Assembly (NCBI GenBank): GCA_030706735.1 | Contig: JAUZNZ010000013.1 | Location: forward strand, 1 to 64,000 | DNA: 64,000 nucleotides | Origin: Bacteroidota bacterium | GTDB lineage: Bacteria; Bacteroidota; Bacteroidia; Chitinophagales; Chitinophagaceae | Direction: 5' to 3' | In this document: positions 1 through 64,000 of the stretch, piece by piece | How positions within the stretch are numbered: the first letter of the stretch is position 1 | Layout of the letters: the number at the start of each line of letters is the position of its first letter | Position numbers and translations under genes: made by a program | Notes under the pieces: model-generated | What the model saw: only the letters and a program-made list of their open reading frames with translations | Databases searched by the model: none | Told to the model about the DNA's origin: nothing

Positions 1-216
1 CCGCCCGGAACAATGCATTTTCTTCTTGCAGCAGTGCATGCCAGCGGGGGCGCGAAGCATGGCCATGCCGACCAGTCGATGTATAGGGGTCGCGCTGCCG
101 GGGCTGCGGGTCGCGCCGATCATCGCGTGATCAATGAATAGACCCTTTGCGCTCAGGAGCGGCTCCATCGTCAGGAAGGCGGTGAGGCAAAGGAATATGA
201 GCGCGATGGTTTTCAC
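1..216 (-). CDS. Secreted protein, N-terminal part (runs off the window)
   Basis: An open frame starts with GTG at 216 and runs to the left edge without a stop (72 codons). The first residues, MKTIALIFLCLTAFL, form a lysine-plus-hydrophobic signal peptide, probably cut near the LLSAKG stretch. The visible mature part is short and contains HCCKKKMHC, a Cys/His/Lys-rich stretch that could bind metal, but this is only a possibility. I do not recognise a family. The upstream bases are AT-rich, as expected for a Bacteroidota start region. Too little is visible to assign a function. Confidence 0.45.
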   Translation of the reverse strand, partial: MKTIALIFLCLTAFLTMEPLLSAKGLFIDHAMIGATRSPGSATPIHRLVGMAMLRAPAGMHCCKKKMHCSGR

Positions 217-266
217 GTTTTAAATATACGAATTAATTCGCAGTAATGCAATACGGTGAAGGGCAT

Positions 267-1187
267 TCAACCCATGATCTTATTGGCGGTCCTGTTCACC
301 CCGAAATGGAAGACATCGGGTCTCGCATAGTGACCAGCCACATCGAGCGACCATTTACCATGTGCGATCAGGGCCATGTCGAGCTCGGCATAAAGAATAC
401 CTTCGGTCTGATGCAAGGGTCCCGCAATAATGTCTCCCTTGGGATTAATGATCACGCTGTCGCCGGGGTTGATCCATTCTTTAGACGCGTCATATTGCCG
501 TTTAAACTCGTACTTATCGGGAATATCGCTGACCTTCATGGGCATGCAGGCGCCCAGCACAAACATACCGCCCTCCTTGGCAATATGCCTTAAGGTTGAG
601 ATCCACACTTCCCCGTAGTCCCAGGTCGGCGCAACGTAGACCTGGACGCCCTTTGCGTACATCGCATAGCGGGCAAGGGGCATATAATTTTCCCAACAGA
701 TGAGGCCGCCGAGCTTACCGATCTCCGTATTATAGGCCTCGAGGGTACTGCCATCCCCGGGCGCCCAGACCAGCCGTTCGCCCGAAGTGGGTACCAACTT
801 ACGGTGCTTGCCTAACAAATTGCCTTTGTCGTCGATATACAGGAGGGTATTGTACAGGCTGGCATTGCTCGCCTCCGCATTTCGTTCATTGATCCCCATG
901 ACGACAAATAGTTTTGCCTTCTTCGCGGCAAGGCGCAATTTTTCCACCGAGGCGTCGCCATCGGACAACGAATTTTCGAGCAGCGCCTCGTAGAGGGGGT
1001 TACTCAACCCTTTCCTACCAGGCGGGTTCGTCCATACCCATTCGGGATAGCCTGGAATGAACGCTTCGGGGAACAAGATCAGCTTCGCTCCGTTGGAGGC
1101 TGCTTCGTTGATCGCCATGATGGCTTTTGCGATGGTGGCCTCCCTGTCGAGGAAGGCGGGGGTAATCTGTGCGATGGAAACAATCAT
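267..1187 (-). CDS. Nitrilase (carbon-nitrogen hydrolase superfamily)
   Basis: A cytoplasmic enzyme of 306 residues that should hydrolyse a nitrile to the acid and ammonia by a cysteine thioimidate mechanism. The catalytic triad is visible: Glu41 in FPEAF, Lys130 in GKHRKLVPT and Cys164 in GLICWENYMP. CWEN after the nucleophile is typical of true nitrilases rather than amidases or NAD synthetase domains. Length fits the family. I chose the ATG at 1187; a TTG at 1193 would add two residues. The gene lies 110 bases downstream of the respiratory cluster on the same strand and has no obvious functional link to it. Substrate is unknown. An amidase-like specificity cannot be excluded from sequence alone. 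Confidence 0.87.
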   Translation of the reverse strand: MIVSIAQITPAFLDREATIAKAIMAINEAASNGAKLILFPEAFIPGYPEWVWTNPPGRKGLSNPLYEALLENSLSDGDASVEKLRLAAKKAKLFVVMGINERNAEASNASLYNTLLYIDDKGNLLGKHRKLVPTSGERLVWAPGDGSTLEAYNTEIGKLGGLICWENYMPLARYAMYAKGVQVYVAPTWDYGEVWISTLRHIAKEGGMFVLGACMPMKVSDIPDKYEFKRQYDASKEWINPGDSVIINPKGDIIAGPLHQTEGILYAELDMALIAHGKWSLDVAGHYARPDVFHFGVNRTANKIMG

Positions 1188-1297
1188 GCCCAAAAGATAG
1201 GCAATCTTCGCTCATCGGCAGCGTAACAGCCTGTCCCCTATTCATGGGATGGTCGTGCTTGTTGGGAAACCGGGGGGAGGGATCTATTGCAATGGGA

Positions 1298-1912
1298 TCA
1301 ATAATACGGGCTGATCATCAGGTAGACGACCACGCCGGTCACGGCCACATAAAACCAGAGGGGCCAGGTGATCCGCGCCAGTTTGCGGTGCTTGTCGAAG
1401 CGTTGCTGGAAGGCCCGCTGGAGGGTGAAGAGCACAAAGGGGATGATGACCGCGGAAAGGATAATATGCGAACTGAGGATAACGTAATAAACGTATCGAA
1501 GCGCGCCCGCCTGCGCCCTTTCATTGTCGCTGAGGATGCCGTTATGATCCAGGTCGCCATAGCGCACTGAAGGATTGGAAGCATGATAGATCACGTAGGA
1601 GATGAGAAAGACCGCGCTTAGTACGACGGCGGTCAGGTTGGCGGCGCGGTGGGCCCTGATCTGGCCATGCCTGATAAAATACAGGCTGGCCAACAGGAGG
1701 ATGGCCGTGCTGGAATTCAGGAGCGCATGGAAGAGAGGAAGCGAATGGGTGTTGAACCCCGGGTTGATCTTTGCGCCGGGCACCAGGATGATGATGGCGA
1801 CCGCCACAGGAATGGCAATGGATACGATGATGATGGGCAGGGTGAGGCTATTTTTCGCCGGCGCGGGCTGGCTCGCAGGAATGGGCCGATTCGTGGGTTC
1901 CTGCTCGTTCAT
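1298..1912 (-). CDS. DUF420 membrane protein with an EF-hand-like loop, likely oxidase assembly factor
   Basis: A 204-residue membrane protein of the DUF420 (YozB/CtaM-like) family. The family is linked to cytochrome oxidase genes and, in Gram-positives, is needed for active haem-A oxidase. About five membrane segments are visible (near 24-44, 58-80, 92-110, 138-160 and 182-200), with conserved histidines such as H62 and H110. Its ATG overlaps the stop of the upstream sco gene (ATGA), so it is translationally coupled and is the last gene of the respiratory cluster. Unusual: residues 120-131, DLDHNGILSDNE, match a canonical 12-residue EF-hand calcium loop placed between two membrane segments. 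Assembly role is inferred from family and position. Confidence 0.85.
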   Translation of the reverse strand: MNEQEPTNRPIPASQPAPAKNSLTLPIIIVSIAIPVAVAIIILVPGAKINPGFNTHSLPLFHALLNSSTAILLLASLYFIRHGQIRAHRAANLTAVVLSAVFLISYVIYHASNPSVRYGDLDHNGILSDNERAQAGALRYVYYVILSSHIILSAVIIPFVLFTLQRAFQQRFDKHRKLARITWPLWFYVAVTGVVVYLMISPYY

Positions 1913-2715
1913 GAGGGAAGTTTTTTGTCCGGCGACCGCCTGCTGAAATAGATCACCCCGATCAGCGTGCCGATGAGGATGACGAGGATGGGGATCATGA
2001 GTGGCCGCAGTTCGGTGAAGACCGATTTTCGATGCTTATCTTTTTCCAGCATGATGAATACGATATCGTCCGCCAGTTTGTTCATGGCCGTGGTGTCGGT
2101 TCCATGGTAGTAGCCGCGGACAACATGTTGTTTGTCGAGGAGCGTGACGTAATCGGTATGCACGAAATTGGAATCGACGCTCACGCTGTCCTGGAGGCCG
2201 AGCTTCAGCTCGTTGAGGGCGAAATCATAGATGGTCTTCTTCTGCCCGGTGAGTAGCCACCAGACATCGGAGTTTACGCCGTATCGGTCGGCATACCTCT
2301 TGAGCACCGAAGGGGAGTCGTGCAGAGGGTCGACGCTGATGGACATAAATCGTACGATGCTCGCATCGATACGTCCGGCGTCATTGCGCTGCTTAAGGCC
2401 ATCCTGCATCCGCTTGATATTGCGCGTCAGGATAGGACAGATGCTGGCACAGTGGGTAAAGAAGAAATCGATGACGATCACCTTGCCCGAGTCCTGTTCG
2501 AGAGAAACCGGTTCGCCAAGTTGGTTGACCAGGGGGATATTCTCCACCCGGTGCCAGACCGTATCGGTCATTTGCTTGCCATCTTTCATCGTCGTGATGA
2601 CGGAATCCGCGAAGTAACGGGGAGGCATGGCCACTCCATATCTGCTGGCGATCAGGTAAAAAGCCAGGGGGATCAGTACCGCCACGCACAAGGCTAACAG
2701 GGCTTTCTTACTCAC
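1909..2715 (-). CDS. SCO1/SenC family copper chaperone
   Basis: A membrane-anchored thioredoxin-fold protein of 268 residues that delivers copper to, or reduces cysteines of, the CuA site of oxidase subunit II. The copper ligands are present: Cys89 and Cys93 in HCASICP, and His186 in NFVHTDY. Residues about 5-23 form the N-terminal anchor. A second hydrophobic stretch close to the C terminus gives an extra membrane segment, common in Bacteroidota homologues. Start is GTG at 2715; an in-frame TAA lies five codons upstream and there is no ATG choice. It sits between cox4 and DUF420 and overlaps the latter by four bases. Confidence 0.93.
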   Translation of the reverse strand: MSKKALLALCVAVLIPLAFYLIASRYGVAMPPRYFADSVITTMKDGKQMTDTVWHRVENIPLVNQLGEPVSLEQDSGKVIVIDFFFTHCASICPILTRNIKRMQDGLKQRNDAGRIDASIVRFMSISVDPLHDSPSVLKRYADRYGVNSDVWWLLTGQKKTIYDFALNELKLGLQDSVSVDSNFVHTDYVTLLDKQHVVRGYYHGTDTTAMNKLADDIVFIMLEKDKHRKSVFTELRPLMIPILVILIGTLIGVIYFSRRSPDKKLPS

Positions 2716-2732
2716 GGTGATGATGGATTACA

Positions 2733-3167
2733 CTATTCGGCGGTTCCGGGCCGTTTCGCGGCAGGTTCTTCCTTGCCTTCGGCCGGCTTCTGCACTTTGG
2801 TCTTGCTCTGCTCCACATGGTAGCGATCGTAATCATTCCGGAGATTCCTGAAGGAATTGCCATCCCAGAGGAAGGCGATCAGGAACCAGATGAAGAGCAT
2901 GGCCGGAAAGGCCAGGGACATGATCAGGTTCTTGAGCTCATGACGAAGGTGCATGAACTCGGCGATGATATAGAAGGCTTTCGCAAGCGTGAGGATCAGG
3001 TAAATGCCATTCAGCACGTATTTGGGAGGGAATTCGGTCTTCAGATGGATCGTGGCGAGGGTCAGCTCGACGAGGGTAATGCCCAGCAGCACCCAGAACG
3101 TACGCCAGATCGGCTTGGTATCGAATGAGGGTGTCTGATGGCCGCCTCCGCTATTAACATTTTCCAT
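2733..3167 (-). CDS. Cytochrome c oxidase subunit IV (prokaryotic type)
   Basis: A 144-residue membrane protein with three predicted membrane segments (near 25-42, 54-72 and 82-102) and a charged Lys/Glu/Pro/Ala-rich tail. The layout matches the prokaryotic COX4 family (caa3/bo3 small subunit), which stabilises the oxidase core. HLRHELKN after the second segment is typical of Bacteroidota members. Identity rests on position as much as sequence: it directly follows cox3 in the oxidase cluster, 12 bases after its stop. The gap to sco is 17 bases. Confidence 0.88.
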   Translation of the reverse strand: MENVNSGGGHQTPSFDTKPIWRTFWVLLGITLVELTLATIHLKTEFPPKYVLNGIYLILTLAKAFYIIAEFMHLRHELKNLIMSLAFPAMLFIWFLIAFLWDGNSFRNLRNDYDRYHVEQSKTKVQKPAEGKEEPAAKRPGTAE

Positions 3168-3179
3168 AATCAGCTATTA

Positions 3180-3854
3180 TTAAAGCAAATAAAAACAAGT
3201 GAATACAAATACCCAGACCAGGTCCACGAAGTGCCAGTACAAGCCGGCCTTCTCGATCATCAGGTAATGGCCCCGGCGCGCGAAGTCCCCTCTCAGGTTC
3301 TTGATCAGCATGATGATATTGATGATCACCCCCGAGAATACGTGGAACCCGTGGAAACCCGTGATGGTGAAAAAGAAATTTGTGAAGTTGGTGCTGGACT
3401 GGGTACCATCCGCATTCAGGAAGGGGTTCCTTCCCCACCAGGCATGTTCGCCGTGGAGGTGGGTCCATTCCCAGGCCTGGCAGCTCAGGAAGGCGAGGCC
3501 GCCGATGATCGTGAGGATCATCCATTTGGTCACCGCCTTCTGGTCGCCATTATGTCCGGAGGCGACCGCGAGCACCATGGTCACCGAGCTCATGATCAGG
3601 ATGAAGGTCATCAGGCTCACGAAGACCAGGGGCAGGTTCATTTCACCCATCAGGGGAAAGGCCTTGAATACCTCGTTCGGGTTCGGCCAGGCATTGCTGG
3701 AAAAGCGGATGTGGCCGTAAGAGATCAGGAAGGCGCCAAAAGTAAACGCATCGCTCATCAGGAAGAACCACATCATCAGCTTACCGTACTCCACATTATA
3801 CGGGCTCTTCCCTCCGCTCCACCATTTTTGTCCCGAGGGTATTACTTGTGCCAT
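3180..3854 (-). CDS. Cytochrome c oxidase subunit III (second copy in the cluster)
   Basis: A membrane subunit of 224 residues of the haem-copper oxidase complex, with about five membrane segments. Family marks are GFHGFHVFSGV in the middle and YWHFVDLVWVFVF at the end, where the Trp-His-Phe-Val-Asp stretch is the classic subunit III signature. It has no metal; it stabilises subunit I and proton uptake. The cluster holds two adjacent, clearly different subunit III genes, this one being longer and missing nothing obvious. Paired cox3 genes are common in Bacteroidota aa3 clusters. It lies 45 bases after the shorter copy and 12 bases before cox4. Confidence 0.93.
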   Translation of the reverse strand: MAQVIPSGQKWWSGGKSPYNVEYGKLMMWFFLMSDAFTFGAFLISYGHIRFSSNAWPNPNEVFKAFPLMGEMNLPLVFVSLMTFILIMSSVTMVLAVASGHNGDQKAVTKWMILTIIGGLAFLSCQAWEWTHLHGEHAWWGRNPFLNADGTQSSTNFTNFFFTITGFHGFHVFSGVIINIIMLIKNLRGDFARRGHYLMIEKAGLYWHFVDLVWVFVFTCFYLL

Positions 3855-3899
3855 GTTGTTACTTTAGTTGGTTTGCAAATTTATTCAACAAAACTCAAA

Positions 3900-4478
3900 T
3901 TAATTTATGCTCATAAAGAAAATGAACAGGTACAGCCAGAGCAGATCCACAAAATGCCAGTAGGTGCTCATGAGCTCCACCGGCGTGCTGTCATAGCTGC
4001 GGATCCTTGCGCTATATGCCCTGATGAACATGACGATCAGGGCCACCACCCCGGCCAGGACATGCACGGCGTGCAGTCCGGCGATCACATACAGGAACTG
4101 TCCCGCCCCGGAGCCATGCAGGGTTATGCCGCTGTTCCAGATCGACCGGAAACCGAGCCATTGCAAGAAAACAAAGAGCAGACCCAGCACGGCCGTGACC
4201 GTGATGAGGTTGCGGTATTTCTGCATCTCCCGGTCCCTGAACGCGCGAAGGGACATCTGCACCGTCAGGCTGCTTACCAGGATCACCGCCGACGAATACC
4301 AGAACGCGCGGGGGAAGGGAAAGCCTGTCCAGCCCCCCATATTGCGCTTGACGATATACGCGCTGGTCAGACCGGCGAACATCATGATGATACTGCCCAG
4401 CGCCACCCATAACGTAAACTTGTGCGGATGTATTTTCTTTCTCTGATCGTTCACCTGACTATTTCGTTCTAGTATCAT
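3900..4478 (-). CDS. Cytochrome c oxidase subunit III (first, shorter copy)
   Basis: A 192-residue membrane protein with five predicted membrane segments and the subunit III signatures AGLHAVHVLAGVV and STYWHFVDLLWLY. The frame is open further upstream to 4607, but the extra 43 residues are soluble, unlike the family, and would overlap the 3' end of ctaB, so I place the start at the ATG at 4478, which gives MILERNSQVNDQ and a normal length. It follows ctaB by 14 bases and precedes the longer cox3 copy. The two copies may form a heterodimer-like pair or occupy different oxidase forms; this is not decided by the sequence. Confidence 0.9.
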   Translation of the reverse strand: MILERNSQVNDQRKKIHPHKFTLWVALGSIIMMFAGLTSAYIVKRNMGGWTGFPFPRAFWYSSAVILVSSLTVQMSLRAFRDREMQKYRNLITVTAVLGLLFVFLQWLGFRSIWNSGITLHGSGAGQFLYVIAGLHAVHVLAGVVALIVMFIRAYSARIRSYDSTPVELMSTYWHFVDLLWLYLFIFFMSIN

Positions 4479-4492
4479 GTAACACAGTTTGC

Positions 4493-5374
4493 CTAGGCCG
4501 TTTTGTTTGCCAATAAAGCCAGCAGCACCACCGGCAAATAGATATAGCTGCCGAACATCACCCTTCTCGCCGCCTGCACGGTCATTTCCCGGTAGAGGCG
4601 CACACATTGCCAGACCATCAATCCATTCGCCACGATCAGCACCGCGAGGCTGATCTGTCCGCTCATCCCGATATAGTAGGGCAATACGCCTACCGGCAGC
4701 AGCAACAGAGAATAGATGACGGCCTGTATCGCGGAATACCTGGTCGGTCCTTCAATCGAGGGCAGCAGCCTGAAGCCTGCCTTCTCGTAGTCCTTGTGCG
4801 CAATCCAGGCGATGGCCCAGAAATGCGGGAACTGCCAGAAGAACTGCAAGGCGAACAGCACCCATCCACCCACGCTCAGATCGTCATTCCCCGCTGCCCA
4901 GCCGATGAGGCAGGGCAGGCTGCCCGGGATCGCGCCCACGAGCACCGAGATCGAGGTAACCTTTTTCAGCGGCGTATAAATGAACGCATAGACGAACAGG
5001 CTGAATGCGGACAAGGCTGCGGCCAGAAAATTGAAATGCCACAGGATCAGTACGCCGCCGATGCCCGCAATAACGGCAAAGATCCAGCCCTCCTCGACGC
5101 TCATCCTTCCGCTCGCGATCGGGCGGTTGGCGGTCCTTTTCATCATGGCGTCCGTATCGCGTTCCACGATCTGGTTGATCGCATTGGCGCTGCCGGTCAC
5201 CAGCATCCCTCCGAGAAAGAACAGGATGATGGCCCACCAGTCGAACTGCGTCACCTTCGGCGCCAGCAAGTAGCAGATCAGCGCGGAAAAAACGACCATG
5301 AAGCTGAGATTGAACTTGATCAGCAGCTTATAGTCCCGCAACTTGCCGGCAAATGTTAAAGAACTGGAGGGCAT
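4493..5374 (-). CDS. ctaB: Protohaem IX farnesyltransferase (haem O synthase)
   Basis: An integral membrane prenyltransferase of 293 residues that attaches farnesyl to haem b, giving haem O, the precursor of haem A for the oxidase. It belongs to the UbiA superfamily: the Asp-rich motif NQIVERDTDAMMKRT and the following NRPIASGRM are diagnostic of CtaB, and the second conserved loop is WAIAWIAHKDYEKAG. Eight to nine membrane segments are predicted. I use the ATG at 5374, which overlaps the cox1 stop by one base (TGATG), so translation is coupled to subunit I. The partner haem A synthase (ctaA/cox15) is not in this window. Confidence 0.95.
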   Translation of the reverse strand: MPSSSLTFAGKLRDYKLLIKFNLSFMVVFSALICYLLAPKVTQFDWWAIILFFLGGMLVTGSANAINQIVERDTDAMMKRTANRPIASGRMSVEEGWIFAVIAGIGGVLILWHFNFLAAALSAFSLFVYAFIYTPLKKVTSISVLVGAIPGSLPCLIGWAAGNDDLSVGGWVLFALQFFWQFPHFWAIAWIAHKDYEKAGFRLLPSIEGPTRYSAIQAVIYSLLLLPVGVLPYYIGMSGQISLAVLIVANGLMVWQCVRLYREMTVQAARRVMFGSYIYLPVVLLALLANKTA

Positions 5375-7197
5375 CAATGCGCGCTTTCATTACTGCCCAA
5401 TGGCTCCGTCTGGGGGATGAACTCGCGTCCGTCCTTTGCATAATCGTATGCCCAGCGGTGCACTTCCGGGATCTCGCCCGGCCAATTTCCATGGCCCGGC
5501 CTGATCGGCGCCGTCCATTCCAGGGTCGTGGAGCCCCAGGGATTCTGGGAAACCACTCTCCTGCCTTTGAATATCGAATAAAAGAAATTAAAGACGAATA
5601 AGAGCTGCACTGCGAACACCACCATGGCCACCGTAGAGATGAACTTGTTCAGGTCCGCGAACTGGTTGAACGAGATCCAGTTGCTATACGTAAGGTAGCG
5701 ACGGGGCATGCCGGCGAGCCCCTCATAGTGCATGGGCCAGAAAATGAGGTAGGCTCCGACGAAGGTGACCCAGAAATGGATATAGGCCATCGTATTGTTG
5801 AGATAGCGTCCATACATTTTCGGGAACCAGTGATAGATGCCCGCAAACATACCCAGCATGCCGGATACGCCCATCACGATATGGAAGTGCGCGATCACGA
5901 AATAGGTATCATGCAATTGAATATCAAGGGTGCTGTTGCCCAGGAAGATCCCGGTCAGGCCGCCCGATATGAACATGCTCACGAAGCCGATGGCGAAGAG
6001 CATGCCGGGCGTAAAGCGCAGGTTACCCCGCCATAGCGTCGTCAGCCAGTTGAACACCTTGATGGCGGACGGAATGGCGATGAGCAGGGTGAGCAGGACG
6101 AATACCGAGCCCAGCAGGGGATTCAATCCGGTCACGAACATATGGTGCGCCCATACCAGGAAGGCCAGGACGCAGATCGCAAACAGCGAGCCTACCATGG
6201 CCATATAGCCGAAAATGGGCTTGCGCGAGTTGACGGCCATCACTTCCGAGACCAGGCCCATTGCGGGCAGGATGATGATATAGACCTCGGGGTGGCCCAG
6301 GAACCAGAACAAGTGCTGATAGAGTATGGCGCTGCCGCCCTCATTGGGGAGGGCCTGCTGCGTCGAAGCGATGAATATCTTATCCAGGTAGAAACTGGTG
6401 CCTGCGTGGCGGTCGAACAGAAGGAGGATCAGGCCGGAGAGCAATACCGGGAAGGACAATACGCCCAGGATCGCCGTGAACAGGATGGCCCAGATCGTGA
6501 GGGGCAGACGGGTCATGCTCATGCCCTTGGTGCGCAGGTTCAATATGGTCGAAATATAATTCAGGCCTCCCAACAGGGAGGATACCACGAAGAGGGCCAT
6601 GGAAGAGATCCATAGATCCATCCCCGCTCTCGAGCCATCCGAGGCGTCGGCCAGGGCGCTCAGGGGCACATAGGTCGTCCAGCCACCACTTGCGGGGCCG
6701 CTCTCTACAAACAGCGAAGACAACATCACGATGCTGGCCGTAAAGAAGAACCAGTAGGACAGCATATTCAGGAAGGGAGAGGCCATATCGCGGGCGCCGA
6801 CTTGCAGGGGGATCAGGAAGTTGGCGAAGGTTCCGCTGAGGCCGCCGGTCAGTACGAAGAACACGAGCACGGTACCGTGCATGGTCACCAGCGCGTAGTA
6901 GAACTCGGGCTGGATATGGCCGCCTTTTGCCCATTTGCTGCCGAGGATATCTTCCAGCCAGGGGAAGGTCGTGTCCGGGTAGCCAAGCTGAAGGCGGAAC
7001 AGGACGGACATCAGCGCCCCGAGGATGGCCCAAACCATGCCCGTGATGAGGAACTGCTTGGCGATCATCTTATGGTCCTGACTGAACACATACTTCGTAA
7101 TGAAGGTCTCCTTGTGATGATGGACGCCATGCTCGTCGAGGTGCACGTCATGTGTCGTTACTTCAGGGTGTCCGTGCAAAGTTGCTTCGTTGCTCAT
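5374..7197 (-). CDS. ctaD: Cytochrome c oxidase subunit I (aa3-type)
   Basis: The catalytic subunit (607 residues) of a haem-copper oxidase that reduces oxygen to water and pumps protons. Twelve or more membrane segments are seen. Key sites are present: the haem a ligand in MHGTVLVFF, the CuB ligand and cross-linked Tyr in GHPEVYIIILP with the A-type Glu, the WAHHMFVTG di-His, and HDTYFVIAHFHIVM with the haem a3 and a ligands. The D-channel entrance GARDMASPFLN is intact, so this is an A-family proton-pumping oxidase. It lies between cox2 and ctaB in the cluster. The histidine-rich N terminus is soluble. Confidence 0.97.
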   Translation of the reverse strand: MSNEATLHGHPEVTTHDVHLDEHGVHHHKETFITKYVFSQDHKMIAKQFLITGMVWAILGALMSVLFRLQLGYPDTTFPWLEDILGSKWAKGGHIQPEFYYALVTMHGTVLVFFVLTGGLSGTFANFLIPLQVGARDMASPFLNMLSYWFFFTASIVMLSSLFVESGPASGGWTTYVPLSALADASDGSRAGMDLWISSMALFVVSSLLGGLNYISTILNLRTKGMSMTRLPLTIWAILFTAILGVLSFPVLLSGLILLLFDRHAGTSFYLDKIFIASTQQALPNEGGSAILYQHLFWFLGHPEVYIIILPAMGLVSEVMAVNSRKPIFGYMAMVGSLFAICVLAFLVWAHHMFVTGLNPLLGSVFVLLTLLIAIPSAIKVFNWLTTLWRGNLRFTPGMLFAIGFVSMFISGGLTGIFLGNSTLDIQLHDTYFVIAHFHIVMGVSGMLGMFAGIYHWFPKMYGRYLNNTMAYIHFWVTFVGAYLIFWPMHYEGLAGMPRRYLTYSNWISFNQFADLNKFISTVAMVVFAVQLLFVFNFFYSIFKGRRVVSQNPWGSTTLEWTAPIRPGHGNWPGEIPEVHRWAYDYAKDGREFIPQTEPLGSNESAH

Positions 7198-7211
7198 GAG
7201 AAAAATTTTAT

Positions 7212-8249
7212 TTAATTAACCGCCACCGAGGTTTTGGTCGAATCTGTCTTCGCTCCCGGAGCGGCCGGGGCCTTTTCAAATACCTCCGCATAATTCGATT
7301 TCTGTTTCACCAGCCAGAGGACATATTCATCATGGGTGACCACCTTGACCACGCCGCGCATCGTAAAATGGCCCTTGCCGCACATCTGGTCGCAGGAGAT
7401 CTCGTAATCGAAATCGGGATTGCCGAGCTTTATCTTCATTTCATCGGTCGTGAACTTGGGGATGAACCACATGGTCGTGGGAATGCCCGGCACGGCGTCC
7501 ATCTTCTGGCGGAAATAGACCAGGCCCACGTCGTGGATCACGTCGCGGGAATTGATGATCAGCTTGACGGGCTTGTTCACTTCGATATACATGGTCCCCT
7601 GGGTGACGACATCGTCATGTGAATAGGGGTCGTCCCAGATCAGGCCGAGCGCATTGTTATTGGCGTCGCTGATATTGCGATAGTATTTTTTTCCGAAGAC
7701 ATGATCCTTGCCGGGATAACGGAAGATCCATGCAAACTGTTTGCCGGTCACCTCGATCTGGTTGGCCTCGGGCGGCGCGTCGCCGGTGATGCCGAACCAG
7801 TAGAAGAGGCCGAAGCCGACCAGGACGGTGAGGGCGATCGCCGGAACGACGGTCCAGATGATCTCGAGCTTATTGTCATGCGGGAAATAGTAGGGCTTTC
7901 TCTTTTCGGAATACTGGTATTTGTAGGCGAACCAGAACAAAAGGATCTGGGTGATCACGAACACAATGCCGGTGATGACCAGGGTGATGAACATCATCGT
8001 GTCGATCTTTTCGCCATGGACGGAGGCCGATTCGCCGAGGATCTTCCCTTTGTAAAGCTCGTTGCAATAGTATACGCCGATCAGGCCAAGGACCAGAAAG
8101 GCGATCATCAGGAAGCCATTCACGCGATTGTTCTGCTCAAAATTTTTCTTTTCGCCCTTGAGGACGCCCACATACTCACTGGCCTTCGCGATCTGGAAGG
8201 TGATGAGAAAGCCGAACAGCAGGATCAGTAACAGGAAAAAAGTTGACAT
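7212..8249 (-). CDS. ctaC: Cytochrome c oxidase subunit II with CuA site
   Basis: The electron-entry subunit (345 residues). Two or more N-terminal membrane segments (near 2-20, 44-62, 85-110 and 130-150) are followed by a periplasmic cupredoxin domain. The CuA site is C286-DQM-C290-GKG-H294-FT-M297, with the extra His in SRDVIHDVG. The usual Glu between the two cysteines is Gln here; since that residue binds copper through its backbone carbonyl, the site should still work. There is no fused cytochrome c domain, so electrons must come from ActE, ActA or a soluble carrier. It lies directly between actF and cox1, 15-nt gaps on both sides. Confidence 0.95.
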   Translation of the reverse strand: MSTFFLLLILLFGFLITFQIAKASEYVGVLKGEKKNFEQNNRVNGFLMIAFLVLGLIGVYYCNELYKGKILGESASVHGEKIDTMMFITLVITGIVFVITQILLFWFAYKYQYSEKRKPYYFPHDNKLEIIWTVVPAIALTVLVGFGLFYWFGITGDAPPEANQIEVTGKQFAWIFRYPGKDHVFGKKYYRNISDANNNALGLIWDDPYSHDDVVTQGTMYIEVNKPVKLIINSRDVIHDVGLVYFRQKMDAVPGIPTTMWFIPKFTTDEMKIKLGNPDFDYEISCDQMCGKGHFTMRGVVKVVTHDEYVLWLVKQKSNYAEVFEKAPAAPGAKTDSTKTSVAVN

Positions 8250-8264
8250 GAGTTTTACTCCAGT

Positions 8265-9485
8265 TTACGTATGATGGATAATACTTTCTTTCAGGAAAGG
8301 GTGATTCCGGACCAATAGCGGGAACTTGCTCAGTACCCGGCCGGTCTGCCACATGATCAGTCCCACGAAACCCAGGGCCACGCCGAAATCGAAAAGGTTC
8401 AGCTGCACCTGATCGGGAAAATGGTGCACGAACACCATCTGGTGGAAGTCCAGCCAGTGCCCGAATACCAGCAATACCGACATGAAGGTCACCGTCGCAT
8501 AATTCCGTTTGGCGTTCCTGCTCATGAAGATCAGGAGGGGGGCCAGGAAATTGATCGCGAAGTTCAGGTAGAAGATGCCGATGTAGGCGCCTTCGAAGCG
8601 GGCCTTGAAATAAATGGTCTCTTCGGAAATATTTGCATACCAGATCAGCATGAACTGCGCGAACCAGAGGTAACACCAGAAGATGGAAAAGGCGAACTGG
8701 AACTTCCCGAGGTCATGCAGGTGCTCATGGTTAACATACTCCAGGTATCCCCGGTTCTTCAGATAGACCACGAAGAGCGTCATCAGGGCGATGCCCGATA
8801 CGAAGGTGCTCGCAAAGGTGTACCAGCTATACATCGTGGAAGCCCAGTGCGGGTCGATGCTCATCAGCCAGAGCCAGGGCGTCACCGAAGCGACGGTCAG
8901 CGTGAACCATACGATATAAAGCGAGGCCCATACGGTATTCTTGAATATGAAACGTTTGCCTTCCTGTACGCTCAGGGGCTTGTCGTCGATCGAGCGGGAC
9001 ATCTTGCGCATCTTAACTCCGAGCAAGGTCCAAAGACCGATCGACAGTACGGACCAGACCGTGAAAAAGCCGCGGCTAAGGAAGCCGGCCTTTCCGAGCA
9101 GGTTGGCGTCATTTGCCACGTGATCCCTGTTGACCCATTCGTAAATGGTATCCTTACCCCCGAAGACGATGCACATGAGGATGATGAAGGTGATGATGCC
9201 GATGGGGATGACGGATGCGGAGATCGCTTCGGTCACCCGGCGAAAGGCCATATTGAACCCGGCCAGCGCGAGGGTGGTCGCACAAAAGAAGAACATGGCC
9301 GCGTTCGTGATCAGCAGGAAGTAGACGCTGTTCTGCAAGAGCGCCGCCCACCAGCGGGCCCCCTGGTCCTTGCCCCCGTATAATATGAACCCGATGATCA
9401 GGGACAGAACGCCTACTCCGATCAACCCCAGCGTCCACTGCTTATACCGGCCGGGAACTACAAAATATTCTTTACTGGATGCCAT
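8265..9485 (-). CDS. actF: Alternative complex III subunit ActF (membrane quinone-binding type)
   Basis: A membrane protein of 406 residues with about ten predicted membrane segments. ActF is the shorter of the two polysulfide-reductase-like membrane subunits (with ActC) of alternative complex III, which oxidises menaquinol. It has the SVTPWLWLMSIDPHWASTMY stretch found in this subunit and KFQFAFSIFWCYLWFAQFML. Assignment is firm because all six act genes lie in the standard order actABCDEF. It precedes cox2, with a 15-base gap, which supports a physical supercomplex of complex III and oxidase. Confidence 0.93.
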   Translation of the reverse strand: MASSKEYFVVPGRYKQWTLGLIGVGVLSLIIGFILYGGKDQGARWWAALLQNSVYFLLITNAAMFFFCATTLALAGFNMAFRRVTEAISASVIPIGIITFIILMCIVFGGKDTIYEWVNRDHVANDANLLGKAGFLSRGFFTVWSVLSIGLWTLLGVKMRKMSRSIDDKPLSVQEGKRFIFKNTVWASLYIVWFTLTVASVTPWLWLMSIDPHWASTMYSWYTFASTFVSGIALMTLFVVYLKNRGYLEYVNHEHLHDLGKFQFAFSIFWCYLWFAQFMLIWYANISEETIYFKARFEGAYIGIFYLNFAINFLAPLLIFMSRNAKRNYATVTFMSVLLVFGHWLDFHQMVFVHHFPDQVQLNLFDFGVALGFVGLIMWQTGRVLSKFPLLVRNHPFLKESIIHHT

Positions 9486-9496
9486 TCGACATAAAT

Positions 9497-10168
9497 TTAT
9501 TTAGTTGAATCCTTTGCAACGGCCGGTGCGCCTGCCGGAGCTGCTGCCGGAGCCGCGGCGCCCGTTTTGCCGGCTGCCTGTTTGGACTTGATATAGGCGA
9601 TCACCATCCAGCGTTGTTGCGTGTTGAGCTGGGAGGCGTAGCTGCCCATTTTATTTTTCCCATAGGTCACCGAATAATACATCTGCCCTTCCGGCATCGA
9701 TGTGTATTGCGCCTTGCCGGTCAGGTTGGCGGGAGCGGCCGAGAAAGGGCCGCTGCCGTCCTTATACAGGGGGCCGTTGCCGTCCAGTTTCGGACCATGG
9801 CAGATGGCACAGTTCACGAGGTACAAACGCTCCGCCTCCACGGTATCCATGGACGTGAGGGGATTCTTCACCGCCTTGCTGGCGACGTAATTGGTCGAAT
9901 CGCCAGGCGCATCCTTTGTCAGCAGAAAGGGGAACATGGCTCCTCTCTTCACCGTTCCCGGCACCGGGGTATTGCTGAAATGGGCGCCATATTTCGAGAA
10001 TAGGGAATCCCTTTCGGCTTCGGTCACGGAATAGGTCTCATAGGCCCGGCTATACGCCATGTCGGGCATATACACCCTGCCGGGTTCCCGTTTGATATCG
10101 CTGCAGCCGGCGGCCACGGCGATCAGGGCGACCAGGATCAGGGAGAAGAGCGAAATTTTTCTTGTCAT
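9497..10168 (-). CDS. actE: Alternative complex III subunit ActE, monohaem cytochrome c lipoprotein
   Basis: A periplasmic, lipid-anchored cytochrome c (223 residues). The signal peptide ends in the lipobox AAG-Cys22. One haem site, NCAICH (C120, C123, H124), is followed by a Met-containing loop (SMPEGQMYYSVTYG) that could give the axial Met. The tail is Ala/Pro-rich. ActE carries electrons out of the complex toward the oxidase CuA site. In the cluster it sits between actD and actF; the gap to actD is 10 bases. Confidence 0.94.
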   Translation of the reverse strand: MTRKISLFSLILVALIAVAAGCSDIKREPGRVYMPDMAYSRAYETYSVTEAERDSLFSKYGAHFSNTPVPGTVKRGAMFPFLLTKDAPGDSTNYVASKAVKNPLTSMDTVEAERLYLVNCAICHGPKLDGNGPLYKDGSGPFSAAPANLTGKAQYTSMPEGQMYYSVTYGKNKMGSYASQLNTQQRWMVIAYIKSKQAAGKTGAAAPAAAPAGAPAVAKDSTK

Positions 10169-10178
10169 AAAAAAAGTT

Positions 10179-10772
10179 TTATACAGCCGGCTGTGTCGAT
10201 TTTAGTCCGAAGGGCGTCCGCTCCTTGTCGTAGCGGCCAAGCCACCAACCCGTTTCTGCCACCTGCGTATTGACGTCGGTCGCGCCGAGGCCCTGCAGGA
10301 AGGACTCAACGGCGGCCTCATTGGTCTTATCGGTGCATTCGATCACCATGACGAACTTGTCGTCGGTGGAGCGGGGGTGAAAATGATGCTTTTTCACAAA
10401 GGGCGCCATTTGGCATAGATAACAAAAGGTCATGACCATGCCTACCGCGGAGAAGAGTACCGTCAATTCGAAGGTAATCGGTATCCAGGCCGGCAGGGAA
10501 AAATGGGACTTGCCGCCGAAGTTGAGGGGCCAGGAGGAATTGAAGATCCAGCCGATGCCCGACAGCGCCGTCGTCGTTCCGGTGATTCCGTAGATGAAGC
10601 CAGCCGTATGCAGGCTCGTCTCCCTTAAGCCCATGGCCTTGTCCAGACCATGGATCGGCATGGGAGTGAACACGTCATGGATCTTGTATCCGCTCTGACG
10701 GGTCTTTTTTACCGCCGCAAACAAGGCGCCTTCTTCATCAAAACAGCCGACAACAAACTTTTTAAATGCCAT
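10179..10772 (-). CDS. actD: Alternative complex III subunit ActD (DUF3341)
   Basis: A 197-residue membrane subunit of the DUF3341 family. The N-terminal cytoplasmic part begins MAFKKFVVGCFDEEGAL and carries YKIHDVFTPMPIHGLDKAMG, a stretch well kept in ActD. Two membrane segments follow (near 60-78 and 95-120). The role in the complex is structural: ActD packs against the quinol-oxidising membrane subunits. It lies in the standard act order between actC and actE. Confidence 0.92.
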   Translation of the reverse strand: MAFKKFVVGCFDEEGALFAAVKKTRQSGYKIHDVFTPMPIHGLDKAMGLRETSLHTAGFIYGITGTTTALSGIGWIFNSSWPLNFGGKSHFSLPAWIPITFELTVLFSAVGMVMTFCYLCQMAPFVKKHHFHPRSTDDKFVMVIECTDKTNEAAVESFLQGLGATDVNTQVAETGWWLGRYDKERTPFGLKSTQPAV

Positions 10773-10791
10773 ATAGTTTTATTATACCTTA

Positions 10792-12240
10792 TCAATGTGC
10801 GTGCGCGAACTCGTGCGCAAACTCTTCCGGCGTTTCCTTTTCAAAATCGTCCATTTTTTCCTTAAAGCTCTCACCCGATTTCTTCAGGATGTGCTTGATC
10901 TCCGCGATCGCGATGACCGGGAAGAACTTGGAGAACAGGAAGTAACAGGTGAAGAAGAGCCCGAAGGTCCCCATGTAGAACCCGACCTCCCAGATCGATG
11001 GGCGATAATAGGTCGACCAGCTGCTGGGCAGGTAATCGCGATAGATCGAGGTGACGATGATCACGAAGCGCTCGAACCACATCCCGATGTTCACGATGAT
11101 GGACATGAAGAACGTGACGGTGATATTCCTCCTCATCTTCCGGAACCAGAAGATCTGCGGGGACAGCACGTTACAGCTCATCATGATATAGTAGCTCCAG
11201 CCCAGGGGGCTGAAGGGATTCACGCGGTTTTGCATGAAGGCCCAGTTCTCGAAGGGATTGCCGCTGTACCAGGCCACGAACAATTCGGTCAGGTAGGCGC
11301 AGCCCACGATCGAGCCGGTCAGCACGATCACCTTATTCATGACCTCGATATGCTCCATGGTAATATATTCTTCCAGCTTCAGCACCTTGCGGGTCACCAG
11401 GAGCAGGGTTTGCACCATGGCGAATCCGGAGAAGATGGCGCCGGCCACGAAATAAGGAGGGAAGATGGTCGTATGCCAGCCGGGGACGATCGACGTGGCG
11501 AAGTCGAAGGACACGATCGTGTGCACGGAAAGCACCAGGGGAGTCGCCAGGCCGGCCAGTACGAGGGCCAGGGCTTCGTGGCGCTGCCAGTGCTTGGTCG
11601 AGCCGGTCCATCCGAATGCCGTAATGCCGTAGAAGAGCTTCCTCCATTTCAGTTTGGCGCGGTCGCGGATGGTGGCGAGGTCCGGCAGCAGGCCGGTATA
11701 CCAGAAAAGGAGCGAAACGGTAAAATACGTTCCTACCGCGAATACGTCCCAGAGCAGGGGGGAGTTGAAATTCACCCACAGCGGCCCGCGCGGATTGGGG
11801 TAGGGCATCACGAAGAAGGCCATCCAGACGCGGCCCATGTGCCAGATCGGGAACTGGCCGGCGCACATGACGGCAAAGATGGTCATGGCCTCGGCGGCGC
11901 GGTTGACGCCCGTTCTCCAGCCCTGGCGGAACAGCAGTAAGATCGCGGAGATCAGCGTGCCGGCGTGACCGATACCGACCCACCAGACGAAGTTGGTGAT
12001 ATCCCATCCCCAGCCTACGGTCTTATTGAGGTTCCACTGGCCGACCCCGTAGACGACCTCGTGGGTGACGGAGATGATCCCGAAGGTCAGCAAGCCGACG
12101 GATATCAGGAAGCCGATCCACCATAGTGTGGAAGGTGACCCCTCGACAGGACGAACGATATCCTCCGTGACCTGGTGATAATCTTTCTGACCATCGACCA
12201 GTGGGGGCCTGACCTGCGATTCGTATTTTCTTAATGCCAT
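10792..12240 (-). CDS. actC: Alternative complex III subunit ActC (NrfD/PsrC-like)
   Basis: A 482-residue membrane protein of the NrfD/PsrC polysulfide reductase family, about ten membrane segments. It is one of the two quinol-binding subunits of alternative complex III and passes electrons to the iron-sulfur part of ActB. Typical stretches are NFVWWVGIGHAGTLISAILLL and GWHTTIFPPYFVAGAIFSG. The C terminus is charged and rich in His (EFAHEFAHAH). It starts with ATG at 12240, 39 bases after the actB stop. Confidence 0.95.
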   Translation of the reverse strand: MALRKYESQVRPPLVDGQKDYHQVTEDIVRPVEGSPSTLWWIGFLISVGLLTFGIISVTHEVVYGVGQWNLNKTVGWGWDITNFVWWVGIGHAGTLISAILLLFRQGWRTGVNRAAEAMTIFAVMCAGQFPIWHMGRVWMAFFVMPYPNPRGPLWVNFNSPLLWDVFAVGTYFTVSLLFWYTGLLPDLATIRDRAKLKWRKLFYGITAFGWTGSTKHWQRHEALALVLAGLATPLVLSVHTIVSFDFATSIVPGWHTTIFPPYFVAGAIFSGFAMVQTLLLVTRKVLKLEEYITMEHIEVMNKVIVLTGSIVGCAYLTELFVAWYSGNPFENWAFMQNRVNPFSPLGWSYYIMMSCNVLSPQIFWFRKMRRNITVTFFMSIIVNIGMWFERFVIIVTSIYRDYLPSSWSTYYRPSIWEVGFYMGTFGLFFTCYFLFSKFFPVIAIAEIKHILKKSGESFKEKMDDFEKETPEEFAHEFAHAH

Positions 12241-12279
12241 AGTATGTTACACTTTTAGCTAATCTCCAGGTAATTCGTT

Positions 12280-15200
12280 TTACGCATGCTTTTCCGCAGC
12301 AGCAGCCTCCGGCTTTTCTTCCGTCACCCCTCTTACCACGTCGGTATTGCGCACCTTGGCGAGGTAGTTGATGTTCGGTAAGACGTGCAATTCTTCCAGG
12401 GCATAGAAGAGCCGGTCGTTGTTGGCGTCCCGCATATCCGTGATGCGGCTCAGCTTATCGTTGGCGTCGCCGAATACGATAGCTTCCGTCGGGCAGGCTT
12501 GCTGGCAGGCCGTCCGGATATCTACCATATCCTTGAGCGTACGGTTTTCTTTTTTTGCATTCAGCTTGCCCTCCTGCAAACGCTGCACGCAGAATGAGCA
12601 TTTCTCCATGACGCCCCTGGAGCGAACCGTCACATCCGGGTTCAGCACCATGCGGGTGAGGTCTTCATTCATCTGGAAGACCACGGGGTCCAGATGGCCG
12701 ACCGTCGTCTGATCCTGGTTGTTCGGGAAGCTGTCGGCGCCGGTATAATCGGCCCAGTTGAAACGACGTACTTTAAAGGGGCAGTTGTTGGCGCAGTAGC
12801 GGGTGCCGATGCACCGGTTATAGGCCATCTGGTTGAGCCCTTCGCTGCTGTGGTTCGTCGCAGCCACCGGACAGACATTCTCGCAGGGTGCGTTGTCGCA
12901 ATGCTGGCAAAGCATGGGCTGGAAGACGGTCTGGATCGTATCGGGATCGTTGGGGTCGCCGCTGAAATAGCGGTCGATCCGCAACCAATGCATGTCATGG
13001 TAACGCAGCACTTCGCTCTTGCCGACCACGGGCACATTATTCTCCGCATGGCAGGCAATGACGCAGGCGCCGCAAGCCACACAGGAGTTCAGGTCGATCG
13101 ACATGCCCCACTTGATGCCCGGCCGTTCCAGCTGGTAGTCGGGATAGAGCGTGCCTTGCTCGCGGAAATCCTTCAGGCCGCCAAAGGGTTTCAGTTCTTT
13201 CTCGCGGTCTTCGGGTATTTCTCCGGGCTGCTTGATGAAATCCTTCAGGGTGAGTTCCTTGACTGCCTGGGTGCGGCCCTCGTAGCTGCTGTGCGTTTGC
13301 ATCACGGCGACCTGATAGGTTTCTTCGGTCTTTTCGAAGCTCAGGTCGGGGGCGCTCCATTCTATGGTCGTGCCATTCCAGGTGGCCAGGGGGAAGGCAT
13401 TGACGCCTGCGCCATGAGCGGCCCGGCCATAATAGTTGCGGGTATTGTCCGGATCGGCGCTCTGGTGGCCGAAGCCTACGGCTACGCCGATGACGTCATT
13501 GTGCATGCCCGGGATAATGAGGATCGGCAGCTTCAGCTGCTTGCCGTTCGTCTTGAGGAGGATCACATGTTGTTCCGGGTGCACCTCATATTTATCTGCC
13601 TGGCGGCGATCCGTGATGTCAATGTCGAAATTATCCTTCGCGAACTTGGGAGAGACCATGGCGTAGTTATCCCAGCTGGCCTTGGAGACCGGGTCGGGGA
13701 ACTCCAGGAGCCAGGGGTTGTTGCCCTGGTGGCCCTTGCCCATCGATACCGTTTGGTAAAGGGCCAGTTCGAGGGCGCCGCCTTTTTTGCGCGCGGCAAT
13801 CGCTGCGGCGGCTTCGGCGAGTTTGGCCCCGCTGAATGCTGCGGGGGCGGGGGCGGGTGGCGTTTTGGGCTCTACGACCCCATCCTGCAGAGCGGACTCG
13901 TAGGCGTCCATGCCGCCGAGCTTTCCGAGCCAATATTGTTTGAAGTATGTCTCGTAGGTGCTGTTGTTGCCGCTCCATTTCAACAGGGATTCCTCGAAGG
14001 GCCTTGTCTTGAACAAGGGGGCGATGGTCGGCTGCATGAAGCTGAGGTAGCCGGGTTTGGGTTCGGCGTCTCCCCAGCTCTCGAGGAAATGAGGCGCCGG
14101 GAGGACGTATTTGACCAGCTCGGTCGTTTCATCGAGACGGTCGTTGAACGAAATGGCGACCTTGACCTTTTTCAGGCCGGTCTTGAAGGCGGCGGCGTCA
14201 TAATAATCGTATGCGGGATTGACGCCATACACCAGGAGGGCGCCGACCTTGCCGGCGTTCATGTCGGCCACGAGGCCGTTCATGTCGCTGTCAATGCCCT
14301 GACGCCATTGTACGGGCGCGGACCAGTCGATGGTAGTCCCATTGGAGCCGATCGTGTCATTGATGGCGTTGACGACGATCTGGATATTCGGATCGTTGCT
14401 GCCGCAAACCACCAGGCCTTTGCCTTTATTGGCCATCAAATCCTTTGCAGCGGCTTTTATACCTGCTTTGACTTTATCGGGCAGTGCCGGCGCCGTCACG
14501 CTGCCACCCAGTTCGGCGAGCAGGGCCAGGGCCACTGCGCCGGTTTCCGAGGGGCGATGCGTATAGCGATCGTCCGAATTACCGCCCGTCATGGACATGA
14601 TGGACTCGAACTGGTAGTGCTTGCTCATCGCCGGGTTCTTCTCGTTGATCTTCCTGCCCTGCGCATAATTCCGGGCGAACTCCGTCGGGGAGAGCCAGGT
14701 GCCGAGGAAATCCGCGCCGAGGCTGACGATGACCGAGGCCTTGTCGAAGCGGTAGGAAGGAATGGCGCGCTTGCCGTAGGTGGCCTCATTGGCCAGGAGC
14801 AAGCCGCTGTAGGAATCCGCGTCGTATTGGATGTGACGGCTGCCTGCCGGGCTTTTGGCGAGGAAGTCGCTGATGATCTGTTTGGTAGAACGTGAGGTGA
14901 TGGTACCCGTCAGCAGCACGAGCGGCGCGGAAGCGGCGGCCTGCAGCGCGTCGCCCACCAACTTGTCGAATGCTTCGAAGGTGCTGACCTCCTGGATCTT
15001 GCCATCCATGAACTGAATGGGATAGGGAAGGCGGGCCGTATCGTAAAGATCCAGGACCGAGGCCTGGACGCGCGCCGAAGTGCCTCCTTTGGTGATGGAG
15101 GATAATTCATTTCCCTCTATTTTGATCGGGCGGCCGTCGCGGACCTTTGCTACGACGGAGACGACGTCGCCGCCGGAGATATACGTGGTAGCATAATAAT

Positions 15201-15471
15201 CGGCGACGCCGGGGATCATGTTCTCCGGCTTGTTGACATACGGAACGACATGCCTGACGGGGATCTCACAGCTGGCGGCGAGCGTCGCGGCTACCGTACT
15301 AAATCCCAGATATTTGAGAAAATCCCTGCGCGGGGTTTTGGCATCGAGCAATCCTTTACCATCCAGGCCATCCAGCGGCAGATCCTCACTGAACTCGTTT
15401 TCCGTTGATTTCCGGAAGGTTTCGCTCTGAGTACGCTCCCCGAAACTTTGCCAGTACTTTTTATCGCTCAT
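12280..15471 (-). CDS. actB: Alternative complex III subunit ActB, molybdopterin-type plus Fe-S fusion
   Basis: The largest subunit (1063 residues), facing the periplasm. It fuses a molybdopterin-oxidoreductase-like domain (about 70-640), which in known ActB holds no molybdenum cofactor, to an iron-sulfur domain with four cluster motifs. A Tat-type signal, KTPRRDFLKYLGF with R48-R49, is followed by a hydrophobic segment. Iron-sulfur motifs: CVACGACVIACH near 793, CQHCDNAPCENVCP near 857, CIGTRYCANNCPF near 887, and CSFC near 957 with CQQACP near 989. It receives electrons from ActC quinol sites and passes them to ActA haems. It starts 31 bases after the actA stop. Confidence 0.96.
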   Translation of the reverse strand: MSDKKYWQSFGERTQSETFRKSTENEFSEDLPLDGLDGKGLLDAKTPRRDFLKYLGFSTVAATLAASCEIPVRHVVPYVNKPENMIPGVADYYATTYISGGDVVSVVAKVRDGRPIKIEGNELSSITKGGTSARVQASVLDLYDTARLPYPIQFMDGKIQEVSTFEAFDKLVGDALQAAASAPLVLLTGTITSRSTKQIISDFLAKSPAGSRHIQYDADSYSGLLLANEATYGKRAIPSYRFDKASVIVSLGADFLGTWLSPTEFARNYAQGRKINEKNPAMSKHYQFESIMSMTGGNSDDRYTHRPSETGAVALALLAELGGSVTAPALPDKVKAGIKAAAKDLMANKGKGLVVCGSNDPNIQIVVNAINDTIGSNGTTIDWSAPVQWRQGIDSDMNGLVADMNAGKVGALLVYGVNPAYDYYDAAAFKTGLKKVKVAISFNDRLDETTELVKYVLPAPHFLESWGDAEPKPGYLSFMQPTIAPLFKTRPFEESLLKWSGNNSTYETYFKQYWLGKLGGMDAYESALQDGVVEPKTPPAPAPAAFSGAKLAEAAAAIAARKKGGALELALYQTVSMGKGHQGNNPWLLEFPDPVSKASWDNYAMVSPKFAKDNFDIDITDRRQADKYEVHPEQHVILLKTNGKQLKLPILIIPGMHNDVIGVAVGFGHQSADPDNTRNYYGRAAHGAGVNAFPLATWNGTTIEWSAPDLSFEKTEETYQVAVMQTHSSYEGRTQAVKELTLKDFIKQPGEIPEDREKELKPFGGLKDFREQGTLYPDYQLERPGIKWGMSIDLNSCVACGACVIACHAENNVPVVGKSEVLRYHDMHWLRIDRYFSGDPNDPDTIQTVFQPMLCQHCDNAPCENVCPVAATNHSSEGLNQMAYNRCIGTRYCANNCPFKVRRFNWADYTGADSFPNNQDQTTVGHLDPVVFQMNEDLTRMVLNPDVTVRSRGVMEKCSFCVQRLQEGKLNAKKENRTLKDMVDIRTACQQACPTEAIVFGDANDKLSRITDMRDANNDRLFYALEELHVLPNINYLAKVRNTDVVRGVTEEKPEAAAAEKHA

Positions 15472-15502
15472 ATTTGGAGAAATTAAATCAAACTTTCGAA
15501 GA

Positions 15503-16762
15503 CTAATAGTGACATTTCTGGCATTCCGTGCCGCCGATGGACTCTACGGTCACGCTGTCCATTTTCCCTGATTTCAGATCGTTATGGAAGCGCTCATAAA
15601 TGCTGTAGAATTTGTTGCCGGCGCCCGTCGAATCAGGGAAATTCACTTTCGTCGTGCGGTGGCAATTGATGCACCAACCCATGCTGAGCTCGGCGAATTG
15701 CTTCACTTCGTCCATTTGCTGGATCGGGCCGTGGCAGGTCTGACATTGCACTTTACCCGCGCGGATATGCTGGGCGTGGCTGAAGAAAACATGGTCGGGA
15801 AGATTGTGGATCTTCACCCATTCGACCGGTTTGGCCGGCTTCGTGTATTTGCCGGTCTTGGGATCGTAACCGGTATAGCTGTAGAGCTTTTCGATCTCGG
15901 CCGTTCCATTCACTTCGGAACCGTCTTCGCGAATTAGCTTGGGACCCTGGGTATATTCATTGATCGCCGCGTGGCAATTCATACATACGTTCAGCGAAGG
16001 GACGGTGGCGTGCTTGCTCTCCCAGGCATTGCCATGACAATAGAGGCAACTGATCTGGTTAATGCCGGCATGCACCTTGTGGGAGTAGAATATCGGCTGT
16101 ACGGGTTGATAATTCTTTGTTCGTCCGAGGCCGATCGCGCCTTCGGTCAGGAAGTACCCGCCGACGATGAAGAGGACCAGGATGCCAAAGGTGATATAAA
16201 CTTTATTACGATAGAACGGGATGGGCTCGTGAGCGGGGATGCCTTCCTTATCGTCGGAAAGCTTTTTCAGACTGCTGTTGACCTGCAGCATCACGAACAT
16301 GATGATGGCAAGGATGAGGGTCAGGATGCCGTACAGAAGCGTGTTGTCTTCTTCGGGGGCAGGGGTGGTGCCGTTTGCTGTAGGCGGCGGTCCCGGAGGC
16401 TGGGCGGTTTCGACGTATTTAATAATGGCGTCGATCTCGGGATCGGAGAGCTGGCTGCCGAAGGCCGTCATGGGCGTATTGTACTTGGCGTACAAGCCCT
16501 TGAAATATGCATTGCCAGACGCGAGGACCTTGTTGCTGTTATGCACCCATTCATGAAGGAGATTCTTATCCGGGATCCTTTCCGACACCCCTTTAAGGGC
16601 CGGGCCGATCACATCTTTGAACGGACTATGACAGGAGGCGCAATTGGCCTGAAAAAGAGCGTGCCCATCCTGCGCATATAAGCCATTTCCTGTTAAGATC
16701 AGTGTAGAGAGGAGGAGGATATGGGAGCGTAGCCATTTGACAACCGGTCTATGGTAGATCAT
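15503..16762 (-). CDS. actA: Alternative complex III subunit ActA with six CxxCH motifs
   Basis: A multihaem cytochrome c of 419 residues, first gene of the respiratory cluster. Six CxxCH motifs are visible: CASCH (41-45), then CLYCH, CMNCH, CQTCH, CINCH and CQKCH near the C terminus. The first belongs to a small cytochrome c domain (about 31-125) that precedes a membrane segment near 135-155 and a second near 180-200; the other five form the classic pentahaem ActA part. The frame is open to a TTG at 16813, but the ATG at 16762 gives a clean signal peptide ending GNGLYA. A promoter lies 49-81 bases upstream. Confidence 0.93.
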   Translation of the reverse strand: MIYHRPVVKWLRSHILLLSTLILTGNGLYAQDGHALFQANCASCHSPFKDVIGPALKGVSERIPDKNLLHEWVHNSNKVLASGNAYFKGLYAKYNTPMTAFGSQLSDPEIDAIIKYVETAQPPGPPPTANGTTPAPEEDNTLLYGILTLILAIIMFVMLQVNSSLKKLSDDKEGIPAHEPIPFYRNKVYITFGILVLFIVGGYFLTEGAIGLGRTKNYQPVQPIFYSHKVHAGINQISCLYCHGNAWESKHATVPSLNVCMNCHAAINEYTQGPKLIREDGSEVNGTAEIEKLYSYTGYDPKTGKYTKPAKPVEWVKIHNLPDHVFFSHAQHIRAGKVQCQTCHGPIQQMDEVKQFAELSMGWCINCHRTTKVNFPDSTGAGNKFYSIYERFHNDLKSGKMDSVTVESIGGTECQKCHY

Positions 16763-16810
16763 ATTTACAGTCTGTTGGTATAACTGTGGAAAAATCTCCT
16801 TAACAGGCAG

Positions 16811-16843
16811 CAAAAATAAGTCATGAAATTAACAAAATATCAA
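16811..16843 (-). promoter_or_regulatory. Promoter of the act-cox cluster
   Basis: Minus strand: TTG (16843-16841), 22 bases, then TATTTTTG (16818-16811). This matches the Bacteroidota primary sigma pattern TTG plus TAnnTTTG with normal spacing. The predicted start of transcription is near 16805, giving a leader of roughly 43 bases before actA. No comparable promoter was seen in the short gaps further down, which supports a single long transcript. Confidence 0.55.
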
Positions 16844-16998
16844 CATGCGGAAATTTTTTTTTCCTCCATCCGGCGTGGATTTCAGCGGTTTGCGTAAATG
16901 TTGCCAAACGCGCGGGATGATTTTGGTCAAGCTGAGTTGTCGGTGAAAATGGAGTGAGCGGTTTTTTATTTGTGGATACGCTGACTTAGATTTGGCGC

Positions 16999-17577
16999 AT
17001 GAAGCGAATCGCCATTTTTGCGTCGGGAGCGGGATCGAATGCCGCGAGGATCATCGATCATTTTCGCGGTCATGCGGGCATCAAGGTGAGCCTGATCCTT
17101 TGCAATAATCCCGAAGCGGGTGTATTGGCTATCGCGACAAGGGAAGGAATTCCCGCTTTGCTGCTCGACAAGGAAAAATTCTTTCGCGGCAATGGATATG
17201 TCGATGAACTGCGGGAAAATAAGATCGATCTCCTGGTCCTCGCAGGTTTTTTATGGAAGATCCCGGCATCTCTTGTGCAGGCTTATCGCGGGCGGATCAT
17301 CAACATCCATCCGGCGCTCCTGCCAAAATACGGCGGGAAGGGAATGTATGGGCGACATGTCCATGAGGCCGTTCTTGCCGCCGGAGAACCGCGGTCCGGC
17401 ATCACCATTCATTTTGTCGACGAACTCTACGATCACGGGCAGGTCATTTTCAACGCGACCTGCGAAATAGCGGCCGATGAAACCCCCGGTTCCCTGGCCC
17501 AAAAAGTGCACTTGCTGGAATACGAGCATTTCCCGAGGATTATTGAAGAAGTCGTGAATCTGCAAAATCAGCGTTAA
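16999..17577 (+). CDS. purN: Phosphoribosylglycinamide formyltransferase
   Basis: A cytoplasmic enzyme of purine synthesis (192 residues) that moves the formyl group of 10-formyl-THF to GAR. The N-terminal nucleotide loop is FASGAGSNA. The catalytic residues are Asn102 and His104 in INIHPALLPKYGGKG and Asp145 in VDELYDHG, as in E. coli PurN. Length is typical. It is divergent from the act-cox cluster. A TAGATTTG box at 16987-16994 ends four bases before the ATG, so if it is used the transcript would be leaderless or nearly so. Three plus-strand genes follow with short gaps. Confidence 0.96.
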   Translation: MKRIAIFASGAGSNAARIIDHFRGHAGIKVSLILCNNPEAGVLAIATREGIPALLLDKEKFFRGNGYVDELRENKIDLLVLAGFLWKIPASLVQAYRGRIINIHPALLPKYGGKGMYGRHVHEAVLAAGEPRSGITIHFVDELYDHGQVIFNATCEIAADETPGSLAQKVHLLEYEHFPRIIEEVVNLQNQR

Positions 17578-17622
17578 AACAATAATTTCGGACACGCTAA
17601 TTCCGGTTTTGGTAGTAATATC

Positions 17623-18408
17623 ATGCTTAAAATCGCCGTTTTGCCGCTGTTTACGTTCCGATCCTTACTGGTCCTGCTTGCATTCGGGCTGATCCTGTTC
17701 GGGGACCGGGCTGACGCCCAGGACGTCACGATACACGGAACGGTATATAATATGTACCGGACGAGGCCGCTGGACGGAGTGAGCGTGGTCTGCACGTCCG
17801 GTCGCGGAACGACCACGGATTCGAGCGGGAACTATGTCATCACGGTTCGGCCCGAGGACTCGATCTATTTCTCCTACCTGGGCAGATCGACCACCAAGTA
17901 TCCCGTCAGTACGATCAATTCCTTTACCAACTTCGACATCGCTCTGCACGTCGATCCGATCACGCTGAAGGAGATCAGGGTCATGCCGAAGAACTATAAG
18001 ATGGACTCGATCCAGAACCGGAAGGACTATGCCAGGATCTTCGATTACAAGAAGCCGGGATTCAAGATCACGAGCCCGGGCACCAGCGGCCTGGGGGTCG
18101 GCGTGGACCTCGACGAACTGATCAATATGCTTCGCTTCCAAAAGATCCGCCGGACCCTGGCCTTTCAACGAAGACTGGAGGACGAGGAAAAAGAAAAATT
18201 CGTCGATCACCGGTTCAGCCGGTATATTGTGAAGAAGGTCACGCATATGAGCGAGGAGGAGTTGGATACCTTTATGATCAGCTATCGTCCCTCCTATCTG
18301 TTCTGTGCCATGGCGACCGATTATGATTTCCTGGATTATATCAAGCTGGCCTATGCAGAATATAAGCGAGGCCTTGCTCCGAGACCCGGTGAAATGAAAA
18401 AACCCTGA
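17623..18408 (+). CDS. Secreted protein with carboxypeptidase-regulatory-like domain
   Basis: A 261-residue exported protein. The signal peptide spans about 1-32 and ends GDRADA. Residues about 34-115 form a beta-sandwich like the carboxypeptidase D regulatory domain: VTIHGTVYNMYRTRPLDGVSV, then GTTTDSSGNYVITVRPEDSI. The rest is charged and helical, without known catalytic motifs. Such short proteins are common in Chitinophagaceae and their role is unknown; periplasmic or outer-membrane-associated location is inferred. It is 45 bases after purN and 21 bases before the TMEM175 gene. Confidence 0.8.
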   Translation: MLKIAVLPLFTFRSLLVLLAFGLILFGDRADAQDVTIHGTVYNMYRTRPLDGVSVVCTSGRGTTTDSSGNYVITVRPEDSIYFSYLGRSTTKYPVSTINSFTNFDIALHVDPITLKEIRVMPKNYKMDSIQNRKDYARIFDYKKPGFKITSPGTSGLGVGVDLDELINMLRFQKIRRTLAFQRRLEDEEKEKFVDHRFSRYIVKKVTHMSEEELDTFMISYRPSYLFCAMATDYDFLDYIKLAYAEYKRGLAPRPGEMKKP

Positions 18409-18429
18409 TCCCGCCCACAAACCCTACAC

Positions 18430-19098
18430 ATGGATCATTTACAAAATGAGCTCAAGAAGGAATTCCAGATCGAACGGATGATCCTTTTCAGCGATGCCGT
18501 TTTCGCCATTGCGCTGACCTTGCTGGTCATCGACCTGCGGGTGCCCGCTCTCCCGAAAGAGGTTGCGACCGACGGCAAGCTGCTGGAGGCGCTGAACGAG
18601 CTGATCCCGAAATTCTTCGGGTTCTTTGTCAGCTTTTTATTCATCGGCTCTTTCTGGCTGATCCATCACCGCTTGTTCGGGTATGTGGTAAACTATGACA
18701 ACCGGCTGTTGGTGCTGAACCTGGTCTTCATGCTGAGCATCGTGCTGATGCCTTTTTCCACCGCCTTCTTCAGCGAATATTTCCTGCGCGGGCTGAAGAC
18801 GCCCTTTATTCTGTACTCGCTCAATATCCTTTTTCTCGGCGTCATGAATACGATCCTGTGGCTCTATGTCGGCAGCCCGAAGCAAAAGTTGAATGAAGGA
18901 CTGAAGCCTCCCGTGGTAAGATATTATATCATCCGCTCGGTGATCATGCCGGTCATTTTCGTCGCATGGACGGGGGCCAACGCGGCGCTCAGGCCGAAAT
19001 ACTCCCTTTTCATCGTCCTGGCCCTGGCGATCGTCATGCGAAGGGTGGTTGCGACGCTTAAACGGCAGATGAAGAGCCGGCTAGCTCAGACAAATTAA
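18430..19098 (+). CDS. TMEM175-family potassium channel (DUF1211)
   Basis: A membrane protein of 222 residues with six predicted membrane segments. The family signature is near the N terminus: RMILFSDAVFAIALTLLVID (about 17-36), where the FSDxxxAIxxT pattern lines the pore in bacterial TMEM175 channels. SFWLIHHRLFGYV and NLVFMLSIVLMPFSTAF follow as in the family. Bacterial members form tetrameric potassium channels. No regulatory domain is fused. It sits in a short plus-strand run with purN and has a 12-base gap to the next gene, so co-transcription is likely, though the functional link is unclear. Confidence 0.88.
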   Translation: MDHLQNELKKEFQIERMILFSDAVFAIALTLLVIDLRVPALPKEVATDGKLLEALNELIPKFFGFFVSFLFIGSFWLIHHRLFGYVVNYDNRLLVLNLVFMLSIVLMPFSTAFFSEYFLRGLKTPFILYSLNILFLGVMNTILWLYVGSPKQKLNEGLKPPVVRYYIIRSVIMPVIFVAWTGANAALRPKYSLFIVLALAIVMRRVVATLKRQMKSRLAQTN

Positions 19099-19110
19099 AT
19101 TTCGAAATAC

Positions 19111-19653
19111 ATGGATCAGCTTACACTCGGTATCGGCACCCGTTTGCAGCATACGCAATACGGGCCCGGGGTCATTGTCGGCGTACGATATGCCGTCTAT
19201 CTGATCTCCTTCATCCATCACGGGGTCAAGGAGATTGACAAGAATGACTCCCATCTTGACGAGATCATCCCCGAACAGGTCACCGCGGAAATAGAAACGC
19301 ATTCGGAAGTGGAGCGGTCGCTGTTGAAGATCCTCCGTCTTTGGGGCGGCCTGAATGAAAATGTGCCGCTCGGCGATAAATGGCGCGGCGGTATGATGAT
19401 CCTGCAATCCGGCGATAAGTCCATCAAGCCCAAAGAGGTCCCGATCGATGCCTTCTTCCATAAGATCGTCATGGCGCGGGACCGGCTTCGGGTGCTGGAG
19501 CAGCAGATCAATGGGCACAAGGCCCTGAGCGATGAAGATAAAGTGAACCTGCAGCAATATATCACGCGGATCTATGGTTCGTTCACCACGTTCAATGTGC
19601 TGTTCAAGAACAAGGAGCAGTGGTTTGTGGGGGAGAAAGGTTCGGGGGAATGA
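19111..19653 (+). CDS. Conserved hypothetical protein with Tudor/SH3-like N terminus
   Basis: A soluble protein of 180 residues. The first 35 residues, LGIGTRLQHTQYGPGVIVGV and a following beta strand, resemble the small SH3/Tudor-like fold at the C terminus of UvrD-type helicases (pattern GxxVxHxxFGxGxV). The rest is helical and charged, ending in a helix that may dimerise (RDRLRVLEQQINGHKALSDE). No catalytic motif is seen. I recall similar unnamed proteins in Chitinophagaceae but know no function. Last gene of the purN run. Confidence 0.72.
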   Translation: MDQLTLGIGTRLQHTQYGPGVIVGVRYAVYLISFIHHGVKEIDKNDSHLDEIIPEQVTAEIETHSEVERSLLKILRLWGGLNENVPLGDKWRGGMMILQSGDKSIKPKEVPIDAFFHKIVMARDRLRVLEQQINGHKALSDEDKVNLQQYITRIYGSFTTFNVLFKNKEQWFVGEKGSGE

Positions 19654-19693
19654 GGGGTGGGCGACGAAGAGCGGACGGCTGGGGTTAAAATAA

Positions 19694-19712
19694 AGCCTCC
19701 CTTCGGGAGGCT
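19694..19712 (-). terminator. Rho-independent terminator for the E1 gene
   Basis: A perfect 8-bp stem, AGCCTCCC paired with GGGAGGCT, around a 3-base loop. On the minus strand it is followed directly by TTATTTTAA, so it terminates transcription coming from the E1 gene that ends at 19885. On the plus strand no T run follows. The rest of 19654-19884 shows nothing convincing. Confidence 0.75.
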
Positions 19713-19884
19713 GCCCCTAATCAGTTCCAAGACCATTAAACCTTATCCTTTGAAACAAGTTAAGTCACGGAAGTATTTTTATCAAGGGTTGTGCAAGAAA
19801 GGTGCAAAACTTCGGTGGCGATCAGGCGGTTATGCGTCTTTTGCGGATGTTTTCCCGATTCGCCGCGTCCTTGTCGGATATAGT

Positions 19885-22047
19885 TCAATACCCCATCAAT
19901 TTTTGGACGAAGGCATCGAGCCTGTTTCGGGCGAGGAAATTATTTTCAAGTTCCATATTGAAGGGCACGGGCGTGTCCAGCGATGCGCAGCGCAGCACGG
20001 GCGCGTCGAGGGTTTCGAAGCAATGTTCTCCGATCCATGCCGCTATTTCACCGCCGATGCCGCCTGTCAGCGTATCCTCATGGAGGACCAGCACTTTGCC
20101 CGTGGCCGCTACGGACGCGCGGATGGCTGCGTAGTCGAGTGGAAGGAGGGTGCGGAGGTCAAGCAATTCGAGAGAGAGGTCCGGATGCTGTGCTGCATAG
20201 GCCAACGCCCAATGCACGCCCGCTCCGTAGGTAATGATCGTGATGTCGTTGCCCGCCTGTACCCTGCGCGCCTTGCCGATCGGGACCTCTGCATGACCCT
20301 CGGGTACCGGGCCGCTGATGCTCCGGTATAAGACCTTGTGTTCGAAGTACAGGACGGGATTTGGATCGTTGATCGCGGCGATCAGCAGGCCCTTGGCATC
20401 CGCCGGCGTCGAAGGATAGACGACCTTCAATCCGGGCGTATGGAAGAACCAGGCCTCGTTGCTCTGTGAATGAAAGGGGCCCGCGCCGACTCCAGCGCCT
20501 GTGGGCATGCGTATCACCACGTCGGCATTTTGTCCCCAACGGTAATAGATCTTCGCGAGATTATTGACGATCTGGTTGAAGCCCGCGGTGACGAAATCCG
20601 CGAACTGCATTTCCACTACGCTTTTATAGCCCTCGAGGCTCAGTCCGAGCGCACAACCGAGGATGGCGCTTTCGCACAGGGGCGTATTGCGCACGCGCGC
20701 CTTTCCGAATTTTTCCATCAGGCCTTCGGTGATCTTGAAGGCCCCGCCATATTCGGCGATATCCTGTCCCATGAGGATCAGGCCGGGATGCTGCTCCATG
20801 GAGCGTTCGAGCCCTTCACGGATGGCCTCTATGAAACGTTTTTCGTTTGCGTGCGGCGCTGGGGCGGGCGAGGGGGCGGGAGGAGCGGCGGGCGCCTGTT
20901 GGTTGCCGGGGACGCGGCCGCGGAATAATTTCGGGGCCGCGGCGGGGACGGGGGCCGCCGCGGGAGCCGGAGCTGGCGCAGGGGCGGCGGCTTGAGGGGG
21001 TGCGGGGATCGGAGCCGGGGCGGATTTGGGGGCTGGGGTCGGGGCTGGCGTGGAGGCAGCGACCGGAAGGGGTGCATAGACGTCGCGAAGTTCCCCGGCG
21101 GTGTCGGGAACGACAGGTTCTTCTGCCAGGCCGGGTTTCAGGTCGGCCTCGATCCGTGCCTTGATGTCCTCGCGCATCCCGGCCACATCGGCGGCGCTCA
21201 GGATCTGTTCTTCGATCAGCCATCCCTCGAAGTTCGTCACGGGGTCTTTTTTCGCCCAGTCTTCCAGCACGCTGGCCGGAACATATTTGGTGCCGCTGGC
21301 CTCCTCATGGCCGCGCATCCGGAAGGTCATGCATTCGACAAGGTAGGGACGCTGGTATTTTATGCAATATTCGCGGACGCCGCGGAGCGTATCGTAGACC
21401 GTCAGGATATTATTCCCGTCGATGCGCACGCCCTCCATGCCATAGCCTTCCGCTTTATATACGAGGCTTTCGCAGCGGTATTGCTCCGAAACGGGCGTGC
21501 TGAGGGCGTAACCGTTGTTCTCTACCAGAAAGATGACCGGCAGGTCCCACACAGAGGCCACATTCAGCGCCTCATGAAAATCTCCCTCGCTGCTGGCGCC
21601 TTCGCCGGTAAAGGCCAGGGACGCTTTATTCTTTTTCGAAAGTTTATAGGCGAGCGCCGCGCCATCCGCGATGGCCAGCTGGGGTCCGAGGTGCGAGATC
21701 ATTCCGCAGATCGCGTGTTCCCTGGTCCCGAAATGGAAGCTCCGTTCCCTGCCCTTGCTGTATCCCTCCTTGCTGCCCTGCCATTGGCGGAAGAGTTTGT
21801 CAAGAGGCAGACCGCGCGCCGTGAAGACGCCGAGATTGCGATGAAGGGGCATGATCCATTCGTCGTCCTGCATGGCCATGGTCGCTCCCGCGGCGATCGC
21901 CTCCTGACCAATGCCGCTGAACCATTTGCTGATCCTGCCCTGCCGCAGTAAGATCAGCATTTTTTCTTCGATCAGCCGTGGTAATAGAATATTCCTGTAA
22001 AGCCGAATGAGATCGTCGTTGCTCAGCTCTTTTCTGTCAAAGTTCAT
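19885..22047 (-). CDS. Fused 2-oxoacid dehydrogenase E1 (alpha plus beta)
   Basis: A thiamine-diphosphate enzyme of 720 residues that decarboxylates a 2-oxoacid and loads the acyl group on the lipoyl domain of E2. The alpha part (about 1-325) holds the cofactor motif GEGASSEGDFHEALNVA to VENN. The beta part (about 400-720) has the transketolase-type pyrimidine domain and the transketolase C domain. Between them lies an Ala/Pro-rich linker of roughly 75 residues (about 325-400). Fused E1 is common in Bacteroidota; the exact substrate (branched-chain or pyruvate) is not decidable. Likely last gene of the run that starts with the M16 peptidases; terminator at 19694-19712. Confidence 0.93.
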   Translation of the reverse strand: MNFDRKELSNDDLIRLYRNILLPRLIEEKMLILLRQGRISKWFSGIGQEAIAAGATMAMQDDEWIMPLHRNLGVFTARGLPLDKLFRQWQGSKEGYSKGRERSFHFGTREHAICGMISHLGPQLAIADGAALAYKLSKKNKASLAFTGEGASSEGDFHEALNVASVWDLPVIFLVENNGYALSTPVSEQYRCESLVYKAEGYGMEGVRIDGNNILTVYDTLRGVREYCIKYQRPYLVECMTFRMRGHEEASGTKYVPASVLEDWAKKDPVTNFEGWLIEEQILSAADVAGMREDIKARIEADLKPGLAEEPVVPDTAGELRDVYAPLPVAASTPAPTPAPKSAPAPIPAPPQAAAPAPAPAPAAAPVPAAAPKLFRGRVPGNQQAPAAPPAPSPAPAPHANEKRFIEAIREGLERSMEQHPGLILMGQDIAEYGGAFKITEGLMEKFGKARVRNTPLCESAILGCALGLSLEGYKSVVEMQFADFVTAGFNQIVNNLAKIYYRWGQNADVVIRMPTGAGVGAGPFHSQSNEAWFFHTPGLKVVYPSTPADAKGLLIAAINDPNPVLYFEHKVLYRSISGPVPEGHAEVPIGKARRVQAGNDITIITYGAGVHWALAYAAQHPDLSLELLDLRTLLPLDYAAIRASVAATGKVLVLHEDTLTGGIGGEIAAWIGEHCFETLDAPVLRCASLDTPVPFNMELENNFLARNRLDAFVQKLMGY

Positions 22048-22103
22048 ACTGTCTGCCTGTCGTATTATGAAATAGCGTTAATCGGCGAGCCTGCCGTCCT
22101 CTC

Positions 22104-22451
22104 TCAGCGTTCCCGGATTATCCTGTCCCTGTGCAGTATGGATGTCAATGCCGACAGCAGCAGGCTGAACAGCAAGGCCCATCCGAAGCCGTCCACGTGG
22201 AAACCATTCACAAATTTCCCTGCAAGCAGCACGATGATGGCGTTGATGACGAACAGGAATAATCCCAGCGTAACGATGGTGATCGGAAAAGTGAGGATGA
22301 CCAGGATGGGCTTAAGCAACGCGTTCAGGATGGCCAGGACGACGGAGAGCCAGATGGCGCTCATAAAGGAATCGATATGAATGCCCCTCAAAAGATAAGA
22401 CAGGCCGAATGCCAGCACGGCCGTGACCAATATGCGAATGAGAAAATTCAT
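22104..22451 (-). CDS. Small four-helix membrane protein (phage holin family 4 / YvlD-like)
   Basis: A 115-residue membrane protein with four predicted membrane segments. The stretch NALLKPILVILTFPITIVTLG with two Pro residues is the signature of the PF04020 family. The name comes from phage holins, but chromosomal copies like this are not phage genes; no phage genes are near. Role is unknown; B. subtilis YvlD belongs to a cell-envelope stress operon. It lies between the M16 pair (gap 50) and E1 (gap 56), all on the minus strand. Confidence 0.88.
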   Translation of the reverse strand: MNFLIRILVTAVLAFGLSYLLRGIHIDSFMSAIWLSVVLAILNALLKPILVILTFPITIVTLGLFLFVINAIIVLLAGKFVNGFHVDGFGWALLFSLLLSALTSILHRDRIIRER

Positions 22452-22501
22452 GCGGATCTTTCGGTTAAGTTAAGAAGAATTACGGAACCGGAAGATCAAT
22501 T

Positions 22502-23821
22502 TTAGATGACCAGCAATTCGTAAAAAGCGGCCGGGTCCAGGTATTTATTTGCCAGTTCCCGGAGCCCTTCCGACGTGACGGTCTTGACGATCCGGATTCC
22601 CTGATCGAAGTAGTCCCCGTCCAGTCCGTTCAGCAGGAGGGTCTTCCAGCGGGAAGCGACATGAAAGGGACCGTCGAGGTCGCCCAGGATGGTTCCAATC
22701 GTATGGTTGCGCGCCATCTGCAATTCTTCGGCGCCGATCGGCTTAGCGCAGATCAGCCGCATTTCCTTATAGACCTCATCAATGGTCGCCGCGCATACCT
22801 CCTTGCCCGCTTCGGTACTGACGATGAAGCCGCTCTCCTGCCGGTTGTTCACCAGGTAGCTGTAGATGCCATAGGTATACCCTTTATCCTCCCGGATATT
22901 CATCATCAACCTGGACCCGAAGAAGCCTCCGAATACATTATTCAGTACCTGGAACTTTTGAAAATCCGGGTGATGCCTGTTTGGGAAGTTCCTCCCGATG
23001 CGGATCGCGCCCTGCACGCCATTGGGATCATTGACGATGTGATGGCGCTTTTCCGGATCCGGCAGGATGGGATGCGGGGGTTGGGGCGGCGTCGCGGACG
23101 CAGGGGTCAGGGGGAGGTCCCCGAAATATTTGTCCAGTTGCCCGATGATGTCTGCCGGCAATTTCCCAGCCACGATGATCCGGCAACGGCCGTGCTGATA
23201 AAACCGCCTGTAATATTCCTTCAGTTCCTCCTGTTGGAGGGCCTCGTAATCTGCGAGGCTGCTATACCGTCCATAGGGATGACCCGCGCCATATATATAG
23301 GCATCGATGAGTCGTCCCGCCACGAAGTCGCATTTCTTCAGATTTACCTGGAGCCGCTGCTGCGCATTCTTTTTGTAAATGGCCAATTCCTCTTCGGGGT
23401 AGATCGAATCCATGACCACTTCGGCCACCACGGGCAACAATTCGCCGGCATGCCTGCCCAGGCAATGCAGGTTAATGTCCGCCGTCTCATGATGGCAAGC
23501 CCTGCTCAGATAGGAGCCGTAATATTCGAAATGGTCGTTGATGGCATAGGCATTGCGCCGGCCGGTGCCACTCTTCAACAAGGCGTTGGCCGCCGTCGCC
23601 ACCCCGTTCCTTTCCTCGAACCAATTGCCCGCGTCGAAGATCCAGTTGACCATCAGGGTGTCGAGATTGCCCAGGTCGATGGCAAATACTTCGACGCCGT
23701 TCTTCAGCACAAATCGCTTGTACGGCGGAAGGACCAGGTTAAAGTCAACGGCATCCTTCACAGGCGGAGCGACCCGCCTGTTTACCCTATTCAATCCATT
23801 GATCCGGTCGATGGTCTGCAT
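22502..23821 (-). CDS. M16 metallopeptidase-like protein, non-catalytic partner
   Basis: A 439-residue protein of the insulinase (M16) fold with two homologous halves. It lacks the zinc motif HxxEH in the N-terminal half, where only a degenerate region (GSYLSRACHHETAD) is found. The second half carries FGGFFGSRLMMNIREDKGYTYG, with the Arg and Tyr typical of the substrate-binding partner subunit. So it should pair with the catalytic gene upstream, as in mitochondrial processing peptidase or two-subunit bacterial M16B enzymes. The start ATG overlaps the stop of the catalytic gene by one base (TGATG), which supports equal expression. Confidence 0.92.
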   Translation of the reverse strand: MQTIDRINGLNRVNRRVAPPVKDAVDFNLVLPPYKRFVLKNGVEVFAIDLGNLDTLMVNWIFDAGNWFEERNGVATAANALLKSGTGRRNAYAINDHFEYYGSYLSRACHHETADINLHCLGRHAGELLPVVAEVVMDSIYPEEELAIYKKNAQQRLQVNLKKCDFVAGRLIDAYIYGAGHPYGRYSSLADYEALQQEELKEYYRRFYQHGRCRIIVAGKLPADIIGQLDKYFGDLPLTPASATPPQPPHPILPDPEKRHHIVNDPNGVQGAIRIGRNFPNRHHPDFQKFQVLNNVFGGFFGSRLMMNIREDKGYTYGIYSYLVNNRQESGFIVSTEAGKEVCAATIDEVYKEMRLICAKPIGAEELQMARNHTIGTILGDLDGPFHVASRWKTLLLNGLDGDYFDQGIRIVKTVTSEGLRELANKYLDPAAFYELLVI

Positions 23822-25059
23822 CAGTTTATTGAATTATAGTACATCGTGTTGCTATTATCGGGATGGAAGATCTCGCGGCCGGTGGCCAGGATCTCGTCGG
23901 CGGTGACGGCCTGGTACCTGGCGAGTTCCGTATTCATCATGTTCGCGTCGCCGAGCAATTCATAGATGGCCAGGCTGTTGGCCCGGTTCATGACGCTCAT
24001 ATCTTCGAACAGGATGGCCGATTCGGTCTTGTTCTTCACTTTCATCAGTTCTTTTTCTTCGATCTTGCCCGACAATAGTCTGGCTATTTCCTCTTCCACG
24101 GCCTTATCGGCGTCTTCGAGCCTGATCCCTTTGATCAGCTTGCCTTCGATGACGACCAGGCCGGGGTCTGTGGACCCGGTATGATAGCATTCGATCTGGC
24201 TGAATAATTTTTTCTCCTTGATCAGAGATTGGTGCAGCCGTGAGGAGGCGCCGCCGCCGAGCACTTCGGAGATGAGGTCGGCCACATAATAGCCGGGGTC
24301 TGTCCTGGCGGCCATGGGATAGCACTTGTACAGCGCGTCGAGGGGCACGTCGGCCTTTACCTCCAGCCTGCGGGCACCATGTTGTTTCGGTTCGGCAGGC
24401 AGGTTCCGGATATACTTTTCCCCCGTATCGATATCTCCGAACCATTTCTCCGCCAGGGCCCGTACCTGATCGGTATGTACATTTCCTGCCACGACGAGGA
24501 CGGCGTTGACCGGACGGTAATACTTAAAAAAGAAATCCTTCACGTCCCGGAGTTTCGCCTGTTCGATATGGGCGAGCTCCTTGCCGATCGTCATCCAGCG
24601 ATAGGGATGGCGGGTATAGACCAGCTCCCGCATTTTGAACCAGGCGTCGCCATAGGGCTTATTGATATAATGCTCCTTGAATTCTTCGCACACTACTTTG
24701 CGCTGAACTTCCAGGCTCTTTTCGCTGAATGCCAGGGAAACCATGCGATCGCTCTCCAGCCAGAATGCCGTTTCCATATTTTCCGCCGGCAGCTGGATAT
24801 AATAATTCGTGAAATCGTTGGTCGTGTAGGCATTGTTCTCTCCCCCCGCGAGCTGAAGGGGCGTTTCAAAATCGGGGATATTCGCGGAGCCGCCGAACAT
24901 CAGGTGTTCAAACAGATGGGCAAAACCCGTCTTATTGGGATCTTCGTCCCTGGCGCCCACATCATACAGCACATTGACCACGGCCATCGGGGTGGACCTG
25001 TCTTCATGGACCAATACCCGCAAGCCGTTGGCCAGTTGAAATCGTTCGAATTGTATCAT
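23821..25059 (-). CDS. M16 metallopeptidase, catalytic subunit
   Basis: A zinc peptidase of 412 residues with the inverted zinc motif H48-LF-E51-H52 in GFAHLFEHLMFGG, and the third ligand region VVCEEFKEHY (Glu125 or Glu126). The C-terminal half is the inactive M16 domain. No signal peptide is visible, so it acts in the cytoplasm or is exported by an unknown route. It forms a heterodimer with the next gene (one-base overlap). A -7 box TAACTTTG (25087-25080, minus strand) lies 20 bases before the ATG. Substrate not known. Confidence 0.94.
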   Translation of the reverse strand: MIQFERFQLANGLRVLVHEDRSTPMAVVNVLYDVGARDEDPNKTGFAHLFEHLMFGGSANIPDFETPLQLAGGENNAYTTNDFTNYYIQLPAENMETAFWLESDRMVSLAFSEKSLEVQRKVVCEEFKEHYINKPYGDAWFKMRELVYTRHPYRWMTIGKELAHIEQAKLRDVKDFFFKYYRPVNAVLVVAGNVHTDQVRALAEKWFGDIDTGEKYIRNLPAEPKQHGARRLEVKADVPLDALYKCYPMAARTDPGYYVADLISEVLGGGASSRLHQSLIKEKKLFSQIECYHTGSTDPGLVVIEGKLIKGIRLEDADKAVEEEIARLLSGKIEEKELMKVKNKTESAILFEDMSVMNRANSLAIYELLGDANMMNTELARYQAVTADEILATGREIFHPDNSNTMYYNSIN

Positions 25060-25079
25060 ATACCCTTTCTAAGAGGGGG

Positions 25080-25087
25080 CAAAGTTA
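25080..25087 (-). promoter_or_regulatory. Putative -7 box for the M16 gene pair
   Basis: TAACTTTG on the minus strand, 20 bases upstream of the catalytic M16 start. It fits TAnnTTTG. I found no TTG at the proper upstream distance, so the promoter may need an activator or use a degenerate -33 element. Confidence 0.4.
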
Positions 25088-25176
25088 CGGAAAGTCACCG
25101 AACCGGGATGGGGCAGTAATGGGGATCGTCCGGCGACAACTGCGGCGGGCCAGAGGGGTCAGCAGGGCCAAGCGAG

Positions 25177-26388
25177 TCAGAGGATGCTCTTCACCCGTAA
25201 TGTCAATAGCTCGAGGTCATTGCCGCGTCTCACCAGCATTTTGACCTTTTCGCCGGTATTCTGGAGCATGCCCTTGTAGGTCTGGATCTTCTTGCTGAAG
25301 TTGTTATTGACGGCGATGACCACGTCATCCACCTTCAGGCCGGCCCTTTCGGCGGGAGAGTCCTTCATCACGTCCCCGACCACGATCTCCCCGTCCACCC
25401 AATAGATGCCAAGGCCGGTATAGGAATAGTCGAAGAGGTCGCGATAGTGGGAATTCGGGGTCAGGTGGATCTCGCGCCGGTCGTAATTGAGGACGACGTT
25501 GAAGCGTCGCAGGATATCGTTGCCCAGCAGGCCGGCCAGGTTCGGATAGGAGGTGACATTGTACTCGTCCTCAAAAATATAGGCAGGCACTTTCTTGAAC
25601 CGGTAGGGCCCCAGCCTGATCTCCTTCACCGTCGTCAGCTCCATATTGGCCTTTCCGCCCAGGCCTTCGGCCTGCGTCTTGAACGTTTTTTTGCCCGAAA
25701 GGAGAAGGCTGCTGTCGTGTGCGAAATCCGAAGAGAACAGGATGCAAAGGCCGGCGCCGGTGTCGAAATAGAAGCGGGAAAGGATATTCTTGCCGTCCAC
25801 CGCGCGCACCGATTGGATCGGCAGGCCGGCAAAGATCGGTCTCAGCAGGTGTCCGCCCCTGGGGTATTTGAAAGAACCCTTGGTATAGACATAGACCTTG
25901 GAACTGTCGTAGTCGATGCTGACGATATAGCGCGAAAAAAAGCTATACCCGATGATGCCGTCCATTTTGTCGCCATAGACACTGCTCAGGATATCGTAAT
26001 CGTTCACGTGAAAATCGAGGCTGTCGACCGTCAGGCCGGGAAGGTGCAGAGTCTGGTTGTAGAGGAACTTGACCTGGCGCATGCCGGCAATGCCCAGGAT
26101 CGTCTTGTCCGAAGGCTGTGGCTGCAGTTTCAGCTTGACGCAGGTCGCCGAATCGAGCGAGATCCCGCCGCTGCCTGTATCGAGGATGAAATTGAGACTA
26201 TCGGGAAAGTCGCCCAGCCTGCCTTTCAGCACGATGACACCGCCGGTCAGGAGATTGAAGGAGAAGCTGGTGATCAGTCTGGCGGGTGGCGGAATGAATT
26301 CCTCCTGCGCCCGGAGCGATACCTGGAACAGGAGGGCGGTGCAAGTGAGGATTACAGGAAAGAGCAGACGTCTTTTCAGGCTAAGCAT
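25177..26388 (-). CDS. Retropepsin-like aspartyl protease with PDZ domain, exported
   Basis: A 403-residue protein, probably periplasmic. Start ATG at 26388 gives signal peptide MLSLKRRLLFPVIL to SLRA before QEEF; an upstream extension of 11 residues to 26421 is possible but spoils the signal. Two pepsin-like half-domains are seen: NFILDTGSGGISL and FYFDTGAGLCILF, each with the DTG catalytic triad, so a single chain can form the active site. Residues about 310-400 form a PDZ domain (SPAERAGLKVDDVVIAVNN). Such aspartyl protease/PDZ proteins are frequent in Bacteroidota and unstudied. Divergent from mqnC. Confidence 0.9.
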   Translation of the reverse strand: MLSLKRRLLFPVILTCTALLFQVSLRAQEEFIPPPARLITSFSFNLLTGGVIVLKGRLGDFPDSLNFILDTGSGGISLDSATCVKLKLQPQPSDKTILGIAGMRQVKFLYNQTLHLPGLTVDSLDFHVNDYDILSSVYGDKMDGIIGYSFFSRYIVSIDYDSSKVYVYTKGSFKYPRGGHLLRPIFAGLPIQSVRAVDGKNILSRFYFDTGAGLCILFSSDFAHDSSLLLSGKKTFKTQAEGLGGKANMELTTVKEIRLGPYRFKKVPAYIFEDEYNVTSYPNLAGLLGNDILRRFNVVLNYDRREIHLTPNSHYRDLFDYSYTGLGIYWVDGEIVVGDVMKDSPAERAGLKVDDVVIAVNNNFSKKIQTYKGMLQNTGEKVKMLVRRGNDLELLTLRVKSIL

Positions 26389-26460
26389 AGTTAGTGGTAT
26401 TGCAACCATTAAATATATCACCTATTTGCCTTTGCGGCAAGCCATTCGTAGAAAAAGGGC

Positions 26461-26490
26461 GGTACAAGTTGGTTCAAGTCGGTTCAAGGG
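26461..26490. repeat. Three 10-bp phased direct repeats upstream of mqnC
   Basis: Three adjacent 10-base units: GGTACAAGTT, GGTTCAAGTC and GGTTCAAGGG. Core GGTtCAAG recurs every ten bases, that is, one helical turn. The array ends 11 bases before the mqnC -7 box, so it covers the -33 region and just upstream. This is the layout of an activator or repressor binding on one DNA face. No regulator is known for it. Confidence 0.6.
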
Positions 26491-26501
26491 TTATTTTCCT
26501 G

Positions 26502-26509
26502 TAATTTTG
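26502..26509 (+). promoter_or_regulatory. -7 box of mqnC
   Basis: TAATTTTG, fitting TAnnTTTG, 25 bases before the mqnC ATG. No TTG lies at the usual distance upstream; the phased repeats occupy that place. Confidence 0.5.
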
Positions 26510-26534
26510 CATTTATTCTTTTTAAATAGACAGT

Positions 26535-27659
26535 ATGGATCTGCAGGGATTATACGAGAAGGCATTGGCATTCGGCCACCTCGATGCGGAGGAGGGAGTC
26601 TTCCTGTTCGAAAAGGCGCCTTTGACGGAGCTCATGTATGTAGCCGATCAACTGCGAAGGCGGCAGGTCCCCCATGGAAAGGTCACCTGGCAGATCGATC
26701 GCAACGTCAATACCACCAATGTCTGCATCGCCAATTGCAAATTCTGCAACTTCTACCGCATTCCGGGCCATGCGGAAGCCTATATCACGGATATCGATAC
26801 CTACAAACGGAAGATCGAGGAAACGTTCCGTTGGGGCGGCGATCAATTGCTCCTGCAGGGGGGGCATCATCCGGAACTGGGGTTGGCCTTCTATACCTCC
26901 CTGTTCCGGCAGCTTAAAGAGCTGTATCCCACGCTAAAGCTGCATACCCTCGGTCCGCCGGAGGTGGCTCATATTTCGAAACTGGAGAAGATGAGCCACC
27001 GGGACGTGCTGACGGCCCTGAAGGCGGCAGGCATGGACTCGCTGCCCGGCGCGGGCGCCGAGATCCTGGTGGACCGGGTCCGCCGCCTGATCAGCAAGGG
27101 CAAGTGCGGCGCGCAGGAATGGCTCGACATCATGCATGAAGCGCATAAGCTGGGCATCACCACCTCGGCCACCATGATGTTCGGGCATGTGGAGACCCTG
27201 CTGGAACGCTTCGAGCACCTGGTGAAGATCCGGGAGGTACAGGCCCGCAAGCCGGCCGCGGCAAAGGGATTCCTGGCCTTCATCCCATGGACCTTCCAGG
27301 ACGCCGACACGCTGCTGGCGAGGATACGCGGAGTACATAACCTGACCACGCCGGAAGAATATATCCGCATGATCGCGATGAGCCGGATCATGTTGCCGAA
27401 TGTCAAAAATATCCAGGCCAGCTGGCTGACGGTCGGCAAACAGACGGCGCAGATCTGCCTGCATGCCGGGGCCAATGACTTCGGCAGCATCATGCTCGAA
27501 GAAAACGTGGTCAGCGCCGCCGGCGCCCCCCACCGCTTCACCGCCAACGGCATTCAGGACGCTATCCGGGAGGCCGGCTTCGAACCCCAATTGCGTAATC
27601 AGCAATATGACTGGCGGGAGGCCCCGGCCAGCATGGAAGAACAGGTGATAAATTATTAA
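26535..27659 (+). CDS. mqnC: Cyclic dehypoxanthinyl futalosine synthase
   Basis: A radical SAM enzyme of 374 residues in the futalosine route to menaquinone, cyclising dehypoxanthine futalosine. The cluster cysteines are C64, C68 and C71 in TNVCIANCKFCNFY. TSATMMFGHVET, AFIPWTFQD and the C-terminal ASWLTVGKQTAQICLHAGAND with EENVVSAAG separate MqnC from its relative MqnE (aminofutalosine synthase). Menaquinone made here is the substrate of the alternative complex III encoded in this window. Other mqn genes are not in view. An isolated phased repeat and -7 box lie upstream; a short hairpin with a T run follows. Confidence 0.94.
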   Translation: MDLQGLYEKALAFGHLDAEEGVFLFEKAPLTELMYVADQLRRRQVPHGKVTWQIDRNVNTTNVCIANCKFCNFYRIPGHAEAYITDIDTYKRKIEETFRWGGDQLLLQGGHHPELGLAFYTSLFRQLKELYPTLKLHTLGPPEVAHISKLEKMSHRDVLTALKAAGMDSLPGAGAEILVDRVRRLISKGKCGAQEWLDIMHEAHKLGITTSATMMFGHVETLLERFEHLVKIREVQARKPAAAKGFLAFIPWTFQDADTLLARIRGVHNLTTPEEYIRMIAMSRIMLPNVKNIQASWLTVGKQTAQICLHAGANDFGSIMLEENVVSAAGAPHRFTANGIQDAIREAGFEPQLRNQQYDWREAPASMEEQVINY

Positions 27660-27679
27660 AATACAAAGGGTTAGAAATG

Positions 27680-27701
27680 ACCGGCTGCGGTGTATTTTTT
27701 T
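27680..27701 (+). terminator. Possible terminator of mqnC
   Basis: A short stem ACCG/CGGT with loop GCTG is followed one base later by a run of seven T. The stem is only four pairs, so it is weak, but its place right after the mqnC stop and the T run make a terminator plausible. Confidence 0.4.
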
Positions 27702-27865
27702 AGTTTATAACTAGTTATGTATTAACGTTTTGCCAATGTCTTAGGAATCCCTCTCCTTTTGACCTTTTGCCATCTAAGTATTTCCCCTTGTTTTTTTTGG
27801 ATCGCAGAAACTTAAATCTTCAAATCTTCGTTTTAGAGGGGAATACCCTTTTTTAGCCATATTTC

Positions 27866-30800
27866 ATGAAAAGCCCTTTTCGCAAACTAATACGCATATC
27901 AGTAGTCCTGTTTGTATTGGTGCTCTTGTTCAATTTCTTCGGATACTACGTGAACCATCTCAGATCCCTTGAAAACAAAGAGCTTATAGAGGCCATCAAC
28001 CGGTCAGGACATCAGCAGACGCTTTCCCAGCTGATTGCCAAAGAGGCGATCCTGTTACTCAACAATCCGGATAAAAAGAACATCCCGGCGCTGAAGGACG
28101 ATCTCTCCGCGTCCCTGGCCCTTTTCCAGAAAGAGCAGGGCATCATGCAGAAGCAGGCCGGGTCGACCCCTCCACCCGTTCCCCCGGGCATATTTCAGAT
28201 CAAGTTATTGCTCTCCAGCTCGCAGCAGTTCTTCGAGCCGATCATCGCGACGGGCCAGGAGCTCACCCAGGCCGACTCCTCGCTGCTGGCCATCAACAAG
28301 CATCTCTATCAGCGAAACATGCTGTACAATCAGGAAAAATACAGCAGCCTGATGGGAGAGGTCACGCAGGATTATTCGGACATGGTCAATGAGAAGAACA
28401 AGGAAGTGGCGACGATCGATACCGGGAAATTCATCTTACTCATCGTGGCGATCATCTGCCTGATCATTCTGGTGCTGGAGCCGGCATTTAAAAGAGGGGA
28501 AAAGAACCACAAGGAATTGCAAAAAGCGAGGAATGAACTGTTGAATGAAAAGAAATTCCTGGCATCCATCCTGCAATCGCAAACCAACTATGTCATCCGT
28601 ATCAACCGGAGCGGACATTTTACCTATGCCAACCCGGCCTTTTTGAAAACCTTCGGGTACACCGCCCAGGAGATCCATCAGATCCTTTTTTATACGACCA
28701 TTTTTCCCAAGGACCTGGCGCGCTGTCAGCAGATCGCTGACGAGTGCTGGAATAACCCGGGAAAGGTGTCGCGCCTGTTGATCCGCAAGCCGATCGGGCA
28801 ATCGCGGCAGTTCATTTGGACCGAATGGGAATTCCTGGCCTTGTCTGAAAACGGGCAGGTCAATGAGATCCAGGGCATCGGGCTGAACGTTTCGGAGAAG
28901 TTGCAGACCCAGCAGATCAAGGAGGACGCCATCCGGACCTTGTCCTACGCCATGACCTATGCGAAAATGGGATCCTGGAAGCTGGACTTCCTCACCGGCG
29001 AGCTTTTACTGAGTAAAGAATTCAAGTCCCTGCTTGCGATGGAGGACGAGGACCCCGATAAGGTGTCTATAGAAACCTTCCTGCACACGTATGTCGTGCC
29101 TGAAGATTTCGTGCTGGTATCCGAAGAGATGTCCAAGTCGATCCAGAACAAGGAAAATACGGGCTATGAGACCACTTTCTCCTGCCGCATCATCACCAAG
29201 CAGGGCTGGATGCGGTACTTATCCGTCAAGGGAAAGATCGTCGACGAGCAGCAGCAATTCGGGATCGCGCAGGACATCACCTATCAGAAGGAATCGGAGA
29301 ATGCCTTGTTGAACAGCGAGCAGAAGTTCCGGCTGCTGGCGGAGAACTCCGAAGACATCATCAGCGTACATGCCATCGACGGAACCATCTGGTATCTCTC
29401 TCCGTCCATTACCACCGTGCTGGGCTACGAGGTGGACGACGTGGTCGGAAGATCCTTCGAGCAGTACGTTCACCCGGAGGACCGCCACAAATTCCTGCGG
29501 GCCGACCAGATCCCCTCCTTTAACGAGAACGAAAGCATTATCGTCCGTTACCGCATTTTGCGTAAACAGGGCAATTATATATGGCTGGAGAGCATCATCA
29601 AGCCGATCATCGACGAAGAAGAGCTGGTCAAGCTCATTTGCACGTCCCGGAATATCACGGAGCAGAAAATTGCCCAGGAAAAACTGAAGAAAAAAGACCA
29701 GCTCCTGCATGCCGTGGCCTCCGCCACCCATTCCCTGCTGATCAATACCAACCTGAACCAGGCCATCACCGAGTCCATCCAGACCCTGGGCCAGAAGGCC
29801 AATGTGGGCAGGGTTTATGTATTCCAGAACCACTTCGACCAGGAGCGGAATAAATGGCTTACCTCCGAGATCCACGAGTGGACGGAGCATCCCTCGGATT
29901 TCCGCCTGGACAACCCCGCCATCAAAAATATTCCCTTCGAAAATATCAGGAAGATCATCGAACCCTTGCAGCTCAACCAGCCCTTCCTCAGTTATAAGCA
30001 CAAGGAAGACGATCCGCAGCTGATGGCCATCTATGAAAAGACAGGGGTCTTATCGTCCGTGGCCGTGCCCATATTCCTCAAAGACGCTTTTTGGGGATTC
30101 GTCGGTTTCGACGAATTGAAGAAAGAGCGGGACTGGTCGGAGGCTGAATTCTCGATCCTGCGTTCCTATGCCTCTTCGCTGGCCGCGGCCATCGAACGCA
30201 AGCAGATCGAGGTGGAACTGGTGCAGGCCAAGGAACTTGCCGAGTCCGCCAGTCAGGCCAAGAGCGAATTCATGGCCAATATGAGCCATGAGTTGCGCAC
30301 GCCGATGAACGGCATCATCGGCTTCACGGACCTCGTGCTGACCACCGATCTGCAGAAGGCCCAGCGTGACTATCTGCAAAACGTCAAGAAATCCGCATAC
30401 GGCCTGCTGGGGATCATCAACGATATCCTCGACTTCTCGAAGATCGAGGCCGGCAAGCTGCTGATCGACCATACGCTCTTCAAGCTGGACGAGCTGATCG
30501 AAGAGACCATCGACATCCTGACCATCAAGGCCTTCGAAAAGCGGCTGGAGATGCTGTACCGGATCGATCCGACCATTCCATCGCAGTTCCTGGGCGATCC
30601 CGTGCGTATCCGCCAGGTCGTCGTCAACCTCCTCGGCAATGCCATCAAATTCACCGGCGAGGGCGAGATCCTCGTCTCCGTGCAGAAGACGGGCGAGCTT
30701 CAGCAGCGCGAAGGGAAGAAATTCATGAACCTCAGCATCGAGGTAAGGGATACGGGAATCGGCATCCGCAAAGACAAGCTGCAAAAAATATTCGAGAGCT

Positions 30801-31810
30801 TTACGCAGGCCGATACGTCCACGACGCGAAAATACGGGGGCACGGGCCTGGGCCTGACCATCTCGAAAAGCCTGTCGGAACTGATGGGAGGCCATCTTGC
30901 CGTGGAAAGCACGCCTGGGCAGGGCAGCCGGTTCATCCTGCACCTGGTGCTGGAAGTGGCCAATGAGCAGCCCGAAGTATTGTTACCGCAGGAGCCATTG
31001 GTGCACAAGGTGCTGATCGTGGATGACAACCCGACCAACCTGGAGCTGTTGAAGGAAAGCTTCGGCTACTTCCGGATCGATTCACAACTGGCGGGGAGCG
31101 CGGCCGAGGCCATGAAGAAGATCGAGCTGGCGGAAGAAGCCGGCGAGCCATTCGACCTGATCGTTACCGACCATCTCATGCCCGTCATGGACGGCATCAG
31201 CATGGTCAGGGAAATAAAGCGGACCTATCCCAAGAACAATCAGCCGATCATACTCATGCTGTCTTCACTGGAAAAGAATATGTATCAGAATGAGGCCGGC
31301 AAACTCGGCATCAGCAAGTTCCTGTCCAAGCCGGTGAAGCTGCACGAATTGCATGCAACCCTCTTGTCCCTGTTTGAAAAGACCATGCAGAACGACCAGT
31401 TGCATCCCTCCATTCCCAATGTCGAGAAGATCTCCGAGCCAAGCAGTATCCTGGTCGCGGATGACGATCCGATCAATATGCTGCTCATCTCCGAGGTGTT
31501 GCGTCGCATGGGCTTCGACGTGATCCAGGTATCCAATGGGAAGGAAGCGCTGGAGCGACTCCCTCATTGCGATCCGGTACTGATCTTCATGGATGTGAAT
31601 ATGCCGGAAATGGATGGCTACACGACGACCCGGCATATCCGGAAGATGCCCGAGCCCTGGTGCAATATTCCCATCATTGCGCTGACCGCGGATGCCATGA
31701 AGGGCGACCGCGAAAAATGCCTCGAGGCCGGGATGAATAAATATATTTCGAAGCCGTTCCGTCTCGAAGAGATCGATGAGGTGCTGAGGAACTATACGCT
31801 GGTGGTCTAG
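27866..31810 (+). CDS. Hybrid sensor histidine kinase with three PAS, GAF and two receiver domains
   Basis: A membrane sensor of 1314 residues. Order: membrane segment (about 10-30), periplasmic helical sensor (about 35-185, similar to the PilJ/type IV pili methyl-accepting sensor, with asparagine/glutamine-rich helices), membrane segment (about 188-206), three PAS domains (about 235-345, 355-470 and 485-605), GAF (about 620-785), kinase with His808 in MSHELRTPMNG, ATPase domain with GTGLGLTISKSL, and two receivers with phospho-acceptors Asp1102 and Asp1243. There is no DNA-binding or HPt domain, so a separate phosphotransfer partner is needed and is not in this window. A perfect palindrome ATAACTAGTTAT lies at 27707-27718 upstream. 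Confidence 0.93.
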   Translation: MKSPFRKLIRISVVLFVLVLLFNFFGYYVNHLRSLENKELIEAINRSGHQQTLSQLIAKEAILLLNNPDKKNIPALKDDLSASLALFQKEQGIMQKQAGSTPPPVPPGIFQIKLLLSSSQQFFEPIIATGQELTQADSSLLAINKHLYQRNMLYNQEKYSSLMGEVTQDYSDMVNEKNKEVATIDTGKFILLIVAIICLIILVLEPAFKRGEKNHKELQKARNELLNEKKFLASILQSQTNYVIRINRSGHFTYANPAFLKTFGYTAQEIHQILFYTTIFPKDLARCQQIADECWNNPGKVSRLLIRKPIGQSRQFIWTEWEFLALSENGQVNEIQGIGLNVSEKLQTQQIKEDAIRTLSYAMTYAKMGSWKLDFLTGELLLSKEFKSLLAMEDEDPDKVSIETFLHTYVVPEDFVLVSEEMSKSIQNKENTGYETTFSCRIITKQGWMRYLSVKGKIVDEQQQFGIAQDITYQKESENALLNSEQKFRLLAENSEDIISVHAIDGTIWYLSPSITTVLGYEVDDVVGRSFEQYVHPEDRHKFLRADQIPSFNENESIIVRYRILRKQGNYIWLESIIKPIIDEEELVKLICTSRNITEQKIAQEKLKKKDQLLHAVASATHSLLINTNLNQAITESIQTLGQKANVGRVYVFQNHFDQERNKWLTSEIHEWTEHPSDFRLDNPAIKNIPFENIRKIIEPLQLNQPFLSYKHKEDDPQLMAIYEKTGVLSSVAVPIFLKDAFWGFVGFDELKKERDWSEAEFSILRSYASSLAAAIERKQIEVELVQAKELAESASQAKSEFMANMSHELRTPMNGIIGFTDLVLTTDLQKAQRDYLQNVKKSAYGLLGIINDILDFSKIEAGKLLIDHTLFKLDELIEETIDILTIKAFEKRLEMLYRIDPTIPSQFLGDPVRIRQVVVNLLGNAIKFTGEGEILVSVQKTGELQQREGKKFMNLSIEVRDTGIGIRKDKLQKIFESFTQADTSTTRKYGGTGLGLTISKSLSELMGGHLAVESTPGQGSRFILHLVLEVANEQPEVLLPQEPLVHKVLIVDDNPTNLELLKESFGYFRIDSQLAGSAAEAMKKIELAEEAGEPFDLIVTDHLMPVMDGISMVREIKRTYPKNNQPIILMLSSLEKNMYQNEAGKLGISKFLSKPVKLHELHATLLSLFEKTMQNDQLHPSIPNVEKISEPSSILVADDDPINMLLISEVLRRMGFDVIQVSNGKEALERLPHCDPVLIFMDVNMPEMDGYTTTRHIRKMPEPWCNIPIIALTADAMKGDREKCLEAGMNKYISKPFRLEEIDEVLRNYTLVV

Positions 31811-31855
31811 GCCGCGGGTGGTCGCGCCGGGTGACGCTGGTGGTTGCGGCGGCGC

Positions 31856-32554
31856 TTATCCCGTTACAAACCGGTAGCCGATGCCCTTCAAGGTAATGAT
31901 GCCGATCGATTCGTCCTCCCGCAGATATCCCCTGAGTTTGGTAATATAGACGTCGAGGTTGCGACTATTGAAGAAAGAATCATTCCCCCATAGCAGGTTC
32001 AGGATGTCCTTACGGTCGATCACCTTGTCCCGGTTCTCGTACAGGAACTTCAGCAGCTCATTTTCACGGAAGCTGAGCCGGCGCGCGCTGTTATCCAGGA
32101 TTAGTTCCTGGCGCCTCCATTGGAACAGGTACCTGCCCAAGGTTACTTCATCGGCGGCGGCAGCAAGGCCATCCGGTTGCTTATTCCGAAGGCCGAGGCT
32201 GTGCTGCACCCTTACGATCAATTCTTCCATGCTGAAGGGCTTCCGTATATAGTCGTTGCCGCCCATCGCAAATCCTTTTACCAGGTCATCGGTACGTGTC
32301 CTGGCCGTCAGGAACAGGATCGGCACGTCCGGGTCCAGCTCGCGTATCTTTCCGGCGATCTCGAACCCATCCACATTCGGCAGCATGATATCCAGTACGC
32401 ATACGTCAGGCCGGATGCGTTCGAAGGCGGGCAGGACCGCCGCGCCGTCGCTTTCCATGCAGACCTCGAAGCCGCGGCTTTCGAGGCTCTCCTTGACGAT
32501 CTTGCCCAGGAATAGTTCGTCCTCCACATATAATATCTTGACCTTACTCATCAT
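31856..32554 (-). CDS. OmpR-family response regulator
   Basis: A transcription factor of 232 residues. The receiver domain (about 5-118) has the acidic pocket E11-D12, phospho-acceptor Asp55 in DVCVLDIMLP, and the switch region FLTART and RKPFS. The C-terminal winged helix (about 135-230) has the recognition region LWGNDSFFNSRNLDVYITKL. Its start overlaps the kinase stop by four bases, so the two are translated together. OmpR-type regulators bind tandem half-sites ten bases apart; such sites (TTAAC-N5-TTAAC) exist at 34024 and 37869 near this gene, which makes it the first candidate to act there. Confidence 0.94.
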   Translation of the reverse strand: MMSKVKILYVEDELFLGKIVKESLESRGFEVCMESDGAAVLPAFERIRPDVCVLDIMLPNVDGFEIAGKIRELDPDVPILFLTARTRTDDLVKGFAMGGNDYIRKPFSMEELIVRVQHSLGLRNKQPDGLAAAADEVTLGRYLFQWRRQELILDNSARRLSFRENELLKFLYENRDKVIDRKDILNLLWGNDSFFNSRNLDVYITKLRGYLREDESIGIITLKGIGYRFVTG

Positions 32555-33981
32555 AGCTGGGAATTTTGGCGGGGAATCCTGATCAGGAAGCGGCTGCCGA
32601 TGCCCTCCTCGCTGTCCACACGGATCGTTGCGCCCTGTCGCTGCAGGATATAATACACATAGCTCAGGCCCATCCCGTACCCTTTTACATTGTGCTTGTC
32701 ACCGGTGGGAACGCGGAAGAATTTTTCGAATATCCGGTCCTTGTAGGCCGCTGGAATGCCGATGCCGTTATCGACGACGGACAGGGCCAGTTGTTCCGGC
32801 CCGGCGCTCAGATCGATCTGGATGGAGGGGTTGGACTTGCTGTACTTCAGGGCATTGTCCAGGAGATTAAACAGCACGCTGGTAAAATGCAGCTTGTCCG
32901 CATAGAGCTGATACTCGTCGTCGTCGCCCGCGGCGTGGAAACTGACCTTTGCGCCATATTTCTCGAATTGCAGACGCATCGAGGACAAGACCTCTTTCGC
33001 GAGGAGGCGCATGTCGAAACGCTCCTTCTTCAATTCGATCTCCTGCCGTTCGAAGAGAGACAACTTCAACACCTTATCGACCAACAGGGACAGGCGCTGG
33101 AGCTCTTCGGCGGATATGTCGAGATATTCTTTCGTACGGGCGGGATCCTCGAGCGCGTTGAATTTTCTGAGTGCTTCGACGGCCACGCTGACCGTAGCGA
33201 TGGGTGTCTTTAGTTCGTGGGTGATATTGCTGATGAAATCGTTCTTCAATTCGGTGAGTCTTCGTTGCTGCTGCCAGTTACGATAGAGCAGGAGGAGGGA
33301 CAGGACCGTAAAACCCACCAGCAGGAGGGAGAAGAGGGCCTGCGGACCGATGCGCGCGGCCATATACCAGAACGTATGGTCGAAATGGACCTCGTAGGCC
33401 AGCGGCTTGCTGAAGCCCAGCACTACCTTATTGCCAATGGAGTCCGAGGAAAGTGATTCCTGGAGACTATCTCCCGGGCGGGCGGTGATCCGGAAAGGCA
33501 AATGGATGCCATCCCCCGCCAGGGCCATGGCGTACCGGGGACTGATCTCCGCCGCCGTGATCGGTTTGGCAAGTGAATCGAGGCCAGCCAACAAACTGAT
33601 GATCTTGCTGTTGGACGTGCGGAAGAAGACACGTCTGCCCGGAGAATCCGTCTCCTCATCCATGCCCAGATGATCCATGGTAACGACAAGGGATTGCGTG
33701 CTATTTGCCTGTCCGGAACTGTCAACGGTCACCCGGTCGTGGATCATTTTCTTCATGGTGATGATCGCCGGCGGACCCTGCTCGCGCAGGCCGATGCTGG
33801 TATCCAGATGCATCCGGGATGCCTGCATTTTGAACATCGTTTCACGGAAGAGGAGATTGGTTCGGATCGTGAACAATTTCCTTTCATCGATATAGTTCTT
33901 CCGCAGCCAGGATGCCTGGAAGGCCACGATCGTGCCGATCGTGAGGATCATGAGGATTATGGCAACCCGGCGTTTGCGCAT
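32551..33981 (-). CDS. Sensor histidine kinase, partner of the OmpR-type regulator
   Basis: A membrane kinase of 476 residues. I use the ATG at 33981, just before MRKRRVAIILMILTIG; an upstream TTG at 33999 would add six residues. Two membrane segments (about 8-25 and 212-232) flank a periplasmic sensor of about 185 residues of no known type. The kinase core has the phospho-acceptor His in ISNITHELKTPIATVS, the N box LLDNALKYS and a G box VVDNGIGIP with GYGMGLSYVYYI. Together with the following regulator it forms a classical pair. Its promoter region is shared with the divergent GLPGLI gene; TATTTTTG lies at 33994-33987. Confidence 0.94.
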   Translation of the reverse strand: MRKRRVAIILMILTIGTIVAFQASWLRKNYIDERKLFTIRTNLLFRETMFKMQASRMHLDTSIGLREQGPPAIITMKKMIHDRVTVDSSGQANSTQSLVVTMDHLGMDEETDSPGRRVFFRTSNSKIISLLAGLDSLAKPITAAEISPRYAMALAGDGIHLPFRITARPGDSLQESLSSDSIGNKVVLGFSKPLAYEVHFDHTFWYMAARIGPQALFSLLLVGFTVLSLLLLYRNWQQQRRLTELKNDFISNITHELKTPIATVSVAVEALRKFNALEDPARTKEYLDISAEELQRLSLLVDKVLKLSLFERQEIELKKERFDMRLLAKEVLSSMRLQFEKYGAKVSFHAAGDDDEYQLYADKLHFTSVLFNLLDNALKYSKSNPSIQIDLSAGPEQLALSVVDNGIGIPAAYKDRIFEKFFRVPTGDKHNVKGYGMGLSYVYYILQRQGATIRVDSEEGIGSRFLIRIPRQNSQL

Positions 33982-34023
33982 GGTGGCAAAAATAGACAAA
34001 AGGGGGCGCAGCCGTTCCCGCCA

Positions 34024-34068
34024 TTAACCTTAATTAACATTAAACCAAGGCCGGTTAACCTGTTTTGG
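34024..34068 (+). promoter_or_regulatory. TTAAC box upstream of the GLPGLI gene (copy 1)
   Basis: TTAAC at 34024, 34034 and 34055, with spacing N5 and N16. After exactly 22 bases follows the -7 box TAGATTTG. A second copy with 36 of 45 identical bases and the same spacing sits upstream of the beta-barrel gene at 37869-37913. Ten-base periodic TTAAC resembles OmpR-type binding sites. The third unit replaces the -33 TTG, a typical activator position. The box also lies 29 bases upstream of the kinase -7 box on the other strand. Confidence 0.7.
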
Positions 34069-34081
34069 ATGTTGGCAAAAA

Positions 34082-34089
34082 TAGATTTG
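34082..34089 (+). promoter_or_regulatory. -7 box of the GLPGLI gene
   Basis: TAGATTTG, 18 bases before the ATG at 34108, matching TAnnTTTG exactly. No TTG at consensus distance; the TTAAC box ends 22 bases upstream. Confidence 0.55.
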
Positions 34090-34107
34090 TACCCTAAAAC
34101 GATCACT

Positions 34108-34866
34108 ATGCAAAAGTTATTTCTATTCGCCGCCTTGTTGCCTGCCGTGCAGACCCTGACGGCGCAAAATGCCACGACGTCCGCGCCCGTCCTGAAGGAA
34201 GGAAGGGTCATCTATGAGCGCAAGATAGACATGTACCGCAGGCTGGAGGACGAAAGTGCAAGGGCCATGATCCCCCAATACAATACCTCGAAGGCCGAGT
34301 TGGATTTTACGGGCGATATTTCGATCTATAAGAATATCAAGGAAGAGGAAGATATCCGGGATCATGCGGGCGACGATGGCAATGGCCGCGTGCTGATCAA
34401 AATGGGAGGAGCTGATGATCAGACCTATAAAGAACCGGCCACCGGCAAAATGATCCAGCAAAAAGAGCTTGGCCCTCGGAAATACATCATCGAGGACACG
34501 CTGCCCAAATCCAACTGGCATTTGGACGAGGGGGCGCGGACGATCAGGGGCTATGCCTGCAAGAAGGCCAGCACGACGAATCGCCAGGGGATGCCCATCA
34601 CGGCCTGGTATACGGAAAACATCCAATCCTCTTCGGGCCCGGAACTTTTCGGCGGACTCCCCGGCCTGATCCTGGAATTGAATGTCAATGACGGGGAGAT
34701 CGTGTATTTCGCCATCGATATCCTAAGCAAGGACTTCGACAAGACCATCGTGAAGGCGCCGTCGGAGGGGAAAAAAATCAGCGGCGCGGAATATCGCAAA
34801 ATGATGGAAGAACAGTTCGGCGTCAAACCCGGCGGGGGCCCGACCATCCGGATCATCCGGAACTAA
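34108..34866 (+). CDS. GLPGLI family secreted protein
   Basis: A periplasmic or surface protein of 252 residues. The signal peptide (about 1-19) ends LTAQ. The family tag GLPGLI is at 183-188, within FGGLPGLILELNV, and the beta-rich layout with WYTENIQSSSGPELFGGLPG is typical. The frame is open further upstream, but only the ATG at 34108 gives a signal peptide and fits the -7 box. GLPGLI proteins are confined mostly to Bacteroidota, often beside outer-membrane receptor genes; function is unknown. Here the barrel gene converges on it and both have the same 45-bp upstream element. Confidence 0.92.
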   Translation: MQKLFLFAALLPAVQTLTAQNATTSAPVLKEGRVIYERKIDMYRRLEDESARAMIPQYNTSKAELDFTGDISIYKNIKEEEDIRDHAGDDGNGRVLIKMGGADDQTYKEPATGKMIQQKELGPRKYIIEDTLPKSNWHLDEGARTIRGYACKKASTTNRQGMPITAWYTENIQSSSGPELFGGLPGLILELNVNDGEIVYFAIDILSKDFDKTIVKAPSEGKKISGAEYRKMMEEQFGVKPGGGPTIRIIRN

Positions 34867-34908
34867 GGGATCGGGGATTCCGGCGAGAGGAGCGGAGTGC
34901 GCGGCCTG

Positions 34909-37818
34909 CTATCGAACGATCTTGATGTCCATTTTACCTGACCCCTGGCCGCCTTGCATGTTCTTGCCTGCGAAGCGGCTGAGGTTATAGCTGAAACTGA
35001 GCAGCCAATACCTGTTCAGCACCCGATAGGAAACATCCTCGATATAATTCTGGCTGGTATTGCGCGAGAAGCCCGTATTGCGACTGAGGATATCGAACAC
35101 CTGGAGCCGGATGGTTCCTTTTTTATTTTTGAATAATTTCTCGGCGATCCCGGCATTCCAGATAAGGGGGCTGCTATTGTAGCCGGCCGGGAGACCGCTG
35201 CGGTGAATATAATCCAGGTCGCTGGCGAGGCTGAACCGGTCGCGGAGATACCAGTTTGCATCCAGGGTATAATCTTCCGTCCAGTAGGCCTGGTTCTGTG
35301 CCGGTTGCAAGGAGTAACGGACCTCGTTGTAATCCGCACGGATGCCTGCCGTGATATCGAGGGCTTCGCCCGAGACGAAATTGAGGTTGGCGCCCTGCCC
35401 CACCGTCCAGTTATTGCTGTTATTGGGTGCGCCGTTGACCAGGCCGCCATTGTGATCATAGGCCAGGTTGCTGCTGAGGCTCAGGTTGCTTCGAATTGCC
35501 CTGACCGGAAATTCCCAGGTCAGGTTGCCGTTCAGGCGGAACAAACCATCCCTGTTCACGGGCATGGTCACCTGCGCCCCCGAAGCCGCCAATTGGGAGC
35601 TATTCACGATACGGTCGTGAATGCCGCTGTAATTGACCATGGCAAAGAAACTGGTCCGGCGGAAAGGGTCGAAAGACAGGTAGTTCAACCGAAGGAGATG
35701 ATAATATTCCTGCCGGAGACCGGGGTTACCCAGCCTGACATTCAACGGATCCGAATTATCCGGCACGGGTTGGAGCTGGTTGAGGGCGGGTGGATTGGTA
35801 TAGGTGTTATAGAAGAGTCGCAGGTTCCGGTATTTGTTAAACTCATATTGCAAGGTCGCATCGGGGAGGATATTCAGATAGGACTGCTTCAGGATGCTGT
35901 CACCGCTGAGGTCGCTGAAGCGGTTGGATGAGGAGGCCTGCTGCATGGTGGCGCCGAAGGTTAGCTTGAACCGCTTTTGGATGGACTGCCAGCGAATGCC
36001 CTCCCGTTCATAGGTATAGCGGTTGGAAAAATCGTTGGTCAGCTGTGCGTCCGGCAGCGTGAACTTGCCGGCGCTGTCGGCATCCATGGTCCGCTTGTCC
36101 GAATGAGCATGTCTCTGGAAGGCATCAGCATGGAATTCAAGGAGGCTGGCCCTGGACAATGGCTCCGTATAGACCAGGCTGAGGCCATAGTTATTGCCGG
36201 ATGATGGCAGGGTATAGAACTGATCCAGCGAGTCGGTGGACGGGACCGACGGGTTGCCGGCGCCGCTATAATACCGGTTCACTGAAAACAGGTCGCCGCT
36301 CCCGCTGCTGTTGTTTAAACCGACAGAAAGATTGGCGGAAAAGGTCCGCCCTTTTTTGGCAAACCGGTGCCGGAACAAGGCGCTGCCATTCCAGGTATAG
36401 CCCGAGGCCGATGCATCGGTACTTGAGAACCCTTCATTCAGCAAGGTACCCGGCGACGGGGGGGCCGTAGAAAACGATCTCGAGGTGTCGATGGTTCGGG
36501 AATAGCTGCTGCTGCGCTGACCGATCAGCACGCTGGTGAATTTTATTGAATTGACCGAATCGATCCGATGATCCGCGATCAGGGTGAAGCGCTGATTCTC
36601 GTTATGGCGTTGGCCCATGCTGTGTTGATCCTGTGAGTAAGAATGGTCAGGAGCGAGGTACCGGCGGGTATTGTGCAAATCGGTGCGGTCGTCGGCCCGG
36701 TTATAAAAATAATTGGCGTTGACCTCGGTACGATTAGACCAGTCATCATTGTAGTTCAGTCCGCCGGCGAGGGTATTGGTGATTGCCTGGTTGTTATCGG
36801 TCAGACCCTGAATGGGGATCCCTGAATTAAACGGATCGGATAGACCGCCCCTTCCACCGGAGCTGCCGGGCCCGGAGAGATTGGAAAGCCCGCCCCCAAA
36901 TCCTAATACGTCCTGGAAGGAGAAGCCCTGTTTGTTTGTGTTATTGGCCATGCCGATGGCGGAGAGCTGGCGATCGTTGTGAAATTGATTGATGTCGAGG
37001 TTAGCCTCGTAGCGGCCGTCACCGGCGGGTTTGCCGCCGGAGGGCCAGGCGTCGGCGCCGGCAGCAGCCGTCGCCCGCCCGAATGTACCACGACGTTTAT
37101 CCTTCTTGATGGTCAGATTGATCGTCTTCTGGCTGTTGCCGTCGTCGAAGCCCGTGAATTGGGATTGATCCGACTTTTTGTCGAAGACCTGGACCTTGTC
37201 GACGGCGTCCGCCGGAAGATTCTTGCTGGCGATCTTCGGGTCGGCGCCAAAGAACTCTTTCCCATCGACCAATACCTTTTTGACCTCTTCGCCATTGGCC
37301 TTGATCACCCCATTCTTATCCACCTGCACGCCCGGCAGTTTCTTCAACAGGTCTTCCACGACGGCATCCGGTTTGGTCTTAAAGGAACTGGCGTTGAACT
37401 CTACCGTATCGTGTCGGATGGTCACGGGCGGCGCCTCCTGTTCCACGGTAAAGGCATCGAGGAGTCCGGCCTTATCCCTAAGGGGAATGACTCCAAGGTC
37501 GATGGAGCGGATCAGATCGGTGATCACAAAAACCTGGCTAACGGACCGGTATCCGACATGGGTGATCAGCAGCCGGTACGTACCTTTATCCAGGGCATTC
37601 ACACGGAAAAGGCCCGAGGGATCGCTGCGGGTAAAGCCGACCAGGGATGAATCGCGAATAGTCAGTACCGTGACCGTTGCATCCGCCACCGAAGCATGGC
37701 TGGCGGTATCTTGCAGCCGGCCGCGGATACTCCCGTCATGCTGAGCCAGGGCATCGGGCGAAAGCGCCAGGAAGAAGGCGAGACACATGAAGGCTGCGGG
37801 TAAGCGGGGCTGACTCAT
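34909..37818 (-). CDS. Outer-membrane beta-barrel protein with carboxypeptidase-regulatory and plug-like domains
   Basis: A large outer-membrane protein (969 residues) related to TonB-dependent receptors (OMP_b-brl_3 type barrel). Signal peptide 1-26 ends DALA. Residues about 28-110 form a carboxypeptidase-regulatory-like domain, about 120-240 a plug-like domain (KKLPGVQVDKNGVIKANGEE, DGKEFFGADPK), and about 250-969 a barrel whose last strand is RYWLLSFSYNLSRF, followed by a short Gly/Gln tail. No clear TonB box is seen. It is convergent with the GLPGLI gene. The upstream TTAAC box (37869-37913) is shared with that gene. Ligand is unknown; the barrel may export or take up a peptide or metal compound. 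Confidence 0.92.
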   Translation of the reverse strand: MSQPRLPAAFMCLAFFLALSPDALAQHDGSIRGRLQDTASHASVADATVTVLTIRDSSLVGFTRSDPSGLFRVNALDKGTYRLLITHVGYRSVSQVFVITDLIRSIDLGVIPLRDKAGLLDAFTVEQEAPPVTIRHDTVEFNASSFKTKPDAVVEDLLKKLPGVQVDKNGVIKANGEEVKKVLVDGKEFFGADPKIASKNLPADAVDKVQVFDKKSDQSQFTGFDDGNSQKTINLTIKKDKRRGTFGRATAAAGADAWPSGGKPAGDGRYEANLDINQFHNDRQLSAIGMANNTNKQGFSFQDVLGFGGGLSNLSGPGSSGGRGGLSDPFNSGIPIQGLTDNNQAITNTLAGGLNYNDDWSNRTEVNANYFYNRADDRTDLHNTRRYLAPDHSYSQDQHSMGQRHNENQRFTLIADHRIDSVNSIKFTSVLIGQRSSSYSRTIDTSRSFSTAPPSPGTLLNEGFSSTDASASGYTWNGSALFRHRFAKKGRTFSANLSVGLNNSSGSGDLFSVNRYYSGAGNPSVPSTDSLDQFYTLPSSGNNYGLSLVYTEPLSRASLLEFHADAFQRHAHSDKRTMDADSAGKFTLPDAQLTNDFSNRYTYEREGIRWQSIQKRFKLTFGATMQQASSSNRFSDLSGDSILKQSYLNILPDATLQYEFNKYRNLRLFYNTYTNPPALNQLQPVPDNSDPLNVRLGNPGLRQEYYHLLRLNYLSFDPFRRTSFFAMVNYSGIHDRIVNSSQLAASGAQVTMPVNRDGLFRLNGNLTWEFPVRAIRSNLSLSSNLAYDHNGGLVNGAPNNSNNWTVGQGANLNFVSGEALDITAGIRADYNEVRYSLQPAQNQAYWTEDYTLDANWYLRDRFSLASDLDYIHRSGLPAGYNSSPLIWNAGIAEKLFKNKKGTIRLQVFDILSRNTGFSRNTSQNYIEDVSYRVLNRYWLLSFSYNLSRFAGKNMQGGQGSGKMDIKIVR

Positions 37819-37847
37819 ACCGGTTTGTTTTCGTTACTCGATGGCAA

Positions 37848-37855
37848 CGAAAGTA
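37848..37855 (-). promoter_or_regulatory. -7-like box of the first beta-barrel gene
   Basis: TACTTTCG on the minus strand, one mismatch to TAnnTTTG. It lies exactly 22 bases after the third TTAAC of the box, the same distance as at the GLPGLI promoter, and 29 bases before the ATG. Confidence 0.5.
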
Positions 37856-37868
37856 CCGGTGGCGGTGG

Positions 37869-37913
37869 CTAAAGCAGGTTAACCAGCTTGGAATTAATGT
37901 TAAGCAAGGTTAA
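37869..37913 (-). promoter_or_regulatory. TTAAC box upstream of the first beta-barrel gene (copy 2)
   Basis: On the minus strand TTAAC starts at 37913, 37903 and 37882 (N5 and N16 spacing), with the common stretches CATTAA after the second unit and CTG after the third. Compared with 34024-34068, 36 of 45 bases agree without gaps and the distance to the -7-like box is equal. Confidence 0.7.
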
Positions 37914-37945
37914 AATCGGCGGACGCGCTGCGGCGCCGGGTGCTT

Positions 37946-38530
37946 CTATTTTTGCGTGCTGGCGATCTGCGCATCGCCGGCGGGTTCGTGATCATATACG
38001 CTGAGGGTGATCTTCCATCCCCTGGCCTCCTCATGCAGGGAAAGCTCCACATGCAGGCGCTTTTCCGCGCCTACGCCGGGCAGCAAGGAGAAGAAGACGT
38101 GCGAATATTTTTTATCCGAGGCAGGATCCTGGTACTGACCGGTGGTCAGGATAAAGGTCTTTTGATCGCTGCCCGTAATGATGCTGTTACGGATCTGGTC
38201 GAAAACTTCCCGATACCTGCTTTTTGCCCGCTCGAAGCCGGCAGGCTCGAAAAAAGAGCAACTCCAGGTAACTTCTTCCCGCGCGGGATCCCGGGCAGGG
38301 GTATTCGTGCGGGTAATAATGCCTGAAGAACCGGGCAATTGGACGGTCGATCTATATTCGGTGGCTTCGTGGGTCTGTGCGACCTGTTCGCCCTTGATAT
38401 CGATAAAACGGTGGGGATAATCCTGGATCACTTTTTCCAATATGGCCTGGGTCTTGTTCGAAAAAACCCCCTGTGCCGACAAAGCAGCACAAACCATCAG
38501 CGGAGCTATGGGAAGAACAACGCTTTTCAT
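37946..38530 (-). CDS. Secreted hypothetical protein
   Basis: A 194-residue protein with a signal peptide (about 1-19, ending CAALSAQ). The mature part has no catalytic motif that I recognise; it alternates beta strands and charged helices, and Tyr/Phe/Trp residues are frequent. I recall no name for the family. The gene has a -7 box TAGTTTTG at 38585-38578 (minus strand), and the GC palindrome CCGGCGCCGG at 38560-38569 falls near the expected start of the transcript. It lies just upstream of the beta-barrel gene on the same strand (127-base gap, with TTAAC box), so periplasmic cooperation with the barrel is possible. Confidence 0.7.
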   Translation of the reverse strand: MKSVVLPIAPLMVCAALSAQGVFSNKTQAILEKVIQDYPHRFIDIKGEQVAQTHEATEYRSTVQLPGSSGIITRTNTPARDPAREEVTWSCSFFEPAGFERAKSRYREVFDQIRNSIITGSDQKTFILTTGQYQDPASDKKYSHVFFSLLPGVGAEKRLHVELSLHEEARGWKITLSVYDHEPAGDAQIASTQK

Positions 38531-38683
38531 AAGAAGGATTTTTTACAAAATACGAAAAACCGGCGCCGGCACAATAGCAAAACTACGGGGCGGTTTTAAC
38601 CCTCTTTTTACATACTAAACCACAAAAATCTGCGTTAACAACACTGGTCAAGCCTTTACCCAACCATTAAAAAGCCCAAATCG
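38531..38683. other. Intergenic region with a palindrome and a -7 box
   Basis: The gap 38531-38885 has no large gene. It contains CCGGCGCCGG (38560-38569), the minus-strand box TAGTTTTG (38578-38585) for the hypothetical gene ending at 37946, isolated TTAAC words at 38596 and 38635 that do not show the spacing of the TTAAC box, and a small plus-strand ORF at 38684-38854. Confidence 0.4.
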
Positions 38684-38854
38684 ATGAAAAACAATCACAT
38701 GGAGTTCGACACTCGTAACACGAAGATTTACAAGGACATATATCGCCCTTCTTTCAGGATAAACCGCTTTATCGGCACTCTTTTATCCATCATCCTCATC
38801 GGCCAGTCACAGGCCGGCAATCCGGACTACCATCATTTTCGGAGATCCAGATAG
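38684..38854 (+). CDS. Small hypothetical protein, 56 residues, with one hydrophobic segment
   Basis: An ATG at 38684 opens a frame of 56 codons ended by TAG. It begins MKNNHMEFDTRNTKIY, then a basic stretch, a hydrophobic segment FIGTLLSIILIGQSQA (about 29-44) and a tail PDYHHFRRSR. Either a signal-peptide-like start with an unusually long basic n-region, or a single-pass membrane peptide with a basic/His tail outside. A-rich sequence before the ATG suits Bacteroidota initiation. No promoter box was found. Neighbours are two secreted or outer-membrane genes on the other strand. I cannot prove it is expressed. Confidence 0.5.
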   Translation: MKNNHMEFDTRNTKIYKDIYRPSFRINRFIGTLLSIILIGQSQAGNPDYHHFRRSR

Positions 38855-38885
38855 GACGATCCGGGATTGGGATACTATTACGTGA

Positions 38886-41783
38886 CTAGTCTCCGCCGGG
38901 ACCGAAGCCGCCCCTGCGACCACCGCCTCCGCCACCCCCACCGGGGCCACGGAACATACCCGGGAACATGCCCGGCATCCGACGTTGGTTGGAGGCGGCA
39001 AAATTGTTCAGGTTCCAGGTAAAGGTGAGCATAAGATAGCGTGAAAGCGTATTCGTTCGGCTGGCCGTATACCCGGCGGCCGTTACGGTCTTATTGACGT
39101 AAGTGTTTGCATTGAGCAGGTCAAAGGTGCTCAGACGAATTTCCCCATTCTTCTTCTTAAACAAAGACTTCGCGATGCTGGGGCTCAGCAGGGGCACGCT
39201 GGCATTGTACCCCGGCGTGCGGGTATTGGTATACGTGTAGTCGAAGGTCGCGGCGATCAGCCATCCGTTATTGGTATAGGCAGTGATCTCCGCACCGAAC
39301 TTCTGCGTAAAATAGTCGAGGTTCTGGCTAGGATGCAGGGAGTTCCTGCCTATATTATAGTTGGACGAAGAACTGAAGTTCATGTCAAAATTCTTTTTGA
39401 TGTTCGTCGTCCAGGAAATGGTCTCGCCGAAGCTCGTATTCCGGGTGTAATCGGACTGATAGGCGACCGGCGCGTTGAACCCCGCCGCATCAAAAAGGCT
39501 TTGGCTCTGGGAATAATTCACATTCGTAATGAAATTGAGGTTCGATTTCGGCTTCTTCAGGGCAAACCCGTAATTGAAGAATCCGGACAAATTATAGGTC
39601 CCATTCAGGTTCACATAGGTGCTCGTCTGACCGCCCTTCTCGTTCGGAATGGTGGCGGTCTGGATGTCGTTCACCGTCGTGCTGGCGTTGATTGTGGCGA
39701 AGAGCACGTTCTGTGTGCCAGGATCGAAGGATGAATAGAGTACGCGCAGATTATGGGTGAACTGGGGTTTTAGATCGGGATTACCCACGACAAAATTGAC
39801 GTCGTCGGACGTAGTCGTCAAAGGTTGCAGTTGGGAAGCCGATGGCGTGCCCGTTCTACCCTGGTAGAAAAGGCGGAGACGCTGGGTCCTCGAAAAAGAG
39901 TACTGGAAGGCGGCCGTTGGCGTGAGATTCACATAGGTGGAAGGCGCCACCGTGATCCCCTTGGTCGTGTTCACGCTTTTGAAATCCATGAATTGCACCC
40001 CGGAGCCGATGTTTAGATTGAATTTTGTATTGAATACCCGGTAGTTCAGGGAGACACGGTTGGATGTAGACGTGAATTTGTACGAGTTGCTGAACAAGCT
40101 GTCGAAGGCGGAATAGCCGTGGGCGGAATCCACAAAGTCATAGGTATTGTTGACCGTCGTGTTCTTACTGTAGCTGTAATTATAGTTCAGTTCAAGAACC
40201 TGATTCTTGCCGATGGGTTCGGTGTAAGACAGGGTCGGGCTGAAGCTATAGGAATGCAGCGAGTCATTATAGTATTGGTTGATCAGTTGCACCGAATCGG
40301 CCGGGCCTTTTTCCAGCTTATAGTAATGATTGAGTGAATAATAGGTGCCATTGCCGTCATTTACGTTTACCGTTCCATTCAGATCCAGGGAAATGGTCCG
40401 CATGGGCTTGCTGAACTTATGACGAAAAGTAAGGTTTGACCCGTTGATATTATAGCCCGAACTGACGCTGGAATTATGACCCGACGTGGTATTGACCGGC
40501 GAGCCGTTCTGATCAACGGTCGACGAATTAGAACTGGCATTGGGCCTGGTGGTCTGAAATGAAAGGTTCGGCCGGAAGACCAGCGAATTGGTGTTGCTGC
40601 TGTCGAATTTCGATTCCAGGTTCAGGTTGATCCGCTGATTGGTGGTCCGTTGAAAGGCGGATTGCGCCTGATTGCTGGTATTCGAAGAATCAGGATTCGA
40701 AAAATTATTCCGGAACGACAGGCTGGACCCGTCCGAAGAGACATGCTGGAAGTTATAGAAATAGCTGCCATTGATGGTCGTGTTTGGTCCCCAGTTATCC
40801 CTGTAGTTGGCGCCGCCGGCCCATACCGTCGTCACGCCGGGACTGCTTTGATTGGTCGCCGCGGCAGGTCCTCCGCCCCCTCGTCTGCCACCCGAATTCC
40901 CCAAAATATCCTGGATCGTGAAATTCTGTTTATTGATATCGTTTGCCTGTCCCAGCACCGAGACCTGCTGCTCGTTGTCAAAACGATGCATATTGATGCT
41001 GTTGTCATAATCCTCGTTGGTGCCCGCGCCGGCGACGGCCCGTCCGAAATAGCCCTGCCTCTTATCTTTTTTGGTGGTGATATTGATCGTCTTGACCCGG
41101 TTGCCATCGTCGATGCCGGAAAATTTGCTTTGATCGTCGAGGTCATCGAATACCGAAATTTTTTCAATGACGTCCGGGGGCAGATTGCGCGTCGCCAGCT
41201 TCGGATCGTCGCTGAAAAAACGCTGGCCATTCACGAGTACCCGTTGCACTTTCTCCCCCTGCGCGGTGATATTGCCGCTGGCATCGACCTGGATGCCCGG
41301 GAACTTCTTCAAAAGGTCTTCCGCTACCGCATTGGGCTTGACCGCATACATGCCGGCGTTATATTCGATCGTATCGCCCTTGATCTGCATTGGAGGTCGC
41401 TGAACGATGACAGCCGTCATTTCCTGCGTTGCCCGCTCCATATAAAGCGTGGAAAAATCGATGTTGAGGTTGGCCGTGTCGATGGTGAAGAGCTTGACGA
41501 CGGGCTGGAAGCCTTCGAAGGTGATGATCAGACGATATTTGTCCGGTCGCAGGTTCCGCACAAGAAATGCGCCCTGTTTGTTGGTCACCACGAATTGGGC
41601 CCCCGATGAATCCGCCACCGGGGTGACGGAAACGGTGGCCGCCGCCAGGTTTTGCCTGCCGACCGTATCCACGATGGCGCCTTTTACCGTGCCCCTCGCC
41701 TTACCTTGTGAAAATGAATGAATTGCGAGCAAATTGAGGCTGAGCGTAAGCAATAGGGCTTGTATTTGTAGAGGTAGGTGCAT
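38886..41783 (-). CDS. Second outer-membrane beta-barrel protein with glycine-rich tail
   Basis: A paralogue-like protein (965 residues) of the first barrel. Signal peptide 1-25 ends HSFSQ. Then the carboxypeptidase-regulatory-like domain (about 30-115), plug-like domain (KKFPGIQVDASGNITAQGEK, NGQRFFSDDPK) and a barrel to about residue 930, ending with RYLMLTFTWNLNNF. Unusual is the last stretch of about 35 residues, rich in Gly, Arg, Met and Phe (PGMFPGMFRGPG, then a run of eight Gly), which should lie in the periplasm or be exposed. The gene has its own upstream region without a TTAAC box, so the two barrels are probably regulated differently. Confidence 0.92.
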   Translation of the reverse strand: MHLPLQIQALLLTLSLNLLAIHSFSQGKARGTVKGAIVDTVGRQNLAAATVSVTPVADSSGAQFVVTNKQGAFLVRNLRPDKYRLIITFEGFQPVVKLFTIDTANLNIDFSTLYMERATQEMTAVIVQRPPMQIKGDTIEYNAGMYAVKPNAVAEDLLKKFPGIQVDASGNITAQGEKVQRVLVNGQRFFSDDPKLATRNLPPDVIEKISVFDDLDDQSKFSGIDDGNRVKTINITTKKDKRQGYFGRAVAGAGTNEDYDNSINMHRFDNEQQVSVLGQANDINKQNFTIQDILGNSGGRRGGGGPAAATNQSSPGVTTVWAGGANYRDNWGPNTTINGSYFYNFQHVSSDGSSLSFRNNFSNPDSSNTSNQAQSAFQRTTNQRINLNLESKFDSSNTNSLVFRPNLSFQTTRPNASSNSSTVDQNGSPVNTTSGHNSSVSSGYNINGSNLTFRHKFSKPMRTISLDLNGTVNVNDGNGTYYSLNHYYKLEKGPADSVQLINQYYNDSLHSYSFSPTLSYTEPIGKNQVLELNYNYSYSKNTTVNNTYDFVDSAHGYSAFDSLFSNSYKFTSTSNRVSLNYRVFNTKFNLNIGSGVQFMDFKSVNTTKGITVAPSTYVNLTPTAAFQYSFSRTQRLRLFYQGRTGTPSASQLQPLTTTSDDVNFVVGNPDLKPQFTHNLRVLYSSFDPGTQNVLFATINASTTVNDIQTATIPNEKGGQTSTYVNLNGTYNLSGFFNYGFALKKPKSNLNFITNVNYSQSQSLFDAAGFNAPVAYQSDYTRNTSFGETISWTTNIKKNFDMNFSSSSNYNIGRNSLHPSQNLDYFTQKFGAEITAYTNNGWLIAATFDYTYTNTRTPGYNASVPLLSPSIAKSLFKKKNGEIRLSTFDLLNANTYVNKTVTAAGYTASRTNTLSRYLMLTFTWNLNNFAASNQRRMPGMFPGMFRGPGGGGGGGGRRGGFGPGGD

Positions 41784-41920
41784 ATCCTGTCTATTGTACT
41801 AATGGACTACTAAAATACTCCGTTGTTTAACGTCTTCATATCCCCGGAATGTCCAGTGGCAAAAGCTCTTGATATGAGGGTGAATGGGGGGTTTCCGGCC
41901 CGGGATATTCGGTGAATAGG

Positions 41921-44900
41921 CTAGGAGAACAGGTATTCCACATCGGCCTTGCTGAGGCTCTTGACGAAGCCGTCATCGTCCGCGATCAGGTCCTTGGCGA
42001 GAACCCTCTTCTTCTCCTGCAATTGGAGGATCTTGTCCTCGATGGTGTCCTTGCAGATCATCCGGTAGGCGAAAATGTTCTTGGTCTGGCCGATGCGATG
42101 GGTCCGGTCGATGGCCTGTTGTTCCACGGCGGGGTTCCACCAGGGGTCGACGATATAGACGTAGTCCGCGGCCGTCAGGTTGAGGCCCACGCCGCCGGCC
42201 TTCAGCGAGATCAGGAATACCCGGCAGGTGTCGTCATTCTGGAAGCTTTGGATGGCTCGCTCCCGCTCCTGCGCCGAGGTGCTGCCATCGAAATATTCAT
42301 GCCGGACCTCCTGTTCCCTGAGCCTGTCCCGGATCAGGGCCAGCATGCCCAGGAATTGAGAAAAGATCAGCGCTTTGTGATCCCCGATATTTTCCGTGAT
42401 CTCTCGGGTGAGCTCGTCGAGCTTGATGGAATGGTTGGGATATTTTTCCGGCTCGTTGAGGATGGACGGAGAGTCGCAGATCTGGCGCAGCTTCATCAGG
42501 CCCTGGAGGATGGTCAGCTGCGAGCGCTGTATGCCTTGCGTCTCGATGGTGCCCAATATCTTGTCGCGATAGTCATTGCGGTAGGCGTCGTAGATCTTCC
42601 GCTGTTCATCCTCCATCTCGCAAAACAGGATCGTCTCGGTCTTTTCCGGCAGGTCCTTGGCGACCTGCTCCTTGGTACGCCGCAGGATGAAGGGGTACAA
42701 TAATTTCCGCAGGTGATCCTTTCGGTCCTGCTCGCCGAACTTGTCGATCGGCACGGCGAACTCCTGGCGGAAAAACTCGATGCTGCCGAGCATGCCGGGG
42801 TTCAGGAAATTCATTTGGGCGAAGATGTCGAAGGTATTGTTCTGCAGGGGGGTACCGCTCATGCAAAGGCGATGTCGCGCGTGCAGGAGGCAAGCCGCCT
42901 TGGTCACCTTGCTGCCGGGGTTCTTGATGGCCTGCGATTCATCCAGCACCACATAGTCGAAAGGGATCTCCAGCAACATTTTGATATCGCTGCGCAGGGT
43001 GCCGTAGGTGGTGATGATAATATTATATTGTTCCAGCTCCTGCTTGTTTCGCGTCCGGTCCCCGCCGTGATGGATGTGATAGGTCAGTGCGGGCGTGAAC
43101 TTCCTGATCTCATTTTCCCAGTTGAACATGAGCGTCGTCGGGCATACCACGAGGGCATTCAACCGGGGGCGCGTGTCGCGGTAATGCTGGAGGAAGGAGA
43201 GGGCCTGGATGGTCTTTCCCAAACCCATGTCGTCCGCCAGGATGCCGCCCCAGCCAACCTCCTGCAGGTAGTTCAGCCAGTGGAAGCCATGGACCTGGTA
43301 GGGGCGGAGGATGTGTTCGAGGTGGGCCGGAACGGGCAATTCCTTGATCCGGTTGAACTCCCGCAACTGCTCATATTTTTCTTCGAGACGGATGATCAGC
43401 TCTTCTTCGTTGCGATTGTCATAGAGCTCGTCGATGACGCTCATATGGTATTTCGACAGGCGGAGCTGGTTGCTTTTTCCTTCCCCTACCCGGAAGAGCA
43501 GGGAATATTTCTTGATCCATTCCTCCGGCAAAACGCCGAGCGTACCGTCGTCCAGGGGCACGAACTGCTGACGGTTAGCGAGCGCCTTCTTGACGTCCGC
43601 GATCGTTACCCGCTGGTCGCCGAAGACGATATCGACCCGCGCGTCGAACCAGTCGGTATTGCTGCTGATATGGATCTTGGTCTGCGGTTTTGCCGTATTG
43701 AAGCGGAAGTTCTTGAGGGCTTCGAAGCCATAGACCGGTATCTTCATTTCCTCCATGGCGTCCACGAACAGGAAGAACCAATTGTTCTTCAATACATCCG
43801 CCCCTTTGAGCGCAAGGCTATGCGAGCCTTCGGGCCGGATGAACTGGGAATGGAGCGATTCCAGCCTTCCGAGGAATTGCGATTCCGCCTCCTTGTTACG
43901 GTGCACGATCAGCACCTGGTGGCCATCCGGGACGATGATCTCGTCCTTGCCGCCGGGACGCGTTTCATAGCCCTTATAGGTGAACAGGGGTTGGAAGATC
44001 AGGTAGTCCCCTTTCTCCTGCAAGAGCAGTCTTTTTTCAGGCTCTCCGTCCTTAACCTCTTTGATCAGCCCTTTGTCGAACTCGACGTGATAATCCCGGG
44101 CGAGCGGCAGGATGAACTCCTTGAGCTGCCTCGGCCAGTCATCCTTTCCGATCAGCATGCCCGGCTTGCCCGCGAACTTTTCCACCAATCCGATGTCTTC
44201 AGGCTTGTTCCAGAGATAGAGATTGTTATTATAAAAGAATACGAGGCTGCTCTGGCATTCGTTAAGCACGGTGTCGACCGGCTGGCCGTTGATCTTCACG
44301 AAACAGAGGACCTCAAAGCTTTCGTCCCGTACGGCGACACTGAAGAAGGGCGTGATCGAGTCGCCGGAAACGCCGATGGGCTGCAGGTTGGCGGTCTTGA
44401 AGGGCTTATGCCCGTTAAGGAAGAACACGAAGGGGTTGGCGTTGACCTCCGCGAACAGTTTTTTCAGCTTGGGATGCAGGTATTCCACCATGAGCTTCTT
44501 CGTCTCTTCCGGCAGATCGTCCTCCTCCTGGTGAATGATATTCTCCCAAATGCCGCTGAATGGCGAATTCCGGTTGAGGAACTTGTTGATCTCCGAAGGC
44601 TGCATTTTGCGAAGCGAGGGGATCAGTTGCTTGTCGGGCTCGTTGAACGAGTCCGTATTGATGAATTTGGTAAGGTCCATCTTTTCCACCTTACCCGAAT
44701 AATTGGATTGCTCTTCATTGCTCTCGCCGGCCACGGCATCGAGGGCAAAGCCCGGGAAGGAGCCATGATTGAAGTTGAATACGATGCCAAGGCGCTGGGC
44801 AATGCCGGCAGGCCGTTCGTCGTCGGCCTGGGAATGCATGGCGTGGGCCAGTTCCGCCTCAGCGGGGCGAGGCCGGCCCGAGGCCACCGGGGCCACCCGT

Positions 44901-45682
44901 TTGATCGTCGTGTCCAGGACCCGCAGAAAGGGTTTCCCCTCTTTGTAAGTGAACTCGAACTTGCCTTTCAGATCATCCTCGAGCGAATAGCCGTAGGCCT
45001 CGAGCAGTTTGTTCTTTTCTTTATCCCAGTTGCGAATGCTGTCGAAATAATAAGCGCCGTGGGCGTGGAGCAATTGCAGGAAGACGATGACCTTGGGCAG
45101 GCATAGGGGATGCGCGGTATCGGGGTAATTGCTGCTGGTATCAAAGTTGCGTTCTTCATTCTTGCGGAGGACGACGGGATAGACCTCGCCGTCGAGCTCG
45201 ACAGATGCTTTCACCGTCTCATCCTTCGCGGACTCGATGCGGGCGCGTTGCGTGCGGAGGTATTTTTCCGCCTCCGTTAGAGTTTGCTGCGAACAGAGAA
45301 GGCGAATGCTCTTCAGGTCGATGAACTTCATCTTCACGACGGTATGTTGCTGATCGTAGCGCACTTCTTCGGCCTTCAGCATATTCCTATCGAGCAATTC
45401 CTGGAGCTGGATGAGCGCGCCGGCCTCGTGGCGGCAGATATCGCCCAGGTTATAGGGGCAGCTGCAACGGATGGACAGCGTCTTGGCATCCTTGAACTTC
45501 TGCACATACACCTTATAATACGTGGTATAGCTGTCGTCCTTGACCCGGAAGGTAACGGACTCGAATAGTTCATCGTATTCGATCAGCTCCACGTAACCGA
45601 TAGCGTGTATCTTTTTTCCACGGCGGATCACCTCGTCGGTCCCGTTGGTATAAACATATTTTATAAGGTGCGGTAACGCCAT
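41921..45682 (-). CDS. SNF2-family helicase with SWIM zinc finger
   Basis: A 1253-residue DNA-dependent ATPase. Start ATG at 45682 gives MALPHLIKYVYT; a TTG further out at 45763 would add 27 residues unlike the family. The SWIM zinc finger (CSCPYNLGDICRH, about 70-90) follows a short N-terminal domain. The middle is a long Bacteroidota-type region. The ATPase core starts with ILADDMGLGKTIQALSF (Walker A), with DESQAIKN as Walker B region and MSGTPLQNN, and ends with helicase motif V-VI stretch VYIVDPWWNPAVEQQAIDRT. Such proteins work in DNA repair or chromatin-like remodelling, but the cellular role is unknown. A -7 box TAGTTTTG lies at 45775-45768. Confidence 0.93.
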   Translation of the reverse strand: MALPHLIKYVYTNGTDEVIRRGKKIHAIGYVELIEYDELFESVTFRVKDDSYTTYYKVYVQKFKDAKTLSIRCSCPYNLGDICRHEAGALIQLQELLDRNMLKAEEVRYDQQHTVVKMKFIDLKSIRLLCSQQTLTEAEKYLRTQRARIESAKDETVKASVELDGEVYPVVLRKNEERNFDTSSNYPDTAHPLCLPKVIVFLQLLHAHGAYYFDSIRNWDKEKNKLLEAYGYSLEDDLKGKFEFTYKEGKPFLRVLDTTIKRVAPVASGRPRPAEAELAHAMHSQADDERPAGIAQRLGIVFNFNHGSFPGFALDAVAGESNEEQSNYSGKVEKMDLTKFINTDSFNEPDKQLIPSLRKMQPSEINKFLNRNSPFSGIWENIIHQEEDDLPEETKKLMVEYLHPKLKKLFAEVNANPFVFFLNGHKPFKTANLQPIGVSGDSITPFFSVAVRDESFEVLCFVKINGQPVDTVLNECQSSLVFFYNNNLYLWNKPEDIGLVEKFAGKPGMLIGKDDWPRQLKEFILPLARDYHVEFDKGLIKEVKDGEPEKRLLLQEKGDYLIFQPLFTYKGYETRPGGKDEIIVPDGHQVLIVHRNKEAESQFLGRLESLHSQFIRPEGSHSLALKGADVLKNNWFFLFVDAMEEMKIPVYGFEALKNFRFNTAKPQTKIHISSNTDWFDARVDIVFGDQRVTIADVKKALANRQQFVPLDDGTLGVLPEEWIKKYSLLFRVGEGKSNQLRLSKYHMSVIDELYDNRNEEELIIRLEEKYEQLREFNRIKELPVPAHLEHILRPYQVHGFHWLNYLQEVGWGGILADDMGLGKTIQALSFLQHYRDTRPRLNALVVCPTTLMFNWENEIRKFTPALTYHIHHGGDRTRNKQELEQYNIIITTYGTLRSDIKMLLEIPFDYVVLDESQAIKNPGSKVTKAACLLHARHRLCMSGTPLQNNTFDIFAQMNFLNPGMLGSIEFFRQEFAVPIDKFGEQDRKDHLRKLLYPFILRRTKEQVAKDLPEKTETILFCEMEDEQRKIYDAYRNDYRDKILGTIETQGIQRSQLTILQGLMKLRQICDSPSILNEPEKYPNHSIKLDELTREITENIGDHKALIFSQFLGMLALIRDRLREQEVRHEYFDGSTSAQERERAIQSFQNDDTCRVFLISLKAGGVGLNLTAADYVYIVDPWWNPAVEQQAIDRTHRIGQTKNIFAYRMICKDTIEDKILQLQEKKRVLAKDLIADDDGFVKSLSKADVEYLFS

Positions 45683-45767
45683 AGTTAACTTTTGCGGTCG
45701 CCGGCCGGTGGAGGGCGGGTCGTATTTCGCTCCCGGAGCCGGAATTCGCTCTGAAAAGGTCAATCTG

Positions 45768-45775
45768 CAAAACTA
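45768..45775 (-). promoter_or_regulatory. -7 box of the SNF2 helicase gene
   Basis: TAGTTTTG on the minus strand, about 85 bases before the ATG at 45682. No TTG at proper distance. The leader would be long. Confidence 0.35.
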
Positions 45776-45830
45776 CAGGAAAAAAGGGGAGTCAGGAAAA
45801 GATTTAGACAATTATTAATAATGCGGCATA

Positions 45831-45838
45831 TACCTTTG
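45831..45838 (+). promoter_or_regulatory. -7 box of the M28 peptidase operon
   Basis: TACCTTTG, 32 bases before the ATG at 45871, matching TAnnTTTG. Confidence 0.45.
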
Positions 45839-45870
45839 TATCACAAGGGCAAATTGATAAATCCACAGTT

Positions 45871-47523
45871 ATGATCGTTCGTATCAAGATGGCCGCGCTT
45901 ATCCTCGTCCTTCCTCCCCTTTTCGCCGTTGCACAAAAAGGAAAAAAATCCGACAAGCTCGCGCTGGCCGACCTGGAGGCCCAGATCCGATACCTGTCCG
46001 ACGACAAGCTGGAGGGTCGCAGAACGGGCACGCCCGGAGAGAAACTGGCCAGCGATTATATCAGCATCGAGTTCGCGAATGCGGGCCTTCAACCCCGCGG
46101 AGACAAAAATGGTTGGCTGCAGTCCTTCGAGATCGACGAAGGCAAGCAGGTGGATCCCGGCTCCTACTTTTCCGTCAATGATCAAAAGCTGACCCTCAAT
46201 AAGGAATTCTTCCCCCTGGCGTTCAGCGCGACCGGCCGCGTTTCGGGGTCCCCGGCCGTTGCCTTGCAAGAAAGCGGCCTGCCCTGGTTTCTCGACCTGA
46301 AGGACCTGTTGGAGGCAGAGCATGGCAATCCGCATTTCGATCTCGAAGCGGCCATACGGGCGAAAGCGGTGGAGTATGTGAAGAAGGGGGCGACGGCCCT
46401 GGTACTGTATAACTCGTCCAGGATAGCGGACAACCTGCAGTTCGATCCGAAGGACAAGAGGGAGGCTGCACCCATTCCCCTGCTCTATGTCAATAAGGAA
46501 GCAAAAAGAAAATACCTGAAAGACGAATCCGCCTCGCTGGACATCGCGATCAATGTAAAGATGACTGAAAAGACGCGCATGGGACATAACGTCGTCGGCT
46601 ATCTCGATAACGGCGCTCTCAGCACGGTGATCATCGGCGCACACTATGATCACCTGGGCTTTGGGGAGGATGGAAATACCCTATACCAGGGTTCGGAACG
46701 AATGGTTTTTAACGGCGCCGACGATAATGCAAGCGGCGTGGCGGGGACTATCGAACTGGCCAGGTGGCTGCATCAATCGGCGTGGAAGGGTAACAACTAT
46801 CTGTTCGTTGCCTTTTCCGGAGAGGAGCTCGGATTGTACGGATCGAAATATTTTGCCGACCATTGCCCCGTCGACCTGAAGAACGTGAACTATATGATCA
46901 ACCTGGATATGGTCGGCCGGCTCAATGACAGCAGCCATGTACTGACCATCGGCGGCTATGGGACGTCGCCGGTCTGGGAGGAGGTCTGCAACAGCGTCAG
47001 CGACAAAAAATTCTTCTCCCTCCGCTTCGACAGCAGCGGCGCCGGCCCCAGCGATCATACGTCCTTTTACCGAAAGGATATTCCCGTCCTGTTTTTTTTT
47101 ACGGGGATCCATGCGGACTACCATAAGCCCACGGACGACTATGAGAAGATCAATTATGCCGGCGAGCTGCAGGTGCTGAAATATATTTATGACGTCATTG
47201 GCAGCGTCGACAAGAGGGGCCGGGTCGCCTTCGTCAGGACACGCGATCCGCAAATGGGCGGCGCGCGGTTCACGGTGACGCTGGGCATCATGCCCGATTA
47301 CACCTACAACGGGGACGGCGTGCGCGCGGATGCGGTCAGTGAGGGGAGGCCGGCCCAGAAGGCGGGCCTGAAAGCCGGGGACGTGATCGTTCAATTGGGA
47401 GACTACCCGGTGCCCAACCTGGGAAAATATATGGACGCCCTTTCCCGGTTCAAAAAGGGCGATTTGACGACGGTGAAGTTCAGGCATGGGAACGAGGTGG
47501 TCGAGGCGCCGATTCAATTTTAA
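45871..47523 (+). CDS. M28 metallopeptidase with PA and PDZ domains, exported
   Basis: A periplasmic zinc aminopeptidase of 550 residues. Signal peptide ends FAVAQ. Parts: leading domain, PA-like insert (about 110-215), M28 core with zinc ligands in GAHYDHLGFG, GADDNASGVAG, the catalytic SGEELGLYG, LDMVGR and the last His in HADYHKPTDD, then a C-terminal PDZ domain (KAGLKAGDVIVQLGD). The PDZ may bind C termini of other proteins and hold substrate near the active site. The -7 box TACCTTTG is upstream; two small genes follow on the same strand with gaps of 38 and 15 bases. Confidence 0.94.
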   Translation: MIVRIKMAALILVLPPLFAVAQKGKKSDKLALADLEAQIRYLSDDKLEGRRTGTPGEKLASDYISIEFANAGLQPRGDKNGWLQSFEIDEGKQVDPGSYFSVNDQKLTLNKEFFPLAFSATGRVSGSPAVALQESGLPWFLDLKDLLEAEHGNPHFDLEAAIRAKAVEYVKKGATALVLYNSSRIADNLQFDPKDKREAAPIPLLYVNKEAKRKYLKDESASLDIAINVKMTEKTRMGHNVVGYLDNGALSTVIIGAHYDHLGFGEDGNTLYQGSERMVFNGADDNASGVAGTIELARWLHQSAWKGNNYLFVAFSGEELGLYGSKYFADHCPVDLKNVNYMINLDMVGRLNDSSHVLTIGGYGTSPVWEEVCNSVSDKKFFSLRFDSSGAGPSDHTSFYRKDIPVLFFFTGIHADYHKPTDDYEKINYAGELQVLKYIYDVIGSVDKRGRVAFVRTRDPQMGGARFTVTLGIMPDYTYNGDGVRADAVSEGRPAQKAGLKAGDVIVQLGDYPVPNLGKYMDALSRFKKGDLTTVKFRHGNEVVEAPIQF

Positions 47524-47561
47524 ATCGTAACTTTTATTTCAGTAACAAGGGCTAACAAGGG

Positions 47562-47996
47562 ATGAAGCTTAAGCTCGACATAGAAGGGCTGACCGCGGGG
47601 TTCTTCGAAGACACCCGGCTGCTGGGCGTCGTGGCTCCCATCAAGGCCTACCAATTTTGCTGGCAGCTGAACAGCCGTCTTCGATTCGATTTTCGCATTA
47701 ATCATGAGATCGAGATCCAGCTGACCAAACGGCAGCGGAAATACTTCTTCGGGGTCTACGAGTACCAGGAGGCTTCCAATGCCCTGAGCCACTTTCTTTA
47801 CCATAACCAATTCGACGGGGAATACTTATTGCCTGAGTTCAAGCATCTGGATTTCCTGTGGCTGCTGAAGGGGGACTGTGTAACCGGGGACCAGCTCAGG
47901 GACCTGGTTAGTTCGATCAGGACTGTGCCCGGCGTGCAATTGGTGACGGAGCTGACACAGGAGAAGATCAAGAACAGGGAACACCTTATTTTTTGA
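47562..47996 (+). CDS. IPExxxVDY family protein
   Basis: A soluble 144-residue protein of a Bacteroidota family named for its motif, here LLPEFKHLDFLWLLKG (about 87-102), a variation of IPExxxVDY. Function is unknown. No catalytic residues stand out. Position: 38 bases after the M28 gene and 15 bases before the pterin dehydratase gene, all plus strand. Confidence 0.9.
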   Translation: MKLKLDIEGLTAGFFEDTRLLGVVAPIKAYQFCWQLNSRLRFDFRINHEIEIQLTKRQRKYFFGVYEYQEASNALSHFLYHNQFDGEYLLPEFKHLDFLWLLKGDCVTGDQLRDLVSSIRTVPGVQLVTELTQEKIKNREHLIF

Positions 47997-48011
47997 GTAA
48001 AATCGTATGTT

Positions 48012-48248
48012 ATGTGGAAGGAAGAAAACAACACGCTCTACCGGAAGTTCGAGTTCAAGACCTTTTCCGAGGCCTTCGCCTTTATGACGCGCGTGGCGCT
48101 CGAGGCGGAAAAGATGGATCATCACCCGTTATGGACCAATGTATATAATAAGGTGGAGATCTGGCTATCCACGCATGACGCGGGAGATATCGTCACCGAA
48201 AAGGACCGGAAACTGGCGGCGAAGATCGATGCATTGAAACCGGCCTGA
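48012..48248 (+). CDS. phhB: 4a-hydroxytetrahydrobiopterin dehydratase
   Basis: A small enzyme of 78 residues (pterin-4a-carbinolamine dehydratase, PCD/DCoH). The family motif [20 protein letters not shown] contains the two catalytic His and Trp-Thr-Asn, followed by AGDIVTEKD. The first part is shorter than the usual 95-110 residues, but the catalytic core is whole. No phenylalanine hydroxylase gene is nearby, so its pterin substrate or a non-aromatic role remains open. Confidence 0.9.
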
Positions 48249-48284
48249 GTAGGCGGCCCGAACGAATGACCCGGTTCGAAGAAC

Positions 48285-49955
48285 CTAACTGCTCATGCTG
48301 GCGAGGAACTCCTCATTGCTCTTGGTGCCGCGCATGCGCTTCAGCAGTTCGTTCATCGCCTCTTCCGTATTCATATCGTTCAGATACACGCGGAGCAGGT
48401 TCATTCGCTGCAATACTTCCCTTTCCAGCAGCAGATCGTCGCGGCGGGTCGATGAGGCCACGAGGTCGATGGCGGGATAGATACGCCTGTTGGACAGACG
48501 GCGGTCGAGTTGCAGTTCCATATTACCGGTTCCCTTGAACTCCTCGAAGATGACTTCGTCCATCTTGGAGCCGGTATCGATGAGGGCCGTCGCGAGGATG
48601 GTCAGCGATCCGCCATTTTCTATCTTGCGCGCCGCGCCGAAGAATTGTTTGGGCTTTTGCATGGCATTCGCCTCCACGCCGCCGGACAGCACCTTGCCGG
48701 AAGCAGGGGCCACCGTATTGTGTGCGCGCGCCAGGCGGGTGATGGAATCAAGCAGGATGACGACATCATGGCCGCACTCTACCAGCCGTTTTGCCTTTTG
48801 CAGGGCGATGGTCGACACTTTAACGTGTTTTTCCGCCGGCTCGTCGAAGGTGGAGGCGATGACCTCCGCCCTTACGCTGCGCTCCATGTCCGTTACTTCC
48901 TCCGGGCGCTCATCCACCAATACGATCATCAGATAACATTCCGGATGATTGGCGGCGATCGCGTTGGCGACGGCCTTCAAGAGCATGGTCTTACCTGTTT
49001 TCGGCTGGGCCACGATCAGTCCGCGCTGTCCCTTTCCGATCGGCGTGAACAGGTCCATGATGCGGGTGGAATAGTCGCTGGGGGTCGTGAACAGGTTCAT
49101 TTTTTCGAAGGGGAACAGCGGCGTGAGGTAATCGAAGGGAACACGGTCGCGAACCTCTTCGGGCCCCTTGCTATTGATGGTTTCCACCTTAAGCAGGGCG
49201 AAATATTTTTCTCCTTCTTTGGGCGGCCGTACCGCACCGTGTACCGTATCCCCCGTTTTCAGGCCGAATAATTTGATTTGCGAAGGCGAGACATAGACGT
49301 CATCGGGAGAGGACAGATAATTATAATCGCTGCTGCGGAGGAAGCCATATCCGTCGGGCATCATTTCCAGCACTCCTTCGGCCTGGATCACGCCGTCGAA
49401 CTCGATATTGAAGACTTCGTTACGGCGTTGCGGGTAGGCCTTTCCGGACTGTGAGTCCCCGGAGCGATCGCCGCCTCCTTCCGAACCCTCCTGCATATCC
49501 TGCTCGTCCTGCATCGATTCCTGATCATCGGATCCCTGATCTTCGTCGTTTTCGGGCTCGTCGCGACGCTGGGTCATTGCGGGTTCCGGCTGATTGTGGC
49601 TTGGAGCGGGCGTTTCGTCGTCTTCCTTTTTGCGCATTCCTTTTTTGAGCATGGGCTTTTCTTCCTTCTTGCGCACTTCTTTCTTTACTTCGGGCCGCTT
49701 CGGTTGAAGTTCGCCGCTCTCGACGATCGCTTCCTCATTACTATTTGCGGTGGATGTCTTGATGATCCGTTTGCGTTTGGGCTTGTCGTCATTGGGGTCG
49801 GACTTGACCTCGCTTGCAACAACGGCTTGCTTGTCGAGTATTTTATAAATGAGTTCCTGTTTGTCGAGTTTTTTTGAACCGGTGATCTTTAGCTGCTCAG
49901 CAATATCGAGGAGTTCTGGAACGAGCATGTCGTTCAATTGGAGAATATCGTACAT
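48285..49955 (-). CDS. rho: Transcription termination factor Rho with long disordered N-terminal insert
   Basis: The hexameric RNA helicase that ends transcription (556 residues). The N-terminal helical Rho-N domain ([12 protein letters not shown], about 8-45) is followed by an acidic, basic and Gln/Asp-rich insert of about 125 residues (about 60-185), absent in E. coli Rho (419 residues). The RNA-binding cold-shock fold comes next, with [19 protein letters not shown]. The ATPase core has Walker [16 protein letters not shown] (near 312-326), a Walker [11 protein letters not shown] and the arginine finger region. Convergent with the phhB gene; divergent from asnS. Such long Rho inserts occur in other Bacteroidota and are thought to affect RNA binding. 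Confidence 0.95.
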
Positions 49956-50270
49956 AAAATGACTTGAGAGTTGATGTAATTCAAAAACAGGCGAGGCTGC
50001 TCAGAATGTAAATTGCGAAAAAGAATTTTGATTAATAAGATGAATGGAATGGCTAAAACTGATAAGCTGCGAGCATTGGATAAGAACAAATCAGCTTAAT
50101 TCCAGTGCAATTTTAGCATAAAAACGCAAAAATCAAAAAAATATTTTTAATATATGGCCTCCGGAGGGCCGTTTGGCCCTTAAAAATCAACCATTTTAGC
50201 ATTTGCGCCGCTAAATTCGGCGAGAGTTGCACGGAACGTTGTTTTATCTTTGCGCACTCAATAAGCAGCT
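49956..50270. promoter_or_regulatory. Divergent rho/asnS control region with GC hairpin
   Basis: A 315-base region, very AT-rich apart from one GC island. The island holds GGCCTCCGGAGGGCC (50156-50170), overlapping AGGGCC-GTTT-GGCCCT (50165-50180), a strong hairpin. The asnS -7 box TATCTTTG is at 50245-50252. I could not find a clear promoter for rho; it may use a degenerate box in the AT-rich part. The hairpin is too far from either gene to be a terminator of anything visible. Confidence 0.4.
50245..50252 (+). promoter_or_regulatory. -7 box of asnS
   Basis: TATCTTTG, matching TAnnTTTG, 18 bases before the asnS ATG. A TTG at 50227-50229 is 15 bases upstream, shorter than usual spacing. Confidence 0.5.
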
Positions 50271-51710
50271 ATGTTCAACACGAGAGTGAAAGTGAAGGAT
50301 TTGCTGGCGACGTCGCCGGAAGGCCAGGATGTGATCGTCATGGGATGGGTGCGGACGTTCCGCAACAACCAGTTCGTCGCCCTAAACGACGGTTCTACCA
50401 ATAATAACCTGCAGGTCGTCATGGAGCTGGGCGCATACGACGACGCCTTCCTGAAACGCATCACGACGGGCGCTTCGCTGAAGGTCAAGGGCAAGCTGGT
50501 GGCCTCGTTGGGAAAGGGTCAGGCCGTTGAGGTAAAGGCGGAAAGCGTCGAGATCCTGGGCGACTGCAACCCGGAGAAATACCCTCTGCAGTTAAAGAAC
50601 CGTCCCAGCCTGGAATACCTGCGGGAGATCGCTCATTTGCGTTTTCGCACCAATACCTTCGGCGCCGTGTTCCGGGTCCGGCATATGCTGGCCTTTGCGA
50701 TCCATAAATTCTTCCATGAAAAAGGGTTCCTTTACCTCCATACACCGATCGTAACGGCCTCCGACGCAGAAGGTGCGGGGGAAATGTTCAGGGTGACGAC
50801 CCTGCCCTTCGACAATCCGCCCCGCAAAGAGGACGGGAACATCGATTTCCGGGAAGATTTTTTCGGGCGCGCCACCAATCTGACCGTAAGCGGGCAGCTG
50901 GAAGGTGAATTGGGTGCGATGGCCTTCAGCGAGGTCTATACTTTCGGGCCGACGTTCCGGGCGGAGAACTCCAATACGGCCAGGCATCTGGCGGAATTCT
51001 GGATGATCGAGCCGGAGATGGCCTTCTATGACCTGGAGGACAATATGAACCTGGCCGAGGAATTCATCCGCACTATCATTCGCTTTGCGATGGATCATTC
51101 AAGGGAGGACCTGGACTTCCTGGCGCAGCGGCTGGTGGAAGAAGAAAAGCAGCGGCCGCAGGCGGAGCGCAGTGAAATGGGTTTGATCGAGAAGCTGGAA
51201 TTCGTGGTCAACAATCGCTTCGAGCGGATCAGCTATACGGAGGCCATCGAGATCCTGCTCCACTCTCCGGCGTATAAGAAGAAGAAGTTCCAATATGATG
51301 TGAGCTGGGGGATCGACATGCAGAGCGAGCATGAGCGCTATCTCGTGGAGAAGCACTTTAAGCGGCCGGTGATCGTGACCGGTTATCCGAAGCATATCAA
51401 GGCTTTTTATATGCGGCAGAACGAGGATGGCAAGACCGTGGCGGCGATGGACATCCTGGCGCCGGGCATCGGAGAGATCGTCGGCGGGTCGCAGAGAGAG
51501 GAGCGGCTTGACAAATTGGAAGCCAGGATGAAGGAGATGCATATCCCTACCGAAGAAATGTGGTGGTATCTCGATACGCGACGGTTCGGGACCGTGCCGC
51601 ATGCGGGTTTCGGGCTTGGCTTCGAGCGAATGGTGCAGTTCGTCACCGGGATGACCAATATCCGGGACGTGATCGCCTTCCCCAGGGCGCCCAAGAGTGC
51701 GGAGTTTTGA
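50271..51710 (+). CDS. asnS: Asparagine--tRNA ligase
   Basis: A class IIb synthetase of 479 residues charging tRNA-Asn. N-terminal anticodon-binding OB fold (about 1-110: [20 protein letters not shown]), class II core with motif 2 region [20 protein letters not shown] and motif 3 [15 protein letters not shown], ending [10 protein letters not shown]. The C terminus ends PKSAEF, close to the standard. Length is typical. It faces rho across a divergent region and is followed by exbD with a 47-base gap. Confidence 0.97.
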
Positions 51711-51757
51711 GTTGTGGAATCGCTCGCCGCAGGCGTCTATGAGAGAAAATCCCTGTT

Positions 51758-52297
51758 ATGGCGGAACTGAACATGCAGGCCGGTACTTCGCGCGGGCGAA
51801 GTAAACGGCGCAGCAAGAAATTGTCCACGCGCATCGATCTCACCCCGATGGTGGACCTCGGTTTTCTCCTGATCACTTTTTTCTTCGTCACCACCACCTG
51901 GGCCAAGCCCCGTGCCATGGCCTTCAATCTGCCCGCCGATGGCCCCAGCACGCTTGTCGGCAAGAATGCCGCTTTGTCGGTGCTGGCTTGCGGAGACTAT
52001 AAGCTCTTCTATTACCACGGCGACCTCGGGGAAGCGCTGAAAGCGGGAGCCTGCGGCATCACGGGATATGGGGCGGGGGGATTGCGGACGGTTATCCGGA
52101 ATAAGCAGGAGGCCATGGACCGTTCGTACAAAGGCGGGAGAACGGAGATGACCCTGCTCATCAAGGCGACGCCGCAGGCCAGCGTCCGGAACATCGTCAG
52201 CCTATTGGATGAGATGCGTATCAGCGGGGTCGCGAAGTATGCGCTTGTGGATCTTTCAGAGGAGGAGAAGGAACTTGTCGCGGCGAAAAAATTATGA
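51758..52297 (+). CDS. ExbD/TolR family biopolymer transport protein
   Basis: An inner-membrane protein of 179 residues. The basic N terminus (RGRSKRRSKK) is followed by RIDLTPMVDLGFLLITFFF; Asp33 in this segment is the proton-carrying residue of ExbD/TolR. The rest is periplasmic, with two Cys (VLACGDYK and AGACGITGY) not typical of ExbD, which may be just in this lineage. ExbB/TonB genes are not adjacent; this looks like an orphan ExbD, and a partner must be elsewhere. Its end overlaps the DUF3089 gene tail by six bases (convergent). Confidence 0.88.
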   Translation: MAELNMQAGTSRGRSKRRSKKLSTRIDLTPMVDLGFLLITFFFVTTTWAKPRAMAFNLPADGPSTLVGKNAALSVLACGDYKLFYYHGDLGEALKAGACGITGYGAGGLRTVIRNKQEAMDRSYKGGRTEMTLLIKATPQASVRNIVSLLDEMRISGVAKYALVDLSEEEKELVAAKKL

Positions 52298-53380
52298 GGG
52301 TGGGTGCGCAGACGCCGCCGGGGCAGAAGCCTCAAAGGAGCGCACCCGCGTGCGGATATTCTCACGGATATTCAGGTAGTAGAGGTTGATATCCCCGATA
52401 TGATAGGTCTTGGTCCGGAAGAAGATGCTGCCGGGAAAATGGGGGCGATGTGTCCAAAGGATGCCTCCATGGATCTCTGCGTCCGCGACCCCGGGCACCA
52501 ATTTGGAGAAATGGGTCAGGATACCCCCCTTGTTCAGGCTTCGCGGCGCGTATTCGTCCGTCGTCGTCCAGGTCAGGGGATTCACCACGATCGAAAGACT
52601 CTTTTCCGCCGTGACGTAGGGCGGCACATATCCATACTTGAAGGTACGCCAGTCGATGATGCAACCGGTCGCCGCGGAGTCCCGGCAGGCCGGCAATTCG
52701 GAAAACCAGGTCGTGGCGATCGGCATGCCGATGACATAGGCGGCCACGAGCCGGCCACGCAGCGGCTGGTTCTCGAAGAATTCTTTCAGGAGTCGCTTGG
52801 CATGGGTCGTGCCCTGGCTATGCGAGGCAATGATAATCGGCCGCCCGTGGTTATAGTGATCGAGGTAATATTGAAACGCCGCCCTCAAATCCCCATACGC
52901 GACATCGAACGCCCGGCGGGAGGAGGCGCTGTCATTTGTAAAGTAGGCCCGCAAATGCGCCTGTCTGTACCTGGGCGCGAAGACCCGGCATTCATTGAAT
53001 ACGCTGGCCTGGAACCGGATGGTCGACGCGTCCGTGCGGGCATTCAGGGCGGCGTCATGGATATCGGCATTCCATTCCGGCGATGATGCGGAAGTAAGCG
53101 TGGTAGGATGCAGGAAGAAAACGTCCACTGCCGTATCTGTTATACTGGTCGCCTGAAGGGGTTCCGGAATACTATCGGAGGGATCCTGCTTATCGGGATG
53201 GGCGGCCCAGTTCTCCAGCAGGCTATAGTCCGGTGACGCGGTATCTTCCGCGGGGTTGAATGCCGATACGGCCCGGTAGATCGACGGCGAGCAGGCCGGC
53301 ACCGAACTGAAGAACAACGAGGAGAAGGATAGGAACAAAACCGCGTCCAAAACCGGTAAATAGCGGGTGCCGTGTAGCAA
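52292..53380 (-). CDS. DUF3089 alpha/beta-hydrolase-like lipoprotein
   Basis: A 362-residue lipoprotein. The only initiation codon that keeps the lipobox SVPAC is TTG at 53380; no ATG is available upstream of the lipobox. A hydrophobic segment leads to the Cys near residue 30. Nucleophile elbow SHSQGTTHAKR (about 183-193) fits the alpha/beta hydrolase fold of DUF3089, with VAAYVIGMPIATTWF beyond. The family has lipase-like features but no measured substrate. It is convergent with exbD. If the TTG start is wrong, the protein is shorter but would lose its lipobox. Confidence 0.82.
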   Translation of the reverse strand: MLHGTRYLPVLDAVLFLSFSSLFFSSVPACSPSIYRAVSAFNPAEDTASPDYSLLENWAAHPDKQDPSDSIPEPLQATSITDTAVDVFFLHPTTLTSASSPEWNADIHDAALNARTDASTIRFQASVFNECRVFAPRYRQAHLRAYFTNDSASSRRAFDVAYGDLRAAFQYYLDHYNHGRPIIIASHSQGTTHAKRLLKEFFENQPLRGRLVAAYVIGMPIATTWFSELPACRDSAATGCIIDWRTFKYGYVPPYVTAEKSLSIVVNPLTWTTTDEYAPRSLNKGGILTHFSKLVPGVADAEIHGGILWTHRPHFPGSIFFRTKTYHIGDINLYYLNIRENIRTRVRSFEASAPAASAHPPS

Positions 53381-53438
53381 AATGTTTTACTTTTACGCGG
53401 TAAATTAAGTACAAATCTTATCAAATAAAACAATTGCT

Positions 53439-54380
53439 ATGGCTATTCCTGTAGTCGACCTGGCCGATTTTTCCGCTGACGAAAAAAAGAAATCGTCGTT
53501 TGTGCAATCCCTGGGCAAGGCCTATGAAGAGGTCGGTTTTGTGGCGGTCAAGAATCATGGCATATCGGAGCAGACGACGGCCGACCTGTACAAATACACG
53601 AAGGAATTCTTCGGCCTCGACAACGATACGAAGAGAAAATATGAGATCGCGGGGCTTGCGGGCCAACGCGGATACACTTCGTTCGGCAAGGAGCATGCAA
53701 AGGGCAGCAAGGCCGCCGACCTGAAGGAGTTCTTCCAGTTCGGCCAGACGGTGGAGGACAAGGACCCGATCGCAGCCGAATACCCGGCGAATATTACGGT
53801 GGCAGAGGTTCCCGCGTTTACCCCCACCTTCTTCAAAGCGTATCGCGCCTTCGAAGCGTCGGGAAGCCAATTGCTACGGGCCATTGCCCTTTACCTGGGG
53901 CTGAACGAAAAATATTTCGATCCCTTCGTGCACAACGGGAATTCGATCCTCCGCGCGATCCACTATCCGCCGATCACGAGCGAGCCGGCTTCGGCCATCC
54001 GCGCCGAGCAACACGAAGACATCAATCTCATTACGTTGCTGATCGGCGCTTCGGCCGATGGGCTGGAGATCCTTTCCAAGCAGAACGAGTGGGTTCCCGT
54101 GACCTCTTTGCCTGAGCAGATCGTCGTCAACGTAGGCGATATGCTGCAAAGGCTGACCAATAACAAGCTTAAGTCCACTACCCACCGCGTGGTGAACCCT
54201 CCCCGTGAAAAATGGGGCAGCTCGCGGTTCTCCATACCCTTCTTCCTGCACCCGAAAAGCAGCATGAGCCTGGCCTGCCTGCCCAGTTGCATCGATGCGA
54301 AGCATTCAAAAGAGTATCCCGATGCCACCGCAGGGGAATATCTCGACGAGCGCCTTCGTGAGATCGGTCTAAAAAAATAG
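53439..54380 (+). CDS. 2-oxoglutarate/Fe(II) oxygenase, isopenicillin-N-synthase-like
   Basis: A cytosolic oxygenase of 313 residues. The iron ligands are His192, Asp194 and His249 in EQHEDINLITLL and STTHRVVNP; Arg263 with Ser265 (SRFSIPFFL) holds 2-oxoglutarate. The N-terminal DIOX_N-type domain is present: IPVVDLADF, GFVAVKNHG. The group includes oxidases of flavonoids, gibberellin, or small sugar acids; the bacterial member here has no known substrate. It stands alone between a DUF3089 gene and the padR region, so context gives little hint. Confidence 0.9.
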   Translation: MAIPVVDLADFSADEKKKSSFVQSLGKAYEEVGFVAVKNHGISEQTTADLYKYTKEFFGLDNDTKRKYEIAGLAGQRGYTSFGKEHAKGSKAADLKEFFQFGQTVEDKDPIAAEYPANITVAEVPAFTPTFFKAYRAFEASGSQLLRAIALYLGLNEKYFDPFVHNGNSILRAIHYPPITSEPASAIRAEQHEDINLITLLIGASADGLEILSKQNEWVPVTSLPEQIVVNVGDMLQRLTNNKLKSTTHRVVNPPREKWGSSRFSIPFFLHPKSSMSLACLPSCIDAKHSKEYPDATAGEYLDERLREIGLKK

Positions 54381-54479
54381 GTGAAATACCAGGTATGCGG
54401 TCAGTACGCCTGCAAGGAAGCAGGCCAATATCTTAATCAGAAAGATATACCGTTGATTTTTAAGTCGGTGCAAGAGCAT
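54369..54479 (-). CDS. Tiny membrane protein, 36 residues
   Basis: ATG at 54479 to TAG at 54369 codes 36 residues, MLLHRLKNQRYIFLIKI and then a hydrophobic segment to the end (LACFLAGVLTAYLVFHLFF), with a basic N terminus: a likely single-pass inner-membrane peptide. A -7 box TAAATTTG (54519-54512) lies 32 bases upstream, the usual place. It overlaps the oxygenase tail by 12 bases in the convergent direction. No name known; low-level evidence only. Confidence 0.45.
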   Translation of the reverse strand: MLLHRLKNQRYIFLIKILACFLAGVLTAYLVFHLFF

Positions 54480-54511
54480 GGGCTTAGGGTCCTCAATTTT
54501 GCTACTATTTA

Positions 54512-54519
54512 CAAATTTA
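54512..54519 (-). promoter_or_regulatory. -7 box of the 36-residue gene
   Basis: TAAATTTG on the minus strand, exact TAnnTTTG. No TTG at proper spacing upstream. Confidence 0.4.
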
Positions 54520-54604
54520 CGCCTTTTGGAAGTATTTTTAATCCGATTTTAATCTTTTTTTAAGCGAAGGGGCGAAATTTGTATGGGTTTTTCGGGCAAG
54601 CCGC

Positions 54605-54703
54605 TCATCCTCCTATTTTACCGCCGAACCAAATCGGTTGGTCCTCAATACCTTCCGGGCTGCCCTGGATAATGATTTGGTAATCTTTACCTTCTGAGGG
54701 CAT
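54605..54703 (-). CDS. Tiny hypothetical protein, 32 residues, perhaps frameshifted
   Basis: ATG at 54703 to TGA at 54605 gives 32 residues with protein-like composition (MPSEGKDYQIIIQGSPEGIE, then DQPIWFGGKIGG). A second short frame (54549-54608, MSGLPEKPIQISPLRLKKD) overlaps its end in another register; read together after one frameshift they would give one 50-residue product. Either a small gene with a frameshift, a decayed remnant or chance. It lies divergent from padR across the same operator region. Confidence 0.35.
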   Translation of the reverse strand: MPSEGKDYQIIIQGSPEGIEDQPIWFGGKIGG

Positions 54704-54740
54704 TTCGTTAGTAGTTTATGAAAATTACCTTCCTTTAATC

Positions 54741-54784
54741 AGTACTTTGTCTTGCATAGTACTAAAAAGATACATAGCTTTGTA
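54741..54784 (+). promoter_or_regulatory. padR promoter with PadR-type operator
   Basis: TTG at 54752-54754, 20 bases, then TAGCTTTG at 54775-54782: a textbook Bacteroidota promoter. Two inverted repeats overlay it: AGTACTTTG-TCTTG-CATAGTACT (54741-54763, one mismatch) over the -33 and TACATAG-CTTTGTA (54771-54784, one mismatch) over the -7. PadR proteins bind such AT-rich palindromes and repress their own operon; I infer autoregulation of padR and the PspC gene. Confidence 0.65.
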
Positions 54785-54823
54785 TTGTTAAGACGATTTA
54801 CTCACAGCCAAATCCTCAAGCGT

Positions 54824-55177
54824 ATGAATATCGAGAACACACAGAGCCAGATGAGAAAAGGCATCCTGGAATTTTGTATTCTCTCCGTGATCAGGCGTGG
54901 TGAAGCCTACCCATCGGATATCGTGGAAGAAATGAGAGCTGCCAACCTGAACATCCTGGAAGGCACACTATATCCCCTGCTGACACGACTCAAGAATGCA
55001 GATATGCTGACCTACCGTTGGGTAGAAAGCAACTCCGGCCCGCCGAGAAAATATTTTTGCCTGACACCTAAAGGGGAGGCTTTCTACGGAGAGCTCCAGG
55101 CAACCTGGAACGAACTGGCCAATGCGGTCAATGCACTGACCAACGGAACCCGAAGCCAGGAAACCAAAACATTGTAA
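54824..55177 (+). CDS. PadR family transcriptional regulator
   Basis: A winged-helix regulator of 117 residues. I use the ATG at 54824 (MNIENTQSQMRKGILEF); the earlier ATG at 54752 lies inside the promoter. The PadR fold is clear: EFCILSVIRRGEAYPSDIVE, then LEGTLYPLLTRLKNADML with the recognition helix, and the wing RKYFCLTPKGEAFY. The C-terminal dimer helix is short (PadR-s1 group). It is the first gene of a two-gene operon with the PspC protein (25-base gap), a pairing often seen in Bacteroidota. Confidence 0.93.
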   Translation: MNIENTQSQMRKGILEFCILSVIRRGEAYPSDIVEEMRAANLNILEGTLYPLLTRLKNADMLTYRWVESNSGPPRKYFCLTPKGEAFYGELQATWNELANAVNALTNGTRSQETKTL

Positions 55178-55202
55178 ACTTCAACCTTCAAATACAACTC
55201 AC

Positions 55203-57554
55203 ATGAAAAAGATCATCAACATAAACTTTCACGGCAGGGTCGTTCCCATCGAGGAGAGCGCCTACGAGATCCTGCAACAGTATGTCGAAAGCCTCCGCAG
55301 GTATTTCGCCAACGAGGAAGGTCGTGATGAGATCGTCAACGATATTGAGAACCGCTTTGCAGAACTGTTCTCGGAGAACCTCAAGAAAGGCAGCACCTGC
55401 ATCACTGATGCCGATGTCAATACGATCATCACCAGTATGGGAAGGCCCGAGGACTTTGAACAGGAGGACATGGCGGCCCCGGCCGGCGCGGCAGCCGGAA
55501 CGGGCAGCTATAGCGGAAGCGGTGGTCAAAACCAGGGCGGCAGCCCGGGTGGCGGCGGATATTCCTCGCAGCCCGGCTATTCGGCCTCATCGGGCTCATC
55601 GGGCTCATCGGGCTACAGCACCGAAGAACCACGCCGTCTTTACCGATCAGATAACGACAAGATCCTGGGCGGCGTCTGCGCAGGCCTCGCCAACTTTCTG
55701 CGCCTCGATCCGGCCATCGTCCGCATCATCTTCGCTGTCATCACGCTGGGCGGCTTCGGCCTGGGCTTTATCTTGTACCTGATCCTGTGGGTGGTACTGC
55801 CCACGAAAACGTTGGCGGCGAATGTCCGCAAGCGCTTGTACCGGAATCCCGACGATCGCATGCTCGGCGGCGTGGCCAGCGGTCTCGCGGCTTACTTCCA
55901 TATCGATGTGTGGATCCCGCGGCTGATCTTCGCCCTGCCCCTGATCACGGGCATCTTCGCCTCGATATTCCATCGCGCATGGTACGGCTGGGATCGCGGC
56001 GCCGTATTCTTTACCGGCGGCTTTGGCGGCAGCCTCTTCATCACCTATATCATTCTGTGGATGGTATTGCCGGAGGCGGTCAGCGCATCCGAAAAGCTGG
56101 AAATGCGGGGAGAGAAGGTTGACCTGGAGTCCATCAAGAATACCGTAAAAAGCGATCTCGAAAATTTCAATAAGAAGGCCCGCGAAGTGGGTTCGCAGAT
56201 GAAGGAACGATTTCAGCAGGTGGGAGAAGACGTGAAGGCAAATACCAGGAATTTCGCGACCGAGGCGGCCCCGGTCGCCAGGAAGGTCGGTCATGGGATC
56301 GGTCACGCCATCGGCGTATTATTCAAGGCCTTCTTCTTATTCATTGCCGGCACCATCGCTTTTGCCCTGACCATGGCGCTGATCGGATTGATCTTCAGCG
56401 GCGCCAGCGTGCTGACCTTTAAGAACTATGTGTTCTCCGGCTTCTGGCAGAACGCGCTGGCATGGACGGCCTTCGTCCTGTTCCTGCTGATCCCTGTGAT
56501 CGCCCTGTTGACCTGGTTGATCCGGCGCATTATCGGGGTTCGCTCGAAGAACCATTATCTCGGCTATACGTTCGCGGGACTTTGGGTCATCGGCTTATTC
56601 TGTTTCATCGGACTGGTTGGGTCAGTGATCAGCAATTACCGATCCAGGCAGCGCGTGCAGGAGGAAGTAAGCGTGTCGCAACCGCCGCACGGAAAGATGA
56701 TCGTCAAGATCAGTACTCCCGGTCTCATCAATGACGACGACGACGATTGGTTCGATATGGGATGGGAGAACAATGGCGTCTTTTATCATGTGAATGCGGA
56801 TAGCATGACCCTGAACACGATCCGGGTAGATCTGTTGAAGAGTCCTGATTCCCTGTACCATGTGCAGGTGATCCGGTCCAGCCGTGGAAGCAGCGCCCGG
56901 GTGGCGCATGATCTGGCCGAACAGATCAGCTTCCCGGTCCGGCAGGCCGATAGCGTGCTCTATCTGCCCTATGGCTTTACCGTCAGCCGCGACCAGCATT
57001 TCCGCAATCAGCAGGTATTGGTGGCCGTGGCCATTCCGGTGGGACGGCGGATCTTTGTCGACAAAGGCGTGGCAAGCTACCGCTGGTTCAACATGAACCT
57101 CAACCGCCGGCACTTTCGCTGGGTGGACAACTGGGGCAGAAAGTGGAAAGAGGAAGACTGGAATGACGATTCTGAACTGGAAAGCGATTGGGGCACGACC
57201 TACCATTGGGAAACGAACAGAGAATATGTCATGACGGCCGACGGGCTGGTCCGTACCGACAGGAAGGCGACCGATGGCGATGAGGAACGCCGTGACAACA
57301 ACGGTAGTGAACAGCGGGGTTACCGGTATCACCGAAGAGCAGACTCCGTTCCGCACAAGGCCGGAAAGGACAGCGCCGCCACGAAAACGACGACGATGGC
57401 CGAAGCAAGGGCCATGGGAGAGGCAATGGCCGTGAGGGCGACAGGGGTCGCCAATGAGGCGCTGGCCATGAATGTGGCACAGCCCGCGAAGGCTGCGAAA
57501 GCTGCGAAAGAGGATGTCGAATCACCCGCTTACCTGCTGACCATGTTATTCTAA
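55203..57554 (+). CDS. PspC-domain membrane protein with two PspC modules and beta-rich C-terminal part
   Basis: A 783-residue membrane protein. An N-terminal cytoplasmic domain (about 1-90) is followed by a Gly/Ser/Gln-rich linker (about 92-140), PspC domain 1 (about 143-202, LYRSDNDKILGGVCAGLANF), PspC domain 2 (about 208-300, LYRNPDDRMLGGVASGLAAY), a helical amphipathic part (about 310-365) and more membrane segments (about 375-480). After that comes a periplasmic beta-rich domain like the toastrack of envelope-stress proteins, with an acidic loop (INDDDDDWFD). An Ala/Met-rich tail ends it. It probably senses envelope state; PadR upstream controls it. A strong terminator follows. Confidence 0.9.
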   Translation: MKKIININFHGRVVPIEESAYEILQQYVESLRRYFANEEGRDEIVNDIENRFAELFSENLKKGSTCITDADVNTIITSMGRPEDFEQEDMAAPAGAAAGTGSYSGSGGQNQGGSPGGGGYSSQPGYSASSGSSGSSGYSTEEPRRLYRSDNDKILGGVCAGLANFLRLDPAIVRIIFAVITLGGFGLGFILYLILWVVLPTKTLAANVRKRLYRNPDDRMLGGVASGLAAYFHIDVWIPRLIFALPLITGIFASIFHRAWYGWDRGAVFFTGGFGGSLFITYIILWMVLPEAVSASEKLEMRGEKVDLESIKNTVKSDLENFNKKAREVGSQMKERFQQVGEDVKANTRNFATEAAPVARKVGHGIGHAIGVLFKAFFLFIAGTIAFALTMALIGLIFSGASVLTFKNYVFSGFWQNALAWTAFVLFLLIPVIALLTWLIRRIIGVRSKNHYLGYTFAGLWVIGLFCFIGLVGSVISNYRSRQRVQEEVSVSQPPHGKMIVKISTPGLINDDDDDWFDMGWENNGVFYHVNADSMTLNTIRVDLLKSPDSLYHVQVIRSSRGSSARVAHDLAEQISFPVRQADSVLYLPYGFTVSRDQHFRNQQVLVAVAIPVGRRIFVDKGVASYRWFNMNLNRRHFRWVDNWGRKWKEEDWNDDSELESDWGTTYHWETNREYVMTADGLVRTDRKATDGDEERRDNNGSEQRGYRYHRRADSVPHKAGKDSAATKTTTMAEARAMGEAMAVRATGVANEALAMNVAQPAKAAKAAKEDVESPAYLLTMLF

Positions 57555-57575
57555 TATAGGTTGAAGTTGGAACAC

Positions 57576-57610
57576 AGGGCCTTTCCGGCAGGGTCGGGGG
57601 CCCTTTTTCT
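57576..57610 (+). terminator. Rho-independent terminator of the padR-PspC operon
   Basis: AGGGCC (57576-57581) pairs with GGCCCT (57599-57604), followed by TTTTTCT. The 17-base loop may form extra pairs. Place right after the PspC stop is as expected. Confidence 0.7.
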
Positions 57611-57641
57611 ATTGCGCGGATCGCTTTTGGAGGGTAAATGC

Positions 57642-57649
57642 TAAATTTG
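57642..57649 (+). promoter_or_regulatory. -7 box of gcvT
   Basis: TAAATTTG, exact match, 17 bases before the gcvT ATG. No well-placed TTG. Confidence 0.5.
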
Positions 57650-57666
57650 CCGCTCAAAACCATTCC

Positions 57667-58752
57667 ATGCAGCAAACTCCGTTCACCCACAAGCATATCG
57701 CGCTCGGCGCCAAAATGGCTGAATTCGCAGGCTTCAATATGCCGATCAGCTATAGCGGCATCAATGACGAGCACCACGCGGTCCGTACGAATGCCGGCGT
57801 GTTCGATGTGAGCCATATGGGAGAATTCATCATCAAGGGGGAACATGCGCTGGACCTGATCCAGCGGGTAACGACCAACGACGCGTCCAAACTGACGGCG
57901 GGAAAGGCGCAATACAGTGCGCTCACCAATGAAGAAGGCGGCATCGTGGACGATTTGCTTGTGTACTGTCTCGAAGAGAACAAGACCTATATGCTCGTCG
58001 TGAATGCATCGAATATCGCGAAGGATTGGAAATGGATCAGCAAGTATAATCACCGTCATGCGGAAATGCATGATATCTCGGCGAAGACCTGTCTGCTGGC
58101 TGTCCAGGGACCGAATGCCACGAAGATCCTGCAGCCGCTAACGGAGATCGACATCCTCAACCAACCTTATTACACCTTCTCCAAAGGAACCTTCGCGGGC
58201 GTCGACAATGTCGTGGTCAGCGCGACCGGGTATACCGGGGCAGGCGGCGTGGAGATCTATTTTGAAAACAAGGATGGGGCCGCCGGCAAGGTCTGGGACA
58301 AACTCTTCGAAGTCGGCGCTCCTCAGGGCCTGAAACCGATCGGCCTTGCCGCGCGCGACACCCTTCGCCTGGAGATGGGCTATTGCCTTTACGGGAACGA
58401 TATCGACGATACGACCTCGCCGCTGGAGGCCGGCCTCGGATGGGTCACGAAATTCACGAAGGACTTTACGGCCAGGGAGATCCTCGAGGAACAAAAGAAG
58501 AACGGCGTAGAGCGGAAGCTGGTCGGCTTTGAAATGCTGGAAAAGGGCATCCCCCGGCACGATTATGAGATCAAGGACTTCTCCGGCATGACGATCGGGA
58601 AGGTGACTTCGGGCACCCAGTCGCCTTCCCTGGGCAAGGCCATCGGAATGGGGTATGTCCGGACCGTGTTCTCCCGGATCGACGCCAAGATCTACATCAA
58701 GATCCGGGACAAACTACTGCAGGCCAAGGTCGTCAAGCTGCCGTTCAGCTAA
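57667..58752 (+). CDS. gcvT: Glycine cleavage system aminomethyltransferase (T protein)
   Basis: A folate enzyme of 361 residues that takes the aminomethyl group from lipoyl-H protein, giving methylene-THF and ammonia. Signatures: [12 protein letters not shown] in the N-terminal part, [35 protein letters not shown], and the C-terminal [16 protein letters not shown]. Length fits. No gcvH or gcvP in the window. Likely first gene of a plus-strand run with SRPBCC and comB genes (gaps 61 and 32). Confidence 0.96.
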
Positions 58753-58813
58753 AAGGAGGGGCCGGGCGTCCACTTTGCGGATTTGGAATGATTTTTTCTT
58801 ATAATCGGGACCC

Positions 58814-59290
58814 ATGCCTACGATCCATCTGACAACCTTCATCGCCGCGCCCGCGGAACGCGTGTTCGACCTGTGCCGGAGCATCGAGATGCACCGGAAG
58901 TCCATGGCCCACACCCGCGAAGAAGCCATTGCCGGCACCACCAACGGGCTTATCGGCCTCGACGAGACGGTGACCTGGAAGGCCAGGCATTTGCTCAAGA
59001 CCCGGATGCTCAAGTCGAAGATAACCGCCATGAACCGCCCTCATTCCTTTACCGATGAAATGGTCACGGGCGATTTCAAGAGCCTGAAGCACGAACATCA
59101 TTTCAAGGCCATCGGCAACGGCACCCTGCTCATCGATCTCTTTCGCTTCGAATCCCCGTATGGCGGGATCGGCAGGCTGGTCAATAAGCTTTTTCTCGCC
59201 CGGTACCTGAAAAAAATGCTCGAGCAGCGCAATCAGGCCATCAAAGAATACGCGGAATCCGACAAATGGAAATTTGTTTTGGATAAATAG
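58814..59290 (+). CDS. SRPBCC family ligand-binding protein
   Basis: A small 158-residue protein of the START/Bet v 1 fold, with a hydrophobic pocket. The pattern IHLTTFIAAPAERVFDLCRS at the start, and GLIGLDETVTWKARHLL and FTDEMVTGDFKSLKHEHHF with the end helix, are usual in bacterial SRPBCC/YndB-like members. Ligand unknown. It lies between gcvT and comB. Confidence 0.87.
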   Translation: MPTIHLTTFIAAPAERVFDLCRSIEMHRKSMAHTREEAIAGTTNGLIGLDETVTWKARHLLKTRMLKSKITAMNRPHSFTDEMVTGDFKSLKHEHHFKAIGNGTLLIDLFRFESPYGGIGRLVNKLFLARYLKKMLEQRNQAIKEYAESDKWKFVLDK

Positions 59291-59322
59291 CGACATTTGC
59301 GTTTCATTTTTACTAACCGACG

Positions 59323-60060
59323 ATGCCAAACCCCAAGCCTTCCCTGCATACCTGCCTCTCCCCGGCCCTGCTCCATTTATACGACGTCAGCAATGCCATC
59401 GTGGTGATCGTCGATGTCCTGCGTGCCACCTCCACCATTTGCACGGCCCTAAATAATGGCGCCCGTTGCGTGATCCCGGTGGACAGCGTGGCCAAGTGCA
59501 TCGAACTGAGCAAGCAGATCGGTGGCATTTCCGCCGGAGAACGGGACGGAAAGATCGCCGAAGGGCTGGAGCATGGCAATTCGCCATTCGAATACCCGGC
59601 CGAATTCATCAAGGGACAGACCCTGGTGCTGACGACCACCAATGGCACCAAGCTCCTGCATATCGCCCTCGAAAAGGGCGCGGGCCATATCGTGACGGGC
59701 TCATTCCCCAATCTTGGCGCCGTATGCGACTACCTGGTATCGCAGCAGCAGTCCGTCATCCTGGGCTGTGCCGCCTGGAAGGACCGGATCAATATCGAAG
59801 ACCTCCTGTTTGCCGGCGCGGTGATCAGCAAGGTGAAGAAGCACTTCGACATCAACTGCGATTCCTCCAGCATGTCCGAAACGCTGTACGCCGGCGCCAA
59901 AAAGGACCTATTCGGCTTCATGAAGGCCAAGAACGCGTCTCATTACCGTCGGCTGAGTGGGTTTGGTCTGGAAAAGGACATTCAATACTGTCTGACCCCC
60001 GATCTGGCCAATGTGCTGCCGGTTTATGATAACGGCAAGCTGGTTTTGCCGAATTCGTAA
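59323..60060 (+). CDS. comB: 2-phosphosulfolactate phosphatase family protein (ComB-like)
   Basis: A 245-residue Mg-dependent phosphatase-like protein of the ComB family. It has VVIVDVLRATSTI, GISAGERDGKIAEG with HGNSPFEY, and TTTNGTKLL, the conserved acidic and Asn sites. In methanogens ComB makes sulfolactate for coenzyme M; in Bacteroidota the real substrate is probably another phosphonate or sulfonate and is unknown. The name follows the family only. It is 43 bases before the TTG start of feoB. Confidence 0.88.
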   Translation: MPNPKPSLHTCLSPALLHLYDVSNAIVVIVDVLRATSTICTALNNGARCVIPVDSVAKCIELSKQIGGISAGERDGKIAEGLEHGNSPFEYPAEFIKGQTLVLTTTNGTKLLHIALEKGAGHIVTGSFPNLGAVCDYLVSQQQSVILGCAAWKDRINIEDLLFAGAVISKVKKHFDINCDSSSMSETLYAGAKKDLFGFMKAKNASHYRRLSGFGLEKDIQYCLTPDLANVLPVYDNGKLVLPNS

Positions 60061-60081
60061 GCCTGTTTCCCCGATTAGGGA

Positions 60082-60089
60082 TAATTTTG
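60082..60089 (+). promoter_or_regulatory. -7 box of feoB
   Basis: TAATTTTG, exact match to TAnnTTTG, 14 bases before the chosen TTG start. It supports the TTG at 60104 as true start. Confidence 0.5.
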
Positions 60090-60103
60090 CCGATCATAGC
60101 AGG

Positions 60104-62233
60104 TTGAAAAAAGACAAGCTCCATATCGCTCTGGTCGGCAATCCCAACAGTGGGAAGAGTTCCTTATTCAATGCCCTTACGGGGCTCCATCAGAAAGTGG
60201 GCAATTTCCCCGGCGTGACCGTCGATAAGAAGACGGGGATGACGGAACTGGCTCCGGGCCAGAGCGCGAATATCATCGATCTGCCCGGCACCTATAGCCT
60301 TTACCCGAAACGCGCCGACGAGTGGGTCACCTATAAGGTGCTGCTGAACCAGGACCCGACGGTACATGCGGACATCGTTGTCCTGCTGGCGGACGCCAGC
60401 AACCTGAAAAGGAATCTCTTATTCTGCTCCCAGATCATCGACCTGAAAGTGCCCGTGATCGTGGCCCTGACCATGATGGACCTGGCTGCCCAAAAGGGCA
60501 TCGAGATCGATACGGATGGGCTCGAACGGGAGTTAGGCATCCCGGTGGTGCCCGTCAATCCGCGGAAGAACCGGGGCATTCAGGCCTTGAAAAAAGTCAT
60601 CCAGCAGGTCGGGCGTCAGCTCTATCAGACCCCGGCCCGTGATTTCATTGCGAGGAGTCCGCAGGCCGCGGGAGCGGTGATGGAGGTGAAGAAGCTGTTC
60701 GCTGACAAAGAGCTGAGCGACTATACCGCCATTCATTACCTGACGAATCATGAGAGCTTCCGCCTCTCCCCTTCCATCCAGGAAAAGATCGAGCAGATCG
60801 AAAGGGCACACGCCTTCAATCCAACGAGAATTCAGGCGGACGAGATCCTGCAACGGTATAGCCGCATCAAACAGATCATGCAGCATACGGTATCGGAGCC
60901 GGACCCTTTGCAAAAAACCCTGTTCTCGGAGAGGCTGGACGACGTGCTGCTGCATCGTCGCTGGGGGTACCTGATCCTGCTGGTCGTATTATTCCTTTTG
61001 TTCCAAAGCGTGTTCTGGCTGGCCCAATTCCCGATGGATGGCATCGATTGGACCTTTTCGCACCTGGGCGCCTCGCTGAGAGGGATCCTGCCCGATACCT
61101 GGTGGAGCGACCTGCTGATCAACGGGCTGATCGCCGGCCTGAGCGGCATCCTGGTCTTCGTCCCGCAGATCATGATCCTTTTCGGGCTGATCACGATCCT
61201 GGAAGATACCGGGTATATGGCGAGGATAAGCTTCTTAACGGACAAGCTCATGCGTAAAGTGGGGCTGAACGGCAAGAGCGTCATGCCGATGATAAGTGGC
61301 TTTGCCTGTGCCGTACCGGCCATCATGAGCACGCGCAATATCGAGAACAAGAAAGAGCGGCTGCTGACGATCCTGATCACGCCATTAATGAGCTGCAGCG
61401 CCCGGTTACCCGTATATACCATGCTGATCGCCCTGGTCATTCCCCGCCGGGATGTGCTGGGCATATTCAGTCTGCAGGGCCTGATCATGATGGGGCTCTA
61501 TCTCCTGGGCGTGGTCATGGCATTGATCGTTTCGTATGTCGCCAAATGGTTCATCCGGCTGAAGGAAAAAAGCTTCTTCATCCTCGAGCTGCCGGTCTAT
61601 CGTGCGCCGAGGTGGAATAATGTGGTCGTCACGATGATCACGAAGGCGAAGATCTTCGTCGTCGATGCGGGAAAGGTCATCATCGTGATCAGCCTGATCC
61701 TTTGGGCGCTCAGCTCGTTCGGGCCGGGCGGGCAGCGGCAGCAAGTGAAGGATCAATACGCCCGGGAGATGCGGCTGCATCCGGAAAAGCTGTCGGCCCT
61801 CGAAAGGCAGAAGCAGTCGGCCCTGCTGGCCACCTCGTATGCAGGCATCCTGGGAAAAGGCCTGCAACCGGTGATACATCCCCTGGGCTATGACTGGAAG
61901 ATCGGCATCGCCCTGATCACCTCGTTTGCGGCAAGGGAAGTATTCGTCGGCACCATGGCCACCTTATACAGTGTGGGGGGAGGCAAGGACGCCGATCCGC
62001 AAACGCTCCAGGAACGCATGCGATCCGCACGTCGTGACGACGGCAGTCCGGTCTATACCTTGGCGAGCGGCGTGAGCCTGATGATCTTCTACGTACTGGC
62101 CATGCAATGCATGAGCACGCTGGCGGTCGTGCGGCGCGAGACCCGGAGCTGGAAATGGCCCGCCATCCAATTCGTCTATATGACGGGGTTGGCCTATATC
62201 ATGAGCTTTATCGCGTATCAGCTGTTGAAGTAA
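60104..62233 (+). CDS. feoB: Ferrous iron transporter B (GTPase plus permease)
   Basis: A 709-residue inner-membrane iron(II) transporter. I start it at TTG 60104 (KKDKLHIALVGNPNSGKSSL), right after a -7 box; the next upstream ATGs would extend into the comB frame. G1 is GNPNSGKSS (12-20), G2 around VGNFPGVTVDKKTG, G3 DLPGTYSL. The G4 motif is T123-MM-D126 instead of NxxD. The permease has two Gate regions with Cys in GFACAVPAIMSTRN and ITPLMSCSARLPVYT. The C terminus ends MSFIAYQLLK. No feoA is adjacent. Probably iron responsive, but I see no Fur box. Confidence 0.95.
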   Translation: MKKDKLHIALVGNPNSGKSSLFNALTGLHQKVGNFPGVTVDKKTGMTELAPGQSANIIDLPGTYSLYPKRADEWVTYKVLLNQDPTVHADIVVLLADASNLKRNLLFCSQIIDLKVPVIVALTMMDLAAQKGIEIDTDGLERELGIPVVPVNPRKNRGIQALKKVIQQVGRQLYQTPARDFIARSPQAAGAVMEVKKLFADKELSDYTAIHYLTNHESFRLSPSIQEKIEQIERAHAFNPTRIQADEILQRYSRIKQIMQHTVSEPDPLQKTLFSERLDDVLLHRRWGYLILLVVLFLLFQSVFWLAQFPMDGIDWTFSHLGASLRGILPDTWWSDLLINGLIAGLSGILVFVPQIMILFGLITILEDTGYMARISFLTDKLMRKVGLNGKSVMPMISGFACAVPAIMSTRNIENKKERLLTILITPLMSCSARLPVYTMLIALVIPRRDVLGIFSLQGLIMMGLYLLGVVMALIVSYVAKWFIRLKEKSFFILELPVYRAPRWNNVVVTMITKAKIFVVDAGKVIIVISLILWALSSFGPGGQRQQVKDQYAREMRLHPEKLSALERQKQSALLATSYAGILGKGLQPVIHPLGYDWKIGIALITSFAAREVFVGTMATLYSVGGGKDADPQTLQERMRSARRDDGSPVYTLASGVSLMIFYVLAMQCMSTLAVVRRETRSWKWPAIQFVYMTGLAYIMSFIAYQLLK

Positions 62234-62244
62234 GCGGCGGCGGA

Positions 62245-63540
62245 TCAATCTTTCCAAACGTAATACAACACGCCATTCAGATCGTCAGTGAAAAAAAAGG
62301 AGCGATGGGTGTCCATGAGCACGTCGCATGGGCGCCCCTGCCGGTCCCTGTCGCGGCGTCCCGTCAGAAAGCCATCCACGACCGGGACATAGGTATTGCG
62401 GCCCGTGATCTTCACGATGGCATTTCCCCTGCGCAAGGACGCATCGGTCGAACCATGGAGAGCGACCAGGAAGGAGTTGCTCAGCAAGGTATCTTCGAAA
62501 TGAGCAAAATAGTCGAAGCCCAGGGGAGCGGAGTGAGCCCTGAAGCCGCACCAGGCGGGGGCGGGCCGTTTCGGCAGGACCAGATGCCGTTCGCGCGCAG
62601 CCCTTTGCATCGCCGTATCGTCATGGACGCTGTCCTGGTATTGAATATAATAAGGCCAGCCATAGAACTTCCCTTTTTCGACCCGCTCGAAGAGGTCCTG
62701 CGGCCGGTCGGGACCGATCAGGTCGCGCCCCATGTAGGTCGCCCATAGATTGTCGCCCACCCAGCGGATGCCCACCGAATTGCGGAGACCGGTCGCAAAG
62801 AGGCGCTGGTGGCCTCCATCCGGATCCATTTCAACGATCGATGCGCGTACCTCCTCTTTTTCAATGCAGGCATTGCAACTGCTGCCGACGCTGACATAGA
62901 GCTTGTGATCATGGAAGGCGAGGCTCCGCGTCAGGTGCCACCCGCCATATTTATAATCCAGGCCATAGTCGGGAAAGGTGGCGATCACCTGCGGTTTGCC
63001 GGAAGGCACCGTGTCGCCGGCGTGATAAGGATAGCGGGTAAGCTTACCCGTTTCAGCGACATAGATATATTCCTTTCCGTGATCGTTGTAGAAGGCCACC
63101 TGGTTGGGGTTGTGGAGGCTGTCGAGATAGGTGTGGACATTCGCGAATTGCCTGGAGACCGGGTCCCAGCCCGTAAAGAAGTAAACCTTTCCCTCCTTGT
63201 TATCACTGATGTCGAAGAGATCCGTGGCGAAGAGCCGGTGGTCGGGACTCCTGCATAAAAATCGGAGGCGGTCCAGGCCTTCATAGGCGATGCCGATATG
63301 GTAACCGGCCGGGATGCGCAGGGTGAGATCGATCCCTTTCTGGAGGTGGATGGACTGGGATCGCATGGGGAAGGGACTTGCGCCGGGATCGAAATCCGGG
63401 CCCGGATCGGACAGGGTGTCGGGTGCGGGAGCGCTGCCAGCCGATGCGGGTGCAGGCGCCGGACTGTTACAGGCGACCGAGAACCAATAGACCAGGGACA
63501 AAAAGAGCAGGGGTAGCCAGGCATGCCGGAGCGATCTCAT
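62245..63540 (-). CDS. Sorbosone-dehydrogenase-like beta-propeller lipoprotein
   Basis: A 431-residue lipoprotein. ATG at 63540 gives MRSLRHAWLPLLFLSLVYWF and the lipobox SVAC24; the frame is open further out but only this start yields a signal. Next comes a Pro/Ala-rich linker (about 25-60). The rest is a six-bladed beta-propeller of the glucose/sorbosone dehydrogenase (PQQ) group, e.g. GLRNSVGIRWVG and FYGWPYYIQYQD. CNACIEKEE has two Cys that may bind metal or form a disulfide. PQQ genes are not in the window. Substrate unknown. Eight bases separate it from the aminotransferase stop. Confidence 0.85.
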   Translation of the reverse strand: MRSLRHAWLPLLFLSLVYWFSVACNSPAPAPASAGSAPAPDTLSDPGPDFDPGASPFPMRSQSIHLQKGIDLTLRIPAGYHIGIAYEGLDRLRFLCRSPDHRLFATDLFDISDNKEGKVYFFTGWDPVSRQFANVHTYLDSLHNPNQVAFYNDHGKEYIYVAETGKLTRYPYHAGDTVPSGKPQVIATFPDYGLDYKYGGWHLTRSLAFHDHKLYVSVGSSCNACIEKEEVRASIVEMDPDGGHQRLFATGLRNSVGIRWVGDNLWATYMGRDLIGPDRPQDLFERVEKGKFYGWPYYIQYQDSVHDDTAMQRAARERHLVLPKRPAPAWCGFRAHSAPLGFDYFAHFEDTLLSNSFLVALHGSTDASLRRGNAIVKITGRNTYVPVVDGFLTGRRDRDRQGRPCDVLMDTHRSFFFTDDLNGVLYYVWKD

Positions 63541-63547
63541 AGAAGGT

Positions 63548-64000
63548 TTATATTTTAACGAGCCTGGACACAGCCGTCTCCAGGGTCTCGTCTTTTTTTG
63601 CAAAGCAAAAGCGAACGACCTTATTATCCTGTCCGGACTGGTAGAAGGCAGACACCGGGATCGTCGCCACGCCATATTCCTTCGTAATGCGAATGGCGAG
63701 GTCCTTGTCGCTCTCGTCGCTGAAGCGGTCGTATGAGTACAATTGAAAATAGCTGCCGTGGCTGGGCAGGGGGGTGAAGCGGGTTTGCCCCATCAGCTCC
63801 TGGAAATAATCCCGTTTCCGTTGCATGAAGGCGCCCAGGGAGAGGTAGCTGGACCGGTCGCCAAGAAATTTCGCCAGCGCGACCTGCGAGGGGGCGTGAC
63901 AGCTGAAACAATTGAATTGGTGCACTTTCCTGAATTCACGCATCAGCGCGGGCGAGGAGACGCTATACCCCAGTTTCCAACCGGTACAATGGAAAACCTT
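63548..64000 (-). CDS. Methionine aminotransferase-like PLP enzyme, C-terminal part (runs off the window)
   Basis: A fold type I aminotransferase; the visible part holds 150 codons to TAA at 63548. The frame is open from the window edge and begins KVFHCTGWKLGYSVSS; the first Lys (63998-64000) matches the PLP lysine in the SFGKxxHxTGWKxGY motif of YbdL/KAT-like methionine aminotransferases. The C-terminal domain ends KVVRFCFAKKDETLE, with the conserved Arg for the substrate carboxylate. An internal ATG at 63943 is not the real start. The reaction is likely methionine or glutamine transamination (methionine salvage); exact substrate open. Confidence 0.88.
   Translation of the reverse strand, partial: KVFHCTGWKLGYSVSSPALMREFRKVHQFNCFSCHAPSQVALAKFLGDRSSYLSLGAFMQRKRDYFQELMGQTRFTPLPSHGSYFQLYSYDRFSDESDKDLAIRITKEYGVATIPVSAFYQSGQDNKVVRFCFAKKDETLETAVSRLVKI

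Follow-up and report, generated by a model that had tools for sequence, protein, structure and literature searches.

The locus studied here places an OmpR-type kinase/regulator pair next to a divergent GLPGLI family gene and close to an outer membrane beta-barrel gene, and it raises the question of whether the regulator controls both genes through a TTAAC element that precedes each of them. A sequence-only reading of the window (the whole stretch of DNA analyzed, 64,000 nucleotides of a Chitinophagaceae genome of 5.05 Mb in 100 contigs) had proposed such control. Both copies of the element fit TTAAC-N5-TTAAC-N16-TTAAC exactly, with zero mismatches (Table 1); a recount agreed that 36 of 45 bases are identical between the two 45-bp stretches compared in that reading, and the gap of 22 bases from the third TTAAC to the -7 box is indeed the same at both copies.

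Table 1. Genes, predicted operators and -7 boxes of the locus. Operator coordinates give the conserved core of the 45 bp described earlier; open reading frames come from a simple caller, and start sites are possibly off.
Feature	Position	Strand	Remarks
Operator copy 1 (predicted), TTAAC-N5-TTAAC-N16-TTAAC	34024..34059	+	between kinase and GLPGLI genes
Operator copy 2 (predicted), TTAAC-N5-TTAAC-N16-TTAAC	37878..37913	-	before first barrel gene
Sensor histidine kinase P0001, 476 aa	32551..33981	-	HisKA and HATPase_c domains
OmpR/PhoB-type response regulator P0002, 232 aa	31856..32554	-	predicted operator-binding protein
GLPGLI family protein P0004, 252 aa, target 1	34108..34866	+	TIGR01200
Outer membrane beta-barrel P0003, 969 aa, target 2	34909..37818	-	OMP_b-brl_3
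-7 box TAGATTTG, GLPGLI promoter	34082..34089	+	22 nt past third TTAAC
-7 box TATTTTTG, kinase/regulator promoter	33987..33994	-	29 nt from first TTAAC
-7 box TACTTTCG, barrel promoter	37848..37855	-	22 nt past third TTAAC; one base off TAnnTTTG

The kinase and regulator reading frames overlap by four bases. The regulator carries both domains typical of the OmpR/PhoB family, i.e., a receiver (PF00072, 88.7 bits) and a winged-helix Trans_reg_C domain (PF00486, 62.6 bits), each above its cut-off, and the direct repeat of about 10 bp that is a trait of sites bound by this family is present and conserved at the predicted operator. The region of the regulator that would recognize DNA (FFNSRNLDVYITKLR in the window) is strongly conserved across 126 kinase-linked regulators. 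The GLPGLI protein scored 142 bits against TIGR01200 (cut-off 50), and the barrel scored 109.3 bits against PF14905 (OMP_b-brl_3; cut-off 27) and also bears a carboxypeptidase-regulatory-like domain. To our knowledge, GLPGLI proteins are a named family for which no function is known; P0004 (34108-34863) also matches PNGase_F-II_N (PF22252, 36 bits, above cut-off), which is a hint on its fold. The identification of the regulator as RprY was rejected: NF051850 (RprY) is its top-scoring NCBIfam model, but the score of 211.3-211.7 bits is under the cut-off of 370, and two other regulators of the source genome score higher (305 and 267 bits, both also below 370). Among the surrounding genes, a secreted-looking protein of 194 aa (P0006, 37946-38530) with no Pfam or NCBIfam match is encoded between two barrel genes, a place taken by genes of 184-220 aa in several relatives, and a hybrid histidine kinase of 1314 aa (27866-31810), with PAS and two receiver stretches, is encoded convergently to the regulator gene, its place being occupied by a gene of approx. 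1175-1470 aa in a number of relatives.

The exact triple did not occur in 200 Markov-1 sequences of 64 kb, and no third copy was found in the source genome at 0 or 1 mismatch. With up to 2 mismatches the pattern gave 12 matches in the source genome, fewer than the 31 of a reversed control; loose matches were thus uninformative and loose matching was dropped. The source genome contains 25 PF14905 matches and three GLPGLI matches (two above cut-off), and the exact element precedes only one GLPGLI gene and one PF14905 barrel gene. A profile (R1) built from the sequences of 69 elements, with the window's own left out, recovered the two window sites with E-values of 8.6e-15 and 6.3e-10 (the next match, at 0.09, was partial), and these were the only full-length sites in the 5-Mb genome, in a first pass that scored 150 of 627 candidates and could thus miss weak extra targets. 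E-values from R1 are rough, as partial matches off known loci reach 2.7e-4 (G130), 0.002 (G028) and 0.004 (G004). The profile was also run on 26 chosen genomes: in the 12 without an orthologue of the kinase, none of which had contributed to it, no match fell below 0.01 (one reached 0.034), and 13 of the 14 with an orthologue were matched at E <= 0.05, several of these 14 by construction as they had contributed elements. The matches in G028 and G123 were counted as chance because they are partial and lie off the kinase locus; beside the kinase, the profile recovered the first two half-sites in both G025 and G076, and G043, where the contig ends by the kinase, gave no match.

Across 147 genomes of the family, the exact pattern was found 100 times in 55 genomes, as compared to 12 times for the reversed control. 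The conservation expected by the sequence-only reading was strongly borne out, as 46 of these copies precede a GLPGLI gene (45 with a kinase divergent) and 43 an OMP_b-brl_3 barrel gene; of the 11 that precede neither, eight are divergent from a related kinase. Orthologues of the kinase were well separated by score from other kinases (46 genomes reached 302.6-464.8 bits, whereas the next best place had 229.9) and occur in 47 of the 147 genomes, source genome included. The element is present in 42 of these 47 genomes and in 13 of the 100 genomes without an orthologue (P = 1e-19, Fisher's test). Among the 47, both the GLPGLI and the barrel copy were found in 36, a single copy in six and none in five. 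The barrel gene keeps its own copy when distant from the kinase (for example, 187 kb separate them in G102 and 162 kb do so in G141), and barrel copies lie on other contigs than the kinase in G002, G038, G080, G095 and G103.

Barrel scores, tabulated from the 76 barrel places among the matches listed, were also compared with the presence of kinase and element. Among the matches listed, the best barrel reached at least 600 bits in 34 genomes with kinase and element and in three with the kinase and no element (G129, G025 and G087, where the second-best barrel has the element). Nine genomes without an orthologue likewise had a best barrel of at least 600 bits among the matches listed; six of them have no element (G124, G044, G009, G131, G133 and G078) and three have one (G074, G112 and G048), all three being incomplete or cut (the contig of G074 stops 605 bases past the GLPGLI element, and completeness is 69 for G112 and 83 for G048). 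Two congeners of the window's organism (G035 and G127) have neither kinase orthologue nor element; the system is therefore patchy within the genus.

Kinase neighborhoods were compared for the 46 genomes plus 80 loci from named organisms. After removal of duplicates, and with two short loci (L073 and L137) set aside, 115 loci remained. A GLPGLI gene is divergent from the kinase in 97 of these, and the exact triple was found in all 97 (95 by a scan, and L092 and L097 by direct search, as over-long kinase reading frames masked both). Among loci from named organisms, the triple occurs for example in Chitinophaga, Niastella and Sediminibacterium, and the same conservation extends to Saprospiraceae, a Cyclobacteriaceae genome, Siphonobacter and Xanthocytophaga. 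Twelve loci have no GLPGLI gene and only the first two TTAAC (L044, L047, L048, L052, L100, L102, L107, L109, L112, L113, L116 and L155), which suggests that the GLPGLI promoter is accompanied by the last half-site and the kinase by the first two. The triple was found without a GLPGLI gene in six loci, two of which (L128 and L139) border the end of a contig, leaving L062, L065, L121 and L161.

Three arrangements of the triad were observed, all of them with the predicted operator before the targets. In most loci, the kinase is divergent from the GLPGLI gene and the barrel gene has a separate copy of the element; in L164, L165, L167, L168, L240 and L257 the kinase is divergent from a co-directional GLPGLI-barrel pair behind one element; and in L203 and L204 kinase, regulator, element, barrel and GLPGLI gene are co-directional, the GLPGLI label in these two loci coming from our own profile (in Pfam, the L204 candidate exceeded the cut-off for PNGase_F-II_N only, with 28.6 bits, and stayed below the cut-off of 25 for Porph_ging, with 17.5 bits). 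In a sample of 296 genomes from the phylum, the exact pattern occurred at 30 places in 23 genomes (control 26); outside the family it was not commoner than the control (20 vs 25 places). Of the 20 outside places, 13 adjoin a gene related to the window kinase and one lies before a barrel gene, pattern matches being the only places inspected. These copies beside related kinases suggest that the element belongs, as a predicted operator, to a subfamily of regulators. Four related kinase/regulator pairs (L215, L220, L224 and L226) have the same element and are divergent from an unrelated gene of approx. 1022-1067 aa, which in L215, the one of the four checked, encodes a TMEM260-like protein O-mannosyltransferase (PF11028).

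The N16 gap is constrained as well. Pairwise identity is 0.56-0.57 for the inner bases of the element and 0.26-0.35 for its flanks, and element positions 20-25 are partly conserved as A-n-C-A-A-g. In eight kinase-linked copies from two other families of the phylum (L244-L251), where the first TTAAC lies 40-41 nt from the kinase reading frame (113 in L244), seven have an extra TTAAC at position 20 and L248 has TTAAG. As positions 20-25 are partly conserved and a TTAAC stands there in other families, we read them as a putative degenerate fourth half-site.

To characterize the promoters, we analyzed the spacing between element and -7 box. Of 101 distinct GLPGLI elements, 55 have TAnnTTTG 22 nt past the last TTAAC; in six the distance is 21 or 23 nt, in 23 it is 12 nt and in nine 11 nt. 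For 70 of 79 barrel elements, TAnnTT(T/C)G follows at a distance of 22 nt (29 TTTG and 41 TTCG, the type found in the window). The kinase-side -7 box, overlooked in the sequence-only reading, is conserved in relatives, TAnnTTTG occurring at 28-30 nt in 90 of the 101 GLPGLI-class elements. According to the accessible part of a study on Flavobacterium psychrophilum, the sigma-A box of that species reads TAnnTTTG and spans -12 to -5 (PMC9723704). A TTTG at -33 (spacing of 18-21 nt) was found in 0/93, 0/71 and 2/92 elements of the three promoter classes (shuffled means 1.5, 1.7 and 1.4, respectively), and this lack of any excess over chance suggests activation. The 11-12 nt spacing is one helical turn shorter and keeps the same helix face with a different geometry; it puts the last half-site of these 32 elements in the promoter spacer, which fits simple activation less well. 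If the mRNA start of the kinase gene is placed 12 nt past the -7 TA, it falls 0-4 nt from an in-frame ATG for 42 of the 99 elements, among them that of the window (33979-33994), and the kinase transcript is thus likely leaderless.

Overall, operator conservation, spacing, co-occurrence with the kinase and target identity, all computed here, support the proposal that the regulator controls the GLPGLI and barrel genes, and we put at roughly 0.88 the probability that the adjacent OmpR-type response regulator has its operator in this element, which would thus mark its regulon. For binding by this regulator, activation and the signal, we infer the following scheme. The regulator would bind direct repeats about one helical turn apart (positions 0, 10, approx. 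20 in degenerate form, and 31), four half-sites corresponding to two side-by-side dimers, and would act on three promoters, i.e., those of kinase, GLPGLI and barrel genes. At the kinase promoter, the separate -7 box near the first half-site would provide autoregulation; at the other two, the last half-site would lie at approx. -39 to -35, i.e., at the expected -33 box. As all three classes keep the -7 box and show no -33 TTTG above chance, activation may be of the PhoB type, with the regulator substituting for the missing upstream promoter element; PhoB boxes replace the -35 element. The operators of E. coli ArcA and PhoB likewise consist of direct repeats of approx. 10-11 bp, whereas their promoters, targets and organisms differ. 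On sensing an envelope signal, the kinase would raise GLPGLI, barrel and kinase/regulator expression together.

The nearest precedents are PhoP of Riemerella anatipestifer, the closest of all, and HaeSR (PG0719/PG0720) of Porphyromonas gingivalis, both likened here by their described features. As far as the accessible text of its report goes, the Riemerella PhoP motif has the DAP-seq core TTTAACA and was likened to ArcA, PhoP bound its own promoter and that of an outer membrane barrel gene in EMSA, and among its 50 direct targets five encode GLPGLI proteins and another an outer membrane beta-barrel (PMC9603813); no motif spacing is given in that text. A TTAAC core, a kinase-side promoter and predicted GLPGLI and barrel targets are also present here, whereas Riemerella PhoP gave 583 peaks upstream of 764 genes (PMC9603813) as compared to two sites in our genome. 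HaeR, in the available portions of two reports, binds its own promoter (PMC3764172), and HaeSR, whose ChIP-seq targets include TonB-dependent receptors, resembles the system predicted here in its own-promoter site and its effect on GLPGLI transcripts but is linked to hemin and capsule (PMC3764172; PMC8757827); these portions state no binding motif. RprX/RprY of Bacteroides and Porphyromonas is, from the accessible part of its report, also of the OmpR/PhoB type (PMC6032018). The earlier remark that no described system of this kind with GLPGLI proteins was known is thus somewhat too strong, since Riemerella PhoP has GLPGLI genes as direct targets and loss of PG0720 lowers two GLPGLI transcripts. 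A literature search, which covered few subscription journals, found neither this element nor a GLPGLI-barrel regulon of such form described in any paper, and none on Porph_ging; titles and abstract beginnings on Bacteroidetes regulators with TTAAC direct repeats held none on this element. The GLPGLI name itself is scarce, being used by three of the 5.39 million papers searched, PMC5771137 among them. New here are the definition of the predicted operator, the proposed regulon with its two targets, and the distribution of this regulon across the family, and we read the system as a new, compact and probably autoregulated OmpR-type two-component regulon with a predicted direct-repeat operator.

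Several observations count against this reading, i.e., the five kinase-bearing genomes without a copy and the six with a single one, G140 (see below), the six loci where the triple lacks a GLPGLI gene, the 11-12 nt spacing, the TTCG boxes, the lack of an excess outside the family and, by analogy, the mixed effect of PhoP on GLPGLI genes in Riemerella. Repression by the same regulator would leave operator and regulon as proposed, so that the probability given above covers it too, and would differ only in the sign of control, the last half-site covering the -33 region and blocking RNA polymerase. The third TTAAC does overlap the expected -33 position, at 11-12 nt spacing the half-site falls within the promoter, and the Riemerella phoP mutant shows raised expression of one barrel and two GLPGLI genes; three other GLPGLI genes fall in that mutant, however (PMC9603813, accessible part), as do the transcripts of PG1492 and PG1908, both GLPGLI, upon deletion of PG0720 (PMC8757827, accessible part), and the absence of a -33 TTTG above chance in every class is what would be expected if an activator is needed. 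On this balance we regard repression as rather unlikely, with about one chance in four.

It is considerably less probable that another factor, such as a regulator not linked to the locus or an alternative sigma factor with a TTAAC upstream box, binds the element and that the neighboring kinase/regulator pair is coincidental. The 13 element-bearing genomes without a close kinase orthologue would speak for such a factor, but in nine of them the element adjoins a kinase/regulator pair that is more distantly related, another three are incomplete or truncated at a contig end, and only G140 (estimated completeness 100, with a barrel copy) is unexplained; moreover, the -7 boxes of the GLPGLI and kinase promoters conform to TAnnTTTG, the sigma-A consensus given in the accessible part of PMC9723704. 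That the two copies belong to a dispersed repeat or resemble each other by chance, as the loose matches no commoner than the control might have hinted, has a negligible probability and was rejected on the comparative counts (the excess of exact copies in the family, at fixed orientation and distance from the genes), the Markov-1 null and the unconserved flanks.

With the element as the predicted operator of the adjacent regulator, one GLPGLI lineage, one barrel lineage and one sensor pair would be tied together across the family and some relatives, so that their function could be searched for with a small set of deletions, and two little-understood protein families would gain a shared, testable role. 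The strict operator definition can be searched in any genome and offers a means of following how a single subfamily of regulators was wired to different targets. Tentatively, and with the odds against it, GLPGLI protein, barrel and kinase may form one envelope module, in which the GLPGLI protein would work with this TonB-receptor-like barrel in the outer membrane and the kinase would sense its state or cargo; if this is true, the regulon would close a feedback loop on one outer-membrane pathway.
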